Assembly: GCF_000758605.1 (NCBI RefSeq)
Contig: NZ_CP009282.1
Location: 7,440,001 to 7,504,000 of the forward strand
Direction: 5' to 3'
DNA length: 64,000 nt
From: Paenibacillus sp. FSL R5-0912
Lineage (GTDB): Bacteria > Bacillota > Bacilli > Paenibacillales > Paenibacillaceae
A program made the position numbers and the translations under genes. Below are positions 1 to 64,000 of the stretch, piece after piece. Every line of letters begins with the position of its first letter. Within the stretch, counting starts at the first letter, position 1. The notes beneath the pieces are model-generated. The model ran no database searches. It saw nothing but the letters and a program-made list of their open reading frames with translations, and was not told the origin of the DNA.

Positions 1-1410
1 GTTGCTCAGCAGCAGCTCTGTGCGGTCCTTCGTGTTCAGGCGCATCATCGATTCCTTGCTGATATATGCCCAGGGCATCTGCTCCGTATTCGGTGTACAG
101 ATGGCATTCGCCATCTCCAGATCAAAAGCCACCGTGACCGAGAAGTTGCCGGAGATGTTCAGGCTCTGCGGCACATCCAGAGTCAGCACATCACCGTCAG
201 CCAGTTCCTTCGTCAGCTTCTTGCTGCCGACCGGCGTATTATTGATGCTCACCGTCACCAGTGAGCGCTCAAAATCCAGATTCCCCGCATAGCGGAAATC
301 GAGGCTGATTTTGCCGTCATCCGCAATCGAGCGGTTGGACGGCAGCGAAACGAAATAAGTCTGCTCCTGATGATTCGGTCCGGTCAGCTTATCCCCAGTC
401 TCTGTGAATGTAACATTCGAGCTGATGGGCGGCGCCGGGTCTGCTACAGCGGTAGCATCATCCACTAGTTTCAGGTCTTCGCTGCTCTGGCTCAGCAGCT
501 CCCCGCTGGCCATGAAGCGTCCGGCCTTGATCAGCAGGCTCTCATCCCTGGAGGTAACCACCAGCACCGGTGAGGAATCCATGTTCACCAGCTGGATCAC
601 GGCATGGGTGCTAAGATCAGCTGTAGTGCTCACCAGCTTCTTCAGCGGGCCCGGCAGATGATCATACATCGCTACCAGCACTACTGCACGCTTGTCCTTC
701 AGGGCTTCCTCACGGTAGGGCAGCAGCGGAATCGTCTTATCGTTCAGCGTATTGCCTTTGGCGAAGCCCGTCAGGGCGTAGGTAGCGCTCTCCAGTTCAG
801 ACCCTGTGGCATTCTCCGGCACGGCCAGCAGGCTTTGTCCTCTTTTCACCGTATCCATCCCTGAGAATCTGGCACTGAAATCGGCAATCCCGCCCGTTAT
901 CGCCTTAGGCACGTACTTCACGGATATATTGGAGGTATTGAACAGATGCAGCCAGTTGTCCTGCGTATTGTCTATACTGCAGAGCTGATAATCCCCCGTA
1001 TCGGTCTTCAGATTCCCCTGAATACTTAGTGTGTTGCTGCCTTCCTTAAGGAAGCCCTTGGGCGCTGGAACGCTCAGGCTCTGCTCCCCGTTATTCTCAG
1101 TAGACGGTCTGAAGGAGTAGAACGGAATGCCGTTAAGCGACAGTGTCACACTTGACTGCTGGTCCGCATTAATCTGTGACACCTGAAAATGCAGCCTGAT
1201 GTTCACCGCCTCGACGTTCCAGTAATCCATGACTGTGAAATACTGCTGCTGGGAACTTGTGCCCGTCAGAGAGATCTCACTGCCCGTAAATGAAGTCTCG
1301 TAAGTCATCGTGGCGTCACCGGGAAGCACTGCTGCTGCCAGTGCCGCAGGAATTTGAACCAGGAAAAGGGAGAGGCAAATCAGCCCTATCATTATCTGTT
1401 TTTTCATCAT
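1..1410 (-). CDS. ydaN: BcsB/YdaN-like exopolysaccharide synthesis protein (partial)
   Basis: The reading frame is open from an ATG at 1410 to the window edge, giving 470 residues without a stop, so the C-terminus is missing; BcsB-type proteins usually run to about 700 residues and end in a membrane anchor. An ACAGGAG ribosome site lies 9 bases upstream. The N-terminus is a clear signal peptide (MMKK, hydrophobic core, Ala-rich end near residue 27). The rest is beta-rich with repeated motifs such as VTLSLNGIPFYSF and LVTVSINNTPVGSK, typical of the carbohydrate-binding modules of BcsB. Family knowledge: BcsB is the extracytoplasmic partner of the glycan synthase BcsA. It is the last visible gene of an operon whose gene content matches B. 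subtilis yda. The BcsB assignment is firm by pattern; the polymer is unknown. Confidence 0.85.
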   Translation of the reverse strand, partial: MMKKQIMIGLICLSLFLVQIPAALAAAVLPGDATMTYETSFTGSEISLTGTSSQQQYFTVMDYWNVEAVNIRLHFQVSQINADQQSSVTLSLNGIPFYSFRPSTENNGEQSLSVPAPKGFLKEGSNTLSIQGNLKTDTGDYQLCSIDNTQDNWLHLFNTSNISVKYVPKAITGGIADFSARFSGMDTVKRGQSLLAVPENATGSELESATYALTGFAKGNTLNDKTIPLLPYREEALKDKRAVVLVAMYDHLPGPLKKLVSTTADLSTHAVIQLVNMDSSPVLVVTSRDESLLIKAGRFMASGELLSQSSEDLKLVDDATAVADPAPPISSNVTFTETGDKLTGPNHQEQTYFVSLPSNRSIADDGKISLDFRYAGNLDFERSLVTVSINNTPVGSKKLTKELADGDVLTLDVPQSLNISGNFSVTVAFDLEMANAICTPNTEQMPWAYISKESMMRLNTKDRTELLLSN

Positions 1411-1453
1411 GTTCCGTATCTCCTGTATCGCTTATTTCTTCTCCTCCGGCGCT

Positions 1454-2704
1454 TCAGTAACGCTCGGTTTTGTACCATTTGGCTTCCCGTTTGAAAATGA
1501 CGTCTTTGAGATAGTTATACAGTCCGTAAGCGGCAACCACCATCCACAGCTGGCAGTACGAAACATACATCAGCAGAATGATCCACAGGTTCGACAGGCT
1601 CATCTCGCCTTTCTCCGTTGTCAGCGTAACGAAGATTCCGACCACGAATAGAACAATGGCGAGCAGCCACAGGAAGCTGCTGAGCCCGGCAATGGTCGTA
1701 TGGACGTACCCCATCGCATGAAGGACAAGCAGAACATCAGAGGTGACCAGCGAGATCAGGAGCAGGAAATAGATCGAGACATAATACAGGATATCGAAGC
1801 GGATCTTCGCCGCCTTCCGGTCGAAGAGGAGCGGAAGATTCTTCACAATGACATAGATATTCCCCTTCGCCCAGCGTGTCCGCTGCTTGAACCAGACCTT
1901 CACCGTCTGCGGCTCCTGCTCCCAGGTGACCGATTTCGGCTGGAACTTGATCCGGTACCCCATCATATAAATGCGGAAGCTAATCTCCGTGTCCTCGGCA
2001 ATTGCCTTGACATCCCAGCCGCCGATACTCTCTACAATAGACCTGCGCATAATGAAATTCGTTCCCGGAATCGTACAGAGCTTAAACAGCTTCCAGCGGC
2101 CGGCTTGTGCCATCCATTGAAACGACAGCGTCTCAATATTAATAAACCGGGTCAGCAGGCTTGCATCGCGGTTGCGGGTTCTGAACTTGCCGATGACTGC
2201 TCCCAGGGTGGAGTCATTCATGATCTCAGCCACAAGATAGCGCAAAGCGGTGCGTTCCGGTGTATTGTCAGCATCATAGATGGCAATGAGCTCCCCCTTG
2301 CTGCGGGTGAAGCCAATGTTCAGCGCATTGGATTTTCCTTTGCCGCCGCTAATAGCATCCGTATTAATGATGATCAGATTGCGCTGCGGATTCCTCTGCT
2401 GGATATCGCTAAGCAGCTCCGCGCTGTTATCCGAGGAATTATCGTTGATGACGATGATCTCATACCGGTCATGCGGGTAATCGAGCGCCAGCAGGGATTC
2501 CACCGTTTTGCTGATGACCACGCCCTCGTTATGCGCAGGGACCATAATCGTCACCATCGGATACTCACCCCTGATCTCCGGCACTGCCTTATTCTCAGTT
2601 TCAATATAGTACAGGTAGCCCGCTATAATCAGCGCTACATTCACCAGCAGCAGTGACCAGATGCAGATCACCGCAATGACCATCAGCACGTCTGAGACCG
2701 TCAT
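1454..2704 (-). CDS. ydaM: BcsA/YdaM-like processive family 2 glycosyltransferase
   Basis: A 416-residue membrane glycosyltransferase likely to polymerise and export an exopolysaccharide. One N-terminal transmembrane segment (about residues 5-34) precedes a GT-A domain with VPAHNE (55-60), a first Asp motif (NDNSSD, 87-92), the DxD motif YDADNT (143-148), the EDTE motif (236-240) and QRTRW (274-278, the QxxRW signature of processive synthases). Three or more C-terminal membrane spans follow. It lacks the C-terminal PilZ domain that lets proteobacterial BcsA bind c-di-GMP, as in B. subtilis YdaM. It lies 43 bases upstream of the BcsB-like gene and 37 bases downstream of the DUF2334 gene, so co-transcription is likely. 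Confident for family; substrate sugar unknown. Confidence 0.9.
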   Translation of the reverse strand: MTVSDVLMVIAVICIWSLLLVNVALIIAGYLYYIETENKAVPEIRGEYPMVTIMVPAHNEGVVISKTVESLLALDYPHDRYEIIVINDNSSDNSAELLSDIQQRNPQRNLIIINTDAISGGKGKSNALNIGFTRSKGELIAIYDADNTPERTALRYLVAEIMNDSTLGAVIGKFRTRNRDASLLTRFINIETLSFQWMAQAGRWKLFKLCTIPGTNFIMRRSIVESIGGWDVKAIAEDTEISFRIYMMGYRIKFQPKSVTWEQEPQTVKVWFKQRTRWAKGNIYVIVKNLPLLFDRKAAKIRFDILYYVSIYFLLLISLVTSDVLLVLHAMGYVHTTIAGLSSFLWLLAIVLFVVGIFVTLTTEKGEMSLSNLWIILLMYVSYCQLWMVVAAYGLYNYLKDVIFKREAKWYKTERY

Positions 2705-2741
2705 ATTATTCTCCTAATGTTGTTTGATTTTTCCGGATTCC

Positions 2742-4307
2742 TTATTTCAAATATTTCCTCCGGTACAGCCTGTAGCCGATCGTAAGCAGCCCTCCGAACA
2801 AGAGCAGTGCAATCAGGATCACAATAATAAAAAACTGGTTCTGCACGCTGAACAGCCTGTTGAAGCTCGTAGCCTGCTCCTCCTGGTACTGGTAATCGGC
2901 TGCGACTGTCTGCGGGGTATAGTCGACGTTCAGATTGTTGCCGTTGATGTAAATTACCCCATCCGCTGATTCGATGGTGTTGATATCTGTAACAACGTTA
3001 TGGGCCTCCCGTTTATAGTCGGCGAACGTATACCACTCTTCCTCCAGATTCTGCATCAGACTGTCCAGTGCAGCCTCATCCTCAGGCAAGTCGACAGTAA
3101 CTGCCGCATTCAGCGGAAGCTCCGGCATCGCCTTGCCGGTCCTGCTGATCCCTTGCAGGAATTCCAGTGGGAGGCTGTACAGGGTGGACGGGAAGGTGAC
3201 CGAGGTATCCGTCTGTTCCATATATCTGGCTTCTTCATCCGCATAGAGTACCGCCGAGTCGAAGAAGCCCATACCCGCCGTAGAATACTCCTTGTCATAC
3301 GTCCAGTAGCCTTCTGCAGCCATACCCAGCGGAGCTACACCGCCCTCCGCCAGCACATTGATGAAGCTGTTCATCTTGACATGCAGCGACCGGTCACTAA
3401 GGCTGATCGGCGGTCTGACCGCCGGAGCATTGACAACAATGCTCCCATTACGGGACTGCACCGTTCTCAGGGCTTCCAGATACCGCTTCATCGCCGGAAA
3501 ATCCGTATTGCCAAACACCGGCCGGACACTGGCGATGAATGGAATTCCGCTCTGATACAGCTTGTCTGCCGTTTGCTCAAGCAGCTCGAGATCGGAGAAG
3601 GGATAGATCTCCTTGAGCACCAGATACGTACGGGGCCGGGCGGAGGATTTCAGCCAATCCTTCAATACATATGCCGCGGCCATGCTGCTTAAATCGCCAG
3701 GCTTCAGATAGGGCATATAAGTAAATTCGCCGCGGCTTACCGCGTAGGGCATTTGCACCCCGCCATCTTCAAAAGACCACCCGCCGTACGTACGGCCGCC
3801 CTGTGAAGCAGTGATATAAGGCATTTCTTCCACTTCCAGCGGAATGCCGGTGAATCCGCCGATGGAGAGGCTTGCGCTGGCTCCATGCCACACGTCTGTC
3901 TTCAGCTGCATGGCCTGCTGCACCCGGTCCGGCGGCTGGTATCCGACATACATCACCGACCCTTTATAGCCTGCTGCGTCCTGCAAGTAAGCCCTATTCG
4001 TAATCTTCAGCTCCGCACTGTTAATGACGGTGATCATTCCGGAGTAGGCAGACAGGCTGCCTTGCTCATAATCGGATATATTCTTAAGCGTAACCTGTGT
4101 ACTGTAAGCGGCAAGCAGCCGCTGCAGCTCTGCCACATTCCCTTCCTTCCCCGTGCCCCTCGCCAGGCTGTCATAGAGCAGCAGAATATGCTGCGCAGCG
4201 GCAGGTGACGCGGCGGCGGAAGCAGCCGGGGCGGAAGCAGCCGGGGCGGGCAGCAGGAGATTCCCAGCCAGGAGCAGCAGTAGAACGATGATCCCTCCGC
4301 GTTTCAA
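2742..4307 (-). CDS. ydaL: DUF2334 / polysaccharide-deacetylase-like membrane-anchored protein (YdaL-like)
   Basis: 521 residues with a signal peptide (residues 1-26), an Ala-rich linker, an extracytoplasmic body and a C-terminal anchor (about 490-515) followed by the basic tail RRKYLK. The middle matches the DUF2334 pattern: KEIYPFSD (232-239), then SGIPFIASVRPVF (253-265). In active-looking relatives a His-rich HGYTH-type motif follows a strand near position 291; here that position reads VVNAPAVR, so the usual metal-binding His residues seem absent. The start overlaps the stop of the upstream membrane protein by 4 bases (ATGA), indicating translational coupling. Role inferred from operon: modifying or handling the nascent exopolysaccharide outside the membrane. 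Confidence 0.75.
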   Translation of the reverse strand: MKRGGIIVLLLLLAGNLLLPAPAASAPAASAAASPAAAQHILLLYDSLARGTGKEGNVAELQRLLAAYSTQVTLKNISDYEQGSLSAYSGMITVINSAELKITNRAYLQDAAGYKGSVMYVGYQPPDRVQQAMQLKTDVWHGASASLSIGGFTGIPLEVEEMPYITASQGGRTYGGWSFEDGGVQMPYAVSRGEFTYMPYLKPGDLSSMAAAYVLKDWLKSSARPRTYLVLKEIYPFSDLELLEQTADKLYQSGIPFIASVRPVFGNTDFPAMKRYLEALRTVQSRNGSIVVNAPAVRPPISLSDRSLHVKMNSFINVLAEGGVAPLGMAAEGYWTYDKEYSTAGMGFFDSAVLYADEEARYMEQTDTSVTFPSTLYSLPLEFLQGISRTGKAMPELPLNAAVTVDLPEDEAALDSLMQNLEEEWYTFADYKREAHNVVTDINTIESADGVIYINGNNLNVDYTPQTVAADYQYQEEQATSFNRLFSVQNQFFIIVILIALLLFGGLLTIGYRLYRRKYLK

Positions 4308-5851
4308 AGGCTCACCCCATTATTCAGGGCAGCATATTCTGGGGCCGGCACGGAAGGCGGTGCAGCCGGCATGGATTTCCGGGAGGAGATTCCGCGGCCA
4401 ATGACGCTCGATATGACCTGGAAAGTGATCAGGTCAAAGGCTAAGGTAAACAGGAATTCATGCTTCGCAATATCGGCATCGCCGGCTCCGATAATGGAGA
4501 CTACAATGCCGGACAATCCGACAAGCATTGTAGCCAGAATCACGAACAGCCGCTGCATTCCCCGGTAGTCCCGCACCCGGACCGCGCTCACGAAGGAAGG
4601 CATATAGACACCTGTAATCACAGCCATCCAGAGGAGGATGAAGGCAAAGGTGCGGGGAGCCAGCTTCTCCTTCAGCGTACTGTATACATTGAAGAAATGA
4701 CTCTGCGCCCGGAACTCCTTGCCAGCAGATTTCTCATAATTTCCCATCGCCGCGGGCTTGATCGTATAGGCGCTTTCGGCAGCCGTATTGAGAATCGAGC
4801 CCAGCTGGTCCGGATGCGTAACATAATATTTCAGAATCGAGATGAAACCGTATTGGCTGTAGAAATCCTTTTCCAGCAGATCCGATTTCACATCCACGGT
4901 CCCGTATTGATCATAATAGGTATTCTCTTTGAGAATTGCGTACTGTTCATTAATCCCGAAGGATTGAAGCGCGGTCTCCGGATTCTCTGATTCCATTAGC
5001 ACTCCGCGGGTCATGGCATGATACTGGTTAATATTCACGAACTCTTTGGAGATATTAAGATAGGTGGCAACACCGGCGAACATCATCAGGGCGGCGGACA
5101 GGAGCGTGACCCAGCGGAACAATTTATCCCGGCGGATCCAGACAAGTGAGATAGAGAGCAGGGAAATCACCATGCCCACAGGAGCATTTTGCTGCTTGGA
5201 GGTCGTTAGGATCAGCGTGCTGACCAGAAGTACCGCCAGCATGGCGTAATCGTTGTATCGTTTTCGGTACAGCAGCAGCCATGAGGCGAACACCAGAATC
5301 ATCGTGACCATTACCAGGCTTTCGCCGAAGAACGAATTGAAGTAGGCGGTATACCCCGTGTCCCCGAAGATAAAAACTGCCAGAACCGCAACAATCATCC
5401 CCCGCTTCCGGGACATCTTGAACGTAACGGCTTCAATGAGCAAGTAGACAGCAGCTACATACAGGAGCGTATAGATCGCGGCCTGAAACCGGATATCGAA
5501 CACTTCCTTGCTGAATACCAGCTTATTGACGAACAGCGCCAGCTTGATAAACAGGGACTGGGAGGAGACCAGCATCGAGCTGTTCTCGTTGTAGTACTGG
5601 TAGATTCCAAACTGCTTGACGAAATACCCGAAATACTGGCTGTCATAATCCGGGAGGTTGAAGTACAGTCCATTGCTATATATAATCCGGAAAAAGTCAC
5701 CGTTATCTGCCATTCCCACATAGGGAGCGGTAAAGAGCGCGATGACTGTTACGAGCAATACGCCAAAAGCCGCGGCAAACGCTGGGGTAATCCGAAGGCT
5801 GGCAAGGGTTATGCCGGGCCGGGTTGATGTTTTCACTGGGTTGTCTATCAT
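4304..5851 (-). CDS. polytopic membrane protein of exopolysaccharide operon, possible glycosyltransferase
   Basis: 515 residues with roughly ten hydrophobic spans. The first periplasmic loop contains VGMADNGDFFR and many Tyr/Asn residues, a layout similar to lipid-linked-sugar glycosyltransferases of the GT-C kind and to proteins annotated as hexose transferase WsfD in Paenibacillus S-layer glycan loci; that resemblance is from memory and not proven. It occupies the operon position held in B. subtilis by ydaK, a GGDEF-type c-di-GMP receptor, but I see no GGDEF-like motif. It is coupled by ATGA overlap to the YdaL-like gene and lies 18 bases after the GH8-like lipoprotein gene. Function uncertain; membership of the operon is firm. 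Confidence 0.6.
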   Translation of the reverse strand: MIDNPVKTSTRPGITLASLRITPAFAAAFGVLLVTVIALFTAPYVGMADNGDFFRIIYSNGLYFNLPDYDSQYFGYFVKQFGIYQYYNENSSMLVSSQSLFIKLALFVNKLVFSKEVFDIRFQAAIYTLLYVAAVYLLIEAVTFKMSRKRGMIVAVLAVFIFGDTGYTAYFNSFFGESLVMVTMILVFASWLLLYRKRYNDYAMLAVLLVSTLILTTSKQQNAPVGMVISLLSISLVWIRRDKLFRWVTLLSAALMMFAGVATYLNISKEFVNINQYHAMTRGVLMESENPETALQSFGINEQYAILKENTYYDQYGTVDVKSDLLEKDFYSQYGFISILKYYVTHPDQLGSILNTAAESAYTIKPAAMGNYEKSAGKEFRAQSHFFNVYSTLKEKLAPRTFAFILLWMAVITGVYMPSFVSAVRVRDYRGMQRLFVILATMLVGLSGIVVSIIGAGDADIAKHEFLFTLAFDLITFQVISSVIGRGISSRKSMPAAPPSVPAPEYAALNNGVSL

Positions 5852-5869
5852 ACGGATTCACCTTCGTTA

Positions 5870-7033
5870 CTATTGTTGTGGGTTGGAATAGGAATAAGCG
5901 AGGAGCGCCATCAGGTTGTCAAAAGAATACGCCTGGCCGGCAGCCTCATCACCGAACCCGCCATACAGCGGACTTGCAGCATTCACGGCTCTGAATTCAT
6001 TCATCCGTTCAATACTGGATGTGTAGAGAGACTGATCGCCCAGCACAGCGCCGATCATGGCCGTGAGCGCATAAATCGCCGTAGAACGGATATCATTCGT
6101 CCGCTGGCCGTCACGCGTATACTGCCCGTACAGTGTGCCCGCCGTAACCTGCTCTTTGATATAACGGATGCTCGCCGGCTTCTGCCGGTTGCTCTCGGTC
6201 AAATGAAGAATGGTAAGCAAAGATTCTACTGTGTTGATATGTTCGGAACTGTACTGGCCTGTCTTGTAATCAAATCTTGTCTCATAGAACGGGAAAGAGT
6301 CGGACAAATATCCGTCTTCCAGAATTCCGCCCATATTATTCAACAATATACCGCTTAATTCGCTAGATATCGACAATTTTCGCAACACACTCAGATCAAT
6401 ATAACACAAAGTTACGAACCCGTTGGTGGTTTTGAAAATATTGTCATAAAAATCATACATGTATCCATCTTTTACATTATTATCATAGAATCTTCGGCCA
6501 TATTTATCGGCTGCTTCCGTATACTCAGGCTGATTAAATACCTCTCCTGCTTCATACAGAGCGCCGATCAGCCGCAGGTCGTCTACCGCTGCATTGACGG
6601 TGTATTGCTTCTGTTGCTTAGGACTGAACCTGTAACTGAAGCCGCCCTCCATATCGAAGGTATCGCGGGCCAGCGTCCACTGCTGGTCATATCTCTTCTG
6701 ATCTCCGTTAAGCACGGCCGCCCTCATCAGAAGAGAAGCCGATTCGCTCAGAACCTCATGGCCTGTAGCCATCTCTGCCGATTCGCCGGTTTCCTGCAAA
6801 TTCGTATATACCCCGTAGGGGCCAGTGAGCTGCGTATCTATGAATTTCAGTAATTGCTGTACTTCACCCGCTGTGTCAAGCAGCGGCTCCTCCGGCACGT
6901 TCGTTCCCGCAGGAGTAACTGCCGGAGAAGAAGTAGCCGCGGATGGTACGGGCCGGGCCTGATTACCGCTGCATGAGGTGATCAGAAGCAGCGATATACC
7001 CAGTGCAGCAGCCTTGCTGATTGTACTCCCCAA
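5870..7033 (-). CDS. ydaJ: glycoside hydrolase family 8-like lipoprotein (YdaJ-like)
   Basis: 387 residues; first gene of the exopolysaccharide operon. The start is a TTG at 7033 with AAGGATG about 9 bases upstream; the nearby ATG at 7038 is out of frame. The N-terminus is a lipoprotein signal with lipobox LITSC, so the protein should be lipid-anchored outside the membrane. The body fits the GH8 (alpha/alpha)6 barrel: a ATGHEVLSESASLLM segment corresponds to the catalytic-Glu region and AAVDDLRLIGALYEAG to the Asp-containing second motif. Family knowledge: YdaJ/BcsZ-type hydrolases trim the polymer made by the adjacent synthase. Family membership fairly sure; catalytic competence not demonstrated. 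Confidence 0.75.
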   Translation of the reverse strand: MGSTISKAAALGISLLLITSCSGNQARPVPSAATSSPAVTPAGTNVPEEPLLDTAGEVQQLLKFIDTQLTGPYGVYTNLQETGESAEMATGHEVLSESASLLMRAAVLNGDQKRYDQQWTLARDTFDMEGGFSYRFSPKQQKQYTVNAAVDDLRLIGALYEAGEVFNQPEYTEAADKYGRRFYDNNVKDGYMYDFYDNIFKTTNGFVTLCYIDLSVLRKLSISSELSGILLNNMGGILEDGYLSDSFPFYETRFDYKTGQYSSEHINTVESLLTILHLTESNRQKPASIRYIKEQVTAGTLYGQYTRDGQRTNDIRSTAIYALTAMIGAVLGDQSLYTSSIERMNEFRAVNAASPLYGGFGDEAAGQAYSFDNLMALLAYSYSNPQQ

Positions 7034-7162
7034 TTCATCACATCCTTAAAAGACAAGTCTTTATATTGGCCATAATAATATAACGGTAATTTATGTCACA
7101 TTGTTTACTGTTTTGGCGAACATTATGTGTCTAAATCATAGATAATTCCATTTATTCAAATA

Positions 7163-7206
7163 AAAGCAGGGCTGCCTGGATCAAATCGACCCAACCAGCC
7201 CTGCTT
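7163..7206 (-). terminator. rho-independent terminator after the K+ channel gene
   Basis: An 11-base perfect stem (AAGCAGGGCTG with CAGCCCTGCTT) closes on itself just downstream of the stop of the K+ channel gene at 7223 and is followed on the minus strand by TTTATTTG. It separates the channel gene from the exopolysaccharide operon. Confidence 0.85.
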
Positions 7207-7222
7207 ATGTTTACAATATACT

Positions 7223-8239
7223 TTAGCCTGTTTTAATTCTCCGGTAAGTCTCCTCATCGGCAACAATATAGAGTCTGGCATCGGCCGGAATCGGCTGCTC
7301 CAGCTTACGGTTAATGCCAAGGTCGCCACGGTCGGACAGCAGGGTTGCTCCCTGCCGCAGCAGAGCCTGAAAGGCGTCACCATAGGTATTCCAGGCACTG
7401 CTGCGCGGAATCTCATAGATATCATCGCCATGCTGGCGGCTGAGCAGTTGGGTGATCACTTCAGAATTGCCTTCCTGCAGGGCAGATCTTACCGCGAGTC
7501 TGGAGATGGCATCATGGGAGAGCACGAACTCGTTCACATGAACATGCTTGAAGTTCTGAATGTTCTTCTCCTGCATGATTTCTACGGTGGTATGTACTTG
7601 CGGGGCGATCCGTTCAATACTGGAGGCGATCAGCAGCGTCTTGCCGTCGCTCAGCGAGGCCTCGTCTATACGGGTATCGCTGAACACGATCGCCGCTCTG
7701 GCGCTCCCGATGTTCGCCTTCAGCAGAATATCATCACTGGAAGCATCCCCGCTGATGAAGTGAACCTGCTCCAGCTGTTCCAATGGATGCCGGCCGTTCT
7801 CATCAATAATCACGATCTTGCACTTGGCGTCATAACACAGAATTTCATCCACAGCCGCCTGCGTTTTACGGCTCCAGTTAATCAGTATGACATGATTATG
7901 CCCGTGAAAGTTCAAGGTTCCGGCTCCTCTCCTGCGCTGCATCTCTCCCATGGCATCGATAACCTTACCGATGACCAAACTGAGCAGTCCGATGCCAAAG
8001 ATATATATGAATATCGTAAATACCTTACCAATGGCTGTAGTGGCGAAATAGTCGCCGTAGCCTACAGTAGCCATTGTGGTCATTACCCAATAAAAGGCGT
8101 TGAACCAGTTATGAAAAGTGTCCGGCTCCAGCAGGAACGCAGTGGTTGCACTCAGAATGATGAATGCCAGGATGATCAGAGCTATGGACTTCTTCTTTAG
8201 ATGCAGCAGCTTGCCGGAAATTCGGATTAGAAAATGCAA
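7223..8239 (-). CDS. two-helix potassium channel with RCK/TrkA-N domain
   Basis: 338 residues. The start is TTG at 8239 with AGGG 7 bases upstream. Two membrane helices (about 17-37 and 72-95) flank a pore loop with the selectivity filter TVGYGDYF (58-65). A cytosolic RCK domain follows from about residue 113 (HNHVILINWSRK, VIIDENG, FISGDASSDDILLKANI), with an RCK C-terminal part after about 240. This architecture matches MthK- and B. subtilis YugO-type K+ channels. It is the last gene in a run of minus-strand genes with the DUF350 and ATP-grasp proteins, separated from DUF350 by 99 bases that carry a hairpin, so it may be read through or separately transcribed. Channel assignment is firm; ligand unknown. 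Confidence 0.92.
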   Translation of the reverse strand: MHFLIRISGKLLHLKKKSIALIILAFIILSATTAFLLEPDTFHNWFNAFYWVMTTMATVGYGDYFATTAIGKVFTIFIYIFGIGLLSLVIGKVIDAMGEMQRRRGAGTLNFHGHNHVILINWSRKTQAAVDEILCYDAKCKIVIIDENGRHPLEQLEQVHFISGDASSDDILLKANIGSARAAIVFSDTRIDEASLSDGKTLLIASSIERIAPQVHTTVEIMQEKNIQNFKHVHVNEFVLSHDAISRLAVRSALQEGNSEVITQLLSRQHGDDIYEIPRSSAWNTYGDAFQALLRQGATLLSDRGDLGINRKLEQPIPADARLYIVADEETYRRIKTG

Positions 8240-8278
8240 TGCTCATCCCTGCTTTCGGGTAGTTAGCTTAAGCCGGCC

Positions 8279-8319
8279 GGGCAGCTGCCGCCCCAACATC
8301 CGAGGTACGGCAGCTGCCC
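8279..8319. repeat. inverted repeat between DUF350 and K+ channel genes
   Basis: GGGCAGCTGCCG (8279-8290) and CGGCAGCTGCCC (8308-8319) are perfect inverted copies around a 17-base loop. No T-run follows on the minus strand, so it may be an attenuator or an mRNA-stabilising hairpin between DUF350 and the channel gene instead of a full terminator. Confidence 0.7.
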
Positions 8320-8338
8320 TGCTGTAAGGCCGGTCCTT

Positions 8339-8731
8339 TTAAATAATCAGGCTGCTGACCGCAAACGCTGTTCCGACAAAGACCATACAGAGTGTTACGC
8401 CTACCGCAACATTCCCTTTCTGCAGCTGCTCCGAAATCCGGAACCCGGGAGTGAACAGCTCAAAGATCCAGTAAGAGGCAACCAGGCACACATACCCCAC
8501 CGCGAACCAGAGCATCATGAACCAGATGGAGGTATTCGTATAGGCCGCCACACCAAGAATGATCGCCGTGGCCAGAAACTTGCCGCCAAAGGCCAGTGAT
8601 ACCGCGACATTCCCCTTCTTCAGCTCCTCCATGTCTTTAAAAGGCGTCATCAGGGTGAATACAACCATACCCAGCACCTGAAGCAGAACAATGGTCAGAA
8701 TACTAACCACCAGATTAATAACAATCGTCAA
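8339..8731 (-). CDS. DUF350 family membrane protein (YjfL-like)
   Basis: 130 residues with four hydrophobic helices and the typical repeated pattern of DUF350: two similar halves, each with a helix pair and a KKGNVAVSLAFGGKFLATAI / QKGNVAVGVTLCMVFVGTAF motif. The duplicated GNVAV motif is the family signature. Family knowledge: DUF350 proteins (E. coli YjfL) occur beside YjfC-type ATP-grasp enzymes. The ATG overlaps the stop of the upstream lipoprotein gene by 4 bases (8728-8731), so the two are translationally coupled. Biochemical function is unknown; a membrane partner in an envelope-maintenance system is inferred from context. Confidence 0.85.
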   Translation of the reverse strand: MTIVINLVVSILTIVLLQVLGMVVFTLMTPFKDMEELKKGNVAVSLAFGGKFLATAIILGVAAYTNTSIWFMMLWFAVGYVCLVASYWIFELFTPGFRISEQLQKGNVAVGVTLCMVFVGTAFAVSSLII

Positions 8732-9381
8732 TTAGCCCACCCCCGGAATTTCGCATAGGCCGAATCATAGTCGGCGAAATCATGTACTTCCTCCAGCACT
8801 ACGGAGGCTGTCTTTTGTTTCTCGAGTGCTGTATAGCGCTTGTCGTCAATCGGCTGCTTGATCCGGTTGCCGGAAGGCAGCTCAAGTACGGCAAAGTTTC
8901 TGGTTTTATCCTGATACTGGGTTTTGTATACCCCGACAAGATCTACATCAGTTGTGATCGATACCTTGAGATTAGCCAGATCCTCCGTTGCTGTCTTCTG
9001 GTCCCCGTATGATTTAAGCGTAGTCCAGGAAGACAGCTTGATATCGTTCTTCTGATCGGCATCTGTCACGAGCTCAGCGTCCATGAACTGCAGCGTCCAT
9101 ATGGTATCGCCTGTAGCATAATTGCCGTCGTTAGGCAGCAGCTCATTATCCGGCAGCACGGTCATGTCGCTGCCGATCAGATCGCCTACCTTGCCTTCGA
9201 CCACCCGGTAATCCCACGGTACCCGCGATACACTGTCCGTTGTTTCGGTATCCGTATGGAACACACTGTTACTGTTTCCTGAGCATGCGCTTAGCAGCAT
9301 GACTGCCAGAAGCAGCATTGCGGTCAGCGCCCCGCCCCTAATTCTGCGTCCGGCGGCACGTCCCTCTCTACCCTTGTTCAT
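8728..9381 (-). CDS. conserved lipoprotein of the ATP-grasp/DUF350 cassette
   Basis: 217 residues from the ATG at 9381, which has a GAGGGGG ribosome site 7 bases upstream; a TTG two codons earlier sits too close to that site. A basic N-terminus and hydrophobic core end in the lipobox LLSAC. The mature protein is mixed alpha/beta with no catalytic motif I recognise. Its 5' end overlaps the 3' end of the ATP-grasp gene by 14 bases and its 3' end overlaps DUF350 by 4 bases, so all three should be made together. Probably an extracytoplasmic partner of the cassette; the family is not identified. Confidence 0.75.
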   Translation of the reverse strand: MNKGREGRAAGRRIRGGALTAMLLLAVMLLSACSGNSNSVFHTDTETTDSVSRVPWDYRVVEGKVGDLIGSDMTVLPDNELLPNDGNYATGDTIWTLQFMDAELVTDADQKNDIKLSSWTTLKSYGDQKTATEDLANLKVSITTDVDLVGVYKTQYQDKTRNFAVLELPSGNRIKQPIDDKRYTALEKQKTASVVLEEVHDFADYDSAYAKFRGWAN

Positions 9382-10591
9382 CTTCAAGCCCCCTCACTCC
9401 TAGCGCGATAAAATGACTGGCATTGCCTGTAATCGGTCCGCCAGCCCTGCCGAGCAGACCGCAGGGCTTCCCGTTAATCACGAACATGCCGGTCAGCAGG
9501 TGAAGCTCTCCTTCACTGGTCTGAATCCGGGCCATTTCGGCTCTTTTTTGATAGACCACCGGGAACAGCTGGCTGCTGTCATAGCCTTCTTCATCCTCTA
9601 TTTCAAGCGTACCGCTGTCATCAAAAATCCGCACGGACCCGCCTTCCCGGCCGAAGACAGACTTGGACACAAAGCTTTCGGAGAATACCGCCTTATTATA
9701 CGTAGGCAGTATGTAACGGGAGATGACCTGACGTTCCTCTTCGCTGAACAGCAGGCCCAGCTCATACATCCCCCATACCGCAGCAATCAGCCCCTTGGAT
9801 TGCAGGATGATGCTGTGCGGACCGTTGAACAGCTGGAGCTTCCCGGTCTCGATGGCGTAGGCCAGGGCGTCGCCGCCTTCATCCACAGCCATCCACTCCT
9901 TCGGATAGAGCGCGAACATCCGCTCAATGATCCGGTCCTCTGCGTCCTTCACTACACCTTCATCAATCCACAGGTCCAGGCAATCGACGCAGCGGATATC
10001 CAGTCCGCTATGTGCTGCCAGTGCATCTATCGTTCCGGTATCCTCCTGATGGCTGCCATAGGCAACACAGGCTGCCGTATCCGGACGTTCAGCGCCCCAG
10101 GCGGCAGCAAGCTGCTGCTTCATTGCGGCATTGGCATTCCCGATACCTGCCTCTGCGCAGATCCACGGCGTAGCAATAGAGGCCTCCACATAGCCGGTCG
10201 GCGTATCGGCATTCAGCTCCAGCAGCTTAATCGTCCCGTCTCCGGCTACAGCAAAATCAAACCGGGCATACCGGCTAATCAGCCCCGGCTCAGGCATTGG
10301 GCAGTCGTCGAGCATCTGCCACAGCACCGGGGGAATTCCCAGCAGATCATACAGGTCATGCTTAAGATGGACGTAGCGGACCGCCTTATCCAGAACCATC
10401 CACAGTCCTGATGAGGCATCCTTCAGTTCCCGGTAGGTCTCTCCGCGCATTACAGCTATCGCATCCAGCCAATATTCCTCTTCCTCCAGGTCAGCCCAGG
10501 TGAAGCCCAGCTCATGCAGCTGCTGTACCCGGGGTGCCCGCTCCAGAGCGGACTGGTCCAGATATTCGAAGACGCTCTCTGCCGGAATCAT
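9368..10591 (-). CDS. glutathionylspermidine synthase-family ATP-grasp ligase (YgiC/YjfC-like)
   Basis: 407 residues matching the stand-alone ATP-grasp domain of glutathionylspermidine synthase. Visible motifs: SRYARFDFAVAGDG (106-119) and LLELNADTPTGYVEAS (123-138), the characteristic nucleotide/metal-binding segment, and near the C-terminus GLLGRAGGPITGN. The amidase half of E. coli Gsp is absent, as in YgiC and YjfC. Expected reaction: ATP-dependent amide-bond formation between a carboxylate and an amine; the substrate is unknown. The gene is coupled by ATGA (10588-10591) to a Ser/Gly/Lys-rich membrane protein, mirroring the ygiB-ygiC pairing in E. coli, which makes that protein a possible substrate. 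Confidence 0.85.
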   Translation of the reverse strand: MIPAESVFEYLDQSALERAPRVQQLHELGFTWADLEEEEYWLDAIAVMRGETYRELKDASSGLWMVLDKAVRYVHLKHDLYDLLGIPPVLWQMLDDCPMPEPGLISRYARFDFAVAGDGTIKLLELNADTPTGYVEASIATPWICAEAGIGNANAAMKQQLAAAWGAERPDTAACVAYGSHQEDTGTIDALAAHSGLDIRCVDCLDLWIDEGVVKDAEDRIIERMFALYPKEWMAVDEGGDALAYAIETGKLQLFNGPHSIILQSKGLIAAVWGMYELGLLFSEEERQVISRYILPTYNKAVFSESFVSKSVFGREGGSVRIFDDSGTLEIEDEEGYDSSQLFPVVYQKRAEMARIQTSEGELHLLTGMFVINGKPCGLLGRAGGPITGNASHFIALGVRGLEDEQG

Positions 10592-11292
10592 CCGCCGAAG
10601 CCGCTCTTGCTTGAGCTTTTGCCGGAGCTTTTACTTGAGCTGGACTTCGAAGTCGAGGAACTTGATTTGTTAGAGCCCAGCCCGCTGGAGGTGCCGCCGA
10701 TTCCGCCTGATTTCGAAGAGGTGTTCCTTCTGGTGATGGAGCCGGTCGATGAAGTCGAAGTCTTCGGTTTCACCACTGATCCGGCTACAGGCTTGTTCTG
10801 GAAGCTGCCGCTGCTGTAGGTTGGTGGCTTATAGGCAGTACGTGTGCCTCCGTAATAAGTCGGCCGGTCATTGTACCAGCCTCTTGAAGAGTAGAACGAA
10901 CCGCTGTTGAACAGCATGTGGTACAGAAGCACATCATCCCAGCCGAATCCCGAGTTATAACCGCCATAGTTGTTAATTACCGTTGTCCCGCCTGATGTTA
11001 CCGCTCCCTGCCCTTCCTGGACAGTCTCCTCCTGATTCTCATCCGGATATGGAATATTCCAGTCAACATTCTTGTCGAAATAATTCTTAACTTCCTCGGT
11101 AGACCAGGATACCAGCTTCGGTTCATCCCCCGTACCGCCGGTACTCCCGCTGGCACCAGCGCCTCCGGGAATAAATAACGCATTGGCCAGCAGGGCAATG
11201 CCGAGCGAGGTCGACAATACGCGGATCGGCTTGCCATCAGGGGTGAACAGCCTGCTTACAGCAGGTTCTTTAACATTTTCGTCTTTTGCCAA
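10588..11292 (-). CDS. membrane protein with Ser/Gly/Lys-rich low-complexity tail
   Basis: 234 residues from a TTG at 11292 with GGAGG 8 bases upstream. A cytosolic N-terminus leads into a hydrophobic segment (about 27-46, STSLGIALLANALFIP), then an acidic region with FDKNVDWNIPYPDENQEE, a Gly/Tyr-rich stretch, and a tail from about residue 150 that is almost entirely Ser, Lys, Gly and Thr and ends SGFGG. In composition it resembles E. coli YgiB (DUF1190), whose gene also precedes an ATP-grasp ligase. Transcription order is small protein, this gene, ligase; the stop overlaps the ligase start. I infer that the tail may be modified by the ligase or may contact cell wall polymers. Confidence 0.7.
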   Translation of the reverse strand: MAKDENVKEPAVSRLFTPDGKPIRVLSTSLGIALLANALFIPGGAGASGSTGGTGDEPKLVSWSTEEVKNYFDKNVDWNIPYPDENQEETVQEGQGAVTSGGTTVINNYGGYNSGFGWDDVLLYHMLFNSGSFYSSRGWYNDRPTYYGGTRTAYKPPTYSSGSFQNKPVAGSVVKPKTSTSSTGSITRRNTSSKSGGIGGTSSGLGSNKSSSSTSKSSSSKSSGKSSSKSGFGG

Positions 11293-11321
11293 CTTGGGCC
11301 CTCCTTTCCTGATAATGTTCC

Positions 11322-11540
11322 TTAACCTTCGGTACGCATCGGAACCAGCAGAAGCTCAAGCTTCCCTTCGTCCACATTCAGCCGGCCCTCTACAGCCTCG
11401 AACTCACGGCCGCCTACGACTATATAATTCACATGCTCCAGGGCCGTGATCATGTTCATGCTCCAGACGCGCTCCTCAATAATCTGCAGGTCTCCTTCCG
11501 GCATCTTCTCGAACAGGATGACCTTCATTCCATTATCCAC
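11322..11540 (-). CDS. small protein at head of the ATP-grasp cassette
   Basis: 72 residues if begun at the GTG at 11540, which has AGAAGGG about 11 bases upstream; an upstream in-frame GTG at 11564 would lie almost on the predicted transcription start and lacks a ribosome site, and an ATG at 11528 is a further option. No signal peptide or membrane span. The sequence (KVILFEKMPEGDLQIIEE, then a beta-rich C-terminal half with YIVVGGREFEAVEGRL) suggests a compact beta domain. It ends 29 bases before the Ser/Gly-tail protein and follows a sigma-W-like promoter. Family not recognised. Confidence 0.65.
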   Translation of the reverse strand: MDNGMKVILFEKMPEGDLQIIEERVWSMNMITALEHVNYIVVGGREFEAVEGRLNVDEGKLELLLVPMRTEG

Positions 11541-11576
11541 ACCATACCAATCCCTTCTGAACACTCTTATGCTTCT

Positions 11577-11604
11577 GATACGCTGCCGCTATTATTTCGT
11601 TTCA
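11577..11604 (-). promoter_or_regulatory. ECF sigma factor promoter, sigma-W-like
   Basis: On the minus strand TGAAAC (11604-11599) and CGTATC (11582-11577) are separated by exactly 16 bases. This matches the B. subtilis sigma-W consensus (TGAAAC, N16, CGTA). It lies directly upstream of the small protein that opens the ATP-grasp/DUF350 cassette, implying induction by envelope stress. Confidence 0.75.
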
Positions 11605-11734
11605 ACTCGCGCAGCCTGGAATATCTGTACCCCAGTACTCCATCCCTATCTATATTATCTGTTCAGGCTCAACTAAATTCTATGCCTAACAAATAATAAT
11701 GGCAATGTCCTTAGGATGAATACCCCCGGCTGAT

Positions 11735-12871
11735 TTATAGCACCTTCTGGACCCAGTTGTCTATGACATGATCCGGCTGGATGCCTAAATCCCGCTGTAG
11801 CAGTTCTTTATATTTATCGTAGTGTTTCCTAAACCCGATGAAATCTCCCAGGTCGGCGTAACTTCTCAGCACCAGCCGGCAGATTTGATCGGAATACGGG
11901 TCTAGTGCCTGCAGAATCAGCAGCCTGTCCAGTGCCTGCCGGGGACGTACGGAGGATAATTCATATTCGGCCGAATGCAGCGACATGCGGATAAAGCGGA
12001 TCTGCAATTCCTTGCGCCGCGTTTCTGCCCAGTCATAATGATGTTCTTCCAGATAGTCTCCGCGGTACAGACTCAGCACCGCTTCTCTGCGCGCCCATTC
12101 CTCTTCCGATTCCACAGAGGTATTGCAGTATCCCAGCTCGAATTCTTCCAGATCGAGCAGCACCTTCTCCTTGGTCAGCCTGTAACGCTCCTGCGAGAAC
12201 TCAACCCGCACATCCATATCCCAAGCCTTAAGCAGCTTACGGATATGGTACACCGTTGTATGCAGGTTGGTTACTGCTTTCTCCGGTTTGAAGTCCGGCC
12301 AGACCCAATCCACAATGGTATCCTTAAGAATCCATTGGCCGCGGTTATGGAGCAGCAGGGCGAACACTTCCTGCGCTTTGCTGGTTCTCCACTGCATCTT
12401 GCGCCCAGGCTCCGTGCTGTCCATGAACTCCAGACGTTTGAAGCAGAGAATCGAGAGCTGTTTGACGGCAGCTGCAGGCTCCGGGAGCGCCTCCACACGC
12501 GCTTCATTCTGCTCTATGCGAATCTCTAGGCGTTCGAGCGTTTTGCTCAGGCGCTGGGAGGTTACCGGCTTCAGCAGATAGTCGGCGGCGTTCAGTTCAA
12601 AAGCCTCAATAGCATACTCACTGTATGCTGTGATATAGACAATCCGCGTGCTCCGGTCCAGACCGGCTATATACTCGCCGGCTTCCAGCCCGTTCATCTC
12701 AGGCATACCTATATCCAGGAAGACGATATCCGCCTTCTCCCGCTCCAGATGCTCCAGTCCCCGTCTTGCCGAAGTATACTTGCCGGTAATCTCCAGACGT
12801 CCGTCTTTCAGGAGCAGGCGCTCCAGATGCTGCAATGCAGGCTTTTCATCATCGATTAGTATCGCTTTCAT
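11735..12871 (-). CDS. response regulator with winged-helix and BTAD (SARP-type) output
   Basis: 378 residues. An N-terminal receiver domain has the acidic pair at residues 8-9 (LIDDEKP), the phosphoacceptor in DIVFLDIGMPEMNG (about D54), the conserved Thr and the KPV Lys (YLLKPVTSQRL). After a linker a winged-helix domain (RTSKAQEVFALLLHNRGQWILKDTI) and a bacterial transcriptional activation (BTAD) domain of TPR-like helices occupy the C-terminal half, the architecture of SARP activators. It starts 39 bases after the sensor kinase gene, so the two form an operon and presumably a cognate pair; the C-terminal kinase module of the sensor is the likely donor. Target genes are not evident. Confidence 0.85.
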   Translation of the reverse strand: MKAILIDDEKPALQHLERLLLKDGRLEITGKYTSARRGLEHLEREKADIVFLDIGMPEMNGLEAGEYIAGLDRSTRIVYITAYSEYAIEAFELNAADYLLKPVTSQRLSKTLERLEIRIEQNEARVEALPEPAAAVKQLSILCFKRLEFMDSTEPGRKMQWRTSKAQEVFALLLHNRGQWILKDTIVDWVWPDFKPEKAVTNLHTTVYHIRKLLKAWDMDVRVEFSQERYRLTKEKVLLDLEEFELGYCNTSVESEEEWARREAVLSLYRGDYLEEHHYDWAETRRKELQIRFIRMSLHSAEYELSSVRPRQALDRLLILQALDPYSDQICRLVLRSYADLGDFIGFRKHYDKYKELLQRDLGIQPDHVIDNWVQKVL

Positions 12872-12910
12872 TGAAAGGACTCACCTCATGTCATCGTTCT
12901 CGAGTGTCGC

Positions 12911-15900
12911 TTATCTAGGAATTGTATAAGATATCGCCGTCCCCTGGCCGGGCACACTGTGAATACTCAGGCCTGTTCCGTACATTTTGAGCAGCCGGCG
13001 CTGAATATTCCGCAGTCCGATGCCGCCCTCTGTCCGTTCTTCTGACAGAACCTCCGCAATCCGCTGCGGAGACATCCCTACACCATCATCTTTGACGGCA
13101 ACCACAAGCTGGCCGGGCAGCAGTTGAATCGACAGCTGCACTGTCCCTCCAGCCTCCTTCTGCATCAGCCCGTGGTTGACGGCATTCTCTACAATCGGCT
13201 GAATGCTGAGCGGCGGAACCAGTCCCATAATATCGTCCGGGACATCGAACTCGATATTCAGCCGCTCGTCAAACCGCGCCTGCTCGAGGGCGAGATAGGA
13301 CTGAACCAGCCCCAGCTCCTTCTCAATAGGAACGGTCTGTCCCCGGTTCTGGAAGTCAAAGCTGCTCCGCAGGTACTGGCTGAGATCCAGCAGCAGATCA
13401 GTGGCCTTATCCGGGTCTACCGGACATACGGAGATGATCGCATTGAGCGCATTATACAAGAAATGCGGCTTGATCTGGGCCTGCAGGAAGGCAATCTCCG
13501 CCTGAACGGATATCCGGACAGACTTGCGCATATCGAGCAGTGTCTGCACGCGCGCCTTGAACTCACGCAGTTCCACCGGCTTGCTCAGATAATCATTGGC
13601 TCCGGCTTCGAACGCAGCCTGGATATCCTCGGGGCGGCTGCTCGCCATCAGCACCAGAATCGGCAGCTCCGACAGAACAAACCGTTCACGGATCGTTTTG
13701 CATAATAACAATCCGGGTATTTCCGGCATCACCCAGTCTGCAATGACGAGATCGAGTTCAGGGTACTGCTGTATTTTACTTATAGCTTCAGCCCCGCTGC
13801 TGGCCGTAATCACCGAATGGTTCTCCAGCTGCAGCACACTAACCAGCACCTGAAGATTGACAGGATCATCATCCACAACCAGAATGAAGCAGCATTCCGC
13901 AGACGGCGGCAGGACTGGTTCTTTTCCCGGCAGTTGGACTGCCGCCGCCTCCCAGCCGGTAATTTCCAGATACTCCTGCTCCAGCAGCGCTTTGCTTTTC
14001 CGCAGGATGGGTTGTGTGAAGCGGAAGACAGAGCCGTGCCCCAGCTCCGAATGCACCTCTATCTCTCCTCCGGCCAGCTCAACCAGCCTCTGGGTAATGC
14101 TGAGACCGAGTCCGGTTTCCCGGTAGGCTTTCTGGGCTGCGGGTCCGCTTGGATCATAGGCATCAAAGATGGAGTGCAAACGCTCAGGAGCAATCCCCTT
14201 CCCCGTATCCGTGATAAGAATGGCAACATACTCTTCTTTAACCTCTGCAGACAGCGTTATCACGCCTTGAGGCGTATAATTGACGGCATTTTCCAATAAA
14301 TTATACAGAATTTGAGCAAGGCGCTGTTCATCCGTCTCCAGCAGGGGAAGCTCCCCGGGCAGATCCAGGCGGAATTCAAGATTGGACTTTCCGTATACCT
14401 GGCGCGTCACCTCCATGATGGAAACAGCCGCGGTGCGGAGATCCACCGCCTGCCGGCGCAGAAAGAGCGAGCCGTGATTCAGCTTCGCGAAGTCAGACAT
14501 ATCATTGATTAAGGCTGACAGCCGCTTGCCCGTCGAGACAATCATGAGCAACTGCTCACTCTGGGCACTGCTCACGGAGCCTGCCGCACCCTGCGCCAGT
14601 GTCTGGGCCATGTTGACCATTCCCTGCAGCGGCTTGCGGAGCTCATGGGAAGTATCGGAGATGAAATCGTCCTTCAAGCCATCCAGTGTCTGCAGCCTGC
14701 GTGACAGTTGCCCCACCTCAAGGAAAGAGGACGCATATTGCCGGGTCATAATAATCGCCTGAACGAACCCGAACAGGACAATTTCATAAGAGATTATGAA
14801 ATAGCTGAATGACAGGTTCATAAAACTGACCAGGTAGCAAATAATAACGACGCTGAGACTCTCAATGCTGACCATCATCAGGAACATATTTTTCGGGTTC
14901 CGCCTTGTTCCCTGAACCATAGAGTAGAGCACAAAGCCGATACTTACCGCACCCCAGGTCAGCAGCATGCCCTCCAGATAGCTGAATAGATAGGCCGGCA
15001 TGAATATTGAGATCAGCAGCAGCATGCTCGTAATCATTTTAGATGCCTTAATGACCACAATAGACATCGGGTAATTCACGGAATTGGCGACATAGCGCAG
15101 CAGATAATAGTAGACCAGCGTGGAAGAAGCCAGCTGCAGCTTGAGCACAATTTCATACGGAAGCCCGGGAAGCCCTGCCGAGATCAGCTTCTCGCCGTGG
15201 GTCAGAATGTAGACAAAGGCCGCCATGCAGAATAGACCCAGATAAAGGGTGACCCCCCGGCTCTCTCTAACCTTGGAGAACATCAGCAGGAATAGAGAAA
15301 GAATAATAAATCCGAACAGCGCCCCGCCGTCTACAAACAGCGCAAATTCGCGGTGCTTCATAATAGAGCCCTGATCACCGATGACAATCGGCATAACGAT
15401 ACCTCCGGAGGAGTAGCTGTAATTCGCCACCTGTACAATAATCTCCATGGTATCTCCGGTCACCGAAGCAAACCCCGTATAGGGTATATTATTCTGCTTC
15501 CCCTCAGAAGCCGTGGGAGCAGGGCTGCCGCTGCTGCCAATCTCCTGCCCGTTCACGAAGACCCGGCTTGCCGTACGGATGTTGCTGGTGCGCAGACCGT
15601 ACACTACGGCTTCCCCATAGGCAATCCTGGCCTGCAAACGGTAAGTGCCGTACCCTTTGGCTGCGGGTTCCCCGGTGACGGATATATAAGGATTCCACTT
15701 CCCCGGAACCTGTACCATTCCGGACACGGCAGGCACGCCCGGGTCCTTCCGCTCCTTGGAGAACACCTCAGGCATCAGCAGCGCTCCGCGGTACAGCTCC
15801 CATTCCCCGTTCAGCTTCACAACACCGTCTTTGCCGAAGTCCCAGCTGCGCAGATCGATCATACCTTGCCGTGCCTGCGGCATTCCGCGGTTTATATGGA

Positions 15901-15991
15901 AAGTCTGGAGGACAGAGAGCAATGGAATGATCAACACCAGCACCAGACTGCCTAGAATACTCAGCCAATATTTTTTCATGCGCCATGCCAT
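12911..15991 (-). CDS. dual-kinase hybrid sensor with 7TMR-DISM input
   Basis: 1026 residues. After a membrane helix (about 8-30) an extracytoplasmic jelly-roll-like domain (about 40-205, LNGEWELYRG, VPGKWN) is followed by seven membrane helices (about 215-420), the 7TMR-DISM layout. Next comes a HisKA domain with DTSHELRKP (H449), a HATPase domain (LLENAVNYTP, DTGKGI, GLGLSI), a receiver (FILVVDDDP, DWVMPE, YLSKPV), and a second, LytS-type kinase with QAQIKPHFLYNALNAI and its own ATPase (QPIVENAVNHGL, DDGVGM). Two transmitters in one chain are unusual outside this family. It is upstream of the SARP-type regulator, 39 bases away. Confidence 0.88.
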   Translation of the reverse strand: MAWRMKKYWLSILGSLVLVLIIPLLSVLQTFHINRGMPQARQGMIDLRSWDFGKDGVVKLNGEWELYRGALLMPEVFSKERKDPGVPAVSGMVQVPGKWNPYISVTGEPAAKGYGTYRLQARIAYGEAVVYGLRTSNIRTASRVFVNGQEIGSSGSPAPTASEGKQNNIPYTGFASVTGDTMEIIVQVANYSYSSGGIVMPIVIGDQGSIMKHREFALFVDGGALFGFIILSLFLLMFSKVRESRGVTLYLGLFCMAAFVYILTHGEKLISAGLPGLPYEIVLKLQLASSTLVYYYLLRYVANSVNYPMSIVVIKASKMITSMLLLISIFMPAYLFSYLEGMLLTWGAVSIGFVLYSMVQGTRRNPKNMFLMMVSIESLSVVIICYLVSFMNLSFSYFIISYEIVLFGFVQAIIMTRQYASSFLEVGQLSRRLQTLDGLKDDFISDTSHELRKPLQGMVNMAQTLAQGAAGSVSSAQSEQLLMIVSTGKRLSALINDMSDFAKLNHGSLFLRRQAVDLRTAAVSIMEVTRQVYGKSNLEFRLDLPGELPLLETDEQRLAQILYNLLENAVNYTPQGVITLSAEVKEEYVAILITDTGKGIAPERLHSIFDAYDPSGPAAQKAYRETGLGLSITQRLVELAGGEIEVHSELGHGSVFRFTQPILRKSKALLEQEYLEITGWEAAAVQLPGKEPVLPPSAECCFILVVDDDPVNLQVLVSVLQLENHSVITASSGAEAISKIQQYPELDLVIADWVMPEIPGLLLCKTIRERFVLSELPILVLMASSRPEDIQAAFEAGANDYLSKPVELREFKARVQTLLDMRKSVRISVQAEIAFLQAQIKPHFLYNALNAIISVCPVDPDKATDLLLDLSQYLRSSFDFQNRGQTVPIEKELGLVQSYLALEQARFDERLNIEFDVPDDIMGLVPPLSIQPIVENAVNHGLMQKEAGGTVQLSIQLLPGQLVVAVKDDGVGMSPQRIAEVLSEERTEGGIGLRNIQRRLLKMYGTGLSIHSVPGQGTAISYTIPR

Positions 15992-16054
15992 TCCCTTCTA
16001 GCTGTCAATGTATAAATTATACATTAAATTCTATTTACTTAAGTGCACTAAAAA

Positions 16055-16084
16055 AGCCGATTCCCATTTATTTCGGAATCGGCT
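16055..16084 (-). terminator. rho-independent terminator after pbuX
   Basis: A 10-base perfect stem (AGCCGATTCC with GGAATCGGCT) followed on the minus strand by TTTTTAG, 34 bases after the pbuX stop. Confidence 0.9.
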
Positions 16085-16118
16085 GCTTATCTTATTAGAT
16101 TAAAATTTTAGGAATATT

Positions 16119-17417
16119 TCACTTTACTTCCGGAGCTGCGACTGCGGAAGCTGTGCTCTCCTGGGTTTGGGACAGAAAGATATTAAGAATAATTGCTGTC
16201 AGAGACCCGGATACGATTCCGTTCTGCAGTAGCATTCTGGCGAATTCCGGCAGCTGGTCGAACATGGACGGCAGCACAGCAGAGCCGAGACCGACAGCAA
16301 TACTACAGGCGGCAATCAGCAGATTGCCATCCTTACGCAGGTCAACATCCGAGAGAATCGACATGCCGGATGCGGCAACCGATCCGAACATGACAATCAT
16401 CGCCCCGCCAAGCACCGCATTCGGCACGACTGTAGTCAGCGCTGCCAGCTTCGGCAGCAGCCCGAGCACGATCATAATTCCGCCGGCGGCAAAAATAACA
16501 TTGCGCGTCTTCACCCGGGTCAGCGACAGCAAGCCGACATTCTGGGAGAACGCCGTATAAGGGAACGCATTAAACAATCCGCCGAGCATGATGGCAAGCC
16601 CTTCAGAACGCAGGCCGTTCACGATCTGCTTCTGTTCTACCTGCTGGTCTGTAGCCTTGCCCACGGCAAAATACACACCCGTCGATTCCACCATGGACAC
16701 AATATTAACGATAATCATCGTGAAGATCGCAGTAATGCTGAACTGCGGCCAGCCGAAGTAGAATGGCTGGGCCACACTCACCCAAGAGGCCGTAGTCACT
16801 GTAGAGAAATGTACGATGCCCATGGCATAGCCGATTACGGTTCCGACAACCAGGCCTACCAGTACAGATACGGAACGCAGGAAACCTGTAGTCAGGCGGT
16901 TCACCGCCAGAATTACGAGCAGTGTAATCAGGGCCAGCAGCAGATTGCGGGGCTGGCCGAAATCAGCGCTGCCCTGTCCGCCGGCCACATTATTCATCGC
17001 TACCGGGATCAGCGAGAGCCCGATGATCGTTACTACGGAGCCGGTTACTACTGTAGGGAAGAATTTCAGCAGCTTCCCGTATATCGGGGCTGCCAGTACA
17101 ACGAACAGACCGGAGATAATAATAGCCCCGTACGCTGTCGGGAGATTGGAGCCTGAAGCGATAGCGATAATCGGGCTGACTGCAGTAAAGGTACAGCCGA
17201 GTACAACGGGAAGTCCGCTTCCGAAATATTTGCTGCCCATAATCTGCAGCAGTGTTGCCAGTCCGCAGGTGAACAGATCCGCTGCGATCAGATACGCCAT
17301 CTGCGTTCCGTTCAAATTCAGTGCCCCGCCGACCACCAGCGGCACAATCACAGCTCCGGCGTACATAGCCAGCACATGCTGAAGCCCGAGGGCGAATATC
17401 TTCTGTTTGCTTAGCAT
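16119..17417 (-). CDS. pbuX: xanthine permease, nucleobase:cation symporter-2 family
   Basis: 432 residues, about 12-14 membrane spans. It carries NCS2 hallmarks, including QHVLAMYAGAVIVPL near the N-terminus, the GLPVVLGCTF segment, and the signature region with NAFPYTAFSQNVGLLSLTRV. Its start overlaps the end of xpt by 7 bases, reproducing the B. subtilis xpt-pbuX operon, so xanthine (and perhaps uric acid) uptake coupled to phosphoribosylation is the expected role. Regulation is through the shared leader upstream of xpt. Xanthine specificity rests mainly on context. Confidence 0.9.
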   Translation of the reverse strand: MLSKQKIFALGLQHVLAMYAGAVIVPLVVGGALNLNGTQMAYLIAADLFTCGLATLLQIMGSKYFGSGLPVVLGCTFTAVSPIIAIASGSNLPTAYGAIIISGLFVVLAAPIYGKLLKFFPTVVTGSVVTIIGLSLIPVAMNNVAGGQGSADFGQPRNLLLALITLLVILAVNRLTTGFLRSVSVLVGLVVGTVIGYAMGIVHFSTVTTASWVSVAQPFYFGWPQFSITAIFTMIIVNIVSMVESTGVYFAVGKATDQQVEQKQIVNGLRSEGLAIMLGGLFNAFPYTAFSQNVGLLSLTRVKTRNVIFAAGGIMIVLGLLPKLAALTTVVPNAVLGGAMIVMFGSVAASGMSILSDVDLRKDGNLLIAACSIAVGLGSAVLPSMFDQLPEFARMLLQNGIVSGSLTAIILNIFLSQTQESTASAVAAPEVK

Positions 17418-18037
17418 CCTGCACTCTCCTTAATTAATTCTTCCGCACGGGCAGTGCCGGTGCAGGGATTATCTATAAAGTGAACTTCTCCTGGAGACAT
17501 CGAAGCAATCCGCGCCAGGGCATGTACCGGAATTCCGCGCTGCTCCAGCAGGCTGCGTCCTTCCTGGAAGCTCTTCTCAATGACACAGCCGACTCCCATC
17601 AGCCGCGCCCCGGACTCCTCCACGATATCGCATAGGCCTATAAGCGCTGCACCGGTAGCCAGAAAGTCATCGACAATCAGCACGTTGTCGCCAGGTCCGA
17701 GATACTTCTGCGAGATGCTGATCAGGTAGTCTTCCTGACGGGTGAAGGAATGCACCGGTGCGGAGTAGACCGCCTCGGTGAGGGTAACAGCCTTCTTTTT
17801 CTTGGCATAAATAAACGGCACACCCAGCGCAATGCCTGCAGCCATGGCGAACTGGATGCCGCTGGCCTCTACAGTCAGCACCTTGGTAATGGGCTGATCT
17901 CCGAAGATAGCTTTGAATTCCTGCCCGATTTGCAGCGCAAGCTCCGTGTCCACCTGATGATTCAGAAACGAGTCTACCTTCAGCACAGTCTCCGATAAAA
18001 TTAAGCCCTCTTGTCTAATGCGTTCCTCCAGTACTTT
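17411..18037 (-). CDS. xpt: xanthine phosphoribosyltransferase
   Basis: 208 residues from the ATG at 18037, which follows an AAAGGAGG ribosome site; the longer open frame to 18160 runs through the leader terminator and should be ignored. The PRPP-binding motif is VLIVDDFLATGAA, and the N-terminal MKVLEERIRQEG and KVDSFLNHQVD match B. subtilis Xpt closely. It converts xanthine and PRPP to XMP. First gene of the xpt-pbuX operon; a transcription attenuator lies between the aptamers and the start codon. Confidence 0.95.
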   Translation of the reverse strand, partial: KVLEERIRQEGLILSETVLKVDSFLNHQVDTELALQIGQEFKAIFGDQPITKVLTVEASGIQFAMAAGIALGVPFIYAKKKKAVTLTEAVYSAPVHSFTRQEDYLISISQKYLGPGDNVLIVDDFLATGAALIGLCDIVEESGARLMGVGCVIEKSFQEGRSLLEQRGIPVHALARIASMSPGEVHFIDNPCTGTARAEELIKESAGC

Positions 18038-18070
18038 CATTACAGCGATTCTTCCTCCTTTAAAATAAAA

Positions 18071-18113
18071 AGGACAGATCCCCTTGAGTGTTTCTCTCAA
18101 GTGAATCTGTCCT
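18071..18113 (-). terminator. riboswitch-controlled terminator in the xpt leader
   Basis: Minus strand: AGGACAGAT (tca) CTTGAG, loop AGAAACA, CTCAAG (ggg) ATCTGTCCT, then TTTTTATTTT. It lies 34 bases before the xpt ATG. Its 5' strand overlaps the 3' edge of the upstream ykkC-like aptamer, so aptamer folding and terminator formation should be mutually exclusive. Confidence 0.92.
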
Positions 18114-18212
18114 TCTGGGTTTTTGTCCCTTAGTGGTGTAACACATAAGCGTGTCCGCATCGCTTGGACCAGTCCTTCCTCTGCCGCAGCACAAGAAACG
18201 GAACCCTAGATG
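18111..18212 (-). ncRNA. ykkC-family aptamer, probable PRPP riboswitch
   Basis: Between the guanine aptamer and the terminator the minus strand carries conserved ykkC-class blocks in the right order: CTAGGGTTCCG (18209-18199), GGACTGGTCCAAGCGATGC (18175-18157), ACACG, then AAGGGACAAAAACCCAG (18131-18115). Known ykkC subclasses sense guanidine, ppGpp or PRPP; the GCGATGC variant and the purine-salvage context favour the PRPP type, which typically acts as an ON switch. Subclass assignment is inference. Confidence 0.75.
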
Positions 18213-18220
18213 CGCTATTT

Positions 18221-18292
18221 CACTCATAGTCGGATAATTACAGTGGTCATCCGGTAGAAACTTATGGGCCATATTCCCAAGATTATATGAGG
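18221..18292 (-). ncRNA. purine riboswitch aptamer, guanine type
   Basis: The minus strand has the complete purine aptamer: CCTCATATAATC (P1 and J1/2), TGGGAATATGGCCCA (P2/L2), TAAGTTTCTACCGG, the P3 arm, and CCGACTATGAGTG closing P1. The specificity base in CCGACTATG is C, which pairs with guanine, hypoxanthine or xanthine (adenine switches have U). It precedes xpt-pbuX, its classical location. Confidence 0.95.
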
Positions 18293-18555
18293 TATTATGA
18301 TAAGCCTGTTTTTAAAAACCTTCGTATATCTTACACGCTCTGTATGATCCTTACAAGCAAAATTTTAAGTATATTTGCTGTGAATTTCAAAGTTTTTCAT
18401 GAAATACACCCGCATTTCAGCTGGAAATGAACACCTGAAAATCTTGTAAATTTAGGTTTTTCGGTATTTTCTCTATGTCTTCTATTTCGCCCGCCGTCTA
18501 TAGAAAGTATACTTATACATATTTGGTAGTACTAACTGAACAAAGGCGGCGAACT
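18293..18555. other. divergent promoter region between riboswitch and hybrid kinase
   Basis: AT-rich and non-coding on both strands. It must hold the minus-strand promoter for the xpt leader and the plus-strand promoter for the hybrid kinase, but I could not choose convincing -35/-10 pairs. An upstream in-frame ATG at 18475 lacks a ribosome site and is not used for the kinase start. Confidence 0.5.
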
Positions 18556-21500
18556 ATGAGGATTAAACAACAGGTTTGGTTAGCAACACTCGCATCTATA
18601 CTGCTGCTGGGCAGTATGATTACTATATCTACTCTCTATCTGGAGGGCATTCCCCGAATTTTCGCTACTGCATTAGGCGGGGTCGGCATTCTGATTGGAA
18701 TAGGCCTCATCTTCAGCATTCAGCGGAATATAGACCACGGGCTGGACCGGATTACGAGTATCTCCCGGGATATCGCCGATGGGACGCTTAACCCTGCAGC
18801 CGCAGCTACTGTGCGCAAGGATGAATTCGGCCAGCTCGCGGACTCTTACTATACGCTGGCCGCCGATCTTCACCACAGAGCCGCTGAAGAACGCGAACTG
18901 CGCATGAAAGCGGAGGAGCAGGCCTGGATTAATACGCAGGTGTCTGAGATGGCTATGCAGCTTCAAGGATCGGTGCATCTGCAGACAGCAGCGCGTGTAT
19001 TTATCAGCAGGCTGGCTGTCGCTGTCGGCGGAAGCTATGGAGCCGTATATATGAAGCAGGAAGGTCAGCTGAATTTCGCAGCTGGCTATGCCTTTGACGA
19101 ATCGGCACGCCGCCTCGAACCCATCCAGCTGGGCAGCGGACTGGTCGGACAATGCGCGGTGGATCAGCAGACCCTCGTGCTGGTGGATCTTCCGGAGCAT
19201 TATATCAAAGTCCATTCCGCGCTGGGTGAAGCTTCCCCTTCATCGCTTATCGTAGTCCCGATTATGCATGAGCGGGAAGTGGTAGCCGTAATGGAGCTGG
19301 CAGCTTTGCACCCGTTTGGCTCCAAGGAGCACGAGCTGATCGAGCGGACCGGTCAGAACATGGGAGTGCTGATCAATACTTTGGCCGGCGTGGCCAGAAT
19401 TGAAGAACTGCTGAGTGAAACCCAGCTGCAGAAAGAAGAGCTCGAAGCGCAGACCGAGGAACTGACGGCACAAACCCAAGAGCTGGAGGCACAGACCGAA
19501 GAGCTTATGGCCCAAACCGAGGAACTGCGGCTGCAGACCGATCAGCTCCAGGATCAGGGAGAAGAGCTGAAGATGCAGGCCGAGAACCTGCTGTCCTCCA
19601 ATGAAGAGCTTCAGGCGCAAATGGAGCTGACAGAGGAACAAAAAGCCGAGATTGAAGCCCAGGCCGATGAACTGAGGCAGCAGACGGAAGAACTGTACGC
19701 CTCTAATTTGGAGCTGCAGCAGCAGATGGAGATTACCAGCCGTCAAACCGCGGAGATCAAGGCGCAGGCTGACGAATTGTCTGCCGCCAACCGCGATATG
19801 CAGCAGCAGCTGCAGATTACTGAACGCCAGAAGGCCGAGATTGCCGATCAGGCCGAGGAGCTTCAGGCGCAAACGAACCAACTGCTGGACCAGAAGGAGG
19901 AACTCCAAGCCCAGACAGAGGAACTTCAGACGCAGACGGAGGAACTTCAGGCCCAGACGGACGAGCTGCAGGCGCAGGCCGATGAACTTCTGACCCAAAA
20001 AGAAGAACTCGCGGCCTCCCATGACCAATTGCTGCTTCAAGTTGAACTTACCGAACAGCAGAAAGAGGAGATTCAGGCGCAGGCCCAGGAAATCTTCTTA
20101 GCTGCCCAGTATAAATCGGAATTCCTTGCCAATGTGTCGCATGAGCTGAGAACACCGCTGAACAGCCTGCTGATCCTCTCGCAGATTCTCGCCGAGAACA
20201 AGGAAGGCAATCTTGAGGCGAAGCAGCTGGAATATGTGCATACCATCTTCTCTGCAGGCAAGGATCTGCTGCAGCTTATCGACGAGATTCTCGATCTGGC
20301 CAAGCTGGAGGTCGGCAAGATGACCTCCGTTCTTGAACCGGTCTCTTTGCAGGACCTTAGCAACCACGTCTTCCGCCATTTTGAACAGCAGGCCAAGAAA
20401 AAGAATCTCCGGTTCGATGTCCATTCAGACAGCAGGCTACCTGACCATCTGATGACCGACGGCCACAGACTGCAGCAGATCATGAATAATCTGTTGTCCA
20501 ATGCTATTAAATTCACCCCGGAGCAAGGCTCCGTTTCCCTGTCCATCCGCACCAGCGGCGAAGAAGTAATCTTCTCTGTCAGTGATACCGGCATCGGCAT
20601 TGCCGCCTCCAAGCTGGGGAGCATCTTCGAAGCGTTCCAGCAGGCGGACGGCACCACCAGCCGCAAATACGGCGGCACCGGTCTTGGGCTCACGATCTGC
20701 CGCGAGCTGGCTACCCTGCTGGGCGGAAGAATTGAAGTGGATTCCGTTGAAGGCAAAGGCAGCACCTTCTCGCTGATCATTCCTGCAGTCGAGCCGGGAG
20801 AGGACGCACAGGCGCTGGCTGCCGCTACCTTTGCAGCCGCAGCCACTGCGGATATGCCGGGCTGCGAGACCAACAGCCGGGAGAATCCAGCTTTCCGGGA
20901 ATCGTTCGTTCCCGATATTTCCATCTCGAATCCGAAGCTGCTGCAATATGCCGAGATGGAAGATGACCGCGGCAATCTGCTCCCCGGTGACATCCTCCTG
21001 CTGATCATAGAGGAGGATGCGGAATTCGCCACTATGCTGCTTGAACTGGCGCGCAGCCGGGGCTTCAAGGCGATCGTCGCCTTCCAGGGCGATCAGGGTC
21101 TGGCGCTTGCACATGCCTACAAGCCCGACGCCATCCTGCTGGATCTGCATCTTCCCGTTCTGGACGGCTGGTCAATTATCAGCCGGCTGAAGAGCCGGCC
21201 GGAGCTGCGCCATATTCCGGTGCATGTCATCTCGACAGCCGAGGAGAATCAGCAGAGCCTGGCGATGGGCGCCTTGTCCTTCTGGAAGAAGCCAAGTGAT
21301 TATGCCGAGCTGGAGGCAGCCTTCCTGCAGATTGAGACGTATATCCGCCGTCCGGTGAAGAGCCTGCTGATTGTTGAAGACAACAAGATTCTGCGCAGCA
21401 GCCTTGTCGAATTCATCGCCCATCCCGATGTGAACATTATTGCGGTCGGCACAGGCAGGGAAGCGATGGAGCATCTGGCCAGTCATCATTTTGACTGCAT

Positions 21501-22161
21501 GGTGCTGGACTTAGGCCTGTCGGATATTTCCGGCTTCGATCTGCTGGAGCAGGTCAAAACCAACCGTAAGCTGCAAACCCTGCCGGTCATTATCTATACA
21601 GGCAAGGATCTCAGCAAGAACGATGAGCAGCGCCTCAAGCACTACGCCGAGAGCATTGTCATCAAGAATGTACGGTCTATGGAACGGCTCTACGATGATA
21701 CGGCCTTATACCTGCACCGCAAGCATGCCGATCTGCCGCCAGACAAACAGCGCCTGATCGAGAATCTGCACAATCCGGAGTCGGCGTTTGCCGGAAAAAG
21801 CATACTGCTTGTGGATGATGATATGCGTAATATTTTTGCGTTATCCAGTGTGCTCGAAGGTTATAATATGGAGATCAGCTTTGCCCAGAATGGTAAAGAA
21901 GCCCTTGAGCATCTGGAGACACACCCGGATGTTGAGCTCGTATTCATGGATATTATGATGCCAGAGATGGATGGTTACGAGACCATGAGGCATATCCGGC
22001 TCAGACCGGAGTATGAACAGCTGGTGATTATCGCGTTAACCGCCCGCGCCCTGGAGGAAGACCGGGTCAAATGCCTGCAGGCCGGAGCGAACGATTATAT
22101 ATCCAAACCGATAAATACGACACAGCTGGTGAGTGTGCTGAAATTATGGTTGATTCAGTAG
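18556..22161 (+). CDS. hybrid histidine kinase: HAMP, GAF, long coiled coil, three receivers
   Basis: 1201 residues from the ATG at 18556, preceded by AAAGGCGG; an ATG at 18475 would add 27 residues without a ribosome site. Two membrane helices at the N-terminus lead to a HAMP domain, a GAF domain (roughly 120-280), then about 220 residues of coiled coil made of near-identical heptads (AQTEELQ). A HisKA box (VSHELRTPLNSLL) and HATPase (NNLLSNAIKFTP, DTGIGI, GGTGLGLTI) follow, then three receivers, each with its Asp: LLDLHLPVLDG, VLDLGLSDISG and FMDIMMPEMDG. There is no DNA-binding output. The next gene, 8 bases downstream, is another receiver-kinase, so the two likely form a phosphorelay. Signal unknown. 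Confidence 0.9.
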   Translation: MRIKQQVWLATLASILLLGSMITISTLYLEGIPRIFATALGGVGILIGIGLIFSIQRNIDHGLDRITSISRDIADGTLNPAAAATVRKDEFGQLADSYYTLAADLHHRAAEERELRMKAEEQAWINTQVSEMAMQLQGSVHLQTAARVFISRLAVAVGGSYGAVYMKQEGQLNFAAGYAFDESARRLEPIQLGSGLVGQCAVDQQTLVLVDLPEHYIKVHSALGEASPSSLIVVPIMHEREVVAVMELAALHPFGSKEHELIERTGQNMGVLINTLAGVARIEELLSETQLQKEELEAQTEELTAQTQELEAQTEELMAQTEELRLQTDQLQDQGEELKMQAENLLSSNEELQAQMELTEEQKAEIEAQADELRQQTEELYASNLELQQQMEITSRQTAEIKAQADELSAANRDMQQQLQITERQKAEIADQAEELQAQTNQLLDQKEELQAQTEELQTQTEELQAQTDELQAQADELLTQKEELAASHDQLLLQVELTEQQKEEIQAQAQEIFLAAQYKSEFLANVSHELRTPLNSLLILSQILAENKEGNLEAKQLEYVHTIFSAGKDLLQLIDEILDLAKLEVGKMTSVLEPVSLQDLSNHVFRHFEQQAKKKNLRFDVHSDSRLPDHLMTDGHRLQQIMNNLLSNAIKFTPEQGSVSLSIRTSGEEVIFSVSDTGIGIAASKLGSIFEAFQQADGTTSRKYGGTGLGLTICRELATLLGGRIEVDSVEGKGSTFSLIIPAVEPGEDAQALAAATFAAAATADMPGCETNSRENPAFRESFVPDISISNPKLLQYAEMEDDRGNLLPGDILLLIIEEDAEFATMLLELARSRGFKAIVAFQGDQGLALAHAYKPDAILLDLHLPVLDGWSIISRLKSRPELRHIPVHVISTAEENQQSLAMGALSFWKKPSDYAELEAAFLQIETYIRRPVKSLLIVEDNKILRSSLVEFIAHPDVNIIAVGTGREAMEHLASHHFDCMVLDLGLSDISGFDLLEQVKTNRKLQTLPVIIYTGKDLSKNDEQRLKHYAESIVIKNVRSMERLYDDTALYLHRKHADLPPDKQRLIENLHNPESAFAGKSILLVDDDMRNIFALSSVLEGYNMEISFAQNGKEALEHLETHPDVELVFMDIMMPEMDGYETMRHIRLRPEYEQLVIIALTARALEEDRVKCLQAGANDYISKPINTTQLVSVLKLWLIQ

Positions 22162-22169
22162 GAGGAATT

Positions 22170-23345
22170 ATGGAGTATCCTATTAATATTTTACTTGTCG
22201 ATGACCGGCCGGATGAGCTCCTGTCGATACAGGCTTTGCTGGCGGACACCCCTTATCAGCTGATTGGTGCAACCTCCGGCATGGAGGCCCTGAAGTGTCT
22301 GCTGGAGCAGGAGTTCGCCCTGATTATTATGGATGTGCTCATGCCGGACATGGATGGATTTGAAACGGCGAAGCGGATCAAAGCGCGTCAAAAGTCGCGT
22401 GACATCCCGATTATATTCCTCACCGCGCTGACTTCAGAGCTGGAGAACTATATGATGGCCTATTCAGCCGGAGCTATAGATTTCCTGACCAAGCCGTTCC
22501 ATCCGATCGTGCTCAAGAGCAAAATTGACGGCTTCGTCCGCCTCTATCAGACCCACAAAGAGCTGCAGCTTAAATCCCAGGAGCTGGAGGCGGCGAATAG
22601 CGTCCTGACCGAGCTGAAGGACACTGCCGAAGTCGCTCTACGGATCAAAAGCGGCTTCCTCGCCATGATGAGCCATGAAATTCGCACACCGCTGAACGGA
22701 ATTATTGCCATGTCAGATGTACTGCGGACCTCTGAGCTGGCGGCGGATGACCTGGAAATGGCCGAAATCATTCATACAAGCGGCCACGCGCTGGTGTCTG
22801 TCATTAATCATATCCTGGACTTCACCAAGATTGAATCCGGCAAAATGGAGCTGGACTATGAGCTGTTCAACCTCCACTCCTGCATCAAGGAAACCGTGGA
22901 TCTCTTCCGGGCACTCGCCAAGGAACGCAATCTGGCCCTGGAGACCTTCATTGATCCTGCCATTCCCGCGCTGCTCGTGGGCGATCCCAACCGTTTGCGC
23001 CAGGTACTGAACAACCTGATCGGCAATGCAATCAAGTTCACCTACTCGGGCGGCGTTAAGGTAGGGGTTCATCTCCGGCAAGCGATGGATAGGGTAATGG
23101 AGCTTGAGTTCATTATTGCAGATACCGGCATCGGCATTCCTGCGGACAAAATGAAATACCTGTTCCAGCCGTTCACCCAGATCGGCGCTACGATCAACCG
23201 TAAGTTCGGGGGGACCGGACTCGGGCTGTCCATCTGCAAAATGCTGGTCGACCTGATGGGCGGAACAATCTACGCTAAGCAGGATGTTGAGCAAGGTGCC
23301 GTCTTTATCTTCACGATTCAGGTCAGTGAAGGACAACCGGATTAA
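22170..23345 (+). CDS. receiver-histidine kinase (REC-HisKA-HATPase)
   Basis: 391 residues from the ATG at 22170, which follows GGAGG at 22161-22165; the ORF extends upstream into the preceding gene but without a ribosome site. A receiver domain comes first (ILLVDDRPDE, IIMDVLMPDMDG, DFLTKPFHP), then a short coiled coil, a HisKA box (MMSHEIRTPLNGI) and HATPase (NNLIGNAIKFTY, DTGIGIPADK, GGTGLGLSI). It is soluble: no membrane span or signal peptide. Its ribosome site begins at the last base of the larger hybrid kinase, so the pair is co-translated. The terminal target of this pair is not in the immediate neighbourhood. Confidence 0.9.
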   Translation: MEYPINILLVDDRPDELLSIQALLADTPYQLIGATSGMEALKCLLEQEFALIIMDVLMPDMDGFETAKRIKARQKSRDIPIIFLTALTSELENYMMAYSAGAIDFLTKPFHPIVLKSKIDGFVRLYQTHKELQLKSQELEAANSVLTELKDTAEVALRIKSGFLAMMSHEIRTPLNGIIAMSDVLRTSELAADDLEMAEIIHTSGHALVSVINHILDFTKIESGKMELDYELFNLHSCIKETVDLFRALAKERNLALETFIDPAIPALLVGDPNRLRQVLNNLIGNAIKFTYSGGVKVGVHLRQAMDRVMELEFIIADTGIGIPADKMKYLFQPFTQIGATINRKFGGTGLGLSICKMLVDLMGGTIYAKQDVEQGAVFIFTIQVSEGQPD

Positions 23346-23423
23346 GACGGGCCGAGTCCATCTGATGATTTCCGCAACTGTACCGTATTCTTTTGAGCAG
23401 AACTCCCGGAGTCCAGGCACATC

Positions 23424-23463
23424 AAAGAACCGTAAGTCTCCGGGGGGAGACTTACGGTTCTTT
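23424..23463 (+). terminator. rho-independent terminator after the kinase pair
   Basis: An 18-base perfect stem (AAAGAACCGTAAGTCTCC with GGAGACTTACGGTTCTTT) with a 4-base loop. A-run upstream and T-run downstream make it potentially bidirectional, serving also the HxlR gene that ends at 23512. Confidence 0.9.
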
Positions 23464-23488
23464 GTGTACGCTCATAGGTCTGCTGCGC

Positions 23489-23521
23489 CTTATTCCACGC
23501 TTATTCCACGCTTATTCCACG
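23489..23521. repeat. three tandem copies of an 11-base unit
   Basis: CTTATTCCACG occurs at 23489-23499, 23500-23510 and 23511-23521. The last copy contains the stop codon of the HxlR gene on the minus strand, so the array lies in its 3' end. Confidence 0.95.
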
Positions 23522-23904
23522 CCGCCAGGCAGCATTTCCACCTTTTTGTTGTTCAGCACATTGTCCTCAAGCACGGCGAATTTATCGCCATACTCTTTAA
23601 TAATATGCTGTTCTCCCCAGGCGCACAGGGAATCCAGAATGGACCCGAGCGTCTGTCCATATTCGCTCAGCTCATATTCCACTTTGGGCGGAACCTGATT
23701 ATAGCTAATCCGGTTGACGATGCCGTCCTGCTCCAGCTCGCGGAGCTGCTGGGTCAGCATTTTCTGCGTAATATTCGGCATATGCCGCTTCAGGTCGCTT
23801 GTCCGCAGCTTGCCATGCGTCAGGTGGCATAGTATAACGCATTTCCACTTCCCCCCGATCACTTCAAGCGTAGCCTCGACCGAAATATTATATTTTTTAG
23901 CCAT
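23512..23904 (-). CDS. HxlR-family transcriptional regulator
   Basis: 130 residues from the ATG at 23904, which has AGGAGG 8 bases upstream; a longer frame to 23934 has no ribosome site. It shows the HxlR winged-helix pattern: TLEVIGGKWKCVILCHLTHGKLRTSDLKRHMPNIT, then KMLTQQLRELEQDGIVNRI and YELSEYGQTL. These regulators often sense reactive electrophiles or redox stress. It is divergent from an MFS exporter; two dyads with GTAC half-sites lie between them and are probable operators. Confidence 0.9.
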   Translation of the reverse strand: MAKKYNISVEATLEVIGGKWKCVILCHLTHGKLRTSDLKRHMPNITQKMLTQQLRELEQDGIVNRISYNQVPPKVEYELSEYGQTLGSILDSLCAWGEQHIIKEYGDKFAVLEDNVLNNKKVEMLPGGVE

Positions 23905-23965
23905 TATAGTGCCTCCTGTATGCTCACTGTACATCCCTTTATGTGTCGCCAGCGGGTAGTTTATG

Positions 23966-23999
23966 GGTACTTTTTGGTACCTATAGTACTTTAAAGTAC
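23966..23999. promoter_or_regulatory. two GTAC-type palindromes, probable HxlR operators
   Basis: GGTAC(6)GTACC at 23966-23981 and the perfect 14-base palindrome GTACTTTAAAGTAC at 23986-23999 lie between the divergent HxlR and MFS genes. The half-sites resemble known HxlR-family targets rich in TAC/GTA. Assignment by position and symmetry. Confidence 0.65.
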
Positions 24000-24074
24000 G
24001 TACTGTCCATTTTCGTATCTGTACTCCATAATAGCACTTACCGGCCGGTGATTACCATAGTAGGAGTGAAGAAC

Positions 24075-25280
24075 ATGTCTCTGGACACAAAAAGAAGTAC
24101 CCTCGCGCTGCTGGCTCTGGCGGTCAGCGCCTTTGCGATAGGAACAACCGAGTTTATCAGTGTCGGGCTGCTGCCGCTCATTGCTGATGACCTGAATATA
24201 TCCGTGACCACCGCCGGATTAACCGTAACTCTGTATGCACTCGGCGTAACCTTCGGTGCGCCTGTGCTAACCTCGCTGACGACAAGAGTCTCCCGCAAAA
24301 CACTGCTGCTCCTGCTGATGCTCGTATTCATCGCCGGTAACAGTCTTGCGGCCGCTGCTGGCGGAATCGGCACTCTGCTGGCCGCCCGGGTGATATCCGC
24401 CCTCTCGCATGGCCTGTTCATGTCGATCGCCTCCACCATCGCCGCCGATCTGGTGCCCGAGAACCGCAGGGCCAGCGCCATCTCCATTATGTTCACCGGG
24501 CTTACCGTAGCTACGGTCACCGGCGTGCCGCTCGGCACCTTCCTCGGACAGCAGCTGGGCTGGCGGGCTGCCTTCACCGCCATTGTGGTGATCGGCATCC
24601 TCGCGCTGATCGCCAATCTGATTCTGGTACCCGCCGGACTCCGCAAGGGGACCCGTACGCCGCTGCGCGAGCAGGTTAAGCTGGTGACGAACGGCCGCCT
24701 GCTGCTGGCTTTTGCCATTACAGCCCTGGGCTACGGCGGAACGTTCGTCGTCTTCACCTATCTCTCCCCGCTGCTGCATGAGATCAGCGGCTTCCAGGAG
24801 AAGACGGTCGCCGTGATCCTGCTCGTCTATGGCATCGCCATTGCCATCGGCAATGTGATCGGCGGCAGAGCAGCGAACCGCAAGCCGATGAACGCCTTAT
24901 TCTATATGTTCGCCCTGCAGGCTGCCGTGCTGCTGATCTTCACCTTCACGGCTCCATTCAAGACCGCTGCCCTGATCACCATCTTCTTCATGGGGCTGCT
25001 CGCCTTCATGAACGTCCCCGGGCTGCAGGTCTATGTAGTAATGCTGGCTGACCGGTTCGCACCCGGCGCCAGAGATGTCGCCTCTGCCGTCAACATTGCC
25101 GCCTTCAATGCAGGCATCGCCATCGGCGCCTATCTCGGCGGGCTGGTCACCGATCATATGGGACTGATCCACACCGCCTGGGTGGGCGCAGTCATGGTCT
25201 TCGGGGCCGTTCTGCTCACGGCCTGGAGCCGGGCGCTGGAGAACAGAGACGAGCGTATGCAGCGGACGGAAGCTGCTTAA
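24075..25280 (+). CDS. MFS drug/metabolite exporter, DHA1 type
   Basis: 401 residues, 12 membrane spans, starting at the ATG at 24075 after TAGGAG. The beginning (ALAVSAFAIGTTEFISVGLLP) with motif GTTEF and the later SHGLFMSIASTIAADLVP and GVPLGTFLGQQLGWR are typical of the AraJ/YdhP/NepI group of DHA1 exporters. Motif A (SLTTRVSRK) is in the loop between spans 2 and 3. Divergently transcribed from HxlR with shared operators, so export of a toxic compound under HxlR control is likely. Substrate unknown. Confidence 0.88.
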   Translation: MSLDTKRSTLALLALAVSAFAIGTTEFISVGLLPLIADDLNISVTTAGLTVTLYALGVTFGAPVLTSLTTRVSRKTLLLLLMLVFIAGNSLAAAAGGIGTLLAARVISALSHGLFMSIASTIAADLVPENRRASAISIMFTGLTVATVTGVPLGTFLGQQLGWRAAFTAIVVIGILALIANLILVPAGLRKGTRTPLREQVKLVTNGRLLLAFAITALGYGGTFVVFTYLSPLLHEISGFQEKTVAVILLVYGIAIAIGNVIGGRAANRKPMNALFYMFALQAAVLLIFTFTAPFKTAALITIFFMGLLAFMNVPGLQVYVVMLADRFAPGARDVASAVNIAAFNAGIAIGAYLGGLVTDHMGLIHTAWVGAVMVFGAVLLTAWSRALENRDERMQRTEAA

Positions 25281-25725
25281 CCTGCAATGCTGTGTACGCC
25301 GCAAAAGGCAGTGTGCGCAGTCAAGAGGTATGTATGGTCTGATTTAGGCTATAGCTGCCGCAATCCCTTTCTCGTATTAACTCGCCGGCTATGGCGGGGA
25401 GAGCTCCTTGCTTCCTAAAATCCTGCCCAAAATACAACATTACCCTTTTTATTCCGGGCAAATTTCAAGATTGTTGGATAAAAGGCAGCATTTCTCGTCT
25501 TGTAAGCAGCTTATCGAAGAAATTATTGTATTTAATACAACAATCCTTTAGAAAATCCAGATATCAGGGAATCAAAGCTGCACTACGTACAACATTTTGC
25601 CCGTCCAGTTTGAAATTAATGTTTTCATTCTGTCATCAGCGAATCAGATCTGCGGATTGAATGTTCCGCTTGTCTAATTATTATCTTACCTTTAACTACA
25701 CTATTCCTTCAGGAGGTCATTCAAT
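25281..25725. other. intergenic region without recognised gene
   Basis: 445 bases between the MFS exporter and the aldo-keto reductase. An open frame at 25391-25660 has no ribosome site and no protein-like composition, so I do not call it. The last part is AT-rich (25660-25710) and should carry the aldo-keto reductase promoter; I see no clear operator or terminator. Confidence 0.5.
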
Positions 25726-26568
25726 ATGGCACAGCATTTACAAGATACAACTATACTTCAGGGCGGCGTGAATATGCCGTGGGTTGGACTCGGAGTTTTT
25801 CAGGTAGAGGACGGCGACGGGCTGGTGCAGGCGGTGAAGTCCGCAATTGCCCACGGCTACCGCAGCATTGATACAGCCGCAGTCTATGCCAACGAACGCG
25901 GAGTGGGGCAAGCAGTCAAGGAAGCTATGGCCGATAACAAGCTGGCCCGCGAAGAGCTGTTCATAACCTCCAAGGTCTGGAATGCAGACCTTGGTTATGA
26001 AGAGACCCTTGCCGCTTACGAGGCCAGTCTTGAGAAGCTGGGCCTTGACTACCTTGATCTGTATCTCATTCACTGGCCGGTGAAGGGCAAATACAAGGAG
26101 TCCTGGAGAGCGCTCGAAGCCCTCTATAAAGCAGGCCGCGTCAAAGCCATCGGCGTCAGCAATTTCCAGATTCATCATCTGGAGGATATTCTCCAGGATG
26201 CCGAGATCAAGCCGATGGTCAATCAGGTTGAGCTGCACCCTTATCTGTCCCAGCAGCCATTGCGGAGCTTCGCTAAGACGCATGGTATCCAGATGGAAGC
26301 ATGGGCTCCGCTGATGCAGGGCCAGCTGCTGGATCAGCCGGTGCTGGCTGAGATCGCCGCCAGCCACGGCAAGTCCGTTGCCCAGATCATCCTGAGCTGG
26401 GATCTGCAGCATGGGATCGTCACCATTCCGAAATCAACCAGAGAGCAGCGGATCATCGAGAACGCCTCCCTGTTCGATTTCGAGCTGAGCAGCGCCGACA
26501 TGGAGCGCATTGACAGCCTCAATCGGGATCAGCGGACCGGCCCCGATCCGGACAATTTTGATTTCTAA
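25726..26568 (+). CDS. aldo-keto reductase, YvgN/YtbE-like
   Basis: 280 residues, full length for the AKR5 group, with AGGAGG before the ATG. The catalytic tetrad is complete: D49 and Y54 (SIDTAAVYANE), K83 (ITSKVW) and H116 (YLIHWP). The NADPH-binding end is present (IPKSTREQRIIENA). Relatives in B. subtilis reduce glyoxal, methylglyoxal and other aldehydes. It stands alone in its transcription unit. Function by family is firm; physiological substrate not determined. Confidence 0.93.
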   Translation: MAQHLQDTTILQGGVNMPWVGLGVFQVEDGDGLVQAVKSAIAHGYRSIDTAAVYANERGVGQAVKEAMADNKLAREELFITSKVWNADLGYEETLAAYEASLEKLGLDYLDLYLIHWPVKGKYKESWRALEALYKAGRVKAIGVSNFQIHHLEDILQDAEIKPMVNQVELHPYLSQQPLRSFAKTHGIQMEAWAPLMQGQLLDQPVLAEIAASHGKSVAQIILSWDLQHGIVTIPKSTREQRIIENASLFDFELSSADMERIDSLNRDQRTGPDPDNFDF

Positions 26569-26957
26569 GCGGTAGGCGTTCCGCCAGGTGTCCAGCACGC
26601 ATTATAACTGCTATATACGGCACACTTAAGATTTGAATTTGAAGCTTGGTCGTCACTGCGCTGAACATTTGGACTTCCGGCCGTTGTTGTCCCCAGATTC
26701 ACATGATTCGAACCGCTTTTCGCGGTAGAAATCCGGTGACAAAGCGGTCGCTATCGCTCCTACAATTCCAAATTCCCCCTCCGCTTTGTTTTTGCTTTTC
26801 GTTAATTTCTTTAGTGCTTCTTAATATAATAGTAGAAGCTCCCGCCTTCACACTCTGAAGGGGGAGCTTTTTGCTCTTACTCTTTGCTCTTACTCTTTAC
26901 TCTTTACTCTCATTCTTTACTCTTCGCCCCTTTGCCCTTACGTTGCCTGCTCTGTCT
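26569..26957. other. intergenic region with terminator and pyrimidine-rich repeats
   Basis: 389 bases. No gene is supported. It holds a sequence with short dyads around 26708-26765 (CCGCTTTTCGCGG, AAGCGGTCGCTATCGCT), a terminator at 26836-26872, and a low-complexity run of CTCTTACTCTTT-like units at 26871-26935 just downstream of the AEC gene's stop on the minus strand. Confidence 0.6.
26836..26872 (+). terminator. rho-independent terminator
   Basis: AAGCTCCC with TTCA and their inverted copies (TGAA, GGGAGCTT), followed by TTTT on the plus strand. It probably ends the aldo-keto reductase transcript and may also act on the convergent AEC gene. Confidence 0.8.
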
Positions 26958-27884
26958 CTACCCGCCCACCACAGCAATCAACACTGGGAGAGCCAGGAAG
27001 GACGCCAGCGTAGTCCAGACAATACAGCGCGAGACCAGCGCAGGCGAGCTGCCGAAGCGTTCGGCCAGCACTACGGAATTGACGGCTACCGGCATCGAGG
27101 CCAGAATCAGCAGCACCGAGAATAAGGTGCCCGTAATATTCAGCGCAAGCAGCACCAGCGCGGCCAGCAGCGGAGCCAGCAGCAGCCGGACGGTCAGCCC
27201 CGTCCAGAATGCAAGCTGCACGTTGCGCTCCGTATGCGCAGCCCGGACCTTCACCATCTGTGCGCCGAGGATCGCCAGCACTACCGGCGAGTACGCTCCT
27301 GCGGCCATCGATAAGCCCGAAGCCAGCTCATGCGGCATATGCAGGCCGAGCGCCCGTAGCAGTAGGGCCACCATGGCTGCATAGATGGCCGGCAGCGAGA
27401 AGACCGACTTCACGGCGCTGCGCACCGAGAACTGTGATCTGGCGGCAAAATACACGCCGATTGTATTCACAATCACCATCTGGGCGATGACATAGACCGA
27501 GGCCTTGTCCAGGCCAAGCTGGCCGAAGGCCAGCAGCACCAGCGGCAGACCGTAATTGACGCTGTTCGTGAAGGTGGAGATGAGCGTCAGGCCGGCGGCT
27601 TCCGGCGGAGCCAGCTTCAGGATTTTGCCGATCAGGGTAGCCAGCCCCCATAAGAGAAACAGATTCAGCAGCGAGAATGCGAGCGTCTTATAGACATCAT
27701 CGAACGAGATATCCGCCGTAGCGAGCGTATCCAGAATAATCGCCGGACTGAGAAAATACAGGTACAGCGTCAGCAGGGGCTTCGTGTCGAGATTCTTATA
27801 ACGTCCGAGCAGCGCCCCGGCGGCCACCGGAATGGACAGCGGCACAATAACCTCCACAAGTGTCGATAGCACAGTCTGAATCAC
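26958..27884 (-). CDS. AEC (auxin efflux carrier) family permease
   Basis: 308 residues from a GTG at 27884 with AGAGGGG upstream. About ten hydrophobic spans in two five-helix halves; the motif VPLSIPVAAGALLGR near the N-terminus and FTNSVNYGLPLVLLAFG in the fourth span are AEC signatures, as is the C-terminal ASMPVAVNSVVLAERFG. Members carry malonate, malate or other organic anions. No regulator or enzyme is adjacent, so the substrate cannot be guessed. Single-gene unit. Confidence 0.88.
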   Translation of the reverse strand: MIQTVLSTLVEVIVPLSIPVAAGALLGRYKNLDTKPLLTLYLYFLSPAIILDTLATADISFDDVYKTLAFSLLNLFLLWGLATLIGKILKLAPPEAAGLTLISTFTNSVNYGLPLVLLAFGQLGLDKASVYVIAQMVIVNTIGVYFAARSQFSVRSAVKSVFSLPAIYAAMVALLLRALGLHMPHELASGLSMAAGAYSPVVLAILGAQMVKVRAAHTERNVQLAFWTGLTVRLLLAPLLAALVLLALNITGTLFSVLLILASMPVAVNSVVLAERFGSSPALVSRCIVWTTLASFLALPVLIAVVGG

Positions 27885-28019
27885 AAGCCAGGACCCCTCT
27901 GTTCTTTAGTTACTCCCTACTATAACTCCCCCGGCAGGGAGCGTCTAAGACACGGAATCAATATCCTTAATAGAAACTGCCTATGGCAGCCCGCCGCTTG
28001 CAGTCTTTGCAACAAATTC

Positions 28020-28335
28020 CGCCCGAAGGGCAGAATCGGCACCTTACCAAGGGATAGATTAGACCTTACTCCCCCGCCCTGCCAAGGTGCCTGACATTCA
28101 CCTGGAAGTGACGGCATAGCATCCCACACTGAGGCAATAGTTGGAAAAACGTATCTTAATTCGGCTTTTTATGATCCTTTGCCGCAATTAAGTGGATTAA
28201 CGTCATTTAATTTCCTGCCTTTTCTCTATTCTGATTTATATGCAGCCTATTAAGTGCTGATTTTCCAACTATTGTCCGGCAGGTAATCTTCCGCTCATAA
28301 GCAAGTGGAGAAATTCCATCTATTTCGATCCACTG
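28020..28335. repeat. modular intergenic repeat, copy A
   Basis: About 315 bases that align with copy B near 40 kb. Shared blocks include CGTATCTTAATTCGG, ATTAAGTGCTGATTTTCCAAC, GCAAGTGGAGAAA and TTAGACCT. The core 28135-28274 is bounded by perfect 14-base inverted ends, CAATAGTTGGAAAA and TTTTCCAACTATTG, with an internal third unit (GTGGATTAACGTCATTTAAT). No coding potential; looks like a dispersed, structured or mobile intergenic element. Confidence 0.75.
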
Positions 28336-28393
28336 GCTCTACCTCCACCACCGGTTATCAGGCGCAGCGTATAAATTCATATCTTTAGACAAA

Positions 28394-28430
28394 AAATCCT
28401 GTACCCTTATTAAAGCAGGGTACAGGATTT
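28394..28430 (-). terminator. rho-independent terminator after greA
   Basis: A 14-base perfect stem (AAATCCTGTACCCT with AGGGTACAGGATTT), followed on the minus strand by TTT-rich sequence. It lies 53 bases past the greA stop, separated from it by tandem copies of a sequence that includes part of its own stem. Confidence 0.9.
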
Positions 28431-28478
28431 AAGAATTACAGGATTTAAGAATTACAGGATTTAAGAATTACAGGATTT
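28431..28478. repeat. three tandem 16-base repeats next to greA
   Basis: AAGAATTACAGGATTT is repeated at 28431-28446, 28447-28462 and 28463-28478. TACAGGATTT is also one strand of the adjacent terminator stem, so the array probably grew by duplication of the terminator arm. Confidence 0.95.
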
Positions 28479-28483
28479 AAGGT

Positions 28484-28966
28484 TTACAGCATTTTAATCT
28501 CAAGCAGCTCATATTTGATAACGCCCATCGGGGCATTGACGCTGATAATGTCGCCCACTTTTTTGCCGATCAGCTCTTTGCCGAGCGGACTTTCGTAAGA
28601 AATCTTGTTGTCCAGCACATCAGCCTCTGCGGGACCTACCACTCTATATTCAATCTTTTCGGAGTATTCCACATCATTCAGAATAACGATGCAGCCCACG
28701 CTGACTGTGCTCAGATCCATATTGCTGGAATCCACAATCTGCGCCTTGATCAGCATCTTCTCCAGAATCATGATCCGTGTCTCCATGAAGGATTGATCCT
28801 CCTTCGCGGAGTGGTATTCGCTGTTCTCCTTCAAATCGCCGTAGCTGATCGCCAGCTTAAGCCGGGCCGCAAGCTCCTTGCGCCCTGCTCCCTTAAGTTC
28901 TCTCAGCTCTTCTTCGAGCTTGGCTAACCCTTCTTTCGTCAAAAACACTTCGTCATTGTTGGACAT
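28484..28966 (-). CDS. greA: transcription elongation factor GreA
   Basis: 160 residues, the normal length. The N-terminal coiled coil carries the acidic tip GDLKENSEYHSAKED (the GDLxENxEY motif that reaches the RNA polymerase active site), and the C-terminal FKBP-like domain contains YRVVGPAEADV and SPLGKELIGKKVGD. GreA stimulates transcript cleavage by backtracked RNA polymerase. The gene is monocistronic. Paenibacilli often have more than one GreA-type protein, so this could be a paralogue of the housekeeping copy. Confidence 0.92.
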   Translation of the reverse strand: MSNNDEVFLTKEGLAKLEEELRELKGAGRKELAARLKLAISYGDLKENSEYHSAKEDQSFMETRIMILEKMLIKAQIVDSSNMDLSTVSVGCIVILNDVEYSEKIEYRVVGPAEADVLDNKISYESPLGKELIGKKVGDIISVNAPMGVIKYELLEIKML

Positions 28967-29135
28967 ATTTACAACTCCTATTATTTGCTCGCTTTATTGT
29001 ATTCTAACTCATATCCGCCCAACATGCGAAGAGAAAGCGCTACAATGGAGAACTTCCACTAGGACCGGCAAGAATCTGGCGTGGCGGGTTTGCTGTGTAT
29101 CTGGCGATAACTTCAGTAGTCGCCCGCCTTCTGCT

Positions 29136-30599
29136 TCACGCGTCAGCCTGCGACGCAGGAGCTGCCGCAGCCTTGCCGTCTCCGCTTCTCAGCAGAAAGG
29201 TCAGCGGAATTGCCAGCAGGCCAACACCTGTAGCGATCAGGAAAATATCCTGTACGCCCAGGGTCATTCCCTGCGCCTTGATCAGTGCACCTGCCGCAGA
29301 AGCTCCGCCGCTGAGTTCCTGCTGATGGGCGAGTGATCTGGAGGCGAGCAAGGAGCTGAACACGGCAATGGACAACGCGCCTGTAGCCTGGCGGACCCAG
29401 TTCGTCACAGAAGAAGCATGCCCCGTGATCTGCTTGGGTACGGCTGACATCCCGGCATTCGTTACCGGCATGAAGGCCAGGGCAATGCCAACATTGCGCA
29501 GGGCCATCAGCATCGCCACACGGGTATGTGTAACGGCCAGCGTAATATGGCTAAGCTCCCAGGTTGAAGCGCTCAGCAGCAGAATACCGCTGAGAATGAG
29601 CCAGAACGGGCCAATCCGGGAATACAGCTTGCCGACGGCCGGCGACATGACCGCCATCACGATTGAGCCCGGCAGCAGCACCAGTGCCGTCTTCAGCGGA
29701 GTGGACTGCTGGATATCCTGCAGGAAGACCGGAATTAAGAAGGTCCCCGAGTATAACGCAACGGTAATAATACAGTTGATGATCAGACTGTAGGTGAACC
29801 GGTTCTGCTTGAATACCTTAAGGTTCAGCAGCGGCTCCTGCAGCGACAGCTCCCGGCGGATGAAGTAGGTTAAGGCCGCTGCGCCAACCAGCAGCAGGGA
29901 TAAGGTCTTCCATGAGGTCCAGCCCCAGGCATTCCCCTTATTGAAGGCCAGAATAATAAAAGCGCTGCTCAGAATCACGGTCACGAATCCCGGCAGATCG
30001 AAGCTTCTGCTGCTGGCGGTTTGACGCTGGAACGGCAGGCATTTCAGCGCTACCACAATCGCGATCATGCCGATCGGCAGATTGATCATGAACAGCGACT
30101 TCCAGCCGAAGTACCCGGTGAGCCAGCCGCCGAGCGTTGGCCCGAAGGCAGGAGCCAGCATGGAGGACAGGCTCCAGAGGCTCATGGCGAAAGCCTGCTT
30201 CTCTTTCTCGATAAACTGATAAATCATCGTCATCGTCGTCGGGATAATCAGCCCGCCGAATATTCCCTGCAGGGTCCGGAAAATAATCAGGGAATGAATA
30301 CCCCAGGCCACGGTACACAGCCCCGAGAACAAGGTGAAGCCTGACAGGGCAAACACATAGAGATATTTATAGCTCCACTTGTCGCCGAAATACCCTACGA
30401 CCGGAGCAATTACGCCGGTAGCCAGCAGATAACCCGTAATCATCCATTGCACTGTGCTGATCTCGGCATGGAAGTTTTTCAGAAACACCGGGAACGCAAC
30501 GTTAATCGTTGTTGTACTGAGAATAGCCATGAAATTACCGAAAAAGATGGCCAGAATAATAAGCCAGAATGATGAATTTTTTGCCGTCTGATTACTCAA
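29136..30599 (-). CDS. MFS multidrug exporter, DHA2 (EmrB/QacA) family
   Basis: 487 residues with 14 membrane spans. The start is TTG at 30599 with AGAGGAGAG upstream. Family motifs include the opening FGNFMAILSTTTINVAFP, motif A (GYFGDKWSYK), and motif C in span 5 (SSMLAPAFGPTLGGWLTGYFGWK). It is divergent from a MarR regulator and two MarR-like palindromes lie directly upstream, so drug- or toxin-inducible expression is expected. Substrate not predictable. Confidence 0.92.
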   Translation of the reverse strand: MSNQTAKNSSFWLIILAIFFGNFMAILSTTTINVAFPVFLKNFHAEISTVQWMITGYLLATGVIAPVVGYFGDKWSYKYLYVFALSGFTLFSGLCTVAWGIHSLIIFRTLQGIFGGLIIPTTMTMIYQFIEKEKQAFAMSLWSLSSMLAPAFGPTLGGWLTGYFGWKSLFMINLPIGMIAIVVALKCLPFQRQTASSRSFDLPGFVTVILSSAFIILAFNKGNAWGWTSWKTLSLLLVGAAALTYFIRRELSLQEPLLNLKVFKQNRFTYSLIINCIITVALYSGTFLIPVFLQDIQQSTPLKTALVLLPGSIVMAVMSPAVGKLYSRIGPFWLILSGILLLSASTWELSHITLAVTHTRVAMLMALRNVGIALAFMPVTNAGMSAVPKQITGHASSVTNWVRQATGALSIAVFSSLLASRSLAHQQELSGGASAAGALIKAQGMTLGVQDIFLIATGVGLLAIPLTFLLRSGDGKAAAAPASQADA

Positions 30600-30656
30600 G
30601 TATGCTCTCTCCTCTGCACTGCCACCACTATAAACCTTAGCTTCACACTAATATAG

Positions 30657-30698
30657 GTGTATGATACAATCATTTTAGCATATGTGTATTATACAACT
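30657..30698. promoter_or_regulatory. paired MarR-type operators
   Basis: GTGTATGATACAAT (30657-30670) and GTGTATTATACAACT (30684-30698) are nearly identical dyads 27 bases apart in the MFS-marR divergent region, close to the MFS start. Their TTGTAT/ATACAA form fits MarR operators. Confidence 0.7.
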
Positions 30699-30857
30699 AT
30701 ATTTTCGGAAGTCAATATGACTTATTTCATCAGAGTTTCATTATGCTCTCATAAATAACCGGTAGCTTTCGCTAAGGGCTGTATTATCACTTATAATATG
30801 GAGACATATAAGGCTGGACCTTAAGAATTACTCAATCATAAAGGACGGATACTAACT

Positions 30858-31295
30858 ATGGCTGATGAACAGACTGATAAAAACCTCGAAACCCTGAACC
30901 ATGAGCTGATTACGCTAATCCGCCTCGGTTCGCTCGATAAAAAACATGGCGGCCTGGACCGCTCCTCCTACACCCTGCTCCACCATCTGTCGAACCACGA
31001 TAAGGTAGGCGTTAAAGCGCTCGCTGAAGAATTCGGCCTCGACACCTCTACCATCAGCAGGCAGACGAGCGTCCTTGAGGCGAAGGATTATGTGGTAAAG
31101 GTGCCAGATCCGCAGGATGGAAGATCGAGCTATTTTCAGATTACCGCGCTGGGTGCCCAGACGTTTGCCGAGGCCCGGGACATCCGGCTACAGCGCTATG
31201 AGCAGATTTTTGAAGACTGGTCTCCCGGGGACTGCCAGACCTTCAGCGGACTGCTGGCCCGGCTCAACCGGAAACTGCAGCAAAAGTCAGACTAA
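30858..31295 (+). CDS. MarR-family transcriptional regulator
   Basis: 145 residues. The winged-helix core reads HLSNHDKVGVKALAEEFGLDTSTISRQTSVLEAKDYVVKVPDPQDGRSS with the family's wing motif DPQDGRSSYFQIT. Divergent from a DHA2 exporter with dyads in between, the standard arrangement for a repressor relieved by the exporter's substrate. Start ATG at 30858 is preceded by a weak AAAGGA site. Confidence 0.92.
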   Translation: MADEQTDKNLETLNHELITLIRLGSLDKKHGGLDRSSYTLLHHLSNHDKVGVKALAEEFGLDTSTISRQTSVLEAKDYVVKVPDPQDGRSSYFQITALGAQTFAEARDIRLQRYEQIFEDWSPGDCQTFSGLLARLNRKLQQKSD

Positions 31296-31383
31296 GGATT
31301 GACGAATAATGACGAAACTGGTAGATTGAATTAATCATACAATTTAACTCGGAATTATATTTTAGCCAAAGGGGCTGGTCCGC

Positions 31384-32553
31384 ATGAACTTTATCTTCTT
31401 TTCCCCGCATTTCCCCAAGAACAGCGCTGATTTCTGTACCCAGCTGCAGCAGCAGGGGGCGACGGTGCTCGGGATTGGCGATGCCGAATATGACCAGCTG
31501 GAGGACAAGCTGAAGTTGGCACTGACGGAGTACTATAAGGTAAGCAATCTGGAGAGCTACGAGGAGATCCTGCGGGCCGTTGCTTTTTTCACCTATAAAT
31601 ACGGTAAGATTGACCGCTTCGAGTCGCTGAATGAATACTGGCTGGAGCAGGATGCCGCCATCCGCACGGATTTCAACATTTACGGCACCAAGTCCGATTT
31701 CGTCTCCAACCTGAAGCAGAAGTCCAAGATGAAAGAATTCTTCCATAAAAGCGGTGTGAGCACCGTTCAGTTCTCCACCGGGACTACGCGTGAAAGCGTG
31801 GAGAGCTTCATCCAGAGCGCCGGCTTCCCGCTGGTGGTTAAGCCCGATCTCGGCTCCGGGGCCAGCAATACGTATAAGATCAGTAATGAAGAGGAGCTGC
31901 AGCACTTTTTTGACACCAAGCCGGATGATGTGGCCTTCATTATTGAGGAGTTCATCGACGGGGTCATCCTGACCTATGACGGTCTGGTCGATATTGACGG
32001 CAACGTCCGGTTCGCGGTCAGTCACCTGTTCGAGAACAGTGTCATGGATGTCGTCAACACCGACAACCACCTCTACTACTTCTGTCTGCGGGAGATCAGC
32101 CCGGAGGTTGAGGCGGCCGGGAAGAGCATTCTGAAGGCTTTTGACATCCGGGAACGGTTCTTCCATATCGAGCTGTTCAAATCGCACAAGGATGGCCGGA
32201 TCATTGCCCTGGAAGTGAATATGCGGCCGCCGGGCGCCTGGATGACCGATGCCATTAACTTCTCCTACGATGTGGATGTCTACAAAGAATGGGCCAGCAT
32301 GGTTGTGCATAACGAGGTCGGCGGCCCGTACGATGGCAAATATTACACAGGCTATGCCAGCCGCAAGAGTCACAAGCATTATGCGCACAGCCACGAGGAC
32401 ATCTACCGTGAATTCGGCGGGAAGATTGTGAATTATGCCGAGATCGAAGAGGTATTCAGCAGAGCCATGGGCAACAGTGCGTATCAGTTCCGTTCACCCG
32501 AGCTTTCGGAGGTTAGGGACATCAGAGGTTATATTCACCAAGAAGAGGGATAG
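31384..32553 (+). CDS. ATP-grasp ligase of unknown substrate
   Basis: 389 residues with AAGGGG before the ATG. ATP-grasp landmarks: KMKEFFHKSGVSTVQFS, then FPLVVKPDLGSGASNTYKI (the ATP-binding Lys and glycine loop), FIIEEFIDG, and ALEVNMRPPGAWMTDAI near the C-terminus (metal and ATP Glu/Asn). The layout is that of carboxylate-amine ligases such as biotin-carboxylase-like and peptide ligases. It is followed 13 bases later by an esterase, suggesting that one makes and the other cleaves or transfers an ester or amide. Substrate unknown. Confidence 0.75.
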   Translation: MNFIFFSPHFPKNSADFCTQLQQQGATVLGIGDAEYDQLEDKLKLALTEYYKVSNLESYEEILRAVAFFTYKYGKIDRFESLNEYWLEQDAAIRTDFNIYGTKSDFVSNLKQKSKMKEFFHKSGVSTVQFSTGTTRESVESFIQSAGFPLVVKPDLGSGASNTYKISNEEELQHFFDTKPDDVAFIIEEFIDGVILTYDGLVDIDGNVRFAVSHLFENSVMDVVNTDNHLYYFCLREISPEVEAAGKSILKAFDIRERFFHIELFKSHKDGRIIALEVNMRPPGAWMTDAINFSYDVDVYKEWASMVVHNEVGGPYDGKYYTGYASRKSHKHYAHSHEDIYREFGGKIVNYAEIEEVFSRAMGNSAYQFRSPELSEVRDIRGYIHQEEG

Positions 32554-32566
32554 GATGTGTTAACGG

Positions 32567-33316
32567 ATGAGGATAAGCTATCATAAGGAGTACAGCCACA
32601 ACCTGGGCAGAGACATGGAATATAAAATATACGGCCACGCCGGCAAACCGATGCTCGTCTTCCCCACCTCGCTTGGACGCTTTTATCAATATGAGGATTC
32701 GGGCATGATTGACACGCTCTCCTCCTTCATTGAAGCGGGCAAGCTGCAGATTTGGGCCTGCGACAGTATTGATGAAGAGACCTTCTTCTCCACTCACTGG
32801 AATAATGAGGACCGGGTCCACCGTCATGAGCAGTATGATAAATATATCGCATATGAGCTGATTCCCGGCATTCTCCACCAGAGCAAGCAGAACAACGGAG
32901 GGACCGATCAGCGCATTCTGATCTCAGGCTGCTCTATGGGCGCTTATTACAGTGCCAGCTTCTTTTTCCGTTATCCGCACTATTTCGATACCTTAATCGC
33001 CCTGAGCGGCGTCTATTCCACCTATTATTTCTTCGGCGACTATATGAGTGAGCAGATCTACCTGAATTCACCGCTGCATTATCTGCCGGAACTGACGGAT
33101 GATTATTATCTGAACCAGTACCGCAGCAGCAACATCATCGTCTGCGTCGGACAAGGCGCGTATGAGGACGAAATGCTGCATGAGACCCGTCTGCTTCAGG
33201 ATGTGCTCGGACGCAAAGGCATTCCCGCACGGATCGACTACTGGGGGCATGATGCCAGCCATGACTGGCCGTGGTGGAACAAGCAGATTCATTATTATGT
33301 GGAAGGCTGCTTGTAA
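32567..33316 (+). CDS. esterase-family alpha/beta hydrolase
   Basis: 249 residues, no signal peptide, so cytosolic. The nucleophile elbow is GCSMGAY (S123), and a His in WGHDASHDWPWWN near 228-232 is the probable third triad residue. The N-terminus (SYHKEYSHNLGRDMEYKIYGHAGKPMLVFPTS) resembles the esterase D-like family of small-substrate esterases. It is co-transcribed with the ATP-grasp ligase and ended by a strong terminator, so the two form a closed two-gene unit. Confidence 0.8.
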   Translation: MRISYHKEYSHNLGRDMEYKIYGHAGKPMLVFPTSLGRFYQYEDSGMIDTLSSFIEAGKLQIWACDSIDEETFFSTHWNNEDRVHRHEQYDKYIAYELIPGILHQSKQNNGGTDQRILISGCSMGAYYSASFFFRYPHYFDTLIALSGVYSTYYFFGDYMSEQIYLNSPLHYLPELTDDYYLNQYRSSNIIVCVGQGAYEDEMLHETRLLQDVLGRKGIPARIDYWGHDASHDWPWWNKQIHYYVEGCL

Positions 33317-33332
33317 CACTTTATAGAAAAAA

Positions 33333-33362
33333 AAGGAAACTGCTAGGTTCAGCAGTTTCCTT
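33333..33362 (+). terminator. rho-independent terminator, probably bidirectional
   Basis: A 12-base perfect stem AAGGAAACTGCT / AGCAGTTTCCTT with a 6-base loop between the esterase gene and the convergent small gene at 33383. An A-run precedes it on the plus strand. Confidence 0.9.
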
Positions 33363-33382
33363 CCATTACTTACAGCCGAGTC

Positions 33383-33691
33383 TTATTCAGGCAAATGCTC
33401 TGAACAGAACAGAACCAGTGCTGCTTCCTCGTCTTCTTCCATATCGAAATCGAGCAACTGGCCTGACGAGGTTTCCTGCAGATCGTAGCTGACAATGCTT
33501 GTCTGCTCCTCTTCCACTTTAACAATCACACGGGCGGAAACTCCGTTCTCTACGTACAGCTCATCATCCTCAGGTACATCAATATTAACGACGAATTCAT
33601 ATCTCTTGCCGCTTAGTATACCAAAAGGATCTCTTACGTTCTCCACGGTGTAGCTTGTAAATGTCAACAAGTCGCATTCCTCTTTTCTCAA
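33383..33691 (-). CDS. small conserved Bacillales protein, DUF6509-like
   Basis: 102 residues, acidic, no membrane segment. Text such as VENVRDPFGILSGKRYEF, then DDELYVENGVSARVI, and the acidic end FDMEEDEEAALVLFC are typical of a small conserved family that I recall as DUF6509. Function unknown. It lies alone between two terminators, convergent with the esterase gene. Confidence 0.6.
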   Translation of the reverse strand: MRKEECDLLTFTSYTVENVRDPFGILSGKRYEFVVNIDVPEDDELYVENGVSARVIVKVEEEQTSIVSYDLQETSSGQLLDFDMEEDEEAALVLFCSEHLPE

Positions 33692-33731
33692 TTCACTGCT
33701 GCCAGATTATTGTAACACAGGGCCGGACAAA

Positions 33732-33771
33732 AAGAACGGTGCGAAGTGAATCCATCACCGGCACCGTTCTT
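33732..33771 (-). terminator. rho-independent terminator after rlmN
   Basis: AAGAACGGTGC with GCACCGTTCTT forms an 11-base perfect stem, and the minus strand continues into TTTTGTCC. Located 23 bases after the rlmN stop. Confidence 0.88.
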
Positions 33772-33794
33772 ATAATATCATTCAGAAGCTGCAT

Positions 33795-34892
33795 TTATCC
33801 TACAATGGCGCTGCCAGTCTCCGCTGCTTTGCCCTTGGTCTTCTTGATCTGCTTGCTGCGAAGCTGTCCGCAGGCCGCATCAATATCGACTCCATGCTCC
33901 AGCCGGGTGCTGACGCTGACACCCTGCTTCTTCAGCGTGTCGAAGAACGCACGTACGGATTCCCGCTCGCTCCGCTGATACTGGCTATGCTCATCTACCG
34001 GATTATACGGAATCAGGTTGACATTCGCCAGCTGACGCCGGTCTCCGATTAACTCGGCCAGCTCCAGAGCATGCTCCTCACGGTCATTGATATCCTTCAG
34101 CAGGATATACTCCAGGGTAATTCTCCGGTTGGTCTTCTCCAGATAATAATCAATCGCCGGCATTAACTTCTCTATAGGAATGGCACGGTTGATCTTCATG
34201 ATCTGTGTCCGCAGCTCATTATTCGGCGCATGCAGGGAGATCGCCAGATTGACCTGCATATTGGCGTCAGCGAATTCTCTGATTTTGTCAGCCAGACCAC
34301 TGGTGGATACGGTAATGCCTTTGCCGGCAATGGCCAGACCCTTGTGATCCTTGATCGTAATCAGGAAATTCAGCAGATGCCGGAAATTATCGAATGGCTC
34401 ACCAATGCCCATTACGACTACATGGCTGACCTTTTGTCCAAGACCGGCCTGATCCAGATCAAGCTGGACCTTCATAATCTGCTCGACAATCTCGCCGCTG
34501 GTGAGATCGCGGCTCTTCGCCAGCAGCCCGCTTGCGCAGAAGCTGCAGCCGATATTGCAGCCGACCTGAGTGGTAACGCAGACGGACAGACCATACTTTT
34601 GCCGCATAAGCACCGTTTCAATCAGGTTGCCGTCCTGTAAGCGGAACAGGAATTTGACAGTGCCGTCAGCCGATTCCTGCTTCACATGCTCTTCCATCGT
34701 CTGAAAGACATAATGCTCTTCCAGCAGCTGTACACAGTCCGGGTTCATCCCCGTCATTTCTGCAAAGCTGGTAACCCGCTTGCGGTATAGCCATTCCCAG
34801 ACAGCAGATGCACGGGATTTCTTGTGCCCATGCTCCAGCAGCCAGGCGGTCAGTTGTTCCAAAGTCAATCCATAAATGGATTCTTTATTCAT
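33795..34892 (-). CDS. rlmN: 23S rRNA (adenine2503-C2)-methyltransferase / tRNA A37 methyltransferase
   Basis: 365 residues from the ATG at 34892, which has AAGAGGAT upstream; a longer frame to 34925 lacks a site. The radical SAM motif is CNIGCSFC, preceded by [21 protein letters not shown] and the resolving Cys in [10 protein letters not shown] are present. Full-length match to the streptococcal/paenibacillal type of RlmN, not to the resistance enzyme Cfr, which reads differently in all three places. Methylates C2 of A2503 in 23S rRNA and of A37 in some tRNAs. Confidence 0.93.
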
Positions 34893-35045
34893 TTCATATC
34901 CTCTTTTCAAAACGTTAAAGTTCAATCAATCTATTCTACCTTGCGGGGGACATTAGCAACAACAATAACTTATTGTCTCAAATTTTGTTTATTAAAACAA
35001 GGGGAAACACTGCCGATTCCGGGTCTTTTCCGTGCACATACGCAG

Positions 35046-35077
35046 AAAAAGCGCACCCCTCCATCCGGGATACGCTT
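35046..35077 (-). terminator. rho-independent terminator after the NodB deacetylase gene
   Basis: Minus strand AAGCGTATCCC, short loop, GGGGTGCGCTT pairs over 11 positions when G-U pairs are counted, followed by TTTTTC. It ends 9 bases after the deacetylase stop. Confidence 0.8.
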
Positions 35078-35085
35078 CCTGGTTT

Positions 35086-36405
35086 TTATTTGAAGACGGC
35101 GAACTTTAGTCCCTGTGCCTGAAGATACTCAATGATCTCAGGAAGCGCCTGGACCGTAACTGCTTTCTCGTGCAGCAGATAGATGCCGCCGGACGGGTCC
35201 GTTGTATGGAAATAACGGAGGACCTGCGGGGCATTATCGGCTTTCCAATCCTCGGTATCCCGGTTCCAGAGCAGCAGCTTCATATGCTGCCGCTTCGCTT
35301 CAGCGGCCAGTTCATCGTTGACTGCACCATAAGGCGGACGGAAGATCGTTACCGCCGAGTTCATGTTCGACTCCAATTCCCGGCTGGCCCGCTCCAGATT
35401 CTTGCGGTTCTCCTCAGGGCTGTTCCGTGTCATATCACTATGATCCCAGGAATGGCTGCCTACTGGCATACCATGCTCATTAGCATAGCGGACCTCTGCC
35501 GGGCGGCGGCTGGCCTTCTGTCCAATAAACAGGAAGTTCGCCGCCACACCATACTCGTCCAGAATATCTACAATCTGCCTTGTGTACTGCGAGGGCCCAT
35601 CGTCGAAGGATAAAGCCACATAACCCTGAGGCAGGCTGTATTCATAGCTATTCCCGTCCAGTTCTATCTCTTCAACCGCAGTCTCCGGAGCAGCTGCAGA
35701 GGTATCTTCCGGAGTATCTTCCGGGGCCTCTTCCGGGACTGCCGGGACTTCGCTGCTCTGGTAGGCCACCGTCTGGACCGCCGGTATAACATTAATAAGG
35801 GGACTGCTGCTGACGTCCGCAGCTACGGCCGATTGTACAGAAGCAGCTACGGCCGATTGCACCGGGTCCTCATGGGCTTCTGCACTGCTGCTGAACAGCT
35901 TCCCGTCCATGCGCAGCAGGAACAATGCGATGAGGCAGCTGAACAGAATGCCGCGCAGCAGTATAGCCCGGGCAGGCCGCAGGCTGCGGCTGCGCCTCAC
36001 ATGCCCAGGTTTGTGATGATGCAATTCAAGTGACGGTACATGAGCTGCAGGCCCGGGCTCAGCTGGACGTTCTTCCTCCTGCCGCGCCTTCACAAGCTGC
36101 GAGGCATACTCCTCGGAGCAGCCATAATACAGCGTTTCGCTAAACGTCTGGTTCATTTTGATCAGGGAGCTGAAGAAGCTGCGGCGGAAGGGGTCCCATT
36201 TGGGATAGAGAGACAGACGCACACGCTGACCCGCGAAGGGACCAAGCATACTCAATTGCACATATGTATATTCATCGATGAATAGTATTTGGCGGGCGGA
36301 ACCGCTGCTGTGGGTTAAACCTACCTCCATCTGATAGACGCCCTGCCTCTGCTCAAGGGACAGCAGCTCTACCATCCGAGCAGCGATCGCCGGGTGCACT
36401 GGCAT
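35086..36405 (-). CDS. membrane-anchored polysaccharide deacetylase with N-terminal cytosolic domain
   Basis: 439 residues in three parts. Residues 1-105 form a soluble, likely cytosolic domain that I cannot assign. A basic stretch and a single membrane span (about 147-164) follow, then an Ala/Glu/Pro linker and a complete NodB homology domain: SFDDGPS (266-272), HSWDH (318-322), RPPYG (356-360), WNRDTEDW and LLHE (410-413). All metal and catalytic residues appear present, so de-N-acetylation of peptidoglycan or another amino-sugar polymer outside the cell is likely. The linker contains a tandem SAVAA repeat. It begins 5 bases after the coiled-coil gene, so co-expression is expected. Confidence 0.85.
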   Translation of the reverse strand: MPVHPAIAARMVELLSLEQRQGVYQMEVGLTHSSGSARQILFIDEYTYVQLSMLGPFAGQRVRLSLYPKWDPFRRSFFSSLIKMNQTFSETLYYGCSEEYASQLVKARQEEERPAEPGPAAHVPSLELHHHKPGHVRRSRSLRPARAILLRGILFSCLIALFLLRMDGKLFSSSAEAHEDPVQSAVAASVQSAVAADVSSSPLINVIPAVQTVAYQSSEVPAVPEEAPEDTPEDTSAAAPETAVEEIELDGNSYEYSLPQGYVALSFDDGPSQYTRQIVDILDEYGVAANFLFIGQKASRRPAEVRYANEHGMPVGSHSWDHSDMTRNSPEENRKNLERASRELESNMNSAVTIFRPPYGAVNDELAAEAKRQHMKLLLWNRDTEDWKADNAPQVLRYFHTTDPSGGIYLLHEKAVTVQALPEIIEYLQAQGLKFAVFK

Positions 36406-36410
36406 AAATC

Positions 36411-37133
36411 CTATGTATCTCCGTTGCTGTCGTTACGCTCTGCCGGCGGAGTGTTTCCGCTAAAGGGTACGGTCATGCGGTTGGTGAAATCACTGATCAT
36501 GCTGGAGAGGTAGGTTTTCTCCTGCCGGACCGTATCGTATTTCTGCTTCAGGTGACTGTTCTCTGTCTCCAGGCGCCCGATCTTCTCTTCGAGCTCATTC
36601 ATCCGCTTCAGCTTCTCGGAGATGGCATCATTATGTTTTTGTACAAGATTGGCATATTTCTGCTGCTCCAGATCAATAGTGCTCTTGAGCTCATCCATTT
36701 CCCCGGATAAGGTCGTGTGCAGCTCACGGTAATCCTCCAGCACCTGGTCCACCTTCAGATTCTTCTCCACCAGCTTATGCTCTAGCTCCAGAATGCTCTT
36801 CTCCCGCTCTTCAATTACCTTGTTCAGGTTCCTCAGATCCCGTCCCAGCCTCTCCACATGACTGCTGGAGTGATTCAGCCGGTCCTGCAGCTCATGGTTG
36901 TTCGTTTCAGCATGCGCTCTCGCCTGAATCATCTGTTCTACTGCGAAGATCAGGTCCAGCGACTTTTTATCCAGCTGCGCTTTGCCGACGGACACGAGGG
37001 CGGGAGCACTTTCAGCCTTCTCATAATTATCGCTATCTTCGGGCGGAAGTTCGGCCAGTTGAACCTTTTGAACCATACCCGGTTTGGCCGGTTTGTCCAC
37101 AGCTTCTTTCTTCTTAAAAAACGGAGCCGCCAT
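36411..37133 (-). CDS. coiled-coil protein of unknown function
   Basis: 240 residues. N-terminal 50 residues are basic then acidic with PAKPGMVQKVQL; residues 60-215 are almost continuous heptads (EEREKSILELEHKLVEKNLK, MNELEEKIGRLETENSHLKQ), and the last 25 are polar. No signal peptide or membrane span. GAGGTGA precedes the ATG. Its stop lies 5 bases before the deacetylase start, so a scaffold or localisation partner for the cytosolic domain of that enzyme is possible. No family recognised. Confidence 0.7.
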   Translation of the reverse strand: MAAPFFKKKEAVDKPAKPGMVQKVQLAELPPEDSDNYEKAESAPALVSVGKAQLDKKSLDLIFAVEQMIQARAHAETNNHELQDRLNHSSSHVERLGRDLRNLNKVIEEREKSILELEHKLVEKNLKVDQVLEDYRELHTTLSGEMDELKSTIDLEQQKYANLVQKHNDAISEKLKRMNELEEKIGRLETENSHLKQKYDTVRQEKTYLSSMISDFTNRMTVPFSGNTPPAERNDSNGDT

Positions 37134-37463
37134 CTATAGAATCACCTCATTATAAATGTCAAAATATGTCGAGCATGTACGTGTTCATTATAGTTGATTT
37201 AGCGGATACGTTAGTGAGCCTTAATATCTAACTTTACTAAATGTATCCAAAGGCCCAAGTCGCGCCTTCCAGCTGCTGCCCGGCTCATTTCAAGACGAAT
37301 CACCCCTGCCATTTGTACTGGATGTTCCCGTAAAATAAGAACTGCAACGCGCCTGATAATCCCGGATTATGCCTGCGTGTTGTCATAGCACCCTAGAGCC
37401 AGAGCAAATTCCTGAACAACAAAAAAACGCAGTCTGCAGAGACCACGCTTTTCATCCAAACTA
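37134..37463. other. intergenic region with a terminator
   Basis: 330 bases. The terminator of the small GIY-YIG gene lies at 37424-37450; the middle part is AT-mixed with no open frame worth calling, and the portion next to 37133 should hold the coiled-coil gene promoter. Confidence 0.5.
37424..37450 (-). terminator. rho-independent terminator after the GIY-YIG gene
   Basis: Minus strand AAGCGTGGTCT, loop CTGC, AGACTGCGTTT pairs over 11 positions with G-U pairs and runs into TTTT, 13 bases past the gene's stop. Confidence 0.85.
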
Positions 37464-37820
37464 TTATTTATACAGTACCTTCTCCACATTGTATTTCGCC
37501 TTAAGCTTGTTCACAATGTAAGTCTCATAAATTTCTCTGTCGACCGGGTCTTCCACGATGCAGACTTCAATCTTGGTAACTTCGTCACGGTGTGGCTTCA
37601 TGACCGATACGTTATCTTCGAAGTGCTTCTTGATCCGCGGTCTCAGTTTGCGTGCCTTGCCTACAAACAGCAGCTCATCCTTGTCATTGTAGAACATGAA
37701 GATGCCGCCAGCTTCGCGGGTGATCAGGTGAAAATCCGTAAATCCGTAAATATGGCTGAGCACAGGGTTCTCCTGCTTAAAAATAGTAACTTCCGGTGCC
37801 GGAATGGTAATGCTGATCAT
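37464..37820 (-). CDS. small GIY-YIG-fold protein, UvrC N-domain-like
   Basis: 118 residues from the ATG at 37820 with AGGAAGTGAG upstream (a longer frame to 37862 has no site). The pattern GGIFMFYN (38-45), ELLFVGKARKLRPRIKKHF (49-67) and EIYETYIVNKLKAKYN (96-111) matches the GIY-YIG core of UvrC, with the basic helix and the metal Glu. Both Tyr of the name motif are Phe here (GIF, LFVG), so activity may be altered. Often annotated as a nucleotide excision repair endonuclease in Bacillales; the role is not established. Confidence 0.75.
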   Translation of the reverse strand: MISITIPAPEVTIFKQENPVLSHIYGFTDFHLITREAGGIFMFYNDKDELLFVGKARKLRPRIKKHFEDNVSVMKPHRDEVTKIEVCIVEDPVDREIYETYIVNKLKAKYNVEKVLYK

Positions 37821-37928
37821 TAAGCTCACTTCCTCATTGTATATAGAAATAAATAGTATCACAGATTGGGAAACCTGACTATTTCTATCTTCTGCAGATA
37901 ACCTGTGTTTTATGAGGGGGAGTTACAC

Positions 37929-38897
37929 TTATTTGGCTGCACGGTTCTGGAGGGAATGGATCGTCGCTGTTATCCCCTGTTCAAAAGACGTGGCCGGAAC
38001 CGGCCCGGCTAACCGCTCGTATTTCGCACCGCTGAGCCGCAGCGGCTCCTTCGTCAAATACAGCATCTCGACAATCTCTTTCATTACCGGTACAAACAGG
38101 CCGAGCAGTGACAGACCTGCTGCGCCTAAGGGGATAACCACTTTCGAGCTTCCGGCCGCTTCGCGGGCAATCCGGACGATCTCTTTGCCGGAGATCACGC
38201 CGGCTCCAGGAATATTCCAGTTCTGCCCGTAGGCCTCCTCGCGGAGGGCAAGCTCCACCATCATCACTGCCGCATCCGGCAGATAGACGTATTCACGCGG
38301 AACATTCATGTTACCGATGAACATCGCAGGTCTACCGGCAGCTATGGCTTCCAGCGTTGATCCGAGGTAAGAGGCTTCATTGGCCGTGGGGCCGTAATAA
38401 TCCGGCAGGCGGACAATCATTCCCTTCGTGCCGCTCCAGCGCGGGCTGAAGAACATCCGCTCGAATTCCAGCTTTATTTTCCCCTTGCGGGTATGCGGAT
38501 TCTTCGGATAGTTCTCGGCAATCGGCTGCTCATCCACTCTTCTGCCATACGGATAAATCCCGTCCACAGCCACTACCTTCACCCCCAGCCGGTTCGCGGC
38601 CTCCATCACAGCTTCACCCATCGGCAGCAACTTCTCGGCCATTTCGTGATAGGGCACCGATGCACTGTGAAAAATAACATCAGCCCCACGCGCGACCTTA
38701 AATACATCATCCGCACGGAACACATCACCGGTCTGCAGGCTCAGCCCTGCCGGATTCCCCAGCTTGGCCGCGAGCTGTTCCAGCTTCGGCATGGAGCGCC
38801 CAAAGGCTACAGTCTCGATCCCTCTTCGAAGCAGCTCGGCAATAATCACCGTTCCTGTCCCTCCGGTTGCTCCCAGTACCAGCGCTTTATTTATCAT
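37929..38897 (-). CDS. NAD(P)-binding NmrA/epimerase-like oxidoreductase
   Basis: 322 residues with AGGAGG before the ATG. An N-terminal Rossmann fold starts LVLGATGGTGTVIIAELLRRG; later VVAVDGIYPYGRRVD and PDYYGPT resemble extended SDR and NmrA-like proteins, but the usual YxxxK is not obvious. The gene follows a TetR gene on the same strand and its upstream region carries two TetR-type sites, so inducible expression by a ligand of that TetR is likely. Substrate unknown. Confidence 0.8.
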   Translation of the reverse strand: MINKALVLGATGGTGTVIIAELLRRGIETVAFGRSMPKLEQLAAKLGNPAGLSLQTGDVFRADDVFKVARGADVIFHSASVPYHEMAEKLLPMGEAVMEAANRLGVKVVAVDGIYPYGRRVDEQPIAENYPKNPHTRKGKIKLEFERMFFSPRWSGTKGMIVRLPDYYGPTANEASYLGSTLEAIAAGRPAMFIGNMNVPREYVYLPDAAVMMVELALREEAYGQNWNIPGAGVISGKEIVRIAREAAGSSKVVIPLGAAGLSLLGLFVPVMKEIVEMLYLTKEPLRLSGAKYERLAGPVPATSFEQGITATIHSLQNRAAK

Positions 38898-38947
38898 TTG
38901 AAATTCCTCCTGTTAGAATGAATTGTTATTGATTATTAATCACAATT

Positions 38948-38961
38948 AGTGATTGATCACT
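38948..38961. promoter_or_regulatory. TetR-type operator, site 1
   Basis: AGTGATTGATCACT, a near-perfect palindrome about 50 bases upstream of the oxidoreductase start codon. It shares its core with the sites at 39130 and 39900. Confidence 0.7.
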
Positions 38962-39129
38962 AACTATATAATAAATTTAAATTGTATATAGCTTAGCTTA
39001 AAGCGACTCATTGAAATTATCTTATTCATGGCCGCTTACCTGCGCTCAGAATGAAAATGATGGACACCTAACACTATTTAGTTTCGTTCAAGCTTTGCTT
39101 GTTCTTTGCTTGTTCTCCATTGCATTGTT

Positions 39130-39147
39130 GGTTATTGATCAGTCACT
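39130..39147. promoter_or_regulatory. TetR-type operator, site 2
   Basis: GGTTATTGATCAGTCACT, identical in 17 of 18 positions to the site at 39900-39917. Located between the TetR stop and the oxidoreductase gene. Confidence 0.65.
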
Positions 39148-39300
39148 ACTTAAACTTAAAAAATGATGATCCGGCTGGATCGGGGATTATGCGGCTGACT
39201 CTTACCTGCCGTGCTTACCTGTTGCTCTGAATATTGCTTAATCCACCTACTCCGCTCGGTGCACCGTTACACCCGATCATCCTCCAGCCCGCACCGATGC

Positions 39301-39849
39301 TTACAGATGCTTCGGCTTCAGCTCCGGCATTCCCAGCGTGAGGGCGATATTGCAGAGCATACCGTTAGCCATAAAGGTGCTCACCTCCACCTCAGGATGC
39401 GCAAACCCTGCTGCCGAGAACTTGCTCTCCATCAGACGGGCTACCTCCAGAATTCCAGCCTGCATCGACTGGCGGATAGCTTCATCCCGGATGCCGATGG
39501 CCTGCACCTGCAGAATAATCTCATTCGGATGGGTCTCCATCAGTTGCTCGTATACCTGAATGGCCTCTGCAAGTAACTGGTCTGCAGGAGCCTGAAGCCC
39601 TGAGAAGGTGCGGAGAATCCGTTCAAAAGCCCGCTCCAGCGCAGCAATGAACAGCTCTTCCTTATTCTTAAACAGCTTGAAGATATACGGCTGGGATATC
39701 CCCACCTTCTCGGCCACCTGCGCGGTTGTAGCCCGGTAATAGCCATGCTCTGCAAACACAACCACAGCCGACTCCAGAATCTGCTCCCTGCGGTTTACCG
39801 GAACGGCCTCCTCTCCTCTGGAACGGATAGTGCCCGATTGCTTGTTCAT
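39301..39849 (-). CDS. TetR/AcrR-family transcriptional regulator
   Basis: 182 residues from the ATG at 39849, which has GGAG 7 bases upstream; the open frame extends to a TTG at 39912, but that overlaps an operator-like site and lacks a ribosome site. The helix-turn-helix reads AEKVGISQPYIFKLFKNKEELF after REQILESAVVVFAEHGYYRATTAQV. The C-terminal ligand domain is typical in length. Presumed autoregulator and controller of the downstream oxidoreductase through three related palindromes. Confidence 0.9.
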   Translation of the reverse strand: MNKQSGTIRSRGEEAVPVNRREQILESAVVVFAEHGYYRATTAQVAEKVGISQPYIFKLFKNKEELFIAALERAFERILRTFSGLQAPADQLLAEAIQVYEQLMETHPNEIILQVQAIGIRDEAIRQSMQAGILEVARLMESKFSAAGFAHPEVEVSTFMANGMLCNIALTLGMPELKPKHL

Positions 39850-39899
39850 ATAGGTCTCCATTTCTGCCGGAATGATAGGTGATCGTTTGACTGTCTTTT

Positions 39900-39917
39900 G
39901 GTTATTGATCAATCACT
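39900..39917. promoter_or_regulatory. TetR-type operator, site 3
   Basis: GGTTATTGATCAATCACT, centred about 60 bases upstream of the chosen TetR start. Matches site 2 in 17 of 18 bases and site 1 in its TGATCA core with flanking AGTGAT halves. Confidence 0.7.
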
Positions 39918-39994
39918 CTCTTATTTAGCAGTATATACTTCAATCTTTAAATAATCAACCACAGTCTGAAAAATAATAATTACTGAACAAAATC

Positions 39995-40342
39995 TCCCGG
40001 AAGGCGAATCAGCACCAATCAGCACCTCTCTAAGGTTAATTTAGACCTCACTCACCGTTCCCGGCTAATCCCCCTTTGTATTATCAGCTGCAAATATCAG
40101 CTGCGAAAATGGAAAATTAAGGTGATACACCTCCACTTCCTAATTAATTGGATAGACGTATCTTAATTCGGATGTTTCGGAGTATTCGAGGTAAGCAGTT
40201 GGATAAGTGCAATTAAATTTGATGTATTTCCTCCGTTCTGATCTATTTCAGCTAATTAAGTGCTGATTTTCCAACGGTTTCCTCGTAAGGGCTCCTCGGT
40301 TCATGAGCAAGTGGAGAAAAAGCAACTATTTCCGGCCGCCAT
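39995..40342. repeat. modular intergenic repeat, copy B
   Basis: Aligns with copy A at 28020-28335 over most of its length. Three related units occur: TTGGATAGACGTATCTTAAT (40148-40167), TTGGATAAGTGCAATTAAAT (40199-40218) and, inverted, ATTAAGTGCTGATTTTCCAA near 40255-40275. Flanks also match (TTTAGACCTCACT, GAGCAAGTGGAGAAA). Non-coding. Confidence 0.75.
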
Positions 40343-40413
40343 ACAGCCAAGCCCTTTCCCCTTGACAGCTGTGCAGCCTGAATTGCGCTTTGCCGGACCA
40401 GCCCCCATTTCAA

Positions 40414-40438
40414 CCGCGTGCAGGGAGATTGCACGCGG
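40414..40438. repeat. GC-rich inverted repeat after the nitric oxide synthase gene
   Basis: CCGCGTGCA (40414-40422) and TGCACGCGG (40430-40438) form a perfect 9-base stem with a 7-base loop, 28 bases after the gene's stop. No T-run follows on the minus strand; a weak terminator or RNA-stabilising hairpin. Confidence 0.7.
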
Positions 40439-40466
40439 CGCTAAGCCAATTGTTCCATATCATTAT

Positions 40467-41753
40467 TTATTTTAACGGACCGGAGTTAGTGGGGTGATGG
40501 AAAGGACATGTCATCGCTTCGGCAGCACCCTGTTGCTCAGACTCTGCTGCCGGTTCATCCGTCTCCGCATGCAACGAGGCAGAGCCGCCAGCTTCACTGG
40601 ATGGACCCGCTGCTGCATTTAACCTGTCCGCGTACGCCTTCTTCTGGTACATGAAGCGCGGACTTAGATGCAAATCTCTCAAGGTATTATCATTCCAGAT
40701 CGGCGTGGACGAAGGCGACATCGGGGGGATCAGCCAGCCCCACTTGCCAGATACTTCGCGCCCCTGACGCTTCTCCTGTTCCTGGAAGCGGACGAACTGA
40801 TCTGCCGCTGTATGATGATCTACAATACTGACCCCGGCCTGCTTGAAGGAATGCAGTACCGCGCGGTTCAGCTCCAGCAGCGCGCGGTCTTTCCACAGCG
40901 AGGTATTAGTCGAACGATCCAGGCCCAGCAGATCGGCCACTGCCGGCAGGCGGTTATAACGTTCTGTATCCCCCAGATTCCGGGAGCCGATCTCCGTTTC
41001 CATATACCAGCCGTTGAAGGGCGCCGCCGGGTAACGGATGCCGCCGATCTCCAGGCACATATCCGAGACTACCGGAACGGGATACCAGCGCAGGCCCAGC
41101 TCCGTGAACCGTTCGATCTCCGGATGACTGAGCGGAATCTCCTGCACAAGTCCCGGCGGGACAGGGAACCAGCGGGGTTCCTCCTCGCCGATGCTGATAA
41201 CGAGCGGCAGAATATCGAAATCCCCGCCTGTACCCTGCCAGCCCAGCTTCAGGCAGACTGCAGTGAACTCATCCGAGGCCGGATCACCGGCACGCAGCTG
41301 CTCCCCGTCCCCGGGATAGCCGGCATAACGGATCAGCTGATGATTCCAGATCCGGATAGCTCTATCCGGCTGCTCTCCGCTGCGGAACACGGTAATGACC
41401 GGCCGGATCCTGCCGCCGTTATTCGCATGCTCCACATGCCGGAATAGCGCCTCGGCCACCTCCTCCATAGTCTCTGCCCCGCGCGCGTCAAGCACTGTAA
41501 GCGAATGCCAGAACAGCCTTCCGATACAGCGGCTGTTATGACGCCAGGCCATCCTCGCCCCGTGGGTTAGTTCTTCCTCCGTATGTATATAGGCGCCCGT
41601 AAGGATCACCTCTTCATGTATATCTGCAAGACGCCGCTCCCGCTCACTCTCGGACTTGTCCAGCTCCTGGTAACATGCAGTGATGAAGGATTCCGCCTGC
41701 CCGATTAACGCCCGGCTGCTGTGCTCTTGATCGTTATTGTTCATTTCGTTCAC
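40467..41753 (-). CDS. nos: bacterial nitric oxide synthase oxygenase
   Basis: 428 residues. The haem-ligand motif is WRHNSRCIGR (C76), followed by the family landmarks RIWNHQLIRYAGYPGD, PAAPFNGWYMETEIGSRNLGD and SIVDHHTAADQF, which cover the haem, arginine and pterin sites. Like other Bacillales enzymes it lacks a reductase domain and must borrow electrons from flavodoxin- or YkuN-type partners. Homology ends after FMYQKKAY; the remaining roughly 55 residues (Ala/Glu/Ser-rich, ending MTCPFHHPTNSGPLK) are not found in the 363-residue B. subtilis enzyme. Product: NO from arginine, used in oxidative-stress protection and signalling. Confidence 0.95.
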   Translation of the reverse strand: MNEMNNNDQEHSSRALIGQAESFITACYQELDKSESERERRLADIHEEVILTGAYIHTEEELTHGARMAWRHNSRCIGRLFWHSLTVLDARGAETMEEVAEALFRHVEHANNGGRIRPVITVFRSGEQPDRAIRIWNHQLIRYAGYPGDGEQLRAGDPASDEFTAVCLKLGWQGTGGDFDILPLVISIGEEEPRWFPVPPGLVQEIPLSHPEIERFTELGLRWYPVPVVSDMCLEIGGIRYPAAPFNGWYMETEIGSRNLGDTERYNRLPAVADLLGLDRSTNTSLWKDRALLELNRAVLHSFKQAGVSIVDHHTAADQFVRFQEQEKRQGREVSGKWGWLIPPMSPSSTPIWNDNTLRDLHLSPRFMYQKKAYADRLNAAAGPSSEAGGSASLHAETDEPAAESEQQGAAEAMTCPFHHPTNSGPLK

Positions 41754-41917
41754 TCCCTGTTAGTCCGTTGGACATACGCACTCCTGTCCATTAGCTCAAT
41801 CATAGTAATTGCAGGAGTAAGGATCAAGCTCACTCCACTCCTTGTTTCTGGTAAAATAATGTTGATCAACTCCGCCATTGGAGCGGATAACTACATCTAC
41901 ATGCTGGAGTGATGAGG

Positions 41918-42241
41918 TTGAGCAAATTTGGAATGTATGCAAAATTCACCGCTAAACCGGGTGAACGGGAGGCATTGGCCGCCATTCTGCTGGAAGCCGC
42001 AGCGGCGGCTGAGCCTGTTCAGGAATGCGAGCTGTATATTGTGAACCTCTCGGAATCAGAGGCGGATATCCTCTGGGTCACAGAAGTATGGAGCAGTGCG
42101 GAAGCGCATGCTGCTTCCCTTGCCCTGGAGGCCACCCGTGCCACGATCCAGCGGGCCATGCCGCTGATTGCCGGAGTCGAGCCGGTCAAGCTAATACCTG
42201 TAGGCGGAAAAGGGCTGGCGTTCGGTTCAACTGCCCCATAG
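41918..42241 (+). CDS. antibiotic biosynthesis monooxygenase (ABM) domain protein
   Basis: 107 residues. I choose the TTG at 41918, with GGAG 8 bases upstream, because the product then begins MSKFGMYAKFTAKPGERE, the usual start of the family; GTG at 41909 and ATG at 41912 sit on the ribosome site. The ferredoxin-like dimeric fold is indicated by CELYIVNLSESEADILWVTEVWSSAEAHAASL. Relatives are quinol monooxygenases or haem-degrading enzymes; no haem-binding pattern is clear here. Divergent from the nitric oxide synthase gene and possibly linked in redox stress. Confidence 0.8.
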   Translation: MSKFGMYAKFTAKPGEREALAAILLEAAAAAEPVQECELYIVNLSESEADILWVTEVWSSAEAHAASLALEATRATIQRAMPLIAGVEPVKLIPVGGKGLAFGSTAP

Positions 42242-42265
42242 GCGGCTGAATCCTTATAGCTTCCC

Positions 42266-42319
42266 TGAAATAGAGGCAAGGAATGCAGCCCTAGGGCAGT
42301 AATCCTTGCCTCTATTTCA
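42266..42319 (+). terminator. long-stem terminator after the ABM gene
   Basis: A 17-base perfect stem (TGAAATAGAGGCAAGGA with TCCTTGCCTCTATTTCA) around a 20-base loop. It could serve the convergent ecsC-family gene as well. Confidence 0.85.
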
Positions 42320-42382
42320 TCATGCCCGCCTTGCCGGCAGCCCCGCTGCCATTTATGCGCGGTTCGGCTTCAATCAGAGCCC

Positions 42383-43225
42383 TTATTTCAGCTCCAGCTC
42401 AGCCAGCCTGGCGATAATCCGTCTTTTGCGGTATAGCATACGGGCAGCCTCCGTCACATCCTCCAGCGTCTTCCGGTTGAGATACGCGCCAAAGAACATG
42501 CCCGCAACCGGAACCGTCTGGAGCAGCTTTTTCCAGCCCCAATTGTCACGGTATACCATAACAACCTCTTTCCAGCCCTGAATCTTCGAGACTGCCGCGT
42601 TCGTTCCGGCAATGATGTTGCCGTCCCCGCCGGCCTGCAAATTCAGCTCCCGCAGAATCGTCCGCTTGCCGACAATATCGGAGGATGCGAATTGCATCAC
42701 CTTCACAGTGAATATCCGTTCCGCCTTATCTGTCGGATCGTAGCCATAGCATAGGCCAATCTCCTGGATGGCCTTCAATGAAAGGCCGAGCACAGCCGGA
42801 ATATCGGCAGCAAGGGTGAAGATTCCGCCGAAGCCGGTAGTTGCCCCTTGGGCAGTTGCCGTATTCCGGCTCCTCTCTGAGAGCCGGAGCGCTGCCGCAT
42901 CCATCACGGCCAGCGGATACGGCCCGTTCCCCGTACCCCCGGCTGCCACGCTTGCTTCCCCGATCAGCGTGCCTACCTTGCGCCCGGCAACCAGATAGTT
43001 GCCGCCATTCTGGATGTAGCTGCCCAGCTCATCCAGCAGCTTGCCTACCTTCTCATGAATAATCTTCGGTGTGATTTTATCAAGCAGCTTGAACGGCAGG
43101 CGGGTAATCCGGTCCCAGATCATCAGCTTATTCTGCTCTTTCTCCCACTTGGCAATCCGGGCAAGCTCGGCATGCAGTGTCTCCGGTGTCTCCAGCGGTA
43201 CCCGTGAATCAGTAGCTTCTGACAT
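42383..43225 (-). CDS. EcsC family protein
   Basis: 280 residues from the ATG at 43225, which has GGGAGG upstream; a longer frame to 43258 lacks a site. The EcsC family signature is visible in GNYLVAGRKVGTLIGEASVA, GATTGFGGIFTLAADIPAVLGLSLKAIQEIGLCYGYD and the C-terminal VPVAGMFFGAYLNRKTLEDV. The central Gly/Ala-rich helices may associate with the membrane. Family function is poorly known: EcsC is the third gene of the B. subtilis ecs ABC exporter operon, but here no ABC genes are adjacent. Confidence 0.85.
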   Translation of the reverse strand: MSEATDSRVPLETPETLHAELARIAKWEKEQNKLMIWDRITRLPFKLLDKITPKIIHEKVGKLLDELGSYIQNGGNYLVAGRKVGTLIGEASVAAGGTGNGPYPLAVMDAAALRLSERSRNTATAQGATTGFGGIFTLAADIPAVLGLSLKAIQEIGLCYGYDPTDKAERIFTVKVMQFASSDIVGKRTILRELNLQAGGDGNIIAGTNAAVSKIQGWKEVVMVYRDNWGWKKLLQTVPVAGMFFGAYLNRKTLEDVTEAARMLYRKRRIIARLAELELK

Positions 43226-43540
43226 ATTTATGCCTCCCTTGAATGATGGTCTTGCCATGTTTGTTGCGTCTTAGTGGTATTACTACGTAGACTCTCTCTG
43301 ATCCGGTTCATGTAAATTATAGATGTGCCTGATACCTTATAACCTTTTTCACTCCAAATGATTGCACAAGTTAGCATAAGCTGGCCCCTAAGTAGGTAAA
43401 TAGCAAACAGGCATTCCCGGAGTCAATCCGGAAATGCCTGTTACACCAGTAACGCAGGTGCTTAATAGCCTGCCGAATTTAGGCCAGCTTCAGACTCGGT
43501 GCAGATCACGTTGGCTATTGCTCAGGCTTTAACTCTGGCT
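43226..43540. other. intergenic region with terminator
   Basis: 315 bases. Holds a strong terminator for the small gene at 43541 and presumably the promoter of the EcsC-family gene; nothing else is evident. Confidence 0.6.
43406..43442 (-). terminator. rho-independent terminator after the small protein gene
   Basis: AACAGGCATTcCCGG with CCGGaAATGCCTGTT, a 15-position stem with one mismatch, followed by TTGC on the minus strand. About 100 bases after the stop of the 93-residue gene. Confidence 0.75.
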
Positions 43541-43822
43541 TTAGCCACGGGCCTTGCCGCCAGGTTCGTCCAGTGAAGCGAGTCTGCGTTTCTCTTCGGC
43601 CAGCCTATCTTCAGTCAAGTCTACACCGTGTCCGCCGACTGATCCTTCGGGAGCATGGCGAACGGCTTCCTCGGCATGCTCCAGGCTATTCTCTGCCTGG
43701 TCAATCATCTGCTCTGTCGGATGGCTTAACGCCTGAGTTACAGCGTTATGCAGCTTGGTCACAGAATCCTGCGCCTGATCCACCGTGCTGTTCGTCCGCA
43801 GACTGGATTCGTAATGCTTCAT
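43541..43822 (-). CDS. small hydrophilic protein of unknown function
   Basis: 93 residues with GGGGGAAG before the ATG. Entirely polar, predicted helical: Gln/Asn/Glu-rich helices (TVDQAQDSVTKLHNAVTQAL, EQMIDQAENSLEHAEEAVRH), then a Gly/Asp turn and a basic-acidic C-terminal helix. The composition resembles stress- or spore-associated small proteins. No family recognised. It lies 78 bases downstream of the permease gene, same strand. Confidence 0.7.
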   Translation of the reverse strand: MKHYESSLRTNSTVDQAQDSVTKLHNAVTQALSHPTEQMIDQAENSLEHAEEAVRHAPEGSVGGHGVDLTEDRLAEEKRRLASLDEPGGKARG

Positions 43823-43900
43823 AAGTATACTTCCCCCTCAATCACGGTTTCTGTTCTTCTCTAGGATGGATTGGAGTGCGTATTCTTATGCAGACATTTC

Positions 43901-45322
43901 CTACACCAGAAACATGGCGGTGAGAGTCGTCGCCGCCAGCCCCAGCAGGACCGGCTTCAGATTGCGCCGGGCCAGCTCGAAGGGGCTGACGCCGCAGATT
44001 GCCGCGGCGGGAATGAGCGCCCACGGGATCAGGGTGCCGCCGCCGACCCAGATGGCGGCCACCTGCCCAAGGGCGGTCAGGGTCGCCGCGCCGGAATGGA
44101 TCGCGGCGGCGAACAGCCCGGCAATCGAGCCGGCCAGCGAGATGCCGGAGAAGCCGGAGCCGTCGAGACCGGTGATCGCCCCGATCACCGTCAGCGTCAC
44201 GGCTCCCACGGCACCATTCAGCGGCACGTGATCCGCCAGGGCAACGCCCAGGTCGTTCACGATGCCATGCGAGCCGTCCGGCAGCACCTGGCCGAACAGC
44301 CCGGTGAAGGCCGAGTCGCCAAGATAGAAGAAGGCGGCGATCGGGATGACCGGTCCGAACACCTTGAAGCCGAATATGAATCCTTCAATGAGATAAGCCG
44401 TGATTTTCTCCAGCCCCTGGCCCTGGCGGCGGTGGGCCAGCAGGGTAATGACAATCAGGATCAGCACGGCGGTTCCGCCGACCAGAGCTGTAGCATCACC
44501 GCCCTGCAGGTGCAGCATGAACATGGCTATCACATCCAGAAGGAAGAGCAGCGGGATGGCGATGGCCAGCGCTTTTCGAAGACCAGCGCTCATGAGTACC
44601 GTCCTGTCATCACCCGGTCCTGCTGCAGACAACGGCCCTGCTGTACCTTGGGCAGCGACCAGGCCGTCTCTCCACGTTCCGTTCTTCTGGTCTCTGCGCA
44701 TCATCCAGAAGGCAGTGACAGTAGTTACAACACCCATCACGATAACCAGCGGAATACTTGCCTGCATGACGCTGGATACGGGAAGACCGGCAGCATCCGC
44801 AGTCAGCTTCGGCGCTCCCTGGATAATATAATCCCCGGAGAGGGCGATCCCGTGCCCGAACAGATTCATTGCCACCGCTGCACCAAGTGCAGGCAGGCCG
44901 ACCCGGACAGCAACAGGCAGCAGTACCGCACCGACCAGGGCCACCGCAGGGGAAGGCCAGAAGAAGAAAGAGGTCACCATCATGATCAGCCCGATCCCCC
45001 AATAGGCCATCGCTGGTGTGCGCAGAAACCGGGTGAGCGGGGATACCATCGTCTCGTTGATGCCTGTAAGAATCAGAATCCGGCTCATCGCCACAATAAT
45101 GGAGATGATCATAATGGTGCCGAGCAGCTCTCTGGTAGCATATACAAAGGAATTGAAGATTCCAGACACCGACCCACTGAGCGTAGCCGTTGCCAGCAGA
45201 CCCAGCGCAAAAATCCCGGTCACACAGATCATTGTCGTATCACGCCGCCGGATCAGCAGCGCCAGAATGAACACAATAAACACTAAGTACACCCAATGAA
45301 TCGCCGTAAGCTGGATACCCAT
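43901..45322 (-). CDS. polytopic permease, ion-transporter superfamily-like
   Basis: 473 residues with about 12 hydrophobic spans and two Gly/Pro-rich re-entrant-like segments (SFFFWPSPAVALVGAVLLPVA and GVSLAGSI-like stretches near 370-400), as in GntP/CitMHS-type carriers. A cytosolic loop of about 40 residues (after WMMRRDQKNG) divides the halves. No substrate-specific motif recognised and no catabolic genes nearby. The upstream region carries a large inverted repeat. Confidence 0.6.
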   Translation of the reverse strand: MGIQLTAIHWVYLVFIVFILALLIRRRDTTMICVTGIFALGLLATATLSGSVSGIFNSFVYATRELLGTIMIISIIVAMSRILILTGINETMVSPLTRFLRTPAMAYWGIGLIMMVTSFFFWPSPAVALVGAVLLPVAVRVGLPALGAAVAMNLFGHGIALSGDYIIQGAPKLTADAAGLPVSSVMQASIPLVIVMGVVTTVTAFWMMRRDQKNGTWRDGLVAAQGTAGPLSAAGPGDDRTVLMSAGLRKALAIAIPLLFLLDVIAMFMLHLQGGDATALVGGTAVLILIVITLLAHRRQGQGLEKITAYLIEGFIFGFKVFGPVIPIAAFFYLGDSAFTGLFGQVLPDGSHGIVNDLGVALADHVPLNGAVGAVTLTVIGAITGLDGSGFSGISLAGSIAGLFAAAIHSGAATLTALGQVAAIWVGGGTLIPWALIPAAAICGVSPFELARRNLKPVLLGLAATTLTAMFLV

Positions 45323-45435
45323 TATTCTACGCGCCCCCTTTCCACTTCCTTATAGCAGGTTCAGTGCTATATGCTATGCAGGGGCATAGGCTGGTGTTCG
45401 TACAACCGGGCACATCTGCGCCATCCTTACAAGTG

Positions 45436-45475
45436 GAAACGGCTTTGCCGTCCTTTTAAAGGACGGTACCGTTTC
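45436..45475. repeat. large inverted repeat upstream of the permease gene
   Basis: Outer arms GAAACGG / CCGTTTC and inner arms CCGTCCTTT / AAAGGACGG form a two-part dyad over 40 bases, followed by an AT-rich segment (AGAAGGATAATTTATAG). It resembles a dispersed Paenibacillus intergenic element, but only one copy is in this window. Confidence 0.6.
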
Positions 45476-45594
45476 AGCGAGAAATAGAAGGATAATTTAT
45501 AGCGTAAAACATATAAATTCTTATATTTTAAAAAAAAGACCCCGGAATCCACGCAAACCGCGGACTCTGAGATCAATATATAGGTTTTTCCCTA

Positions 45595-46143
45595 TTAAGA
45601 CTGCCGGTTTGCCCTCCGCGCCCGGATGAAGGCGAGCTGCTGCAGCCGGTCCTGGGTGGAGCTTCCGCTCCACAGGCCAGGTTGACCGGCAGGGCCCCCG
45701 CTGCTCTTCCCTGCTTGATCCGGTGGAGGGGCAGAAAGGGACAGGGTACAAGTACCATCCCTGTATATGATCAGGCTACGATCAGCAGAGAGGTGATCTT
45801 TGGCGACATACTCATCGATGTAGCCGTATATTTTTCTTAAGGTCACAGGATCTTTGCTCATCTGCTGAAGGATATTCGGGGCAATTACAATCTCCCGCAC
45901 CTCATCCCGGGCTCCCTTGCCGGCACTTTCCGCACTATTGCTCCCGTCCTTGGACACCGCTGTGATCTGGACAGACAGGCCGTATTTCTTCCTGATTCTG
46001 CGTGCCTGATCTTCAATGGCCGCAGCAACAGCTGCCAAAGTCTCCGAAAAACTAAGCACAGACGACTCTGCCGGAGCATGGGCCTCCTGATGCGGTGAAC
46101 GGGTCAGCGAAGCGGCTTGAATCCGGGATATGGGAATATACAT
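45595..46143 (-). CDS. small conserved protein, DUF6033-like
   Basis: 182 residues with AGAGGAATG upstream. No signal peptide. The middle contains IEDQARRIRKKYGLSVQITAV, then EIVIAPNILQQMSKDPVTLRKIYGYIDEYV and SLIIYRDGTCTLSL; the IAPNIL-Q-M-DP pattern recalls the family I know as DUF6033. The C-terminal 45 residues are low complexity (Pro, Gly, Ser, Gln). Function unknown. It lies 74 bases after the flavoprotein gene on the same strand, with a hairpin in between. Confidence 0.55.
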   Translation of the reverse strand: MYIPISRIQAASLTRSPHQEAHAPAESSVLSFSETLAAVAAAIEDQARRIRKKYGLSVQITAVSKDGSNSAESAGKGARDEVREIVIAPNILQQMSKDPVTLRKIYGYIDEYVAKDHLSADRSLIIYRDGTCTLSLSAPPPDQAGKSSGGPAGQPGLWSGSSTQDRLQQLAFIRARRANRQS

Positions 46144-46159
46144 CGAACATTCCTCTTCT

Positions 46160-46188
46160 CGATAAAAGTTCAGGACAACTCTTTATCG
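46160..46188. repeat. inverted repeat after the flavoprotein gene
   Basis: CGATAAA (46160-46166) and TTTATCG (46182-46188) with partly pairing flanks. May be a weak terminator for the flavoprotein gene. Confidence 0.45.
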
Positions 46189-46217
46189 GTGAAAAGAGGG
46201 AGATTGCTTAAACCGTT

Positions 46218-48209
46218 CTATTCTGTGCCCAGTGCCCCGGCCGCTGCATCCTCGCCGCCAAGCCGCCCGGAGGTGAAGGAATACCCCAGTCCGACGCCAT
46301 TTCCTACATAAGTATCGTTAAAGAGTACGCCTTCGGACTCCACGCCCACGGCATATAATCCCTTGATAGGCACACGCTTGTCATTCAGCACCTGGAACTT
46401 GGTATTTACAAGCAGGCCGCCCACCGAGCAGAGATTGTTGATCTCGGAAATAATTGCATAATACGGGCCGCTCTCACCCATGGGAAGCAGATATTCCTTC
46501 GCTTTGCCGAACTCGGTATCGATGCCGGTCTTCGCCGCTTCCTGATACAGCTTAAAGTCAGCAGCGAATACCGCAGCGTCCATACCCGCATTCTTCGCCA
46601 GTTCCTCCAGGGTACTGCCTTTGAAGCCGTCGCCGTTGGCAACCATGGACTCGAATACTTTATCCGCATCCTTCCAGGGCTGGTCCAGCGTGAATTTGTC
46701 TTTGTAAGGGGCATAGAATTCCGGCGGCATTCCCGGCAGTCCGGGTGCCTTCAAGCCATTCATCCCCTTGGTCTTGAGGGCATCAATCTGCGCCTGCGAG
46801 AGGATAACCAGATGATAAGCTCCGTTAAAAGCACTCGTGTTCGCCGCTGCTACTGCGGTAAGAGTTGCCGCTTCATCTCGGAATCTCGCTCCGGAAGGGC
46901 CGACATTCATCAGCGTTGGCAGGTAGGAGAGCATCAGCGGATAGCTGGCTTCGAACGGCTCATATTCCGCCTTCAGCTTGTCCGTTGCTCTGGCCAAGGT
47001 CTGGTGAAGCATTTGTCCCCCGAAGTTATCGGGAACCTTCGCCCCAATATCCCAGGACATTTGCAGCCCTTCGCCGATATTCTGTCCAAGTCCGCCATTC
47101 ACGCCTTCGAAGCCGAAGGCTTCCTTGACCATCTCTTTATTGCCGGCATAACCGCCGGTAGCCATGACAATGCTTTTGCCGGTGATCTCAAGCACCGTTC
47201 CATCCGCCTTCTCGGCAACCACTCCGGTAACCTCTCCATTACTGCCTGTAATCAGCTTCCGGGCTGTTGTTTCGGTGATTACCTGTCCGCCGCCCTTTTC
47301 CACAGATGCTGCAAGCATCGCCTTCAGCAGATCCTGGCGGGTGTCATAGGCCGGTAACATATGCAGCTGTTCTCCGCCAAAGTTAAGGAAGGTAGTGGTG
47401 TAGCCCTTGCCTGTCAGCCAGTCATAGGTTTCACCCGACTGGGTCACGTATTGGCGGATTGCCGCTGCGTCTACTCTCCAGTGATTATTAACGATCCAGT
47501 CGCCAATCTCCTTCTCTACTTCCACTTTAAGTCCGCTGCTGACAGCGGCTGAAGAGTTGTAGAACTTACCTGCCCAGGACAGATTACTTGCTCCGCCAAT
47601 CGTAGCTGTTTTCTCAATAAGAATGACCTTTGCACCTTTATCGGCTGCAGAGACTGCCGCAGATACGCCGGATGCGCCTGCACCCACAACAACGACATCC
47701 GCAGACAGCTGCTCCGTCTTGCCTTCTCCCGATTTCACTACAGCTCTCGATTTAAAAGCCTCCACGTTGCCGCCCGCCTGCTTCACCGCATCTTCAACAG
47801 CTGTCAGGATCGCCGTGCTCGACTCCGAAGCGCCGCTGACTGCATCTATGGCCAAGGTCTGGCCGGCAATAATCTCTTCCTTAATCTTATTGATAGCCTC
47901 CACACCAATGCCGGCCGTTTCGTTCTGGCTGACCACCTGGATATCCGTGATTACGGATTCGGCGTTGAGTGTGACTTCTACCTGAATCTTGCCGTCTTTG
48001 CCGTCAGCTTCCGCTTTATAGGTTCCCGCTTTAAAAGTTTCCGGTACCGCACTGGTATCCGCCGGCTGCGTAGCCTCCGGTGATGATGAAGGCTGCTCCG
48101 ATGCTGCCGGTCCGGCTGAATTATTGCCGCTGCAGCCGCTGATGAGCGACAGAACCAGGATCAGACATACGCTTACTTTTAACAATGGCCGTACTGCTTG
48201 CTTATGCAT
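46218..48209 (-). CDS. secreted FMN-binding fumarate reductase-like flavoprotein
   Basis: 663 residues. A lipoprotein signal with lipobox LISGC (C26) places it outside the membrane. Residues about 60-145 are an FMN-binding domain whose motif DAVSGASES (122-130) holds the Ser/Thr to which ApbE attaches FMN. From about 169 (ADVVVVGAGASGVSAAV) a FAD-binding flavoprotein of the fumarate reductase/UrdA class follows, complete to GVGLGYSFTSGRLGG. Family knowledge: such enzymes reduce fumarate, urocanate or other enoates using electrons from membrane quinol systems. No apbE or electron-transfer partner is adjacent. A MerR gene and a MerR-type promoter lie immediately upstream. Confidence 0.88.
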   Translation of the reverse strand: MHKQAVRPLLKVSVCLILVLSLISGCSGNNSAGPAASEQPSSSPEATQPADTSAVPETFKAGTYKAEADGKDGKIQVEVTLNAESVITDIQVVSQNETAGIGVEAINKIKEEIIAGQTLAIDAVSGASESSTAILTAVEDAVKQAGGNVEAFKSRAVVKSGEGKTEQLSADVVVVGAGASGVSAAVSAADKGAKVILIEKTATIGGASNLSWAGKFYNSSAAVSSGLKVEVEKEIGDWIVNNHWRVDAAAIRQYVTQSGETYDWLTGKGYTTTFLNFGGEQLHMLPAYDTRQDLLKAMLAASVEKGGGQVITETTARKLITGSNGEVTGVVAEKADGTVLEITGKSIVMATGGYAGNKEMVKEAFGFEGVNGGLGQNIGEGLQMSWDIGAKVPDNFGGQMLHQTLARATDKLKAEYEPFEASYPLMLSYLPTLMNVGPSGARFRDEAATLTAVAAANTSAFNGAYHLVILSQAQIDALKTKGMNGLKAPGLPGMPPEFYAPYKDKFTLDQPWKDADKVFESMVANGDGFKGSTLEELAKNAGMDAAVFAADFKLYQEAAKTGIDTEFGKAKEYLLPMGESGPYYAIISEINNLCSVGGLLVNTKFQVLNDKRVPIKGLYAVGVESEGVLFNDTYVGNGVGLGYSFTSGRLGGEDAAAGALGTE

Positions 48210-48277
48210 TATTTCTCCCCCTGTGTGGTTAGTGCAGCCCCGCTTCTCTCTCTATAAGAACTGCTGACTACGCACAG

Positions 48278-48308
48278 AGTGTAAACCTTGGTACAGCACC
48301 AAGGTCAA
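48278..48308 (-). promoter_or_regulatory. MerR-type promoter with 19-base spacer and dyad
   Basis: Minus strand: -35 TTGACC (48308-48303), 19-base spacer, -10 TACACT (48283-48278). The spacer holds the dyad ACCTTGGTgctgTACCAAGGT. A 19-base spacer with central symmetry is the hallmark of MerR-activated promoters; it drives the flavoprotein gene 69 bases downstream. Confidence 0.85.
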
Positions 48309-48330
48309 TGAATTATATGTGAAATATTTC

Positions 48331-49173
48331 TCAATGTATGCAGGCGGGCGGTTCCGTTTCTGCTTGTTTTGCCGGAATATTGATCTCCAGATAGGTTTTG
48401 TTGCCGCTGTTCGTGCGCTCTGTAAACAGGATTTTACCGCTGATATCCCCGCTGACCGTATATCTCTGCGCCTTCGCATAATCCAGCATGAATCCGAAGG
48501 ACTCCCGTTCGAGGTATTCCTCATAGGTGCTGGCAATCACTGCAGAGATGCAGGTTGCCGGCTCCAGATACTCCACACTGTCATTCAGGCAGACCTCAAG
48601 CTTCTGCTGATCCTCTTCCAGCAGGGCAAGCCCCCAGCTGTAATCCAGCTCTTCGGTTCCATAGATGCATTCTGTATTCTCAATACGGAAGGAATAGAAG
48701 GTGAACGGCAGCAGCTCCATCCAGGCCTGGACGGTTCTTTTGAGACCCTCCTTCTGCAGCAAATGGTTCTTGTTCGTCTGCTGAATCCGGTACATACCCG
48801 GCACTTGCTTGATTCTGCAGGTATAAAAGGATTCGCTGATCCCCCCAAGCTCGGCATGGATCTCCTGAATCTTATTCAGCAGCAGTGTGCTGCGGCGTAT
48901 CTCTTCCTCCAGCTGCATTCCGGCAGCCGCTATCGACTCCACCACTTGCTCGGAAGGTGCGTCATTAATCAGTCCGGCCACATCCTGAAGCGGAATCTGC
49001 ATACTCCGGTACCATCTGCTCGACAGTAAATTGCGCGCGTCCAGATCATTGAAATACCGGTAATTGTTATGCTGATCCTTCATCGGCCGGACAATATCAT
49101 GTTTCTCATATAAGCGCAGTGTATCTGCCGTCACCCCTAGAATTGACGCGAATTCACCGATAGAATACTTCAT
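48331..49173 (-). CDS. MerR-family transcriptional activator
   Basis: 280 residues. N-terminal winged helix: YSIGEFASILGVTADTLRLYEKHDIVRP with NNYRYFNDLDARNLLSS. A long helix (about 85-120) leads to a C-terminal effector domain of about 155 residues, like the GyrI/BmrR-type sensors (ECIYGTEELDYSWGLALLEEDQ, LEPATCISAVIASTYEEYL). The downstream promoter has the distorted 19-base spacer it would untwist, so it probably activates the flavoprotein gene in response to a small organic ligand. Confidence 0.9.
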   Translation of the reverse strand: MKYSIGEFASILGVTADTLRLYEKHDIVRPMKDQHNNYRYFNDLDARNLLSSRWYRSMQIPLQDVAGLINDAPSEQVVESIAAAGMQLEEEIRRSTLLLNKIQEIHAELGGISESFYTCRIKQVPGMYRIQQTNKNHLLQKEGLKRTVQAWMELLPFTFYSFRIENTECIYGTEELDYSWGLALLEEDQQKLEVCLNDSVEYLEPATCISAVIASTYEEYLERESFGFMLDYAKAQRYTVSGDISGKILFTERTNSGNKTYLEINIPAKQAETEPPACIH

Positions 49174-49266
49174 CAGCAGCCCCCCAGCTTACTTGATCCC
49201 ATTCTTTCATCAGTTCAATGATAGAGGGTTTAGCCGGGAGACTTTGTGGATTATGTCACACGGTTG

Positions 49267-49481
49267 CTACTGCGTCTTGCCTTCGCTTAGGCTCGCCATC
49301 GTCTTATTGAGCCGCCGCTGCCGCGTTTCCGCCGTCTTGGCATCCTCAATCGAGAGGACAAACCGCCGTTTATTCGTGTAGGAGAGCCCATCCCAAAACT
49401 GCTTCGCTCCGGCATGCTGCTCCAGCTCCGCAGCCAGATCAGCCGGCACTTCCACTTCACGCGGCTGGGTATCCAGCGCAA
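49267..49481 (-). pseudogene. remnant of a YdeI/OmpD-associated (DUF1905) family gene
   Basis: The reading frame encodes the C-terminal part of the family: LALDTQPREVEVPADLAAELE, then FWDGLSYTNKRRFVLSIEDAKTAETRQRRLNKTMASL. An in-frame TAG just before LALDT and the lack of any DUF1905-like sequence upstream show that the N-terminal two-thirds are missing. It is unlikely to be translated. Confidence 0.7.
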
Positions 49482-49608
49482 GCTATAGGCGCTTAGCCAT
49501 TTTTATACCCATTGTAGTGCAGGGAATGGAGCTTTTCCAGTCGCCGGTGAGGGCGGCATGGTTTATACTTAAAGGTACTGAAGAATGTGACGAACGGAGG
49601 CGGCCGCC

Positions 49609-50700
49609 ATGCCCGCGAATTTAACAGAAAAGGTAGCAGACCTTCCTTTATCGCCTGGCGTGTATCTGATGAAGGACAGTCTGGGCCATATCATCTATGT
49701 CGGCAAAGCGAAGCAGCTGAAGAAGCGGGTCCAGTCCTATTTCTACAATAACAAAGGACACTCGCCCAAGGTGAAGCAGCTCGTCAAGCATATCCGCGAT
49801 CTCGAATACAGGCTGACCGATACGGAATTCGAAGCCTTCATGCTGGAATGCCAGCTGATCAAAGAGATCAAGCCAATGTACAACCGCAAAATGAAAAATC
49901 CGCTCGCCTACAGCTATATTTCCATCGTGGACACTGCGCCGTACCGGCAGATCGAAGTCGGCTATGAGCCCAGCACACAGGCAAATAGTCTCTCCTATGG
50001 TCCTTACACCAGCCGCAGCACCGTGGAGCGGGCTGTACAGGGCATTAAGGAATCGCAGAGAATCCTCTGCAGCAGCCCCCATTCCCGGACTACCCGCTGT
50101 CTCAACCATTCGCTGGGCTTATGCATCGGCATGTGCGGGGGTGGTGAGGCTCTGAACCGGTATGAGGAGATTATTGGGCAGATCATTTCACTGCTGAACG
50201 GGAGCGGCAATTCAATCCTAAGCGGACTGGAAGCCCGGATGGAGGAGGCGGCGTTGCGGTATGACTTCGAAGCAGCTGCCAAGTACCGGGATTACCTCGG
50301 GGCGGTCCACTCGCTGCAGCACAAGGAGGAAGTGATCGGCTTCACCGGGGAGAACAAGAATATTGTCGTGCTGGAGCCGGTGGACGAGCAGTCCCACAAG
50401 CTGATTCTTATCAAGGGCAGCGTGATTCTCTACCGCACCCGGCTGGCGACTGAAGCGCTGGACAGCGGACAGCTTACTAAGATGATTACCTCTGCCGCAT
50501 TGGAGCATTTCCGCAGCAGCAGCCTGATTGCGGCTACAGAAGAAATGAGCCGCCATAAGATCGATGAGGCCCAGATCATCTACAGTTATCTGAAGAGCAG
50601 CTCCGGCAACTATCTGCTGGTTCCGCAGGAGTGGCTGGAGGATACGGATGCCGCTAAGCTGGAAGACGGGATTAACGGGCTGATCGGGAGCGCATTATAA
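49609..50700 (+). CDS. UvrC-like nuclease lacking the C-terminal half
   Basis: 363 residues, versus about 600 for UvrC. The GIY-YIG domain is intact: PGVYLMKD (Y19), IIYVGKAKQLKKRVQSYF (Y30, R40) and EFEAFMLECQLIKEIKPMYN (E76/E80). Cysteines C154, C164, C172 and C176 match the iron-sulfur cluster ligands described for UvrC. A UVR motif for UvrB contact (about 205-240, LEARMEEAALRYDFEAAAKYRDYL) follows. The RNase H-like endonuclease and helix-hairpin-helix domains are absent, so only 3'-side incision would be expected, as for Cho. GGAGG precedes the ATG. No LexA-type box found. Confidence 0.85.
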   Translation: MPANLTEKVADLPLSPGVYLMKDSLGHIIYVGKAKQLKKRVQSYFYNNKGHSPKVKQLVKHIRDLEYRLTDTEFEAFMLECQLIKEIKPMYNRKMKNPLAYSYISIVDTAPYRQIEVGYEPSTQANSLSYGPYTSRSTVERAVQGIKESQRILCSSPHSRTTRCLNHSLGLCIGMCGGGEALNRYEEIIGQIISLLNGSGNSILSGLEARMEEAALRYDFEAAAKYRDYLGAVHSLQHKEEVIGFTGENKNIVVLEPVDEQSHKLILIKGSVILYRTRLATEALDSGQLTKMITSAALEHFRSSSLIAATEEMSRHKIDEAQIIYSYLKSSSGNYLLVPQEWLEDTDAAKLEDGINGLIGSAL

Positions 50701-50779
50701 CCAGCGCGGATACCGGCTCTCCATGTGTCAGAAATACATCGTCAACCTACTCGCGGTAACAATAAATCTCTGCAACAAT

Positions 50780-50821
50780 AGAAACCAGGACCTCTGCACA
50801 CAAGCAGCGGTCCTGGTTTCT
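50780..50821 (+). terminator. rho-independent terminator, likely bidirectional
   Basis: A 13-base perfect stem (AGAAACCAGGACC with GGTCCTGGTTTCT) and a T-run (TAATTTT), between the UvrC-like gene and the convergent SDR gene. Confidence 0.88.
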
Positions 50822-50889
50822 AATTTTAGAGGAGCTTACGGCTGCAGCCTTCCTCTGCTCGAGGGCCGCCGGCAGTCCTGACTTATTGG

Positions 50890-51624
50890 TTACACTTGGG
50901 CAGTAGGACGGATCACGATCTCGTTCACATCGATATCATCCGGCTGTTCAATTGCGTAGGCAATGGCACGCGCTACTGCATCCGGTGTCATCGCCAGCTT
51001 ATCGCGGACGGCGGCAAGCTGATCTCTCACTGCCGGATCTGTCACACTCTCCGTGAAGCCGGTCTTGACGATACCGGGTGAAATGATAGTGACGCGCAGC
51101 TTGTCGCCCGCCTCCTGGCGCAGTCCCTCCGAGATGGCACGCACGGCGAATTTCGTTCCGGAGTAGACCGACTGGTTGGGAACCGTCTTATGTCCTGCTG
51201 TAGACGCAGTGTTCACGAAATGTCCGAAGCCCTGCTCACGGAAGACCGGCAGCGCTGCGGCAATACCATACAGAACACCTTTGATATTAACGTCAATCAT
51301 GTCCTCCCAATCCTCGACGCGCAGGTCGTCGAGCGGGGAAATAGGCATCACTCCGGCATTGCTGACGAGCACATCTATCTTCCCGTACCGTTCACAGGCA
51401 AGTGCAACGAGTCTGCTTAGATCCTCCCGCTGTCTCACGTCCGTGCTTGCATAAACGGCTTCGCCGCCATTGTTCACAATGCGTGCCGCCAGCGCCGCCA
51501 GGCGGTCTGCTCCGCGCGCTCCAAGCACTACCTTTGCCCCGCGCTCCGCAAGGAGCAGCGCTGCCGCTTCCCCAATCCCGCTGCTCGCACCCGTAATGAC
51601 GACAACTTTATTCTCAATGCTCAT
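50890..51624 (-). CDS. short-chain dehydrogenase/reductase
   Basis: 244 residues from the ATG at 51624, six bases after AGAAGG; an ATG two codons earlier is too close to the site. Classical SDR motifs: VITGASSGIGEA (NADP-binding), VSNAGVMPIS, the catalytic Ser in NTASTAG, and YSGTK (YxxxK). Substrate unknown. Divergent from an AraC-family regulator that probably controls it; SDR/AraC pairs of this kind are frequent in detoxification loci. Confidence 0.92.
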   Translation of the reverse strand: MSIENKVVVITGASSGIGEAAALLLAERGAKVVLGARGADRLAALAARIVNNGGEAVYASTDVRQREDLSRLVALACERYGKIDVLVSNAGVMPISPLDDLRVEDWEDMIDVNIKGVLYGIAAALPVFREQGFGHFVNTASTAGHKTVPNQSVYSGTKFAVRAISEGLRQEAGDKLRVTIISPGIVKTGFTESVTDPAVRDQLAAVRDKLAMTPDAVARAIAYAIEQPDDIDVNEIVIRPTAQV

Positions 51625-51779
51625 ACTCATCCTTCTCTCTACGGTCTAATGGCCTTGCCTGTTCATTGTAAGTAAACAGCAGCCCAATCAGGTAGACAGA
51701 TCGCCTCCGATCCTTGCCTAATCCTCTCCGGTGTATATATAATTAGCCATTAGACCTTCGCGGAAAGGAGCAGTGAAGC

Positions 51780-52706
51780 ATGAACGACATCTCCTCCCTC
51801 TCTACCCTCTCTGCCCATTTACAAGACCTGATTCTGCTTATTCAGCGTCATGCGCCTTCAGAAGGAACACATGCTTCAGACTTGCCGGAGCTATGCTTCA
51901 GACGTGCAAGCCAGGTGTCCGAGCCGAGACATTCGGTCAATACGCCTTCGTTATACGTGATTGTACAAGGCTCCAAGACAGCTTCGCTGGCGGGAGATAC
52001 TTACATATGCAGTCCGGGCAGCTACCTGGTCAGCCCGGTGCATCTGCCTGTAGTCGGGATGATTACCGAAGCCACGCCGGAGCTTCCCTATCTGAGCCTG
52101 CAGTTATCTATTCGTCCGGAGGTCATACTGAACATCATCCACAGCAGCGGTCCGCAGCGGGAAGCAAAGACAGAACGCGGTATTCTGCTGGGTCAATCCG
52201 ATACGCCGCTGCTGGAGGGGCTGGTCCGCCTGGTCCGTCTTCTGGATACGCCTGAGGATATTGAGTTCCTCGCGCCGATGATGATCCGCGAGATTCTGTA
52301 CCGTGTGATGAAGGATGATCAGGGGGCAATCATCAGCCAATTCTCCATTGCCGGCAGCTATTCGTATAACATTTCCAAAGCGATCCACCGGATTAACCTC
52401 GATTACTCTAAGCCCCTTGTGATTGAAGAATTGGCGAAGGAAGCCAATATGAGCCCTTCCTCCCTGCATAAGCATTTCAAAAAGATCACAGCAATTAGCC
52501 CCCTGCAGTATCAGAAGGCCATCCGGCTGCAGAACGCACGCCGTTTGCTGCTGTCAGAGGGATTAGAAGCCGCTGACGCGGGCTTTCGCGTAGGCTACGA
52601 GAGCCCTTCCCAGTTTAGCCGGGAGTATGCCCGCATGTTCGGGCGTCCTCCAATGAACGATGTTAAGCATCTGCGTAATACCTTACGTGTTCACGTGGAT
52701 GAATAG
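51780..52706 (+). CDS. AraC-family regulator with AraC_N domain
   Basis: 308 residues with AAAGGAG before the ATG. The N-terminal cupin-like AraC_N domain reads PSLYVIVQGSKTASLAGDTYICSPGSYLVSPVHLPV; the C-terminal double helix-turn-helix contains IEELAKEANMSPSSLHKHFKKITAISPLQYQKAIRLQNARRLLL and AGFRVGYESPSQFSREYARMFGRPP. Divergent from the SDR gene (155 bases apart), so it likely regulates that gene in response to an aldehyde- or alcohol-like effector. Confidence 0.92.
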   Translation: MNDISSLSTLSAHLQDLILLIQRHAPSEGTHASDLPELCFRRASQVSEPRHSVNTPSLYVIVQGSKTASLAGDTYICSPGSYLVSPVHLPVVGMITEATPELPYLSLQLSIRPEVILNIIHSSGPQREAKTERGILLGQSDTPLLEGLVRLVRLLDTPEDIEFLAPMMIREILYRVMKDDQGAIISQFSIAGSYSYNISKAIHRINLDYSKPLVIEELAKEANMSPSSLHKHFKKITAISPLQYQKAIRLQNARRLLLSEGLEAADAGFRVGYESPSQFSREYARMFGRPPMNDVKHLRNTLRVHVDE

Positions 52707-52760
52707 GCGAACTGGGAGCTATCTGGCGCCGGTTAATCAGATACACATTATGCAGTATGC

Positions 52761-52948
52761 TTAATTGCACTTTGTACAACTAAAGCGGCTGATTTATAAC
52801 CGATTATGCGTTTAGTTGTATTTCGTACAATTAAACTGCCATTTTAACCTTGGATATCCCCTTTAGGGCAGATTTAGTTGTACAGACTGCAGTTATACGG
52901 GGCAAGCAACCCTTTTCGCTGATTTTAATTGTACCAAATACAACTATC
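52761..52948. repeat. four tandemly arranged TTTAGTTGTA dyads
   Basis: Imperfect palindromes of the form TTTARTTGTA, 4-6 bases, TACAAYTAAA occur at 52761-52784, 52811-52834, 52873-52897 and 52923-52947, spaced 50-62 bases. The second is the best: TTTAGTTGTA(5)TACAATTAAA. They fill the gap between the convergent AraC genes. May be operator arrays, hairpins or a mobile intergenic element. Confidence 0.75.
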
Positions 52949-52949
52949 A

Positions 52950-53819
52950 TTAAGCCGACTTGTTAACAACGGGAATCCAGACTTCCATTTCATACATGTT
53001 ATTGCCCCGGTCATACGTCATCTCAAACTCAGGACCCTCTGTGGCTTCATAATTCGAGCCCGGGAACCATTCCCCCCAAATGCGCTTCCATAAATCATGA
53101 ATATCGCTTTCTCCATCAGGATAAACTCCGGTCGTGAAAATTGCGTAGGTTTGCGGAGGGATCTGCAGCTGTTCAAAGCCTTCCGGCAAGCCGCTTTCGG
53201 GTACAAAATATCCGATCATGTATGAAGATTTCTCACCCTGCTTGTTATACATTACCGCATGAATTTGGCCGTTCTCCCCCAGTCCTGCGGCAGCCCGAAT
53301 CCGGTTCACATCTCCGCCAGCAATACACCGGGTCCAAAAGGCAGGGATTTCAATAAACGGATTCTCGCCATCCGCATTAATTACAGTAGATACGCCAAAC
53401 ATTTCAACAGCTTGTTTTTCTTCGATTTTATAGTTCACTTCTACATCCCCCCGAATTGAAAGTTGAAAGGATAACCGGGGATAAGCCTTAAGTGAGACGC
53501 CCTTGTCGCGCGCGGACATTGGCATTACACCATGCATTTTTTTGAACGCTCTGGAGAAGGCTTCGGGCGATTCGTAACCATACTTCATAGCGATGTCGAT
53601 AATCCGGGTTCCGCCTTGCTGCAGTTCAAAGGCTGCAAGGGTCATCCTTCTGCGCCTGATATACTCTGAGAGCGGCACATCAGTTATGAACGAGAACATC
53701 CGCTGAAAATGGTACGTTGAGCAGCAGGCAATCCTGGCCGCCTGATTGAAATCAATCACATCCGCCAGATGTTTTTCTACATATTCCATTGCGTTATTCA
53801 TGCGGTCCAGCCAATCCAT
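52950..53819 (-). CDS. AraC/Rob-type regulator with GyrI-like effector domain
   Basis: 289 residues from the ATG at 53819, six codons after a TTG; AAAGGAGGG lies 8 bases upstream. The DNA-binding domain comes first (EYVEKHLADVIDFNQAARIACCSTYHFQRMFSFITDVPLSEYIRRRRMTLAAFELQ, then AMKYGYESPEAFSRAFKKMHGVMP). The C-terminal half (about 110-289) is a GyrI-like ligand domain ending in YDRGNNMYEMEVWIPV. This order is that of E. coli Rob and related multidrug sensors. Target unknown; it may act on the convergent or nearby genes. Confidence 0.92.
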   Translation of the reverse strand: MDWLDRMNNAMEYVEKHLADVIDFNQAARIACCSTYHFQRMFSFITDVPLSEYIRRRRMTLAAFELQQGGTRIIDIAMKYGYESPEAFSRAFKKMHGVMPMSARDKGVSLKAYPRLSFQLSIRGDVEVNYKIEEKQAVEMFGVSTVINADGENPFIEIPAFWTRCIAGGDVNRIRAAAGLGENGQIHAVMYNKQGEKSSYMIGYFVPESGLPEGFEQLQIPPQTYAIFTTGVYPDGESDIHDLWKRIWGEWFPGSNYEATEGPEFEMTYDRGNNMYEMEVWIPVVNKSA

Positions 53820-54085
53820 ACCGGTCCCTCCTTTCAAGTCTGATTATAAGGGAGAATGAGACAGGAAACCTTGCAATCCATGCACCGAAATATCATGTTC
53901 GATATTGCTTCTCCAGATTCCTTCGCACGACGGAATCAAGTATGGCTTCGCCTGCCGGAATCCTTGGGTATGTAGTAAATCATTTAAGAAAAACTCTACC
54001 TTGGGCCTGCCGTTAGGCCGTGTCATAATACATCATGGGGCTTGCTTACCCGATCCGGATCCTGACAGCAATTAGGAGGCTGAAC

Positions 54086-54913
54086 TTGATTATTGAAATA
54101 TGCAATTCTGAAGAAGACCAGTACGGCAACAGTAAAGAGAACATATTTATTGCACTCGGTGAGCACGGGGAATACTTGGGAAGTGCCTTCACCTATCCGG
54201 CCATCAACTGTCACCAGACGCCGGATACACCTTATCTGATTTACATCAGTATAAATTCCGCCGGTCATTTAGATGAATCACTGAATAAAAAAGTTAGCCA
54301 GCGGCTATTTGACACAGTGCTTGCCAGAGCTAAAGCGCTGCGGACGCAGCATCCGGAATTAACCGCCAGAATATACGCCGGATTTGAACCGGATCAGGAG
54401 AAAATGGACTTCTATCTGGGCAACGAATTTGAGGAAAATTACATTATGGTTATGGAGGCCAGTATTCCTGACAGCTTCACCTATACCTTGCCGGAAGCTC
54501 TCGAAACAGCACCGTTGAACCTTAACTGCGGAAAAGAGCTTACGGAATATAAAGAGCGGTACGATGAGTTTTTTGTTACGCCGCTGAACCTGGAGGCGCT
54601 TGCAGAGCAAGCCAGACAGCCCTTTTTTACCAACCTCTCGTTTTTAAAAGACGGCAAGCTGCTGGGCGGCTGCACTATTTTCGCCAGGGATGGCTGCGGA
54701 TATATTGAAACGGTATATGTGGTACCCGAAGCCCGCGGAACCGGCAGTTCCAAAATGATTATGAATTACATCTTCAATTACTTCTCATCAAACGGTTTAA
54801 ATACTGCCCGGCTTGAGGTCTGGGAACTGAATACCCGCGCGGCCGGCCTATATAGATCCTTAGGATTCATCAATGTGGAGAAGCAAACGATGTTTCCGGG
54901 GATAACCCTGTAG
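54086..54913 (+). CDS. GNAT-family N-acetyltransferase
   Basis: 275 residues from the TTG at 54086, which has TAGGAGG 6 bases upstream; the ATG at 54035 lacks a site. The C-terminal GNAT fold has IETVYVVPEARGTGSSKMIMNYIF, the acetyl-CoA-binding VxPxxRGxG motif, and ARLEVWELNTRAAGLYRSLGF. The N-terminal 150 residues form a second, more divergent GNAT-like region (AHLDE.., YAGFEPDQEKMDFYLGNEFEE), so the protein may be a two-domain member. Substrate unknown. Confidence 0.85.
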   Translation: MIIEICNSEEDQYGNSKENIFIALGEHGEYLGSAFTYPAINCHQTPDTPYLIYISINSAGHLDESLNKKVSQRLFDTVLARAKALRTQHPELTARIYAGFEPDQEKMDFYLGNEFEENYIMVMEASIPDSFTYTLPEALETAPLNLNCGKELTEYKERYDEFFVTPLNLEALAEQARQPFFTNLSFLKDGKLLGGCTIFARDGCGYIETVYVVPEARGTGSSKMIMNYIFNYFSSNGLNTARLEVWELNTRAAGLYRSLGFINVEKQTMFPGITL

Positions 54914-54965
54914 CGCTTAGTTCCTGCCAGTGTACCCGTAAACATAATTTCGGAGGCTAAAGGAT

Positions 54966-55089
54966 ATGGACATTTATTATATACTCAAGGAACCATGGGT
55001 AATTGTTGAAGGGCAAACTGCACTATGCGTTTGAGGATTTCATCAAATATGCTGAAGAAAACTTTCTGTTTGCTGAGGATTTTGAGTAA
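54966..55089 (+). pseudogene. frameshifted small gene remnant
   Basis: A GGAGG site precedes an ATG, and frame 1 reads MDIYYILKEPWVIVEGQTAL before a stop; shifting one base downstream the text continues LHYAFEDFIKYAEENFLFAE to a TAA at 55089. Both pieces look like real protein, so a frameshift or internal deletion has broken a short gene. Family not recognised. Confidence 0.5.
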
Positions 55090-55108
55090 GCTGTTCTAAA
55101 TGCACTTA

Positions 55109-56344
55109 TCAGTACACCGCCTGCGGTTCAAACTGTCCAGTCCCTTTTAACGTATAGTCAAAAAACTGCAGAATCAGCGCATTCATCGTCTCAATGCAGT
55201 AATACTTATCGATATCGGCTCGCCCGCCCTGCAGCATATTCGCAAGGATCGGCGAGAACAGCGGAAGATCGGTTAGGCTTAAGTGCTTGGCGCCTTGAAA
55301 ATGAACGGTATACGCATCCTTAAAGTTTGGATTATCGGTCTTGTTCGCCGCGTAAGCCGAGTTTTTCCCGAGCTGTCTCCACACATCGTCTGTATAAATG
55401 TTCAGCAGCGGTACGCGGTAGGGTTCATTTTTTGCCGCCAACTCATTAATCTCAGGGTCATACACAAGCTCATTGAAGAACGGGGCATCCAGATTCACCA
55501 CAGCATCCACATCGCTACGCTCCCGGACGAGCGCCACGCTTGCCGCACCACCCATGGAGTGGCCGAATACGCCAATGTGCTCAGTGTCGATAAGCTGATA
55601 TACGGGGTCCTGGTCACTTACAGCCTTCTCCAGGATCGTATCTATCACCAAATTCATATCCCCGGTCCGCAGCTTCATCCATTTTTGCGTAAGTCCGTAC
55701 AGCTCTTCCATCGTGTAGATGCCTTCTTTGTTGGAATCGTTAACCTCCCGCAGATAATCTGCATTAACCATAGTGATCTTCCCGTCCACTCTCTGTGTGT
55801 AAAAGGAATGGTAAGGATGATCGATAGAAGCTACTACATAGCCGTGACTGGCCAGCTCCGTAAAGGTTGAAGTGTTGCTTTCCCTGACCCCGTAGGCCCC
55901 ATGAGAAAAGACCACCAGCGGATAGGTGCCCTCCGCATTGCCCGGATACCAAAATTCTACATTCACAAACCGCTTCTCCCCGGTATCCGTAAATTCTTCA
56001 ATCCGGTTAGGGTCCGTATATGTGTAAGCCGCCGTTCTGACTTCATATTCCCCTGTCACTTCAGGTACCCGGTACTGCGGGAATAGAATGGGCGGTGTAA
56101 GTGCGATTAGCAGTGCCACAGCGGTTAACACGCTTTTCAATACCCTGGATGAACGTTTGGGCTTACTTGGATTCGCCTTCCTTCGGATAAGATCAATCGA
56201 ACCCTTCAGCGCAAACATGAACAGCAGTGCCGCCAGCAGTACCCAGCTGAAGCTCCAATCAACAACGGGTGACAGTGTCAGTATAACGAATACGATAAAC
56301 AGGGCGATTCTAATCCAGCTTTTGAGCTTGTTGCGGATATGCAT
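55109..56344 (-). CDS. membrane-associated alpha/beta hydrolase, PAF-acetylhydrolase-like
   Basis: 411 residues with GGAAGAGGAG before the ATG. Three hydrophobic spans (about 10-32, 36-50, 70-90) precede the hydrolase domain. The oxyanion region is LVVFSHGAYGVRES, the nucleophile elbow GHSMGGAAS, and HPYHS and the His in GAKHLSLTDLP are candidate triad members. The pattern matches platelet-activating-factor acetylhydrolase/chlorophyllase-like enzymes. Probably outward-facing; substrate unknown. It is convergent with the GNAT gene and the remnant. Confidence 0.85.
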   Translation of the reverse strand: MHIRNKLKSWIRIALFIVFVILTLSPVVDWSFSWVLLAALLFMFALKGSIDLIRRKANPSKPKRSSRVLKSVLTAVALLIALTPPILFPQYRVPEVTGEYEVRTAAYTYTDPNRIEEFTDTGEKRFVNVEFWYPGNAEGTYPLVVFSHGAYGVRESNTSTFTELASHGYVVASIDHPYHSFYTQRVDGKITMVNADYLREVNDSNKEGIYTMEELYGLTQKWMKLRTGDMNLVIDTILEKAVSDQDPVYQLIDTEHIGVFGHSMGGAASVALVRERSDVDAVVNLDAPFFNELVYDPEINELAAKNEPYRVPLLNIYTDDVWRQLGKNSAYAANKTDNPNFKDAYTVHFQGAKHLSLTDLPLFSPILANMLQGGRADIDKYYCIETMNALILQFFDYTLKGTGQFEPQAVY

Positions 56345-56484
56345 AGGGGGGGCTCCTCTTCCAGTTAAGTTATGACCTCATCATAAAAAACTGCGAAAAG
56401 GGTGTATATAGATATACGGTAAGCTGTAGCTACAGGGCAATAAGATGCAGAATAACCCCATAAAGCGGGGCACTGACTTCGGGA

Positions 56485-56919
56485 TTATTCGTGAATTTCT
56501 TGTTTAACAGCCTTAAGTCTCTCGTTAATTTGCTCTGCTTCCTTCTTATCCTTCCCATAGGACAGCACCCGGACTACGGCATATACCACGGCAATTTGGA
56601 GGGCAAGAAGGAGTGCGCCGGGCACACCAGTCACAACTCCGATCAGGCTGGCAAGGGCAATCAACAGAATCTCCAGGGTGAGAAAATGAACAACGATTCT
56701 AACACGCATGGCCCGCTCGCTTATCTCATGTGGAGTGTACCAAATGATTCCCGTTAAGGCCCCAAGCAGGGAGAAGCCCATAATCGTATAGACCGATATC
56801 AGGTCAAATGCGAGCTCCGGGATAAAAATCTGCCGCAGCACTGTAATGATAATCATGATGGATGCGAAGATGATCAGAAAATCGCGGATGATGTCTTTGA
56901 CAAATTCAGATAACTTCAT
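56485..56919 (-). CDS. DUF3021 family membrane protein
   Basis: 144 residues from the ATG at 56919 with GGAGGGATC upstream; the longer frame to 56970 overlaps the LytTR gene and has no site. Four hydrophobic helices and a charged C-terminal tail (GKDKKEAEQINERLKAVKQE). Family knowledge: DUF3021 proteins are nearly always encoded directly after a LytTR regulator and act as its membrane partner. Here they are 16 bases apart. Confidence 0.85.
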   Translation of the reverse strand: MKLSEFVKDIIRDFLIIFASIMIIITVLRQIFIPELAFDLISVYTIMGFSLLGALTGIIWYTPHEISERAMRVRIVVHFLTLEILLIALASLIGVVTGVPGALLLALQIAVVYAVVRVLSYGKDKKEAEQINERLKAVKQEIHE

Positions 56920-56935
56920 ACTGTGATCCCTCCCC

Positions 56936-57373
56936 CTATAATCCAAGTCTTTGTTTGAGTGCCGGCACATACTGTCTTGATATCACTACACGTTCCCCGT
57001 TATCAAGCAAAGCTGTGAACCGGCCGCTAAGGGACGGATGCACGCTGGCAATCTTGCCGATGTTCAGAATCGTGGATTTGGAGGCGCGGAAGCAGTTTTT
57101 GTCTCTGCATAGCTCCTCCAGCTCATACAGCTTCTGCTTCACTTCATGCACCTGATTCTCGCTGTAGACAAACACTTTGCCGTCCACGGCTTCAAAATAA
57201 TAGACATCACTGAGCTTGATGCGGCTGAGCCGGTCCTCCTGATACCCCATTATGATGAGGGTCTCTGTCTTGAGCTTATTTACAATTTCATGAATCTCGT
57301 CATCGACTTCATGGCACCGGATACGGATTTCCTCTTCAAGCTCTTTGCTTATTTCCTCGATAGAAATTTTGAT
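56936..57373 (-). CDS. LytTR DNA-binding regulator with non-canonical start
   Basis: 145 residues if begun at the ATC at 57373. The LytTR domain is complete (YYFEAVDGKVFVYSENQ, LYELEELCRDKNCFRASKSTILNIGKIASVHPSLSGRFTALLDNGERVVISRQYVPALKQRL). The conserved N-terminal 40 residues (ISIEEISKELEEEIRIRCHEVDDEIHEIVNKLK) have no ATG, GTG, TTG or CTG; only ATC or ATT is in frame before a TGA, and AGGTGAT lies 5 bases before the ATC. A canonical ATG occurs only at 57250, after these residues. Upstream, a 12-codon ORF (MKQAAEIESELL) ends in a TAG that overlaps the ribosome site. Confidence 0.8.
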   Translation of the reverse strand: MKISIEEISKELEEEIRIRCHEVDDEIHEIVNKLKTETLIIMGYQEDRLSRIKLSDVYYFEAVDGKVFVYSENQVHEVKQKLYELEELCRDKNCFRASKSTILNIGKIASVHPSLSGRFTALLDNGERVVISRQYVPALKQRLGL

Positions 57374-57469
57374 AGGATCACCTACAATAGTTCAGATTCA
57401 ATTTCCGCTGCCTGTTTCATTCTCATGATAAGGGAACGGTCTGACAGCTACAAGGGGAAGGATACACAA

Positions 57470-57505
57470 CAAGCTGTCCTCCGGTTTGACCGGTCGGACA
57501 GCTTG
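57470..57505 (-). terminator. hairpin after the siderophore ABC operon
   Basis: CAAGCTGTCC and GGACAGCTTG pair perfectly over 10 bases, with inner CCGGT/ACCGG. It lies 44 bases past the ATPase stop. The T-run on the minus strand is weak (TTGTTGTGT), so efficiency is uncertain. Confidence 0.7.
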
Positions 57506-57548
57506 GTATGAAACGGGGACCTTGCAGGGATGTGATGCCTGCCAGTCC

Positions 57549-58367
57549 TTATTTTAGAGCATTCGCCTGCCTATCATGATACCGTCCTCTGGGTACGACC
57601 AGCGGAGAGCCTGAGACAGGGTCTGCGATTACCGTGCAATCCAGCCCGAAGATCTCTTTGACCCGCATGCTTGTAATCACCTCTGCAGGCGTACCGGCAG
57701 CGACAAGCTTACCTGTGTGAAGGGCGAAAATATGGTCGGCATACCGCGCGGACAGGTTGATATCATGCAGCACCATTACAATTGTCGTTCCGTGCTTGCG
57801 GTTCAGGTCGGTGAGCAGATCGAGAATCTCAACCTGATAGGTAATATCCAGGAAGGTCGTCGGCTCATCGAGAAACAGGATATCCGTCTGCTGGGCCAAC
57901 GCCATGGCGATCCAGACACGCTGCTGCTGGCCGCCCGAGAGCTCATCGATATTATGATTGGCGAATTCGGTGATATTCATAATCTCCATCGCTTCGGCAA
58001 CGGCCTCATAATCCTTCCTGGACCATCCGCCAAGCAGGGACTGATGCGGAAATCTGCCCCGTCCCACCAAATCGGCGACAGAGATTCCTTCCGGAACAAT
58101 GGGGGATTGCGGCAGCAGTCCGATGACCCGGGCCAGCGGTTTGGCCGGCATTTTGGAGATCGGCTTGCCGTCGAGGGTAACCTTACCCGACGTTGGCTTG
58201 ATAAGTCTGGCCATTGTTTTGAGCAGCGTGGACTTGCCGCAGCCGTTCGAGCCGATAATCACACTGATTTTATGGTCAGGTATCACCAGGTCTACGCCGT
58301 GGATAACCGTTCTATTCTCATAGCCCGCTACGAGCTGCTCGGCCCCGAAATGATGTGCCTTGTTCAT
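57549..58367 (-). CDS. iron-siderophore ABC transporter ATPase
   Basis: 272 residues, full length. Walker A GSNGCGKST (39-47), ABC signature LSGGQQQRVWIAMALAQQ, Walker B ILFLDEP and the switch His in VLHDIN. The FecE/FhuC type with a short C-terminal end. It powers uptake through the two permeases encoded just upstream; the stop of the second permease overlaps the ATG by one base (TAATG). Confidence 0.95.
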   Translation of the reverse strand: MNKAHHFGAEQLVAGYENRTVIHGVDLVIPDHKISVIIGSNGCGKSTLLKTMARLIKPTSGKVTLDGKPISKMPAKPLARVIGLLPQSPIVPEGISVADLVGRGRFPHQSLLGGWSRKDYEAVAEAMEIMNITEFANHNIDELSGGQQQRVWIAMALAQQTDILFLDEPTTFLDITYQVEILDLLTDLNRKHGTTIVMVLHDINLSARYADHIFALHTGKLVAAGTPAEVITSMRVKEIFGLDCTVIADPVSGSPLVVPRGRYHDRQANALK

Positions 58368-59398
58368 TATAACTCTCCCTTTCGATTCATCCGGATTAAC
58401 AGGAAGATCAGATATGGCGCTCCGAGTAATCCGGTAATGATGCCTACAGGGAATCTGTACTCAAAAGCAAATTGTCCGATCAGATCGGACGCCAGAACCA
58501 GATTAACTCCGACAAGACCCGCCGGAAGGATATTCGAGGAGCCTGTTCCAACCAGTCTCTTCGCGATCGGCCCCGACAGGAAGGAGACAAAGGCAATTGG
58601 TCCTGTAGTAGCCGTAGCAATCGCAACCATACAGACAGAACTGACAATCAGCACAATTCTTGTCTTATCTGTGCTTACGCCGAGCGAGGTGGCCGATTGT
58701 TCTCCAAGCTCCAGTATACTCAGATGCTTGCCCAGCAGGATGATGATTGGCGTACAGATGATTACGATGATCACCAGCGGCGGAAGCTCGCGCATTTGCG
58801 AGCCGTTGAGACTGCCGGTCAGCCATCTGATGGCTGAGGGAACGTCTTTCTCGGAGCTGATCAGCAGCAGATAGGAGATTACAGCATCCAGCATAGCCTG
58901 CAAGCCGATCCCGATCAGGATTAACCGCCCGATGGAGAAGGTCTTCCCTCTGGATAGTACATAAATCAGCAGTACCGTGGCCAGACCGGCAATTACCGAA
59001 GCTAGGGAGATAACCGCTCCGCTTGCCTGAAGTATGACGATGCAGTACACCGCCGCCGCGCTTGAGCCGGACGTAATGCCAATCACATTCGGGTTCGCAA
59101 GCGGGTTACGCAGCATGGTCTGGAAGGTGTACCCGGCAATGCCAAAGGCAAATCCGGCGAACAGTCCCGCCAGCATCCGCGGCAGCCGGATGATATTCAC
59201 CGCAAAAGAGACTCCCTTGAGCTCCTCTCCGGAGAGAGCCCGGATGACATCTGTCACCGGATAGATCGTGTTCCCGAGCAGAAGCATCGCGCAGCACAGA
59301 ATACCTGCAAGTACTGCGAGGAGGCTGGTCACCAGTATGCCCCGGCGGTGTCTACGGCGTCTGCCAGCAATAATATATTCAATCGCCTGATTTGTCAT
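58367..59398 (-). CDS. iron-siderophore ABC permease, FecCD family
   Basis: 343 residues, about ten membrane spans. FecCD hallmarks: RLPRMLAGLFAGFAFGIAGYTFQTMLRNPLANPNVIGITSGSSAA, and GPIAFVSFLSGPIAKRLVG near the second permease motif. It overlaps its partner permease by 4 bases (ATGA) and the ATPase gene by one. Part of the Fur-box uptake operon. Confidence 0.95.
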   Translation of the reverse strand: MTNQAIEYIIAGRRRRHRRGILVTSLLAVLAGILCCAMLLLGNTIYPVTDVIRALSGEELKGVSFAVNIIRLPRMLAGLFAGFAFGIAGYTFQTMLRNPLANPNVIGITSGSSAAAVYCIVILQASGAVISLASVIAGLATVLLIYVLSRGKTFSIGRLILIGIGLQAMLDAVISYLLLISSEKDVPSAIRWLTGSLNGSQMRELPPLVIIVIICTPIIILLGKHLSILELGEQSATSLGVSTDKTRIVLIVSSVCMVAIATATTGPIAFVSFLSGPIAKRLVGTGSSNILPAGLVGVNLVLASDLIGQFAFEYRFPVGIITGLLGAPYLIFLLIRMNRKGEL

Positions 59399-60435
59399 AA
59401 GGACCGCACTTTCGATTTCATCGCTAATAGAATTAAGATCGGTGCCCCTACAAACGCTGTAACTACACCGACTTCAAGCTCCCCGGGGCTTCCAATAAGC
59501 CTGCCGCCTACATCCGATATCGTCAGAATAATGGCTCCGGTAACCGCTGACATAGGGATAACGAAACGCAGGTCCGATCCAAGGATAAGACGTATGACGT
59601 GAGTTGATAACAAGCCGATGAAGCCGATCGGCCCGGCCAGGGCCGTAACTGCACCGCATAACAGAACACCTGCAAGCGCCGCAATGAGCCGCAGTGTGCC
59701 TGTCCGCACACCCAGACCCGTCGCCACATCATCGCCCAGTGCCAGCGCATTCAGGGCCGGAGCCGTAATGAACGCGATCAGCATACCGGCAAGCAGGAAC
59801 GGGATAAATGTCGTAATGCTGCTCCAGGTTCCCGAGCCGACACTCCCCACCTGCCAGAACCGGAACTGGTCCATAACATAAGAACGCGGAATCATGATGG
59901 CCGTGACCAGAGAAGATAAGGCAGCGCTTATGGCAGCACCCGCCAGAACGAGCTTAATGGGCGTGGCTCCGCCACGTCCCATTGAGCCGATTCCGAATAC
60001 GAATACAGCAGTAATCGCAGCTCCGGCCAGAGCTAACCATATATACTGGTTCGCGGAGCTTATGTTCAAGAACGCAATGCCGCAAACCACAAACAAGGAT
60101 GCCCCCGTGTTCACTCCCAGGATGCTCGGGTCGGCAATCGGGTTGCGGGTAACCGCCTGCATCAGCGCTCCCGATACTCCGAGTGCCCCGCCGCACATTA
60201 AACTGAATACCGTCCGGGAAATCCGCTTGCGGACCACATTTGCCCCGTAGCTGTCCACCTCCGGATGAAATAAACCATCGATCAGTTCATTCCACCCCAC
60301 GTGACGCGCTCCCAGTACAAGGGAGGCTATCACGCACAAGACAAGCAATACCAGGCAACTCATCAGGACCAGGGTAAAGTTCTTCGGGATATGCAATTTT
60401 AGCTGTTTATCGTCCGAAAGCGGTGAACTATTCAT
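59395..60435 (-). CDS. iron-siderophore ABC permease, FecCD family
   Basis: 346 residues, about ten spans. Motifs RISRTVFSLMCGGALGVSGALMQAVTRNPIADPSILGVNTGASL and GPIGFIGLLSTHVIRLILGSDLR. Its start overlaps the end of the binding-protein gene by 8 bases. It should pair with the next permease as a heterodimer. Confidence 0.95.
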   Translation of the reverse strand: MNSSPLSDDKQLKLHIPKNFTLVLMSCLVLLVLCVIASLVLGARHVGWNELIDGLFHPEVDSYGANVVRKRISRTVFSLMCGGALGVSGALMQAVTRNPIADPSILGVNTGASLFVVCGIAFLNISSANQYIWLALAGAAITAVFVFGIGSMGRGGATPIKLVLAGAAISAALSSLVTAIMIPRSYVMDQFRFWQVGSVGSGTWSSITTFIPFLLAGMLIAFITAPALNALALGDDVATGLGVRTGTLRLIAALAGVLLCGAVTALAGPIGFIGLLSTHVIRLILGSDLRFVIPMSAVTGAIILTISDVGGRLIGSPGELEVGVVTAFVGAPILILLAMKSKVRSL

Positions 60436-61522
60436 TTATTTTATCAATAGCTCCTCCAATTAAGGCAAGGTATTCATCAATCGTGTAAGCAATGGACAGC
60501 GGGTTAGGCGTTCCGGCCGCTACCAGCGGTGTATCACTGTCGATGAAGGCAACTGAACCTCTTTCGATCGCAGGGATTTTGCCCAGCAGCGAATCTGCCT
60601 GAAGTGTCTTGAGCAATTCGTCATTCCCATATCCGACGATAAGATCAGCATCGTACAGGGCTTCCACATTCTCTGCGCTTAAGCTCAAAGAGTAGCTGGT
60701 AGGGTCCGTAATCTGGGAGGTAATGCTTTCCGGATACACCATTCCCAGCTCATACAGGAACGAGACACGGGAATCCACAGGCGTATAAATATGCAGTTTG
60801 GACAGGTCCTCAGCGGAGAAGTTAACCCAAACCACTTTTTTACCGTTAATCTGCGGATATTTGCCCGCCTTTTCGTTAACCAGGGCTTCGGTGTCCTTGA
60901 TCAGCTGCTCCCCTTCTGCCTTCATGCCCATCCCTTCTGCATTGAACAGGACCTGCTCGCGCCAAGTGGTTGCCCAAGGAGCCGTCGGATAAGCGACTAC
61001 CGGAGCGATCTGGCTAAGCGTATCATAGTCTTCCTGCGTAATTCCGGAGTATGCGGCCAGAATGACATCCGGGTCTGCATCCGAGATGGCCTCGAAGTCA
61101 AGACCGTCGGTATCCTGGAACACATTCGGATCGGTTACATTAAGCTCCTTCAGCTTATCTGCTGTCCAGGGCAACAGTCCGCTGTCATCCTGAACGCCGA
61201 AGTTCGCTGCCGAGAAGCCTACAGGTACAACGCCAAGCGCGAGCGCCACATCATGGTTCGCCCATTGAATGGTGACTACGCGTTCAGGCTTGCTCTCAAG
61301 TACAGCTTCGCCAAGCGCATGCTTGATCGTAATCGGATACTGCGTAGCATCCTGGGAGGCTGGTGCTTCTGTAGCAGCCGCTTCAGCAGATGCCGCAGCA
61401 GTTGCAGCCGGAGATGGTGAAGCTGTTGAATTAGACTCCTGATTTGAGCAACCAACCAGCGCTATAGTAAGTGCAAATGGAATGAATAATGCTTTCAAAG
61501 AGAACTTTCTTGTTGTGCTCAT
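60428..61522 (-). CDS. iron-siderophore substrate-binding lipoprotein
   Basis: 364 residues with AAGGAAGGG before the ATG. Lipobox ALVGC (C25), then a low-complexity Ser/Ala/Thr linker (about 28-55). The mature part has ERVVTIQWANHDVALALGVVPVGFSAANFG, DGLDFEAISDADPDVILAAYSGI and the C-terminal region typical of the FecB/FhuD class III fold. First gene of the four-gene operon; a Fur box lies about 105 bases upstream of its start. The siderophore cannot be named from sequence. Confidence 0.93.
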   Translation of the reverse strand: MSTTRKFSLKALFIPFALTIALVGCSNQESNSTASPSPAATAAASAEAAATEAPASQDATQYPITIKHALGEAVLESKPERVVTIQWANHDVALALGVVPVGFSAANFGVQDDSGLLPWTADKLKELNVTDPNVFQDTDGLDFEAISDADPDVILAAYSGITQEDYDTLSQIAPVVAYPTAPWATTWREQVLFNAEGMGMKAEGEQLIKDTEALVNEKAGKYPQINGKKVVWVNFSAEDLSKLHIYTPVDSRVSFLYELGMVYPESITSQITDPTSYSLSLSAENVEALYDADLIVGYGNDELLKTLQADSLLGKIPAIERGSVAFIDSDTPLVAAGTPNPLSIAYTIDEYLALIGGAIDKINE

Positions 61523-61626
61523 GCGTGGACCCTTCCTTATCTTATACTGTATTTTTTTGTTCTGCTGCTGCTGACTAAACGGCGGAGTGACCCCTCATCC
61601 CCAAAAAACAATGTGCAACTTTATAC

Positions 61627-61645
61627 GATAATGAGAATCATTATC
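61627..61645. promoter_or_regulatory. Fur box
   Basis: GATAATGAGAATCATTATC matches the 19-base Fur consensus GATAATGATAATCATTATC at 18 of 19 positions. It controls the siderophore uptake operon, which begins at 61522. Confidence 0.93.
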
Positions 61646-61708
61646 GATAAATATATAGTTGCCTGGACAGGTTGTCAATGTAAAAAATGGATTTCGCACG
61701 AAAAAAAA

Positions 61709-61744
61709 CCGCAAGCGGGCACTGTTCAAGTGCTCCGTTTGCGG
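61709..61744 (-). terminator. terminator after the tandem-repeat secreted protein gene
   Basis: CCGCAAACGGAGCACTTGAA-type stem (CCGCAA.CGG with CCG.TTGCGG and inner CACT/AGTG), followed by TTTTTTTT on the minus strand. Confidence 0.9.
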
Positions 61745-61782
61745 AGATTCTACGGTTAGGATGAAGGTTTTATGGCCTCACC

Positions 61783-63396
61783 TTACATGCTTTTAGTTAG
61801 CTTGATGGATTTATCTCCACCCCATTGTACATTCCAGCCCAGCAGCTCCGTAATAAAGCGGAGCGGAACGACCGTTCTGTTGTCGGCGTTCACAAAGACT
61901 TTGGCTCCAACAGATTGTCTCATCCCGTTAACCTCCATGAAATCCTTGTTCATCCAGAATACCAGTGTGTCGCTGCCTGCCTTAATCGTGACCTGCTGCG
62001 CCCCTTTATCCCATTTCACTTCAGCCCCGATACCCTCGCTCAGGTAACGAAGCGGAATGTAGGTCATGCCGCTCCAGATGAAGGGCTCTGTATCCATTTG
62101 CGTTACGGTGCCATTAATGTTCAGGACACCGCTGCCTACCTTCATCCAGACCTTGGTCATTGCTGCTGGATCTGTTGTGGCAGGTGCAGCAGCTTCCTGG
62201 AACTTGCCGTTATACTGCGTTACAATCGCATTGCCCAGCGCTTGTCCGACACTGAACATGGTCTTATAGCCCTCGCGGTTCGTCTGATAAGAAGCGGTGT
62301 AATCTCCGGCTGCATACTGTGTAAGCACTTGCTGCACCTGATTCTCATGTGCTGTTAGCGCGGCTTGACCCGCAGCCTCCGGCAGGTTGCCTGCGGTTGC
62401 CGAATCAAGGAACGCGGCGAATTCAGTAGTGAATCCGGCGATACGCGCCTCTACTGCCGCTTGGGCTGCTGCATCCTTATTTTTGACTGCCGTTACAAAA
62501 TCAGCTTGCGCATTGACATGGTTCGTCACCCAGATTTGCTCGAATGCCGCCGCACCTTCTGCACCATAGATGGAGGCAATCGCTGCTTTGAAGTCAGCCG
62601 TGTTCATGGCTTCTGCCCGGATCAGCGCGTCTGAAGCAGCTCTTCCCTCGTATTGCTCCTGCATTTGCAGAACCGACAGGGCGAAATGCTCGCCAGCCAA
62701 TTGATTGAGCGCGGATCTCAGATCAGCTGCTTTGGTATCGGCCTTGGTGCTTTCGAATTTGGCAGGCATCTGGGCAACGATTGCACTCGACAATGCCTTA
62801 CTGATGCTGAACATTTCAGCGTAGCCTTTACGATAAGCCTCATAGGCGCCCTGGTAATCACCCGCTGCATAATCCTCGAATACCTCCTGGACATGATCCT
62901 CGTGACTGCGGATGACCTGCTTCGCTGCGGCTGCCGGAAGCTTGCCCTCTGTGGCCGTGCCGAGGAAATTTCCGAATTCATTGACGAAGCCGCTCACTTT
63001 ATCTTCCGCTGTTTTCATTGCGGCTGCATCCTTGTTCTTGGTTGCCTTCACTAAATCATCTGTGTACTGATTATGGGCGCGGAAGATTCTCTCGAATTCA
63101 GCTGCGCCTGCATCGCCGTACAGCGAAGCAATAGCCGGCTGCATATCAAGTGCGTTCTGATCAAGCGCTTTGTAGGCAGCAGCCGCATCCGTTGTCCCGT
63201 CATAGGCTTTGGTCATGGCCGTTACTGCCAGCGTGAAATGTTCAGAGAGCAAATAATCAAGTCCTGCTCTCAGTTCAGCGGCCGGTGTGTTCACCGAGGC
63301 CTTCATGGCCCCTGTTGTCGGTTCTGCTGCACCTGCAAGTGCTGGCATCATTAAGGTCATGCTTAACATGGGAACGATCCATTTCTTCATTGTCAT
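61783..63396 (-). CDS. secreted protein: duplicated helical domain plus copper amine oxidase N-like stalk
   Basis: 537 residues with GGAG 10 bases upstream of the ATG. Signal peptide (1-23). Residues about 40-215 and 223-400 are two copies of the same helical domain: LRAGLDYLLSEHFTLAV / LRSALNQLAGEHFALSV, FERIFRAHN / FEQIWVTNH, NKDAAA, then SHEDHVQEVFEDYAAGDYQ / AHENQVQQVLTQYAAGDYT. His residues recur at equivalent places (53/237, 108/293, 165/350), a pattern suitable for metal binding. The C-terminus (about 415-537) matches the Cu_amine_oxidN1 stalk repeat common in Paenibacillus surface proteins (FIWSGMTYIPLRYLSEGIGAEVKWD, VVPLRFITELLGWNVQWG). Adjacent to iron uptake. Function unknown. Confidence 0.8.
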   Translation of the reverse strand: MTMKKWIVPMLSMTLMMPALAGAAEPTTGAMKASVNTPAAELRAGLDYLLSEHFTLAVTAMTKAYDGTTDAAAAYKALDQNALDMQPAIASLYGDAGAAEFERIFRAHNQYTDDLVKATKNKDAAAMKTAEDKVSGFVNEFGNFLGTATEGKLPAAAAKQVIRSHEDHVQEVFEDYAAGDYQGAYEAYRKGYAEMFSISKALSSAIVAQMPAKFESTKADTKAADLRSALNQLAGEHFALSVLQMQEQYEGRAASDALIRAEAMNTADFKAAIASIYGAEGAAAFEQIWVTNHVNAQADFVTAVKNKDAAAQAAVEARIAGFTTEFAAFLDSATAGNLPEAAGQAALTAHENQVQQVLTQYAAGDYTASYQTNREGYKTMFSVGQALGNAIVTQYNGKFQEAAAPATTDPAAMTKVWMKVGSGVLNINGTVTQMDTEPFIWSGMTYIPLRYLSEGIGAEVKWDKGAQQVTIKAGSDTLVFWMNKDFMEVNGMRQSVGAKVFVNADNRTVVPLRFITELLGWNVQWGGDKSIKLTKSM

Positions 63397-63473
63397 CTCG
63401 CTTCACTCCTTAGGTTAGTGTTATGAGTGTTACGGGGGCAGTTCAGGTATGGATCACTATTGGATCACAAAAA

Positions 63474-63505
63474 ATCCCCGCTCGCTGTAATCAGCAAGTG
63501 GGGAT
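63474..63505 (-). terminator. terminator after the QorB-like gene
   Basis: Minus strand ATCCCC...GCTGATTACAGC...GGGGAT with a nested GCT/AGC stem, followed by TTTTTTG. It separates the oxidoreductase from the secreted protein gene. Confidence 0.85.
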
Positions 63506-63537
63506 GCTTTTGAAAGTAAGGCGTCCCGGATAGGAAA

Positions 63538-64000
63538 TCAAGCCAGCAGCTGGCGTACACCTTCACTAAGCGGGGTAAGCGGACGGTTCAGCAGCTTCTC
63601 CAGATCGCTGCTCTCAATGCCCAGCGCACCGTCGCGGATGGCGCCCTGAATGGCAACTACGATCGGCAGCGCGAATTCGGGCACGCCTGCACCGGCCATG
63701 ATCTTCGCGTAGGTTGCGTCGTCAACCTGCTGCACGTTCACCTCTTGTCCCAGCACTTCACCGACTATGGCAGCAAGCTCTGCCTGGGTCGCGGGTGCGC
63801 CGGACAATTCATACACAACATTCTCACGGCCTTCACCGGCCAGTATGGCGGCCGCGGCCTGGGCATAATCACTGCGTGTGGCCCAGCCAACCTTGCCGCC
63901 TTCAGCGGAAGTCACCCAAGGTGCGCCGGCCTTAGCAGCCTGAATGGAGCCTGCCTCATTCTCCAGATACCAGTTGTTGCGCAGGAAGGCATACGGAATG
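63538..64000 (-). CDS. QorB/YtfG-like NAD(P)H-binding oxidoreductase (partial)
   Basis: The frame is open from the window edge to the stop at 63538, giving the C-terminal 154 residues; the N-terminal Rossmann motif is outside. The visible part (PYAFLRNNWYLENEAGS, GGKVGWATRSDYAQAAAAIL, VYELSGAPATQAELAAIVGEVLGQEVNVQQVDD) matches atypical SDRs of the NmrA/QorB type, NAD(P)H:quinone oxidoreductases. A single-gene unit ending in a terminator. The upstream context is not visible. Confidence 0.85.
   Translation of the reverse strand, partial: IPYAFLRNNWYLENEAGSIQAAKAGAPWVTSAEGGKVGWATRSDYAQAAAAILAGEGRENVVYELSGAPATQAELAAIVGEVLGQEVNVQQVDDATYAKIMAGAGVPEFALPIVVAIQGAIRDGALGIESSDLEKLLNRPLTPLSEGVRQLLA

Follow-up and report, generated by a model that had tools for sequence, protein, structure and literature searches.

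A PspA-free Paenibacillus operon with a SigW-type promoter, a YjfC/YgiC-type ligase and its likely Ser/Gly-tailed substrate

A cassette of six minus-strand genes was analysed in the window (the whole 64-kb stretch of DNA under study), and the best explanation, with a probability of about 0.6, is an envelope-stress operon of the SigW type and of the YjfC/YgiC kind, whose ligase would couple spermidine to the C-terminus of a tail protein. The main addition made here concerns the likely substrate of the ligase, which, judging from sequence, would be the neighbouring exported protein with a Ser/Gly tail. All six open reading frames were found at the positions claimed for them, in the order 72-aa protein, Ser/Gly-tail protein, GSP_synth ATP-grasp ligase, lipoprotein, DUF350 protein and K+ channel. 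The features are listed below with the evidence for each.

11579..11604, minus strand: ECF (SigW-type) promoter, TGAAAC-N16-CGTA (position and sequence conserved in relatives)
11322..11540, minus strand: gene 1, 72-aa protein with GTG start, V-DNGMKVILFEK... (conserved start and sequence)
10588..11292, minus strand: gene 2, 234-aa tail protein (hydrophobic segment at about residues 23-43; Ser/Gly/Lys tail ending ...SKSGFGG)
10591..10602, minus strand: codons of the C-terminal GFGG of gene 2 (xFGG conservation)
9368..10591, minus strand: gene 3, GSP_synth (PF03738) ATP-grasp ligase of 407 aa (Pfam; homology to E. coli YjfC/YgiC)
8728..9387, minus strand: gene 4, 219-aa lipoprotein with lipobox LLSAC, unannotated (alignment; AlphaFold2)
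8339..8731, minus strand: gene 5, DUF350 (YjfL family) membrane protein (Pfam, 1.8e-29)
8279..8319, minus strand: GC hairpin in the DUF350/channel gap (fold -51.5 kcal/mol, z -3.6)
7223..8239, minus strand: gene 6, K+ channel with TVGYGD filter and TrkA_N/RCK domain (Pfam)
about 7157..7206, minus strand: intrinsic terminator at the operon end (fold -34.4 kcal/mol, z -6.8, then UUUUAUUU)

Operon boundaries and SigW-type control

The six genes form one operon, which runs from the TGAAAC-N16-CGTA promoter to a strong terminator just past the channel gene. The gene order was kept in 19/19 of the same-genus regions examined that carry the orthologous ligase, bearing out the earlier claim of a single conserved operon, and the presence or absence of the ligase orthologue agreed with that of the lipoprotein in 61/61 genomes. 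The terminator at about 7206-7157 makes the channel the last gene of the operon, in line with the earlier view that it was probably the sixth. The hairpin at 8279..8319 has no T run and is not a classical terminator. Rather than a new kind of operon, the cassette represents the E. coli yjfKLMC type in a Paenibacillus form that lacks PspA.

The promoter was conserved upstream of the operon in 20/21 close relatives and at 42/47 small-type loci, with a shuffle rate of 0.3% and a reversed control of 0. The nine-base form of the promoter is expected by chance 0.89 times per window, which places a lone match near chance. Similarly, the genome-wide count of the pattern (36) showed no enrichment over the reversed-pattern control (43), and single matches are therefore weightless unless conserved. 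A SigW equivalog scoring over its cut-off was found in the genome, and the identical promoter sequence lies between sigW and an rsiW-like gene. With both a TGAAAC-N16/17-CGTA promoter and a genomic SigW, the operon is a candidate member of the SigW regulon; its conserved promoter and the SigW equivalog support the ECF/SigW-type class proposed earlier. ECF factors are abundant in this genome (38 matches), so a factor other than SigW could serve.

The ligase and its candidate acceptor

The ligase matched PF03738 with an E-value of 5.6e-56 and 190.8 bits (cut-off 29.3) over residues 23-396 of 407, and its PDB homologues were YjfC (7uk6, 1.5e-25) and YgiC (7uk8, 5.9e-17). Residues R110, D112, E125, N127, K266, K310 and R315-E316-G317 were invariant from the window ligase to E. 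coli, and RxD, LELNADTPT, K266, K310 and REG were aligned and invariant with both YjfC and YgiC, as befits a member of this group. The catalytic roles assigned to these motifs come from GspS. The Pfam match, the PDB homologues and the invariant motifs support the YgiC/YjfC type named in the earlier note, and the absence of an amidase domain agrees with the domain content of that family, whose members YgiC and YjfC are annotated in RefSeq as peptide--spermidine ligases. A ligase was carried by 53/61 genus members, and that of the window has no export signal.

On sequence grounds, the Ser/Gly protein occupies the position of YjfM and YgiB, and the extreme C-terminus is its conserved part. The xFGG end was retained in 21/21 close relatives, with a preceding Ser/Gly tract of variable length, and the tail-protein gene overlaps the ligase gene by 4 nt (ATGA), which was also the modal arrangement of tail and ligase across loci. 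The protein is predicted to be exported and its sole hydrophobic segment is N-terminal. No Pfam family was matched up to E 1, including DUF1190 (PF06693), which YgiB and YjfM do match; the window protein shares only their tail (RGGFG...SRSMGG in YgiB and SRGGYG...HWGG in YjfM). It stops at GG and does not have the form of a GlyGly-CTERM (rhombosortase) substrate, in which a transmembrane helix and a basic end come after the GG.

When a mechanical rule was applied (Ser/Gly tail, GxG core and [GS][GS] end), a tail was found near the ligase in 121/141 loci compared with 5/6998 other ORFs there, and a relaxed rule yielded 136/143 loci with 131 distinct proteins, 107 of them ending in GG; the rule was composed after part of the data had been viewed and some loci belong to both sets, which makes these counts descriptive and not independent. 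By their bodies the tail proteins formed two large clusters, unrelated to each other, plus four singletons, the tail being common to all, and tails near a ligase were found in at least seven phyla (Bacillota, Pseudomonadota, Campylobacterota, Bacteroidota, Planctomycetota, Nitrospirota and Actinomycetota). About 15% of the tail proteins terminate in Ser instead of Gly, which means that the end is not strictly glycine, and no recognisable tail was present at a few loci, e.g., L097 and L215. Low-complexity Ser/Gly ends could persist for reasons other than ligation. Taken with its position and conservation, the C-terminus of the tail is quite probably the acceptor of the ligase. The earlier suggestion that the ligase modifies an envelope protein remained plausible and was sharpened: the Ser/Gly-tail protein is the likely target, with its C-terminal glycine as the acceptor. 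Literature searches on YjfM and on YgiC with spermidine, a scope outside which the original YgiC/YjfC activity paper lay, returned no prior proposal of YgiB or YjfM as a substrate.

Proposed mechanism, amine and rival explanations

In the proposed mechanism, envelope stress would cause SigW to turn the operon on, and the newly synthesised tail protein would be acted on by the cytoplasmic ligase before or during its export; modification would have to precede export, since the tail protein is predicted to be exported and the ligase has no export signal. With ATP, the ligase would activate the carboxylate of the C-terminal glycine, which would then be joined to a primary amine of spermidine as an amide. 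Glutathionylspermidine synthetase carries out the same reaction on the glycine of glutathione, as do YgiC/YjfC on peptides according to their annotation. The polycation-ended protein would be exported and, because it ends in a polycation, the cell envelope would acquire tethered positive charge, while DUF350 and the lipoprotein would have membrane roles in the same response, joined by the K+ channel in genomes that have it. We infer both the acceptor and the envelope function, and envelope charge or stability as the purpose is suggested only tentatively. In fission yeast, spermidine is attached to SUMO through its C-terminal LGG carboxylate (PMC12270671), a precedent for the chemistry that likewise leaves a protein with a polyamine amide at its terminal GG but proceeds by eukaryotic E1/E2 chemistry, with no ATP-grasp enzyme and on a protein that is not exported.

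Whether the amine is spermidine rather than another is evenly balanced. No SpeD and no SpeE N-domain were found in the genome, i.e., the canonical spermidine route is absent, and SpeD occurred in just 17/61 genus members compared with 53/61 for the ligase. NspC yields norspermidine or spermidine, depending on the lineage. These points favor a tail that is the acceptor of a different amine (e.g., carboxyspermidine, norspermidine, another diamine or an amino acid), a reading that is possible but on the unlikely side, as spermidine is the amine in the annotation of this enzyme family and the genome holds a carboxyspermidine-type pathway pair, namely nspC/CASDC, over its cut-off, adjoining a carboxyspermidine-dehydrogenase-like gene.

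It is less likely still that the ligase uses other peptides to produce a small peptide-polyamine metabolite and that the tail protein is a separate structural protein of the wall or membrane, with the Ser/Gly tail as a flexible linker. The related GspS works on glutathione, exported proteins commonly have Ser/Gly linkers and some tails end in Ser and not Gly, all of which would suit such a metabolite; linkers, however, do not need a conserved end, and the extreme C-terminus is conserved beside the ligase across unrelated bodies in seven phyla, commonly with the 4-nt overlap. A role of the tail protein as regulator or pseudo-substrate, in which its GG end would sit in the ligase pocket and hold the enzyme back until stress pulls the tail protein to the membrane, is improbable: the gene overlap and conserved end are compatible with a stable complex, and inhibition with stoichiometric co-expression, but export would part the tail from the ligase, and the related GspS uses a C-terminal glycine carboxylate as its chemical substrate.

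The chances are about equal for and against a dedicated system in bacteria of many phyla by which, in each operon, a single exported or lipid-anchored protein receives a polyamine on its C-terminal glycine, the conserved Ser/Gly tail (GxG core, GG end) serving as a recognition signal carried by unrelated bodies, and the Paenibacillus version being under envelope-stress control. Ligases of the YgiC/YjfC type have a wide distribution that takes in E. coli, yet DUF1190 and DUF350 are without function in annotation. A neighbour-encoded C-terminus as the specific acceptor predicts a mass shift of +127.147 Da and becomes one mass-spectrometry question. If true, this would mean that bacteria tag exported proteins with polyamines at the C-terminus, and would account for the recurrence of polyamine genes in membrane-stress operons.

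Known systems and the accessory genes

The E. coli operons yjfIJKLM-yjfC and ygiB-ygiC resemble the cassette in their ligase family, in DUF350 (YjfL) and in encoding, directly before the ligase, an exported protein whose tail has the form GxG...GG. The cassette differs in having no PspA (YjfJ), DUF2170 (YjfI) or DUF2491 (YjfK) and in a tail-protein body with no DUF1190 match, and it adds the unannotated 72-aa protein, the lipoprotein and the ECF promoter. The YjfM/YgiB place of the Ser/Gly protein and its conserved extreme C-terminus had been overlooked earlier. Glutathionylspermidine synthetase/amidase (GspSA) shares the PF03738 synthetase fold and, as proposed, the ATP-dependent coupling of spermidine to a Gly carboxylate by an amide bond, whereas the window ligase has no amidase domain, is 407 aa long compared with a 619-position model, and had an NCBIfam score of 30 (cut-off 882).

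The third PSP-linked group of Ravi et al. 2024 comprises CesT/Tir-PspA, a GspS-like ATP-grasp enzyme, a K+ channel, DUF350, a DUF1190 lipoprotein and DUF2491 (PMC11237479). The GspS-like ligase, DUF350 and K+ channel that mark this group occur together in the window, and the ligand-sensing nature of the channel and the exported tail protein are also shared; both systems have a lipoprotein, that of the window being from another family. The CesT/Tir-PspA dyad is replaced by different small proteins, neither PspA nor DUF2170 being matched by any of the six cassette proteins, and dyad-less variants were listed by the same authors (PMC11237479).

DUF350 neighbours the ligase as in E. coli yjf, an earlier claim with which the E. 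coli annotation agrees. The channel (Ion_trans_2 6.9e-17, TrkA_N 7.5e-10) lies directly 3' of DUF350 in close relatives and has homologues near the ligase at many distant loci. It was missing from 5/52 cassette genomes of the genus, and is therefore dispensable. The earlier view that it had been acquired here is not supported, given the distant loci and Ravi et al. 2024 (PMC11237479); since K+ channels were already known in such operons, this one is not a local acquisition.

The lipoprotein matched no Pfam family and is predicted to be all-beta, with two small barrel-like domains. A first AlphaFold2 model was weak (pLDDT 63), and a second reached a mean pLDDT of 80.6 with a core above 90. Foldseek against the PDB returned no match for the model at E 1e-3 and the best VIA-align hits (Z about 6) were DUF2500/OB-like barrels, so no relative is named. 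YjfK (DUF2491) was ruled out as its counterpart, with no Pfam match and an hhalign E-value of 0.15 over 8 columns.

The small protein showed no significant Pfam family. The most likely start codon of its gene is GTG 11540, which is conserved in relatives, and the previous length of 80 codons was corrected to 72 accordingly. In other Bacilli a ~150-aa protein is encoded ahead of the tail gene; its identification as YjfI was rejected (E 0.37), as was the 72-aa protein as one half of it (hhalign probability 1.9%, E 0.026). By eye, the 72-aa and ~150-aa proteins look alike, despite that probability.

Gene content and order of the cassette

The six minus-strand genes that an earlier note had described were confirmed at their positions by ORF reading of the window, which lies in a complete genome of 7.7 Mb whose closest named relatives are Paenibacillus. 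The main features are:

7223-11604, minus strand: small protein, Ser/Gly-tail protein, ligase, lipoprotein, DUF350 protein and K+ channel
11540, minus strand: conserved GTG start of the first gene (72 codons)
8279-8319: hairpin between the DUF350 and channel genes, without a U-run
3' of the channel: terminator (outer stem of 11 bp, U-run; folding, −34.4 kcal/mol, z −6.8)

In Pfam searches of the window proteins, the ligase matched GSP_synth (E = 5.6e-56), the DUF350 protein DUF350 (E = 1.8e-29) and the channel both Ion_trans_2 (E = 6.9e-17) and TrkA_N (E = 7.5e-10). For the other three (small protein, Ser/Gly protein, lipoprotein), neither Pfam nor NCBIfam searches gave a significant family match; the lipoprotein has a confident all-beta predicted model with no named structural relative. 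The 3' end of the Ser/Gly gene overlaps the ligase start by 4 nt. With a hairpin lacking a U-run before the channel and a terminator after it, the transcript would be expected to run through the channel gene. The hairpin is a perfect 12-bp GC inverted repeat with no T run in the DNA, possibly a processing or stability element. Past the terminator (4304-7033) lie two genes, for a 387-aa lipoprotein-like and a 515-aa multi-TM protein; many close relatives have both genes after the cassette as well, but more remote relatives do not.

The ligase was found in 53 of 61 genus genomes, 52 times as a close orthologue and once, in genome G010, only as a distant ligase. Among the 61 genomes compared, the lipoprotein occurred in exactly the 52 with the close orthologue and was absent from G010 and all eight ligase-free genomes; a channel orthologue was present in 47 of the 52 and in G010. 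The conservation of gene order was borne out in relatives, the order small-tail-ligase-lipoprotein-DUF350-channel recurring in the regions compared (19 of the genus carrying the orthologous ligase, one of another genus) with different flanking genes. More distant Paenibacillaceae (e.g., loci L163, L164, L166 and L172-L179) keep the first five genes with no channel there. On this comparison the K+ channel is a recurrent but optional partner of ligase operons, since channel homologues reappear near the ligase in distant Bacilli (L077, L088, L106, L112, L181, L186, L194, L198, L202, L206, L208, L212 and others). The operon of L077, from G010, is organised differently, with a channel, a 157-aa protein, a tail protein of 100 aa, the distant ligase and DUF350.

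Operons that combine PspA with a GspS-like ligase, a K+ channel, DUF350 and a DUF1190 lipoprotein have been described (Ravi et al. 2024, PMC11237479), and the cassette is a variant of this known kind. It shares their logic, not full membership: it lacks PspA, its small proteins are different ones and its promoter is of the ECF type; none of the PspA/CesT dyad, DUF1190 or DUF2491 was found in it. The earlier observation of a SigW-like cassette holds, and the interpretation given with it was right in part. The value of the finding lies in the substrate hypothesis.

The tail protein as proposed ligase substrate

The PDB homologues of the ligase are YjfC (7uk6, 1.5e-25) and YgiC (7uk8, 5.9e-17), both named peptide--spermidine ligases in RefSeq and cited as such in the literature. 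Across 22 aligned ligases, ranging from those of Bacilli to those of E. coli, R110, D112, E125, N127, D129, K266, K310 and R315-E316-G317 are kept. The proteins encoded directly before the ligase differ in their bodies and share the same kind of end, as does the C-terminus of E. coli YgiB:

Window: ...SKSGGIGG...KSGFGG
Brevibacillus: ...GAKGGIGSSSHSSSS
Exiguobacterium: ...SKGGFGG
Erwinia: ...SRGGFGGSSYHRSGG
Sulfurimonas: ...KTSAYGG
Sphingobacterium: ...QRGGFGKSATTTPKASAGS
Schlesneria (planctomycete): ...HGGFGGTGSHLSGGS
E. coli YjfM: ...SRGGYGRSSSARGHWGG

A mechanical tail rule, formulated after part of the data had been viewed, picked out a protein close to the ligase at 121 of the 141 loci, compared with 5 hits among the 6998 remaining ORFs of those loci; a relaxed rule, applied to an overlapping locus set, was matched in 136 of 143 (131 distinct proteins, ending in GG in 107, SS in 11, GS in 8 and SG in 5). 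Most commonly, the tail gene overlaps the start of the ligase gene by 4 nt, and in rearranged operons (L112-L114, L188, L193, L195, L198, L199, L201, L202, L206 and L212) it is still present, shifted by about 1 kb. Single-linkage clustering, which may over-join Ser-rich proteins, sorted the tail proteins without their last 45 residues into two large groups, of 83 and 44, plus four singletons. Tail proteins of other Bacilli (L086, L088, L092, L094 and similar) carry a calcium-binding-loop-like motif, CYDxDNDGYCDD, absent from the window tail protein.

GspS links spermidine to glutathione through the carboxylate of its glycine. Spermidine conjugation has also been shown for SUMO, which ends in LGG, with a shift of +127.147 Da (PMC12270671). 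The simplest reading, well supported by the pattern of tail ends, is that the ligase would act on the tail protein encoded alongside it, with the C-terminal glycine as acceptor. Modification would precede export, because a hydrophobic segment lies at the N-terminus of the window tail protein and its counterparts have lipobox-like signals. As a guess at the physiology, an exported protein with a polycation end, under SigW control, might place fixed positive charge at the envelope.

Polyamine supply and promoter

SpeD (PF02675) and the SpeE N-domain (PF17284) were absent from the genome, with control genomes positive; SpeD is patchy in the sampled genus (only 17 of 61 members). An nspC-type decarboxylase scored above cut-off (507.9 vs. 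409) and its gene lies directly 3' of a dehydrogenase-like gene, a pair consistent with the carboxyspermidine route. This tandem of nspC/CASDC and carboxyspermidine-dehydrogenase-like genes (L152, about 2,687,900-2,690,224 of the contig, G000:C1) may supply spermidine by another route in this genome, which lacks SpeD/SpeE.

TGAAAC-N16-CGTA had 36 genome-wide matches vs. 43 for the reversed control, and 0.89 matches to the 9-base form are expected per window; a lone match is weak evidence, and conservation makes the promoter evidence strong. It was the only well-conserved upstream block in an alignment of 21 loci, with hexamer and CGTA intact in 20. TGAAAC-N15-17-CGT was found upstream in 42 of 47 loci whose first gene encodes a 72-aa-like protein (0.3% in shuffles, none with the reversed pattern), at a distance of 52-92 nt from the start everywhere but in L177 (236 nt), and in 7 of 41 loci where a ~150-aa protein precedes the tail gene. 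The genome has one SigW equivalog above cut-off (247.9 vs. 243.1). Because many ECF factors are encoded, dependence of the cassette on SigW itself is only inferred. A promoter core identical to that of the cassette, TGAAAC-N16-CGTA, sits between sigW and the next gene, read as an rsiW-like anti-sigma gene (L242, 921-946; G000:C1:6927920-6927945), which suggests an internal, autoregulated promoter. In the promoter-pattern scan of G000:C1, an identical 26-mer, TGAAACGCACACGTCACCGCGGCGTA, occurred six times (345571, 1932131, 2032885, 2462345, 4770663 and 5842197) and is probably a mobile or repeated element.
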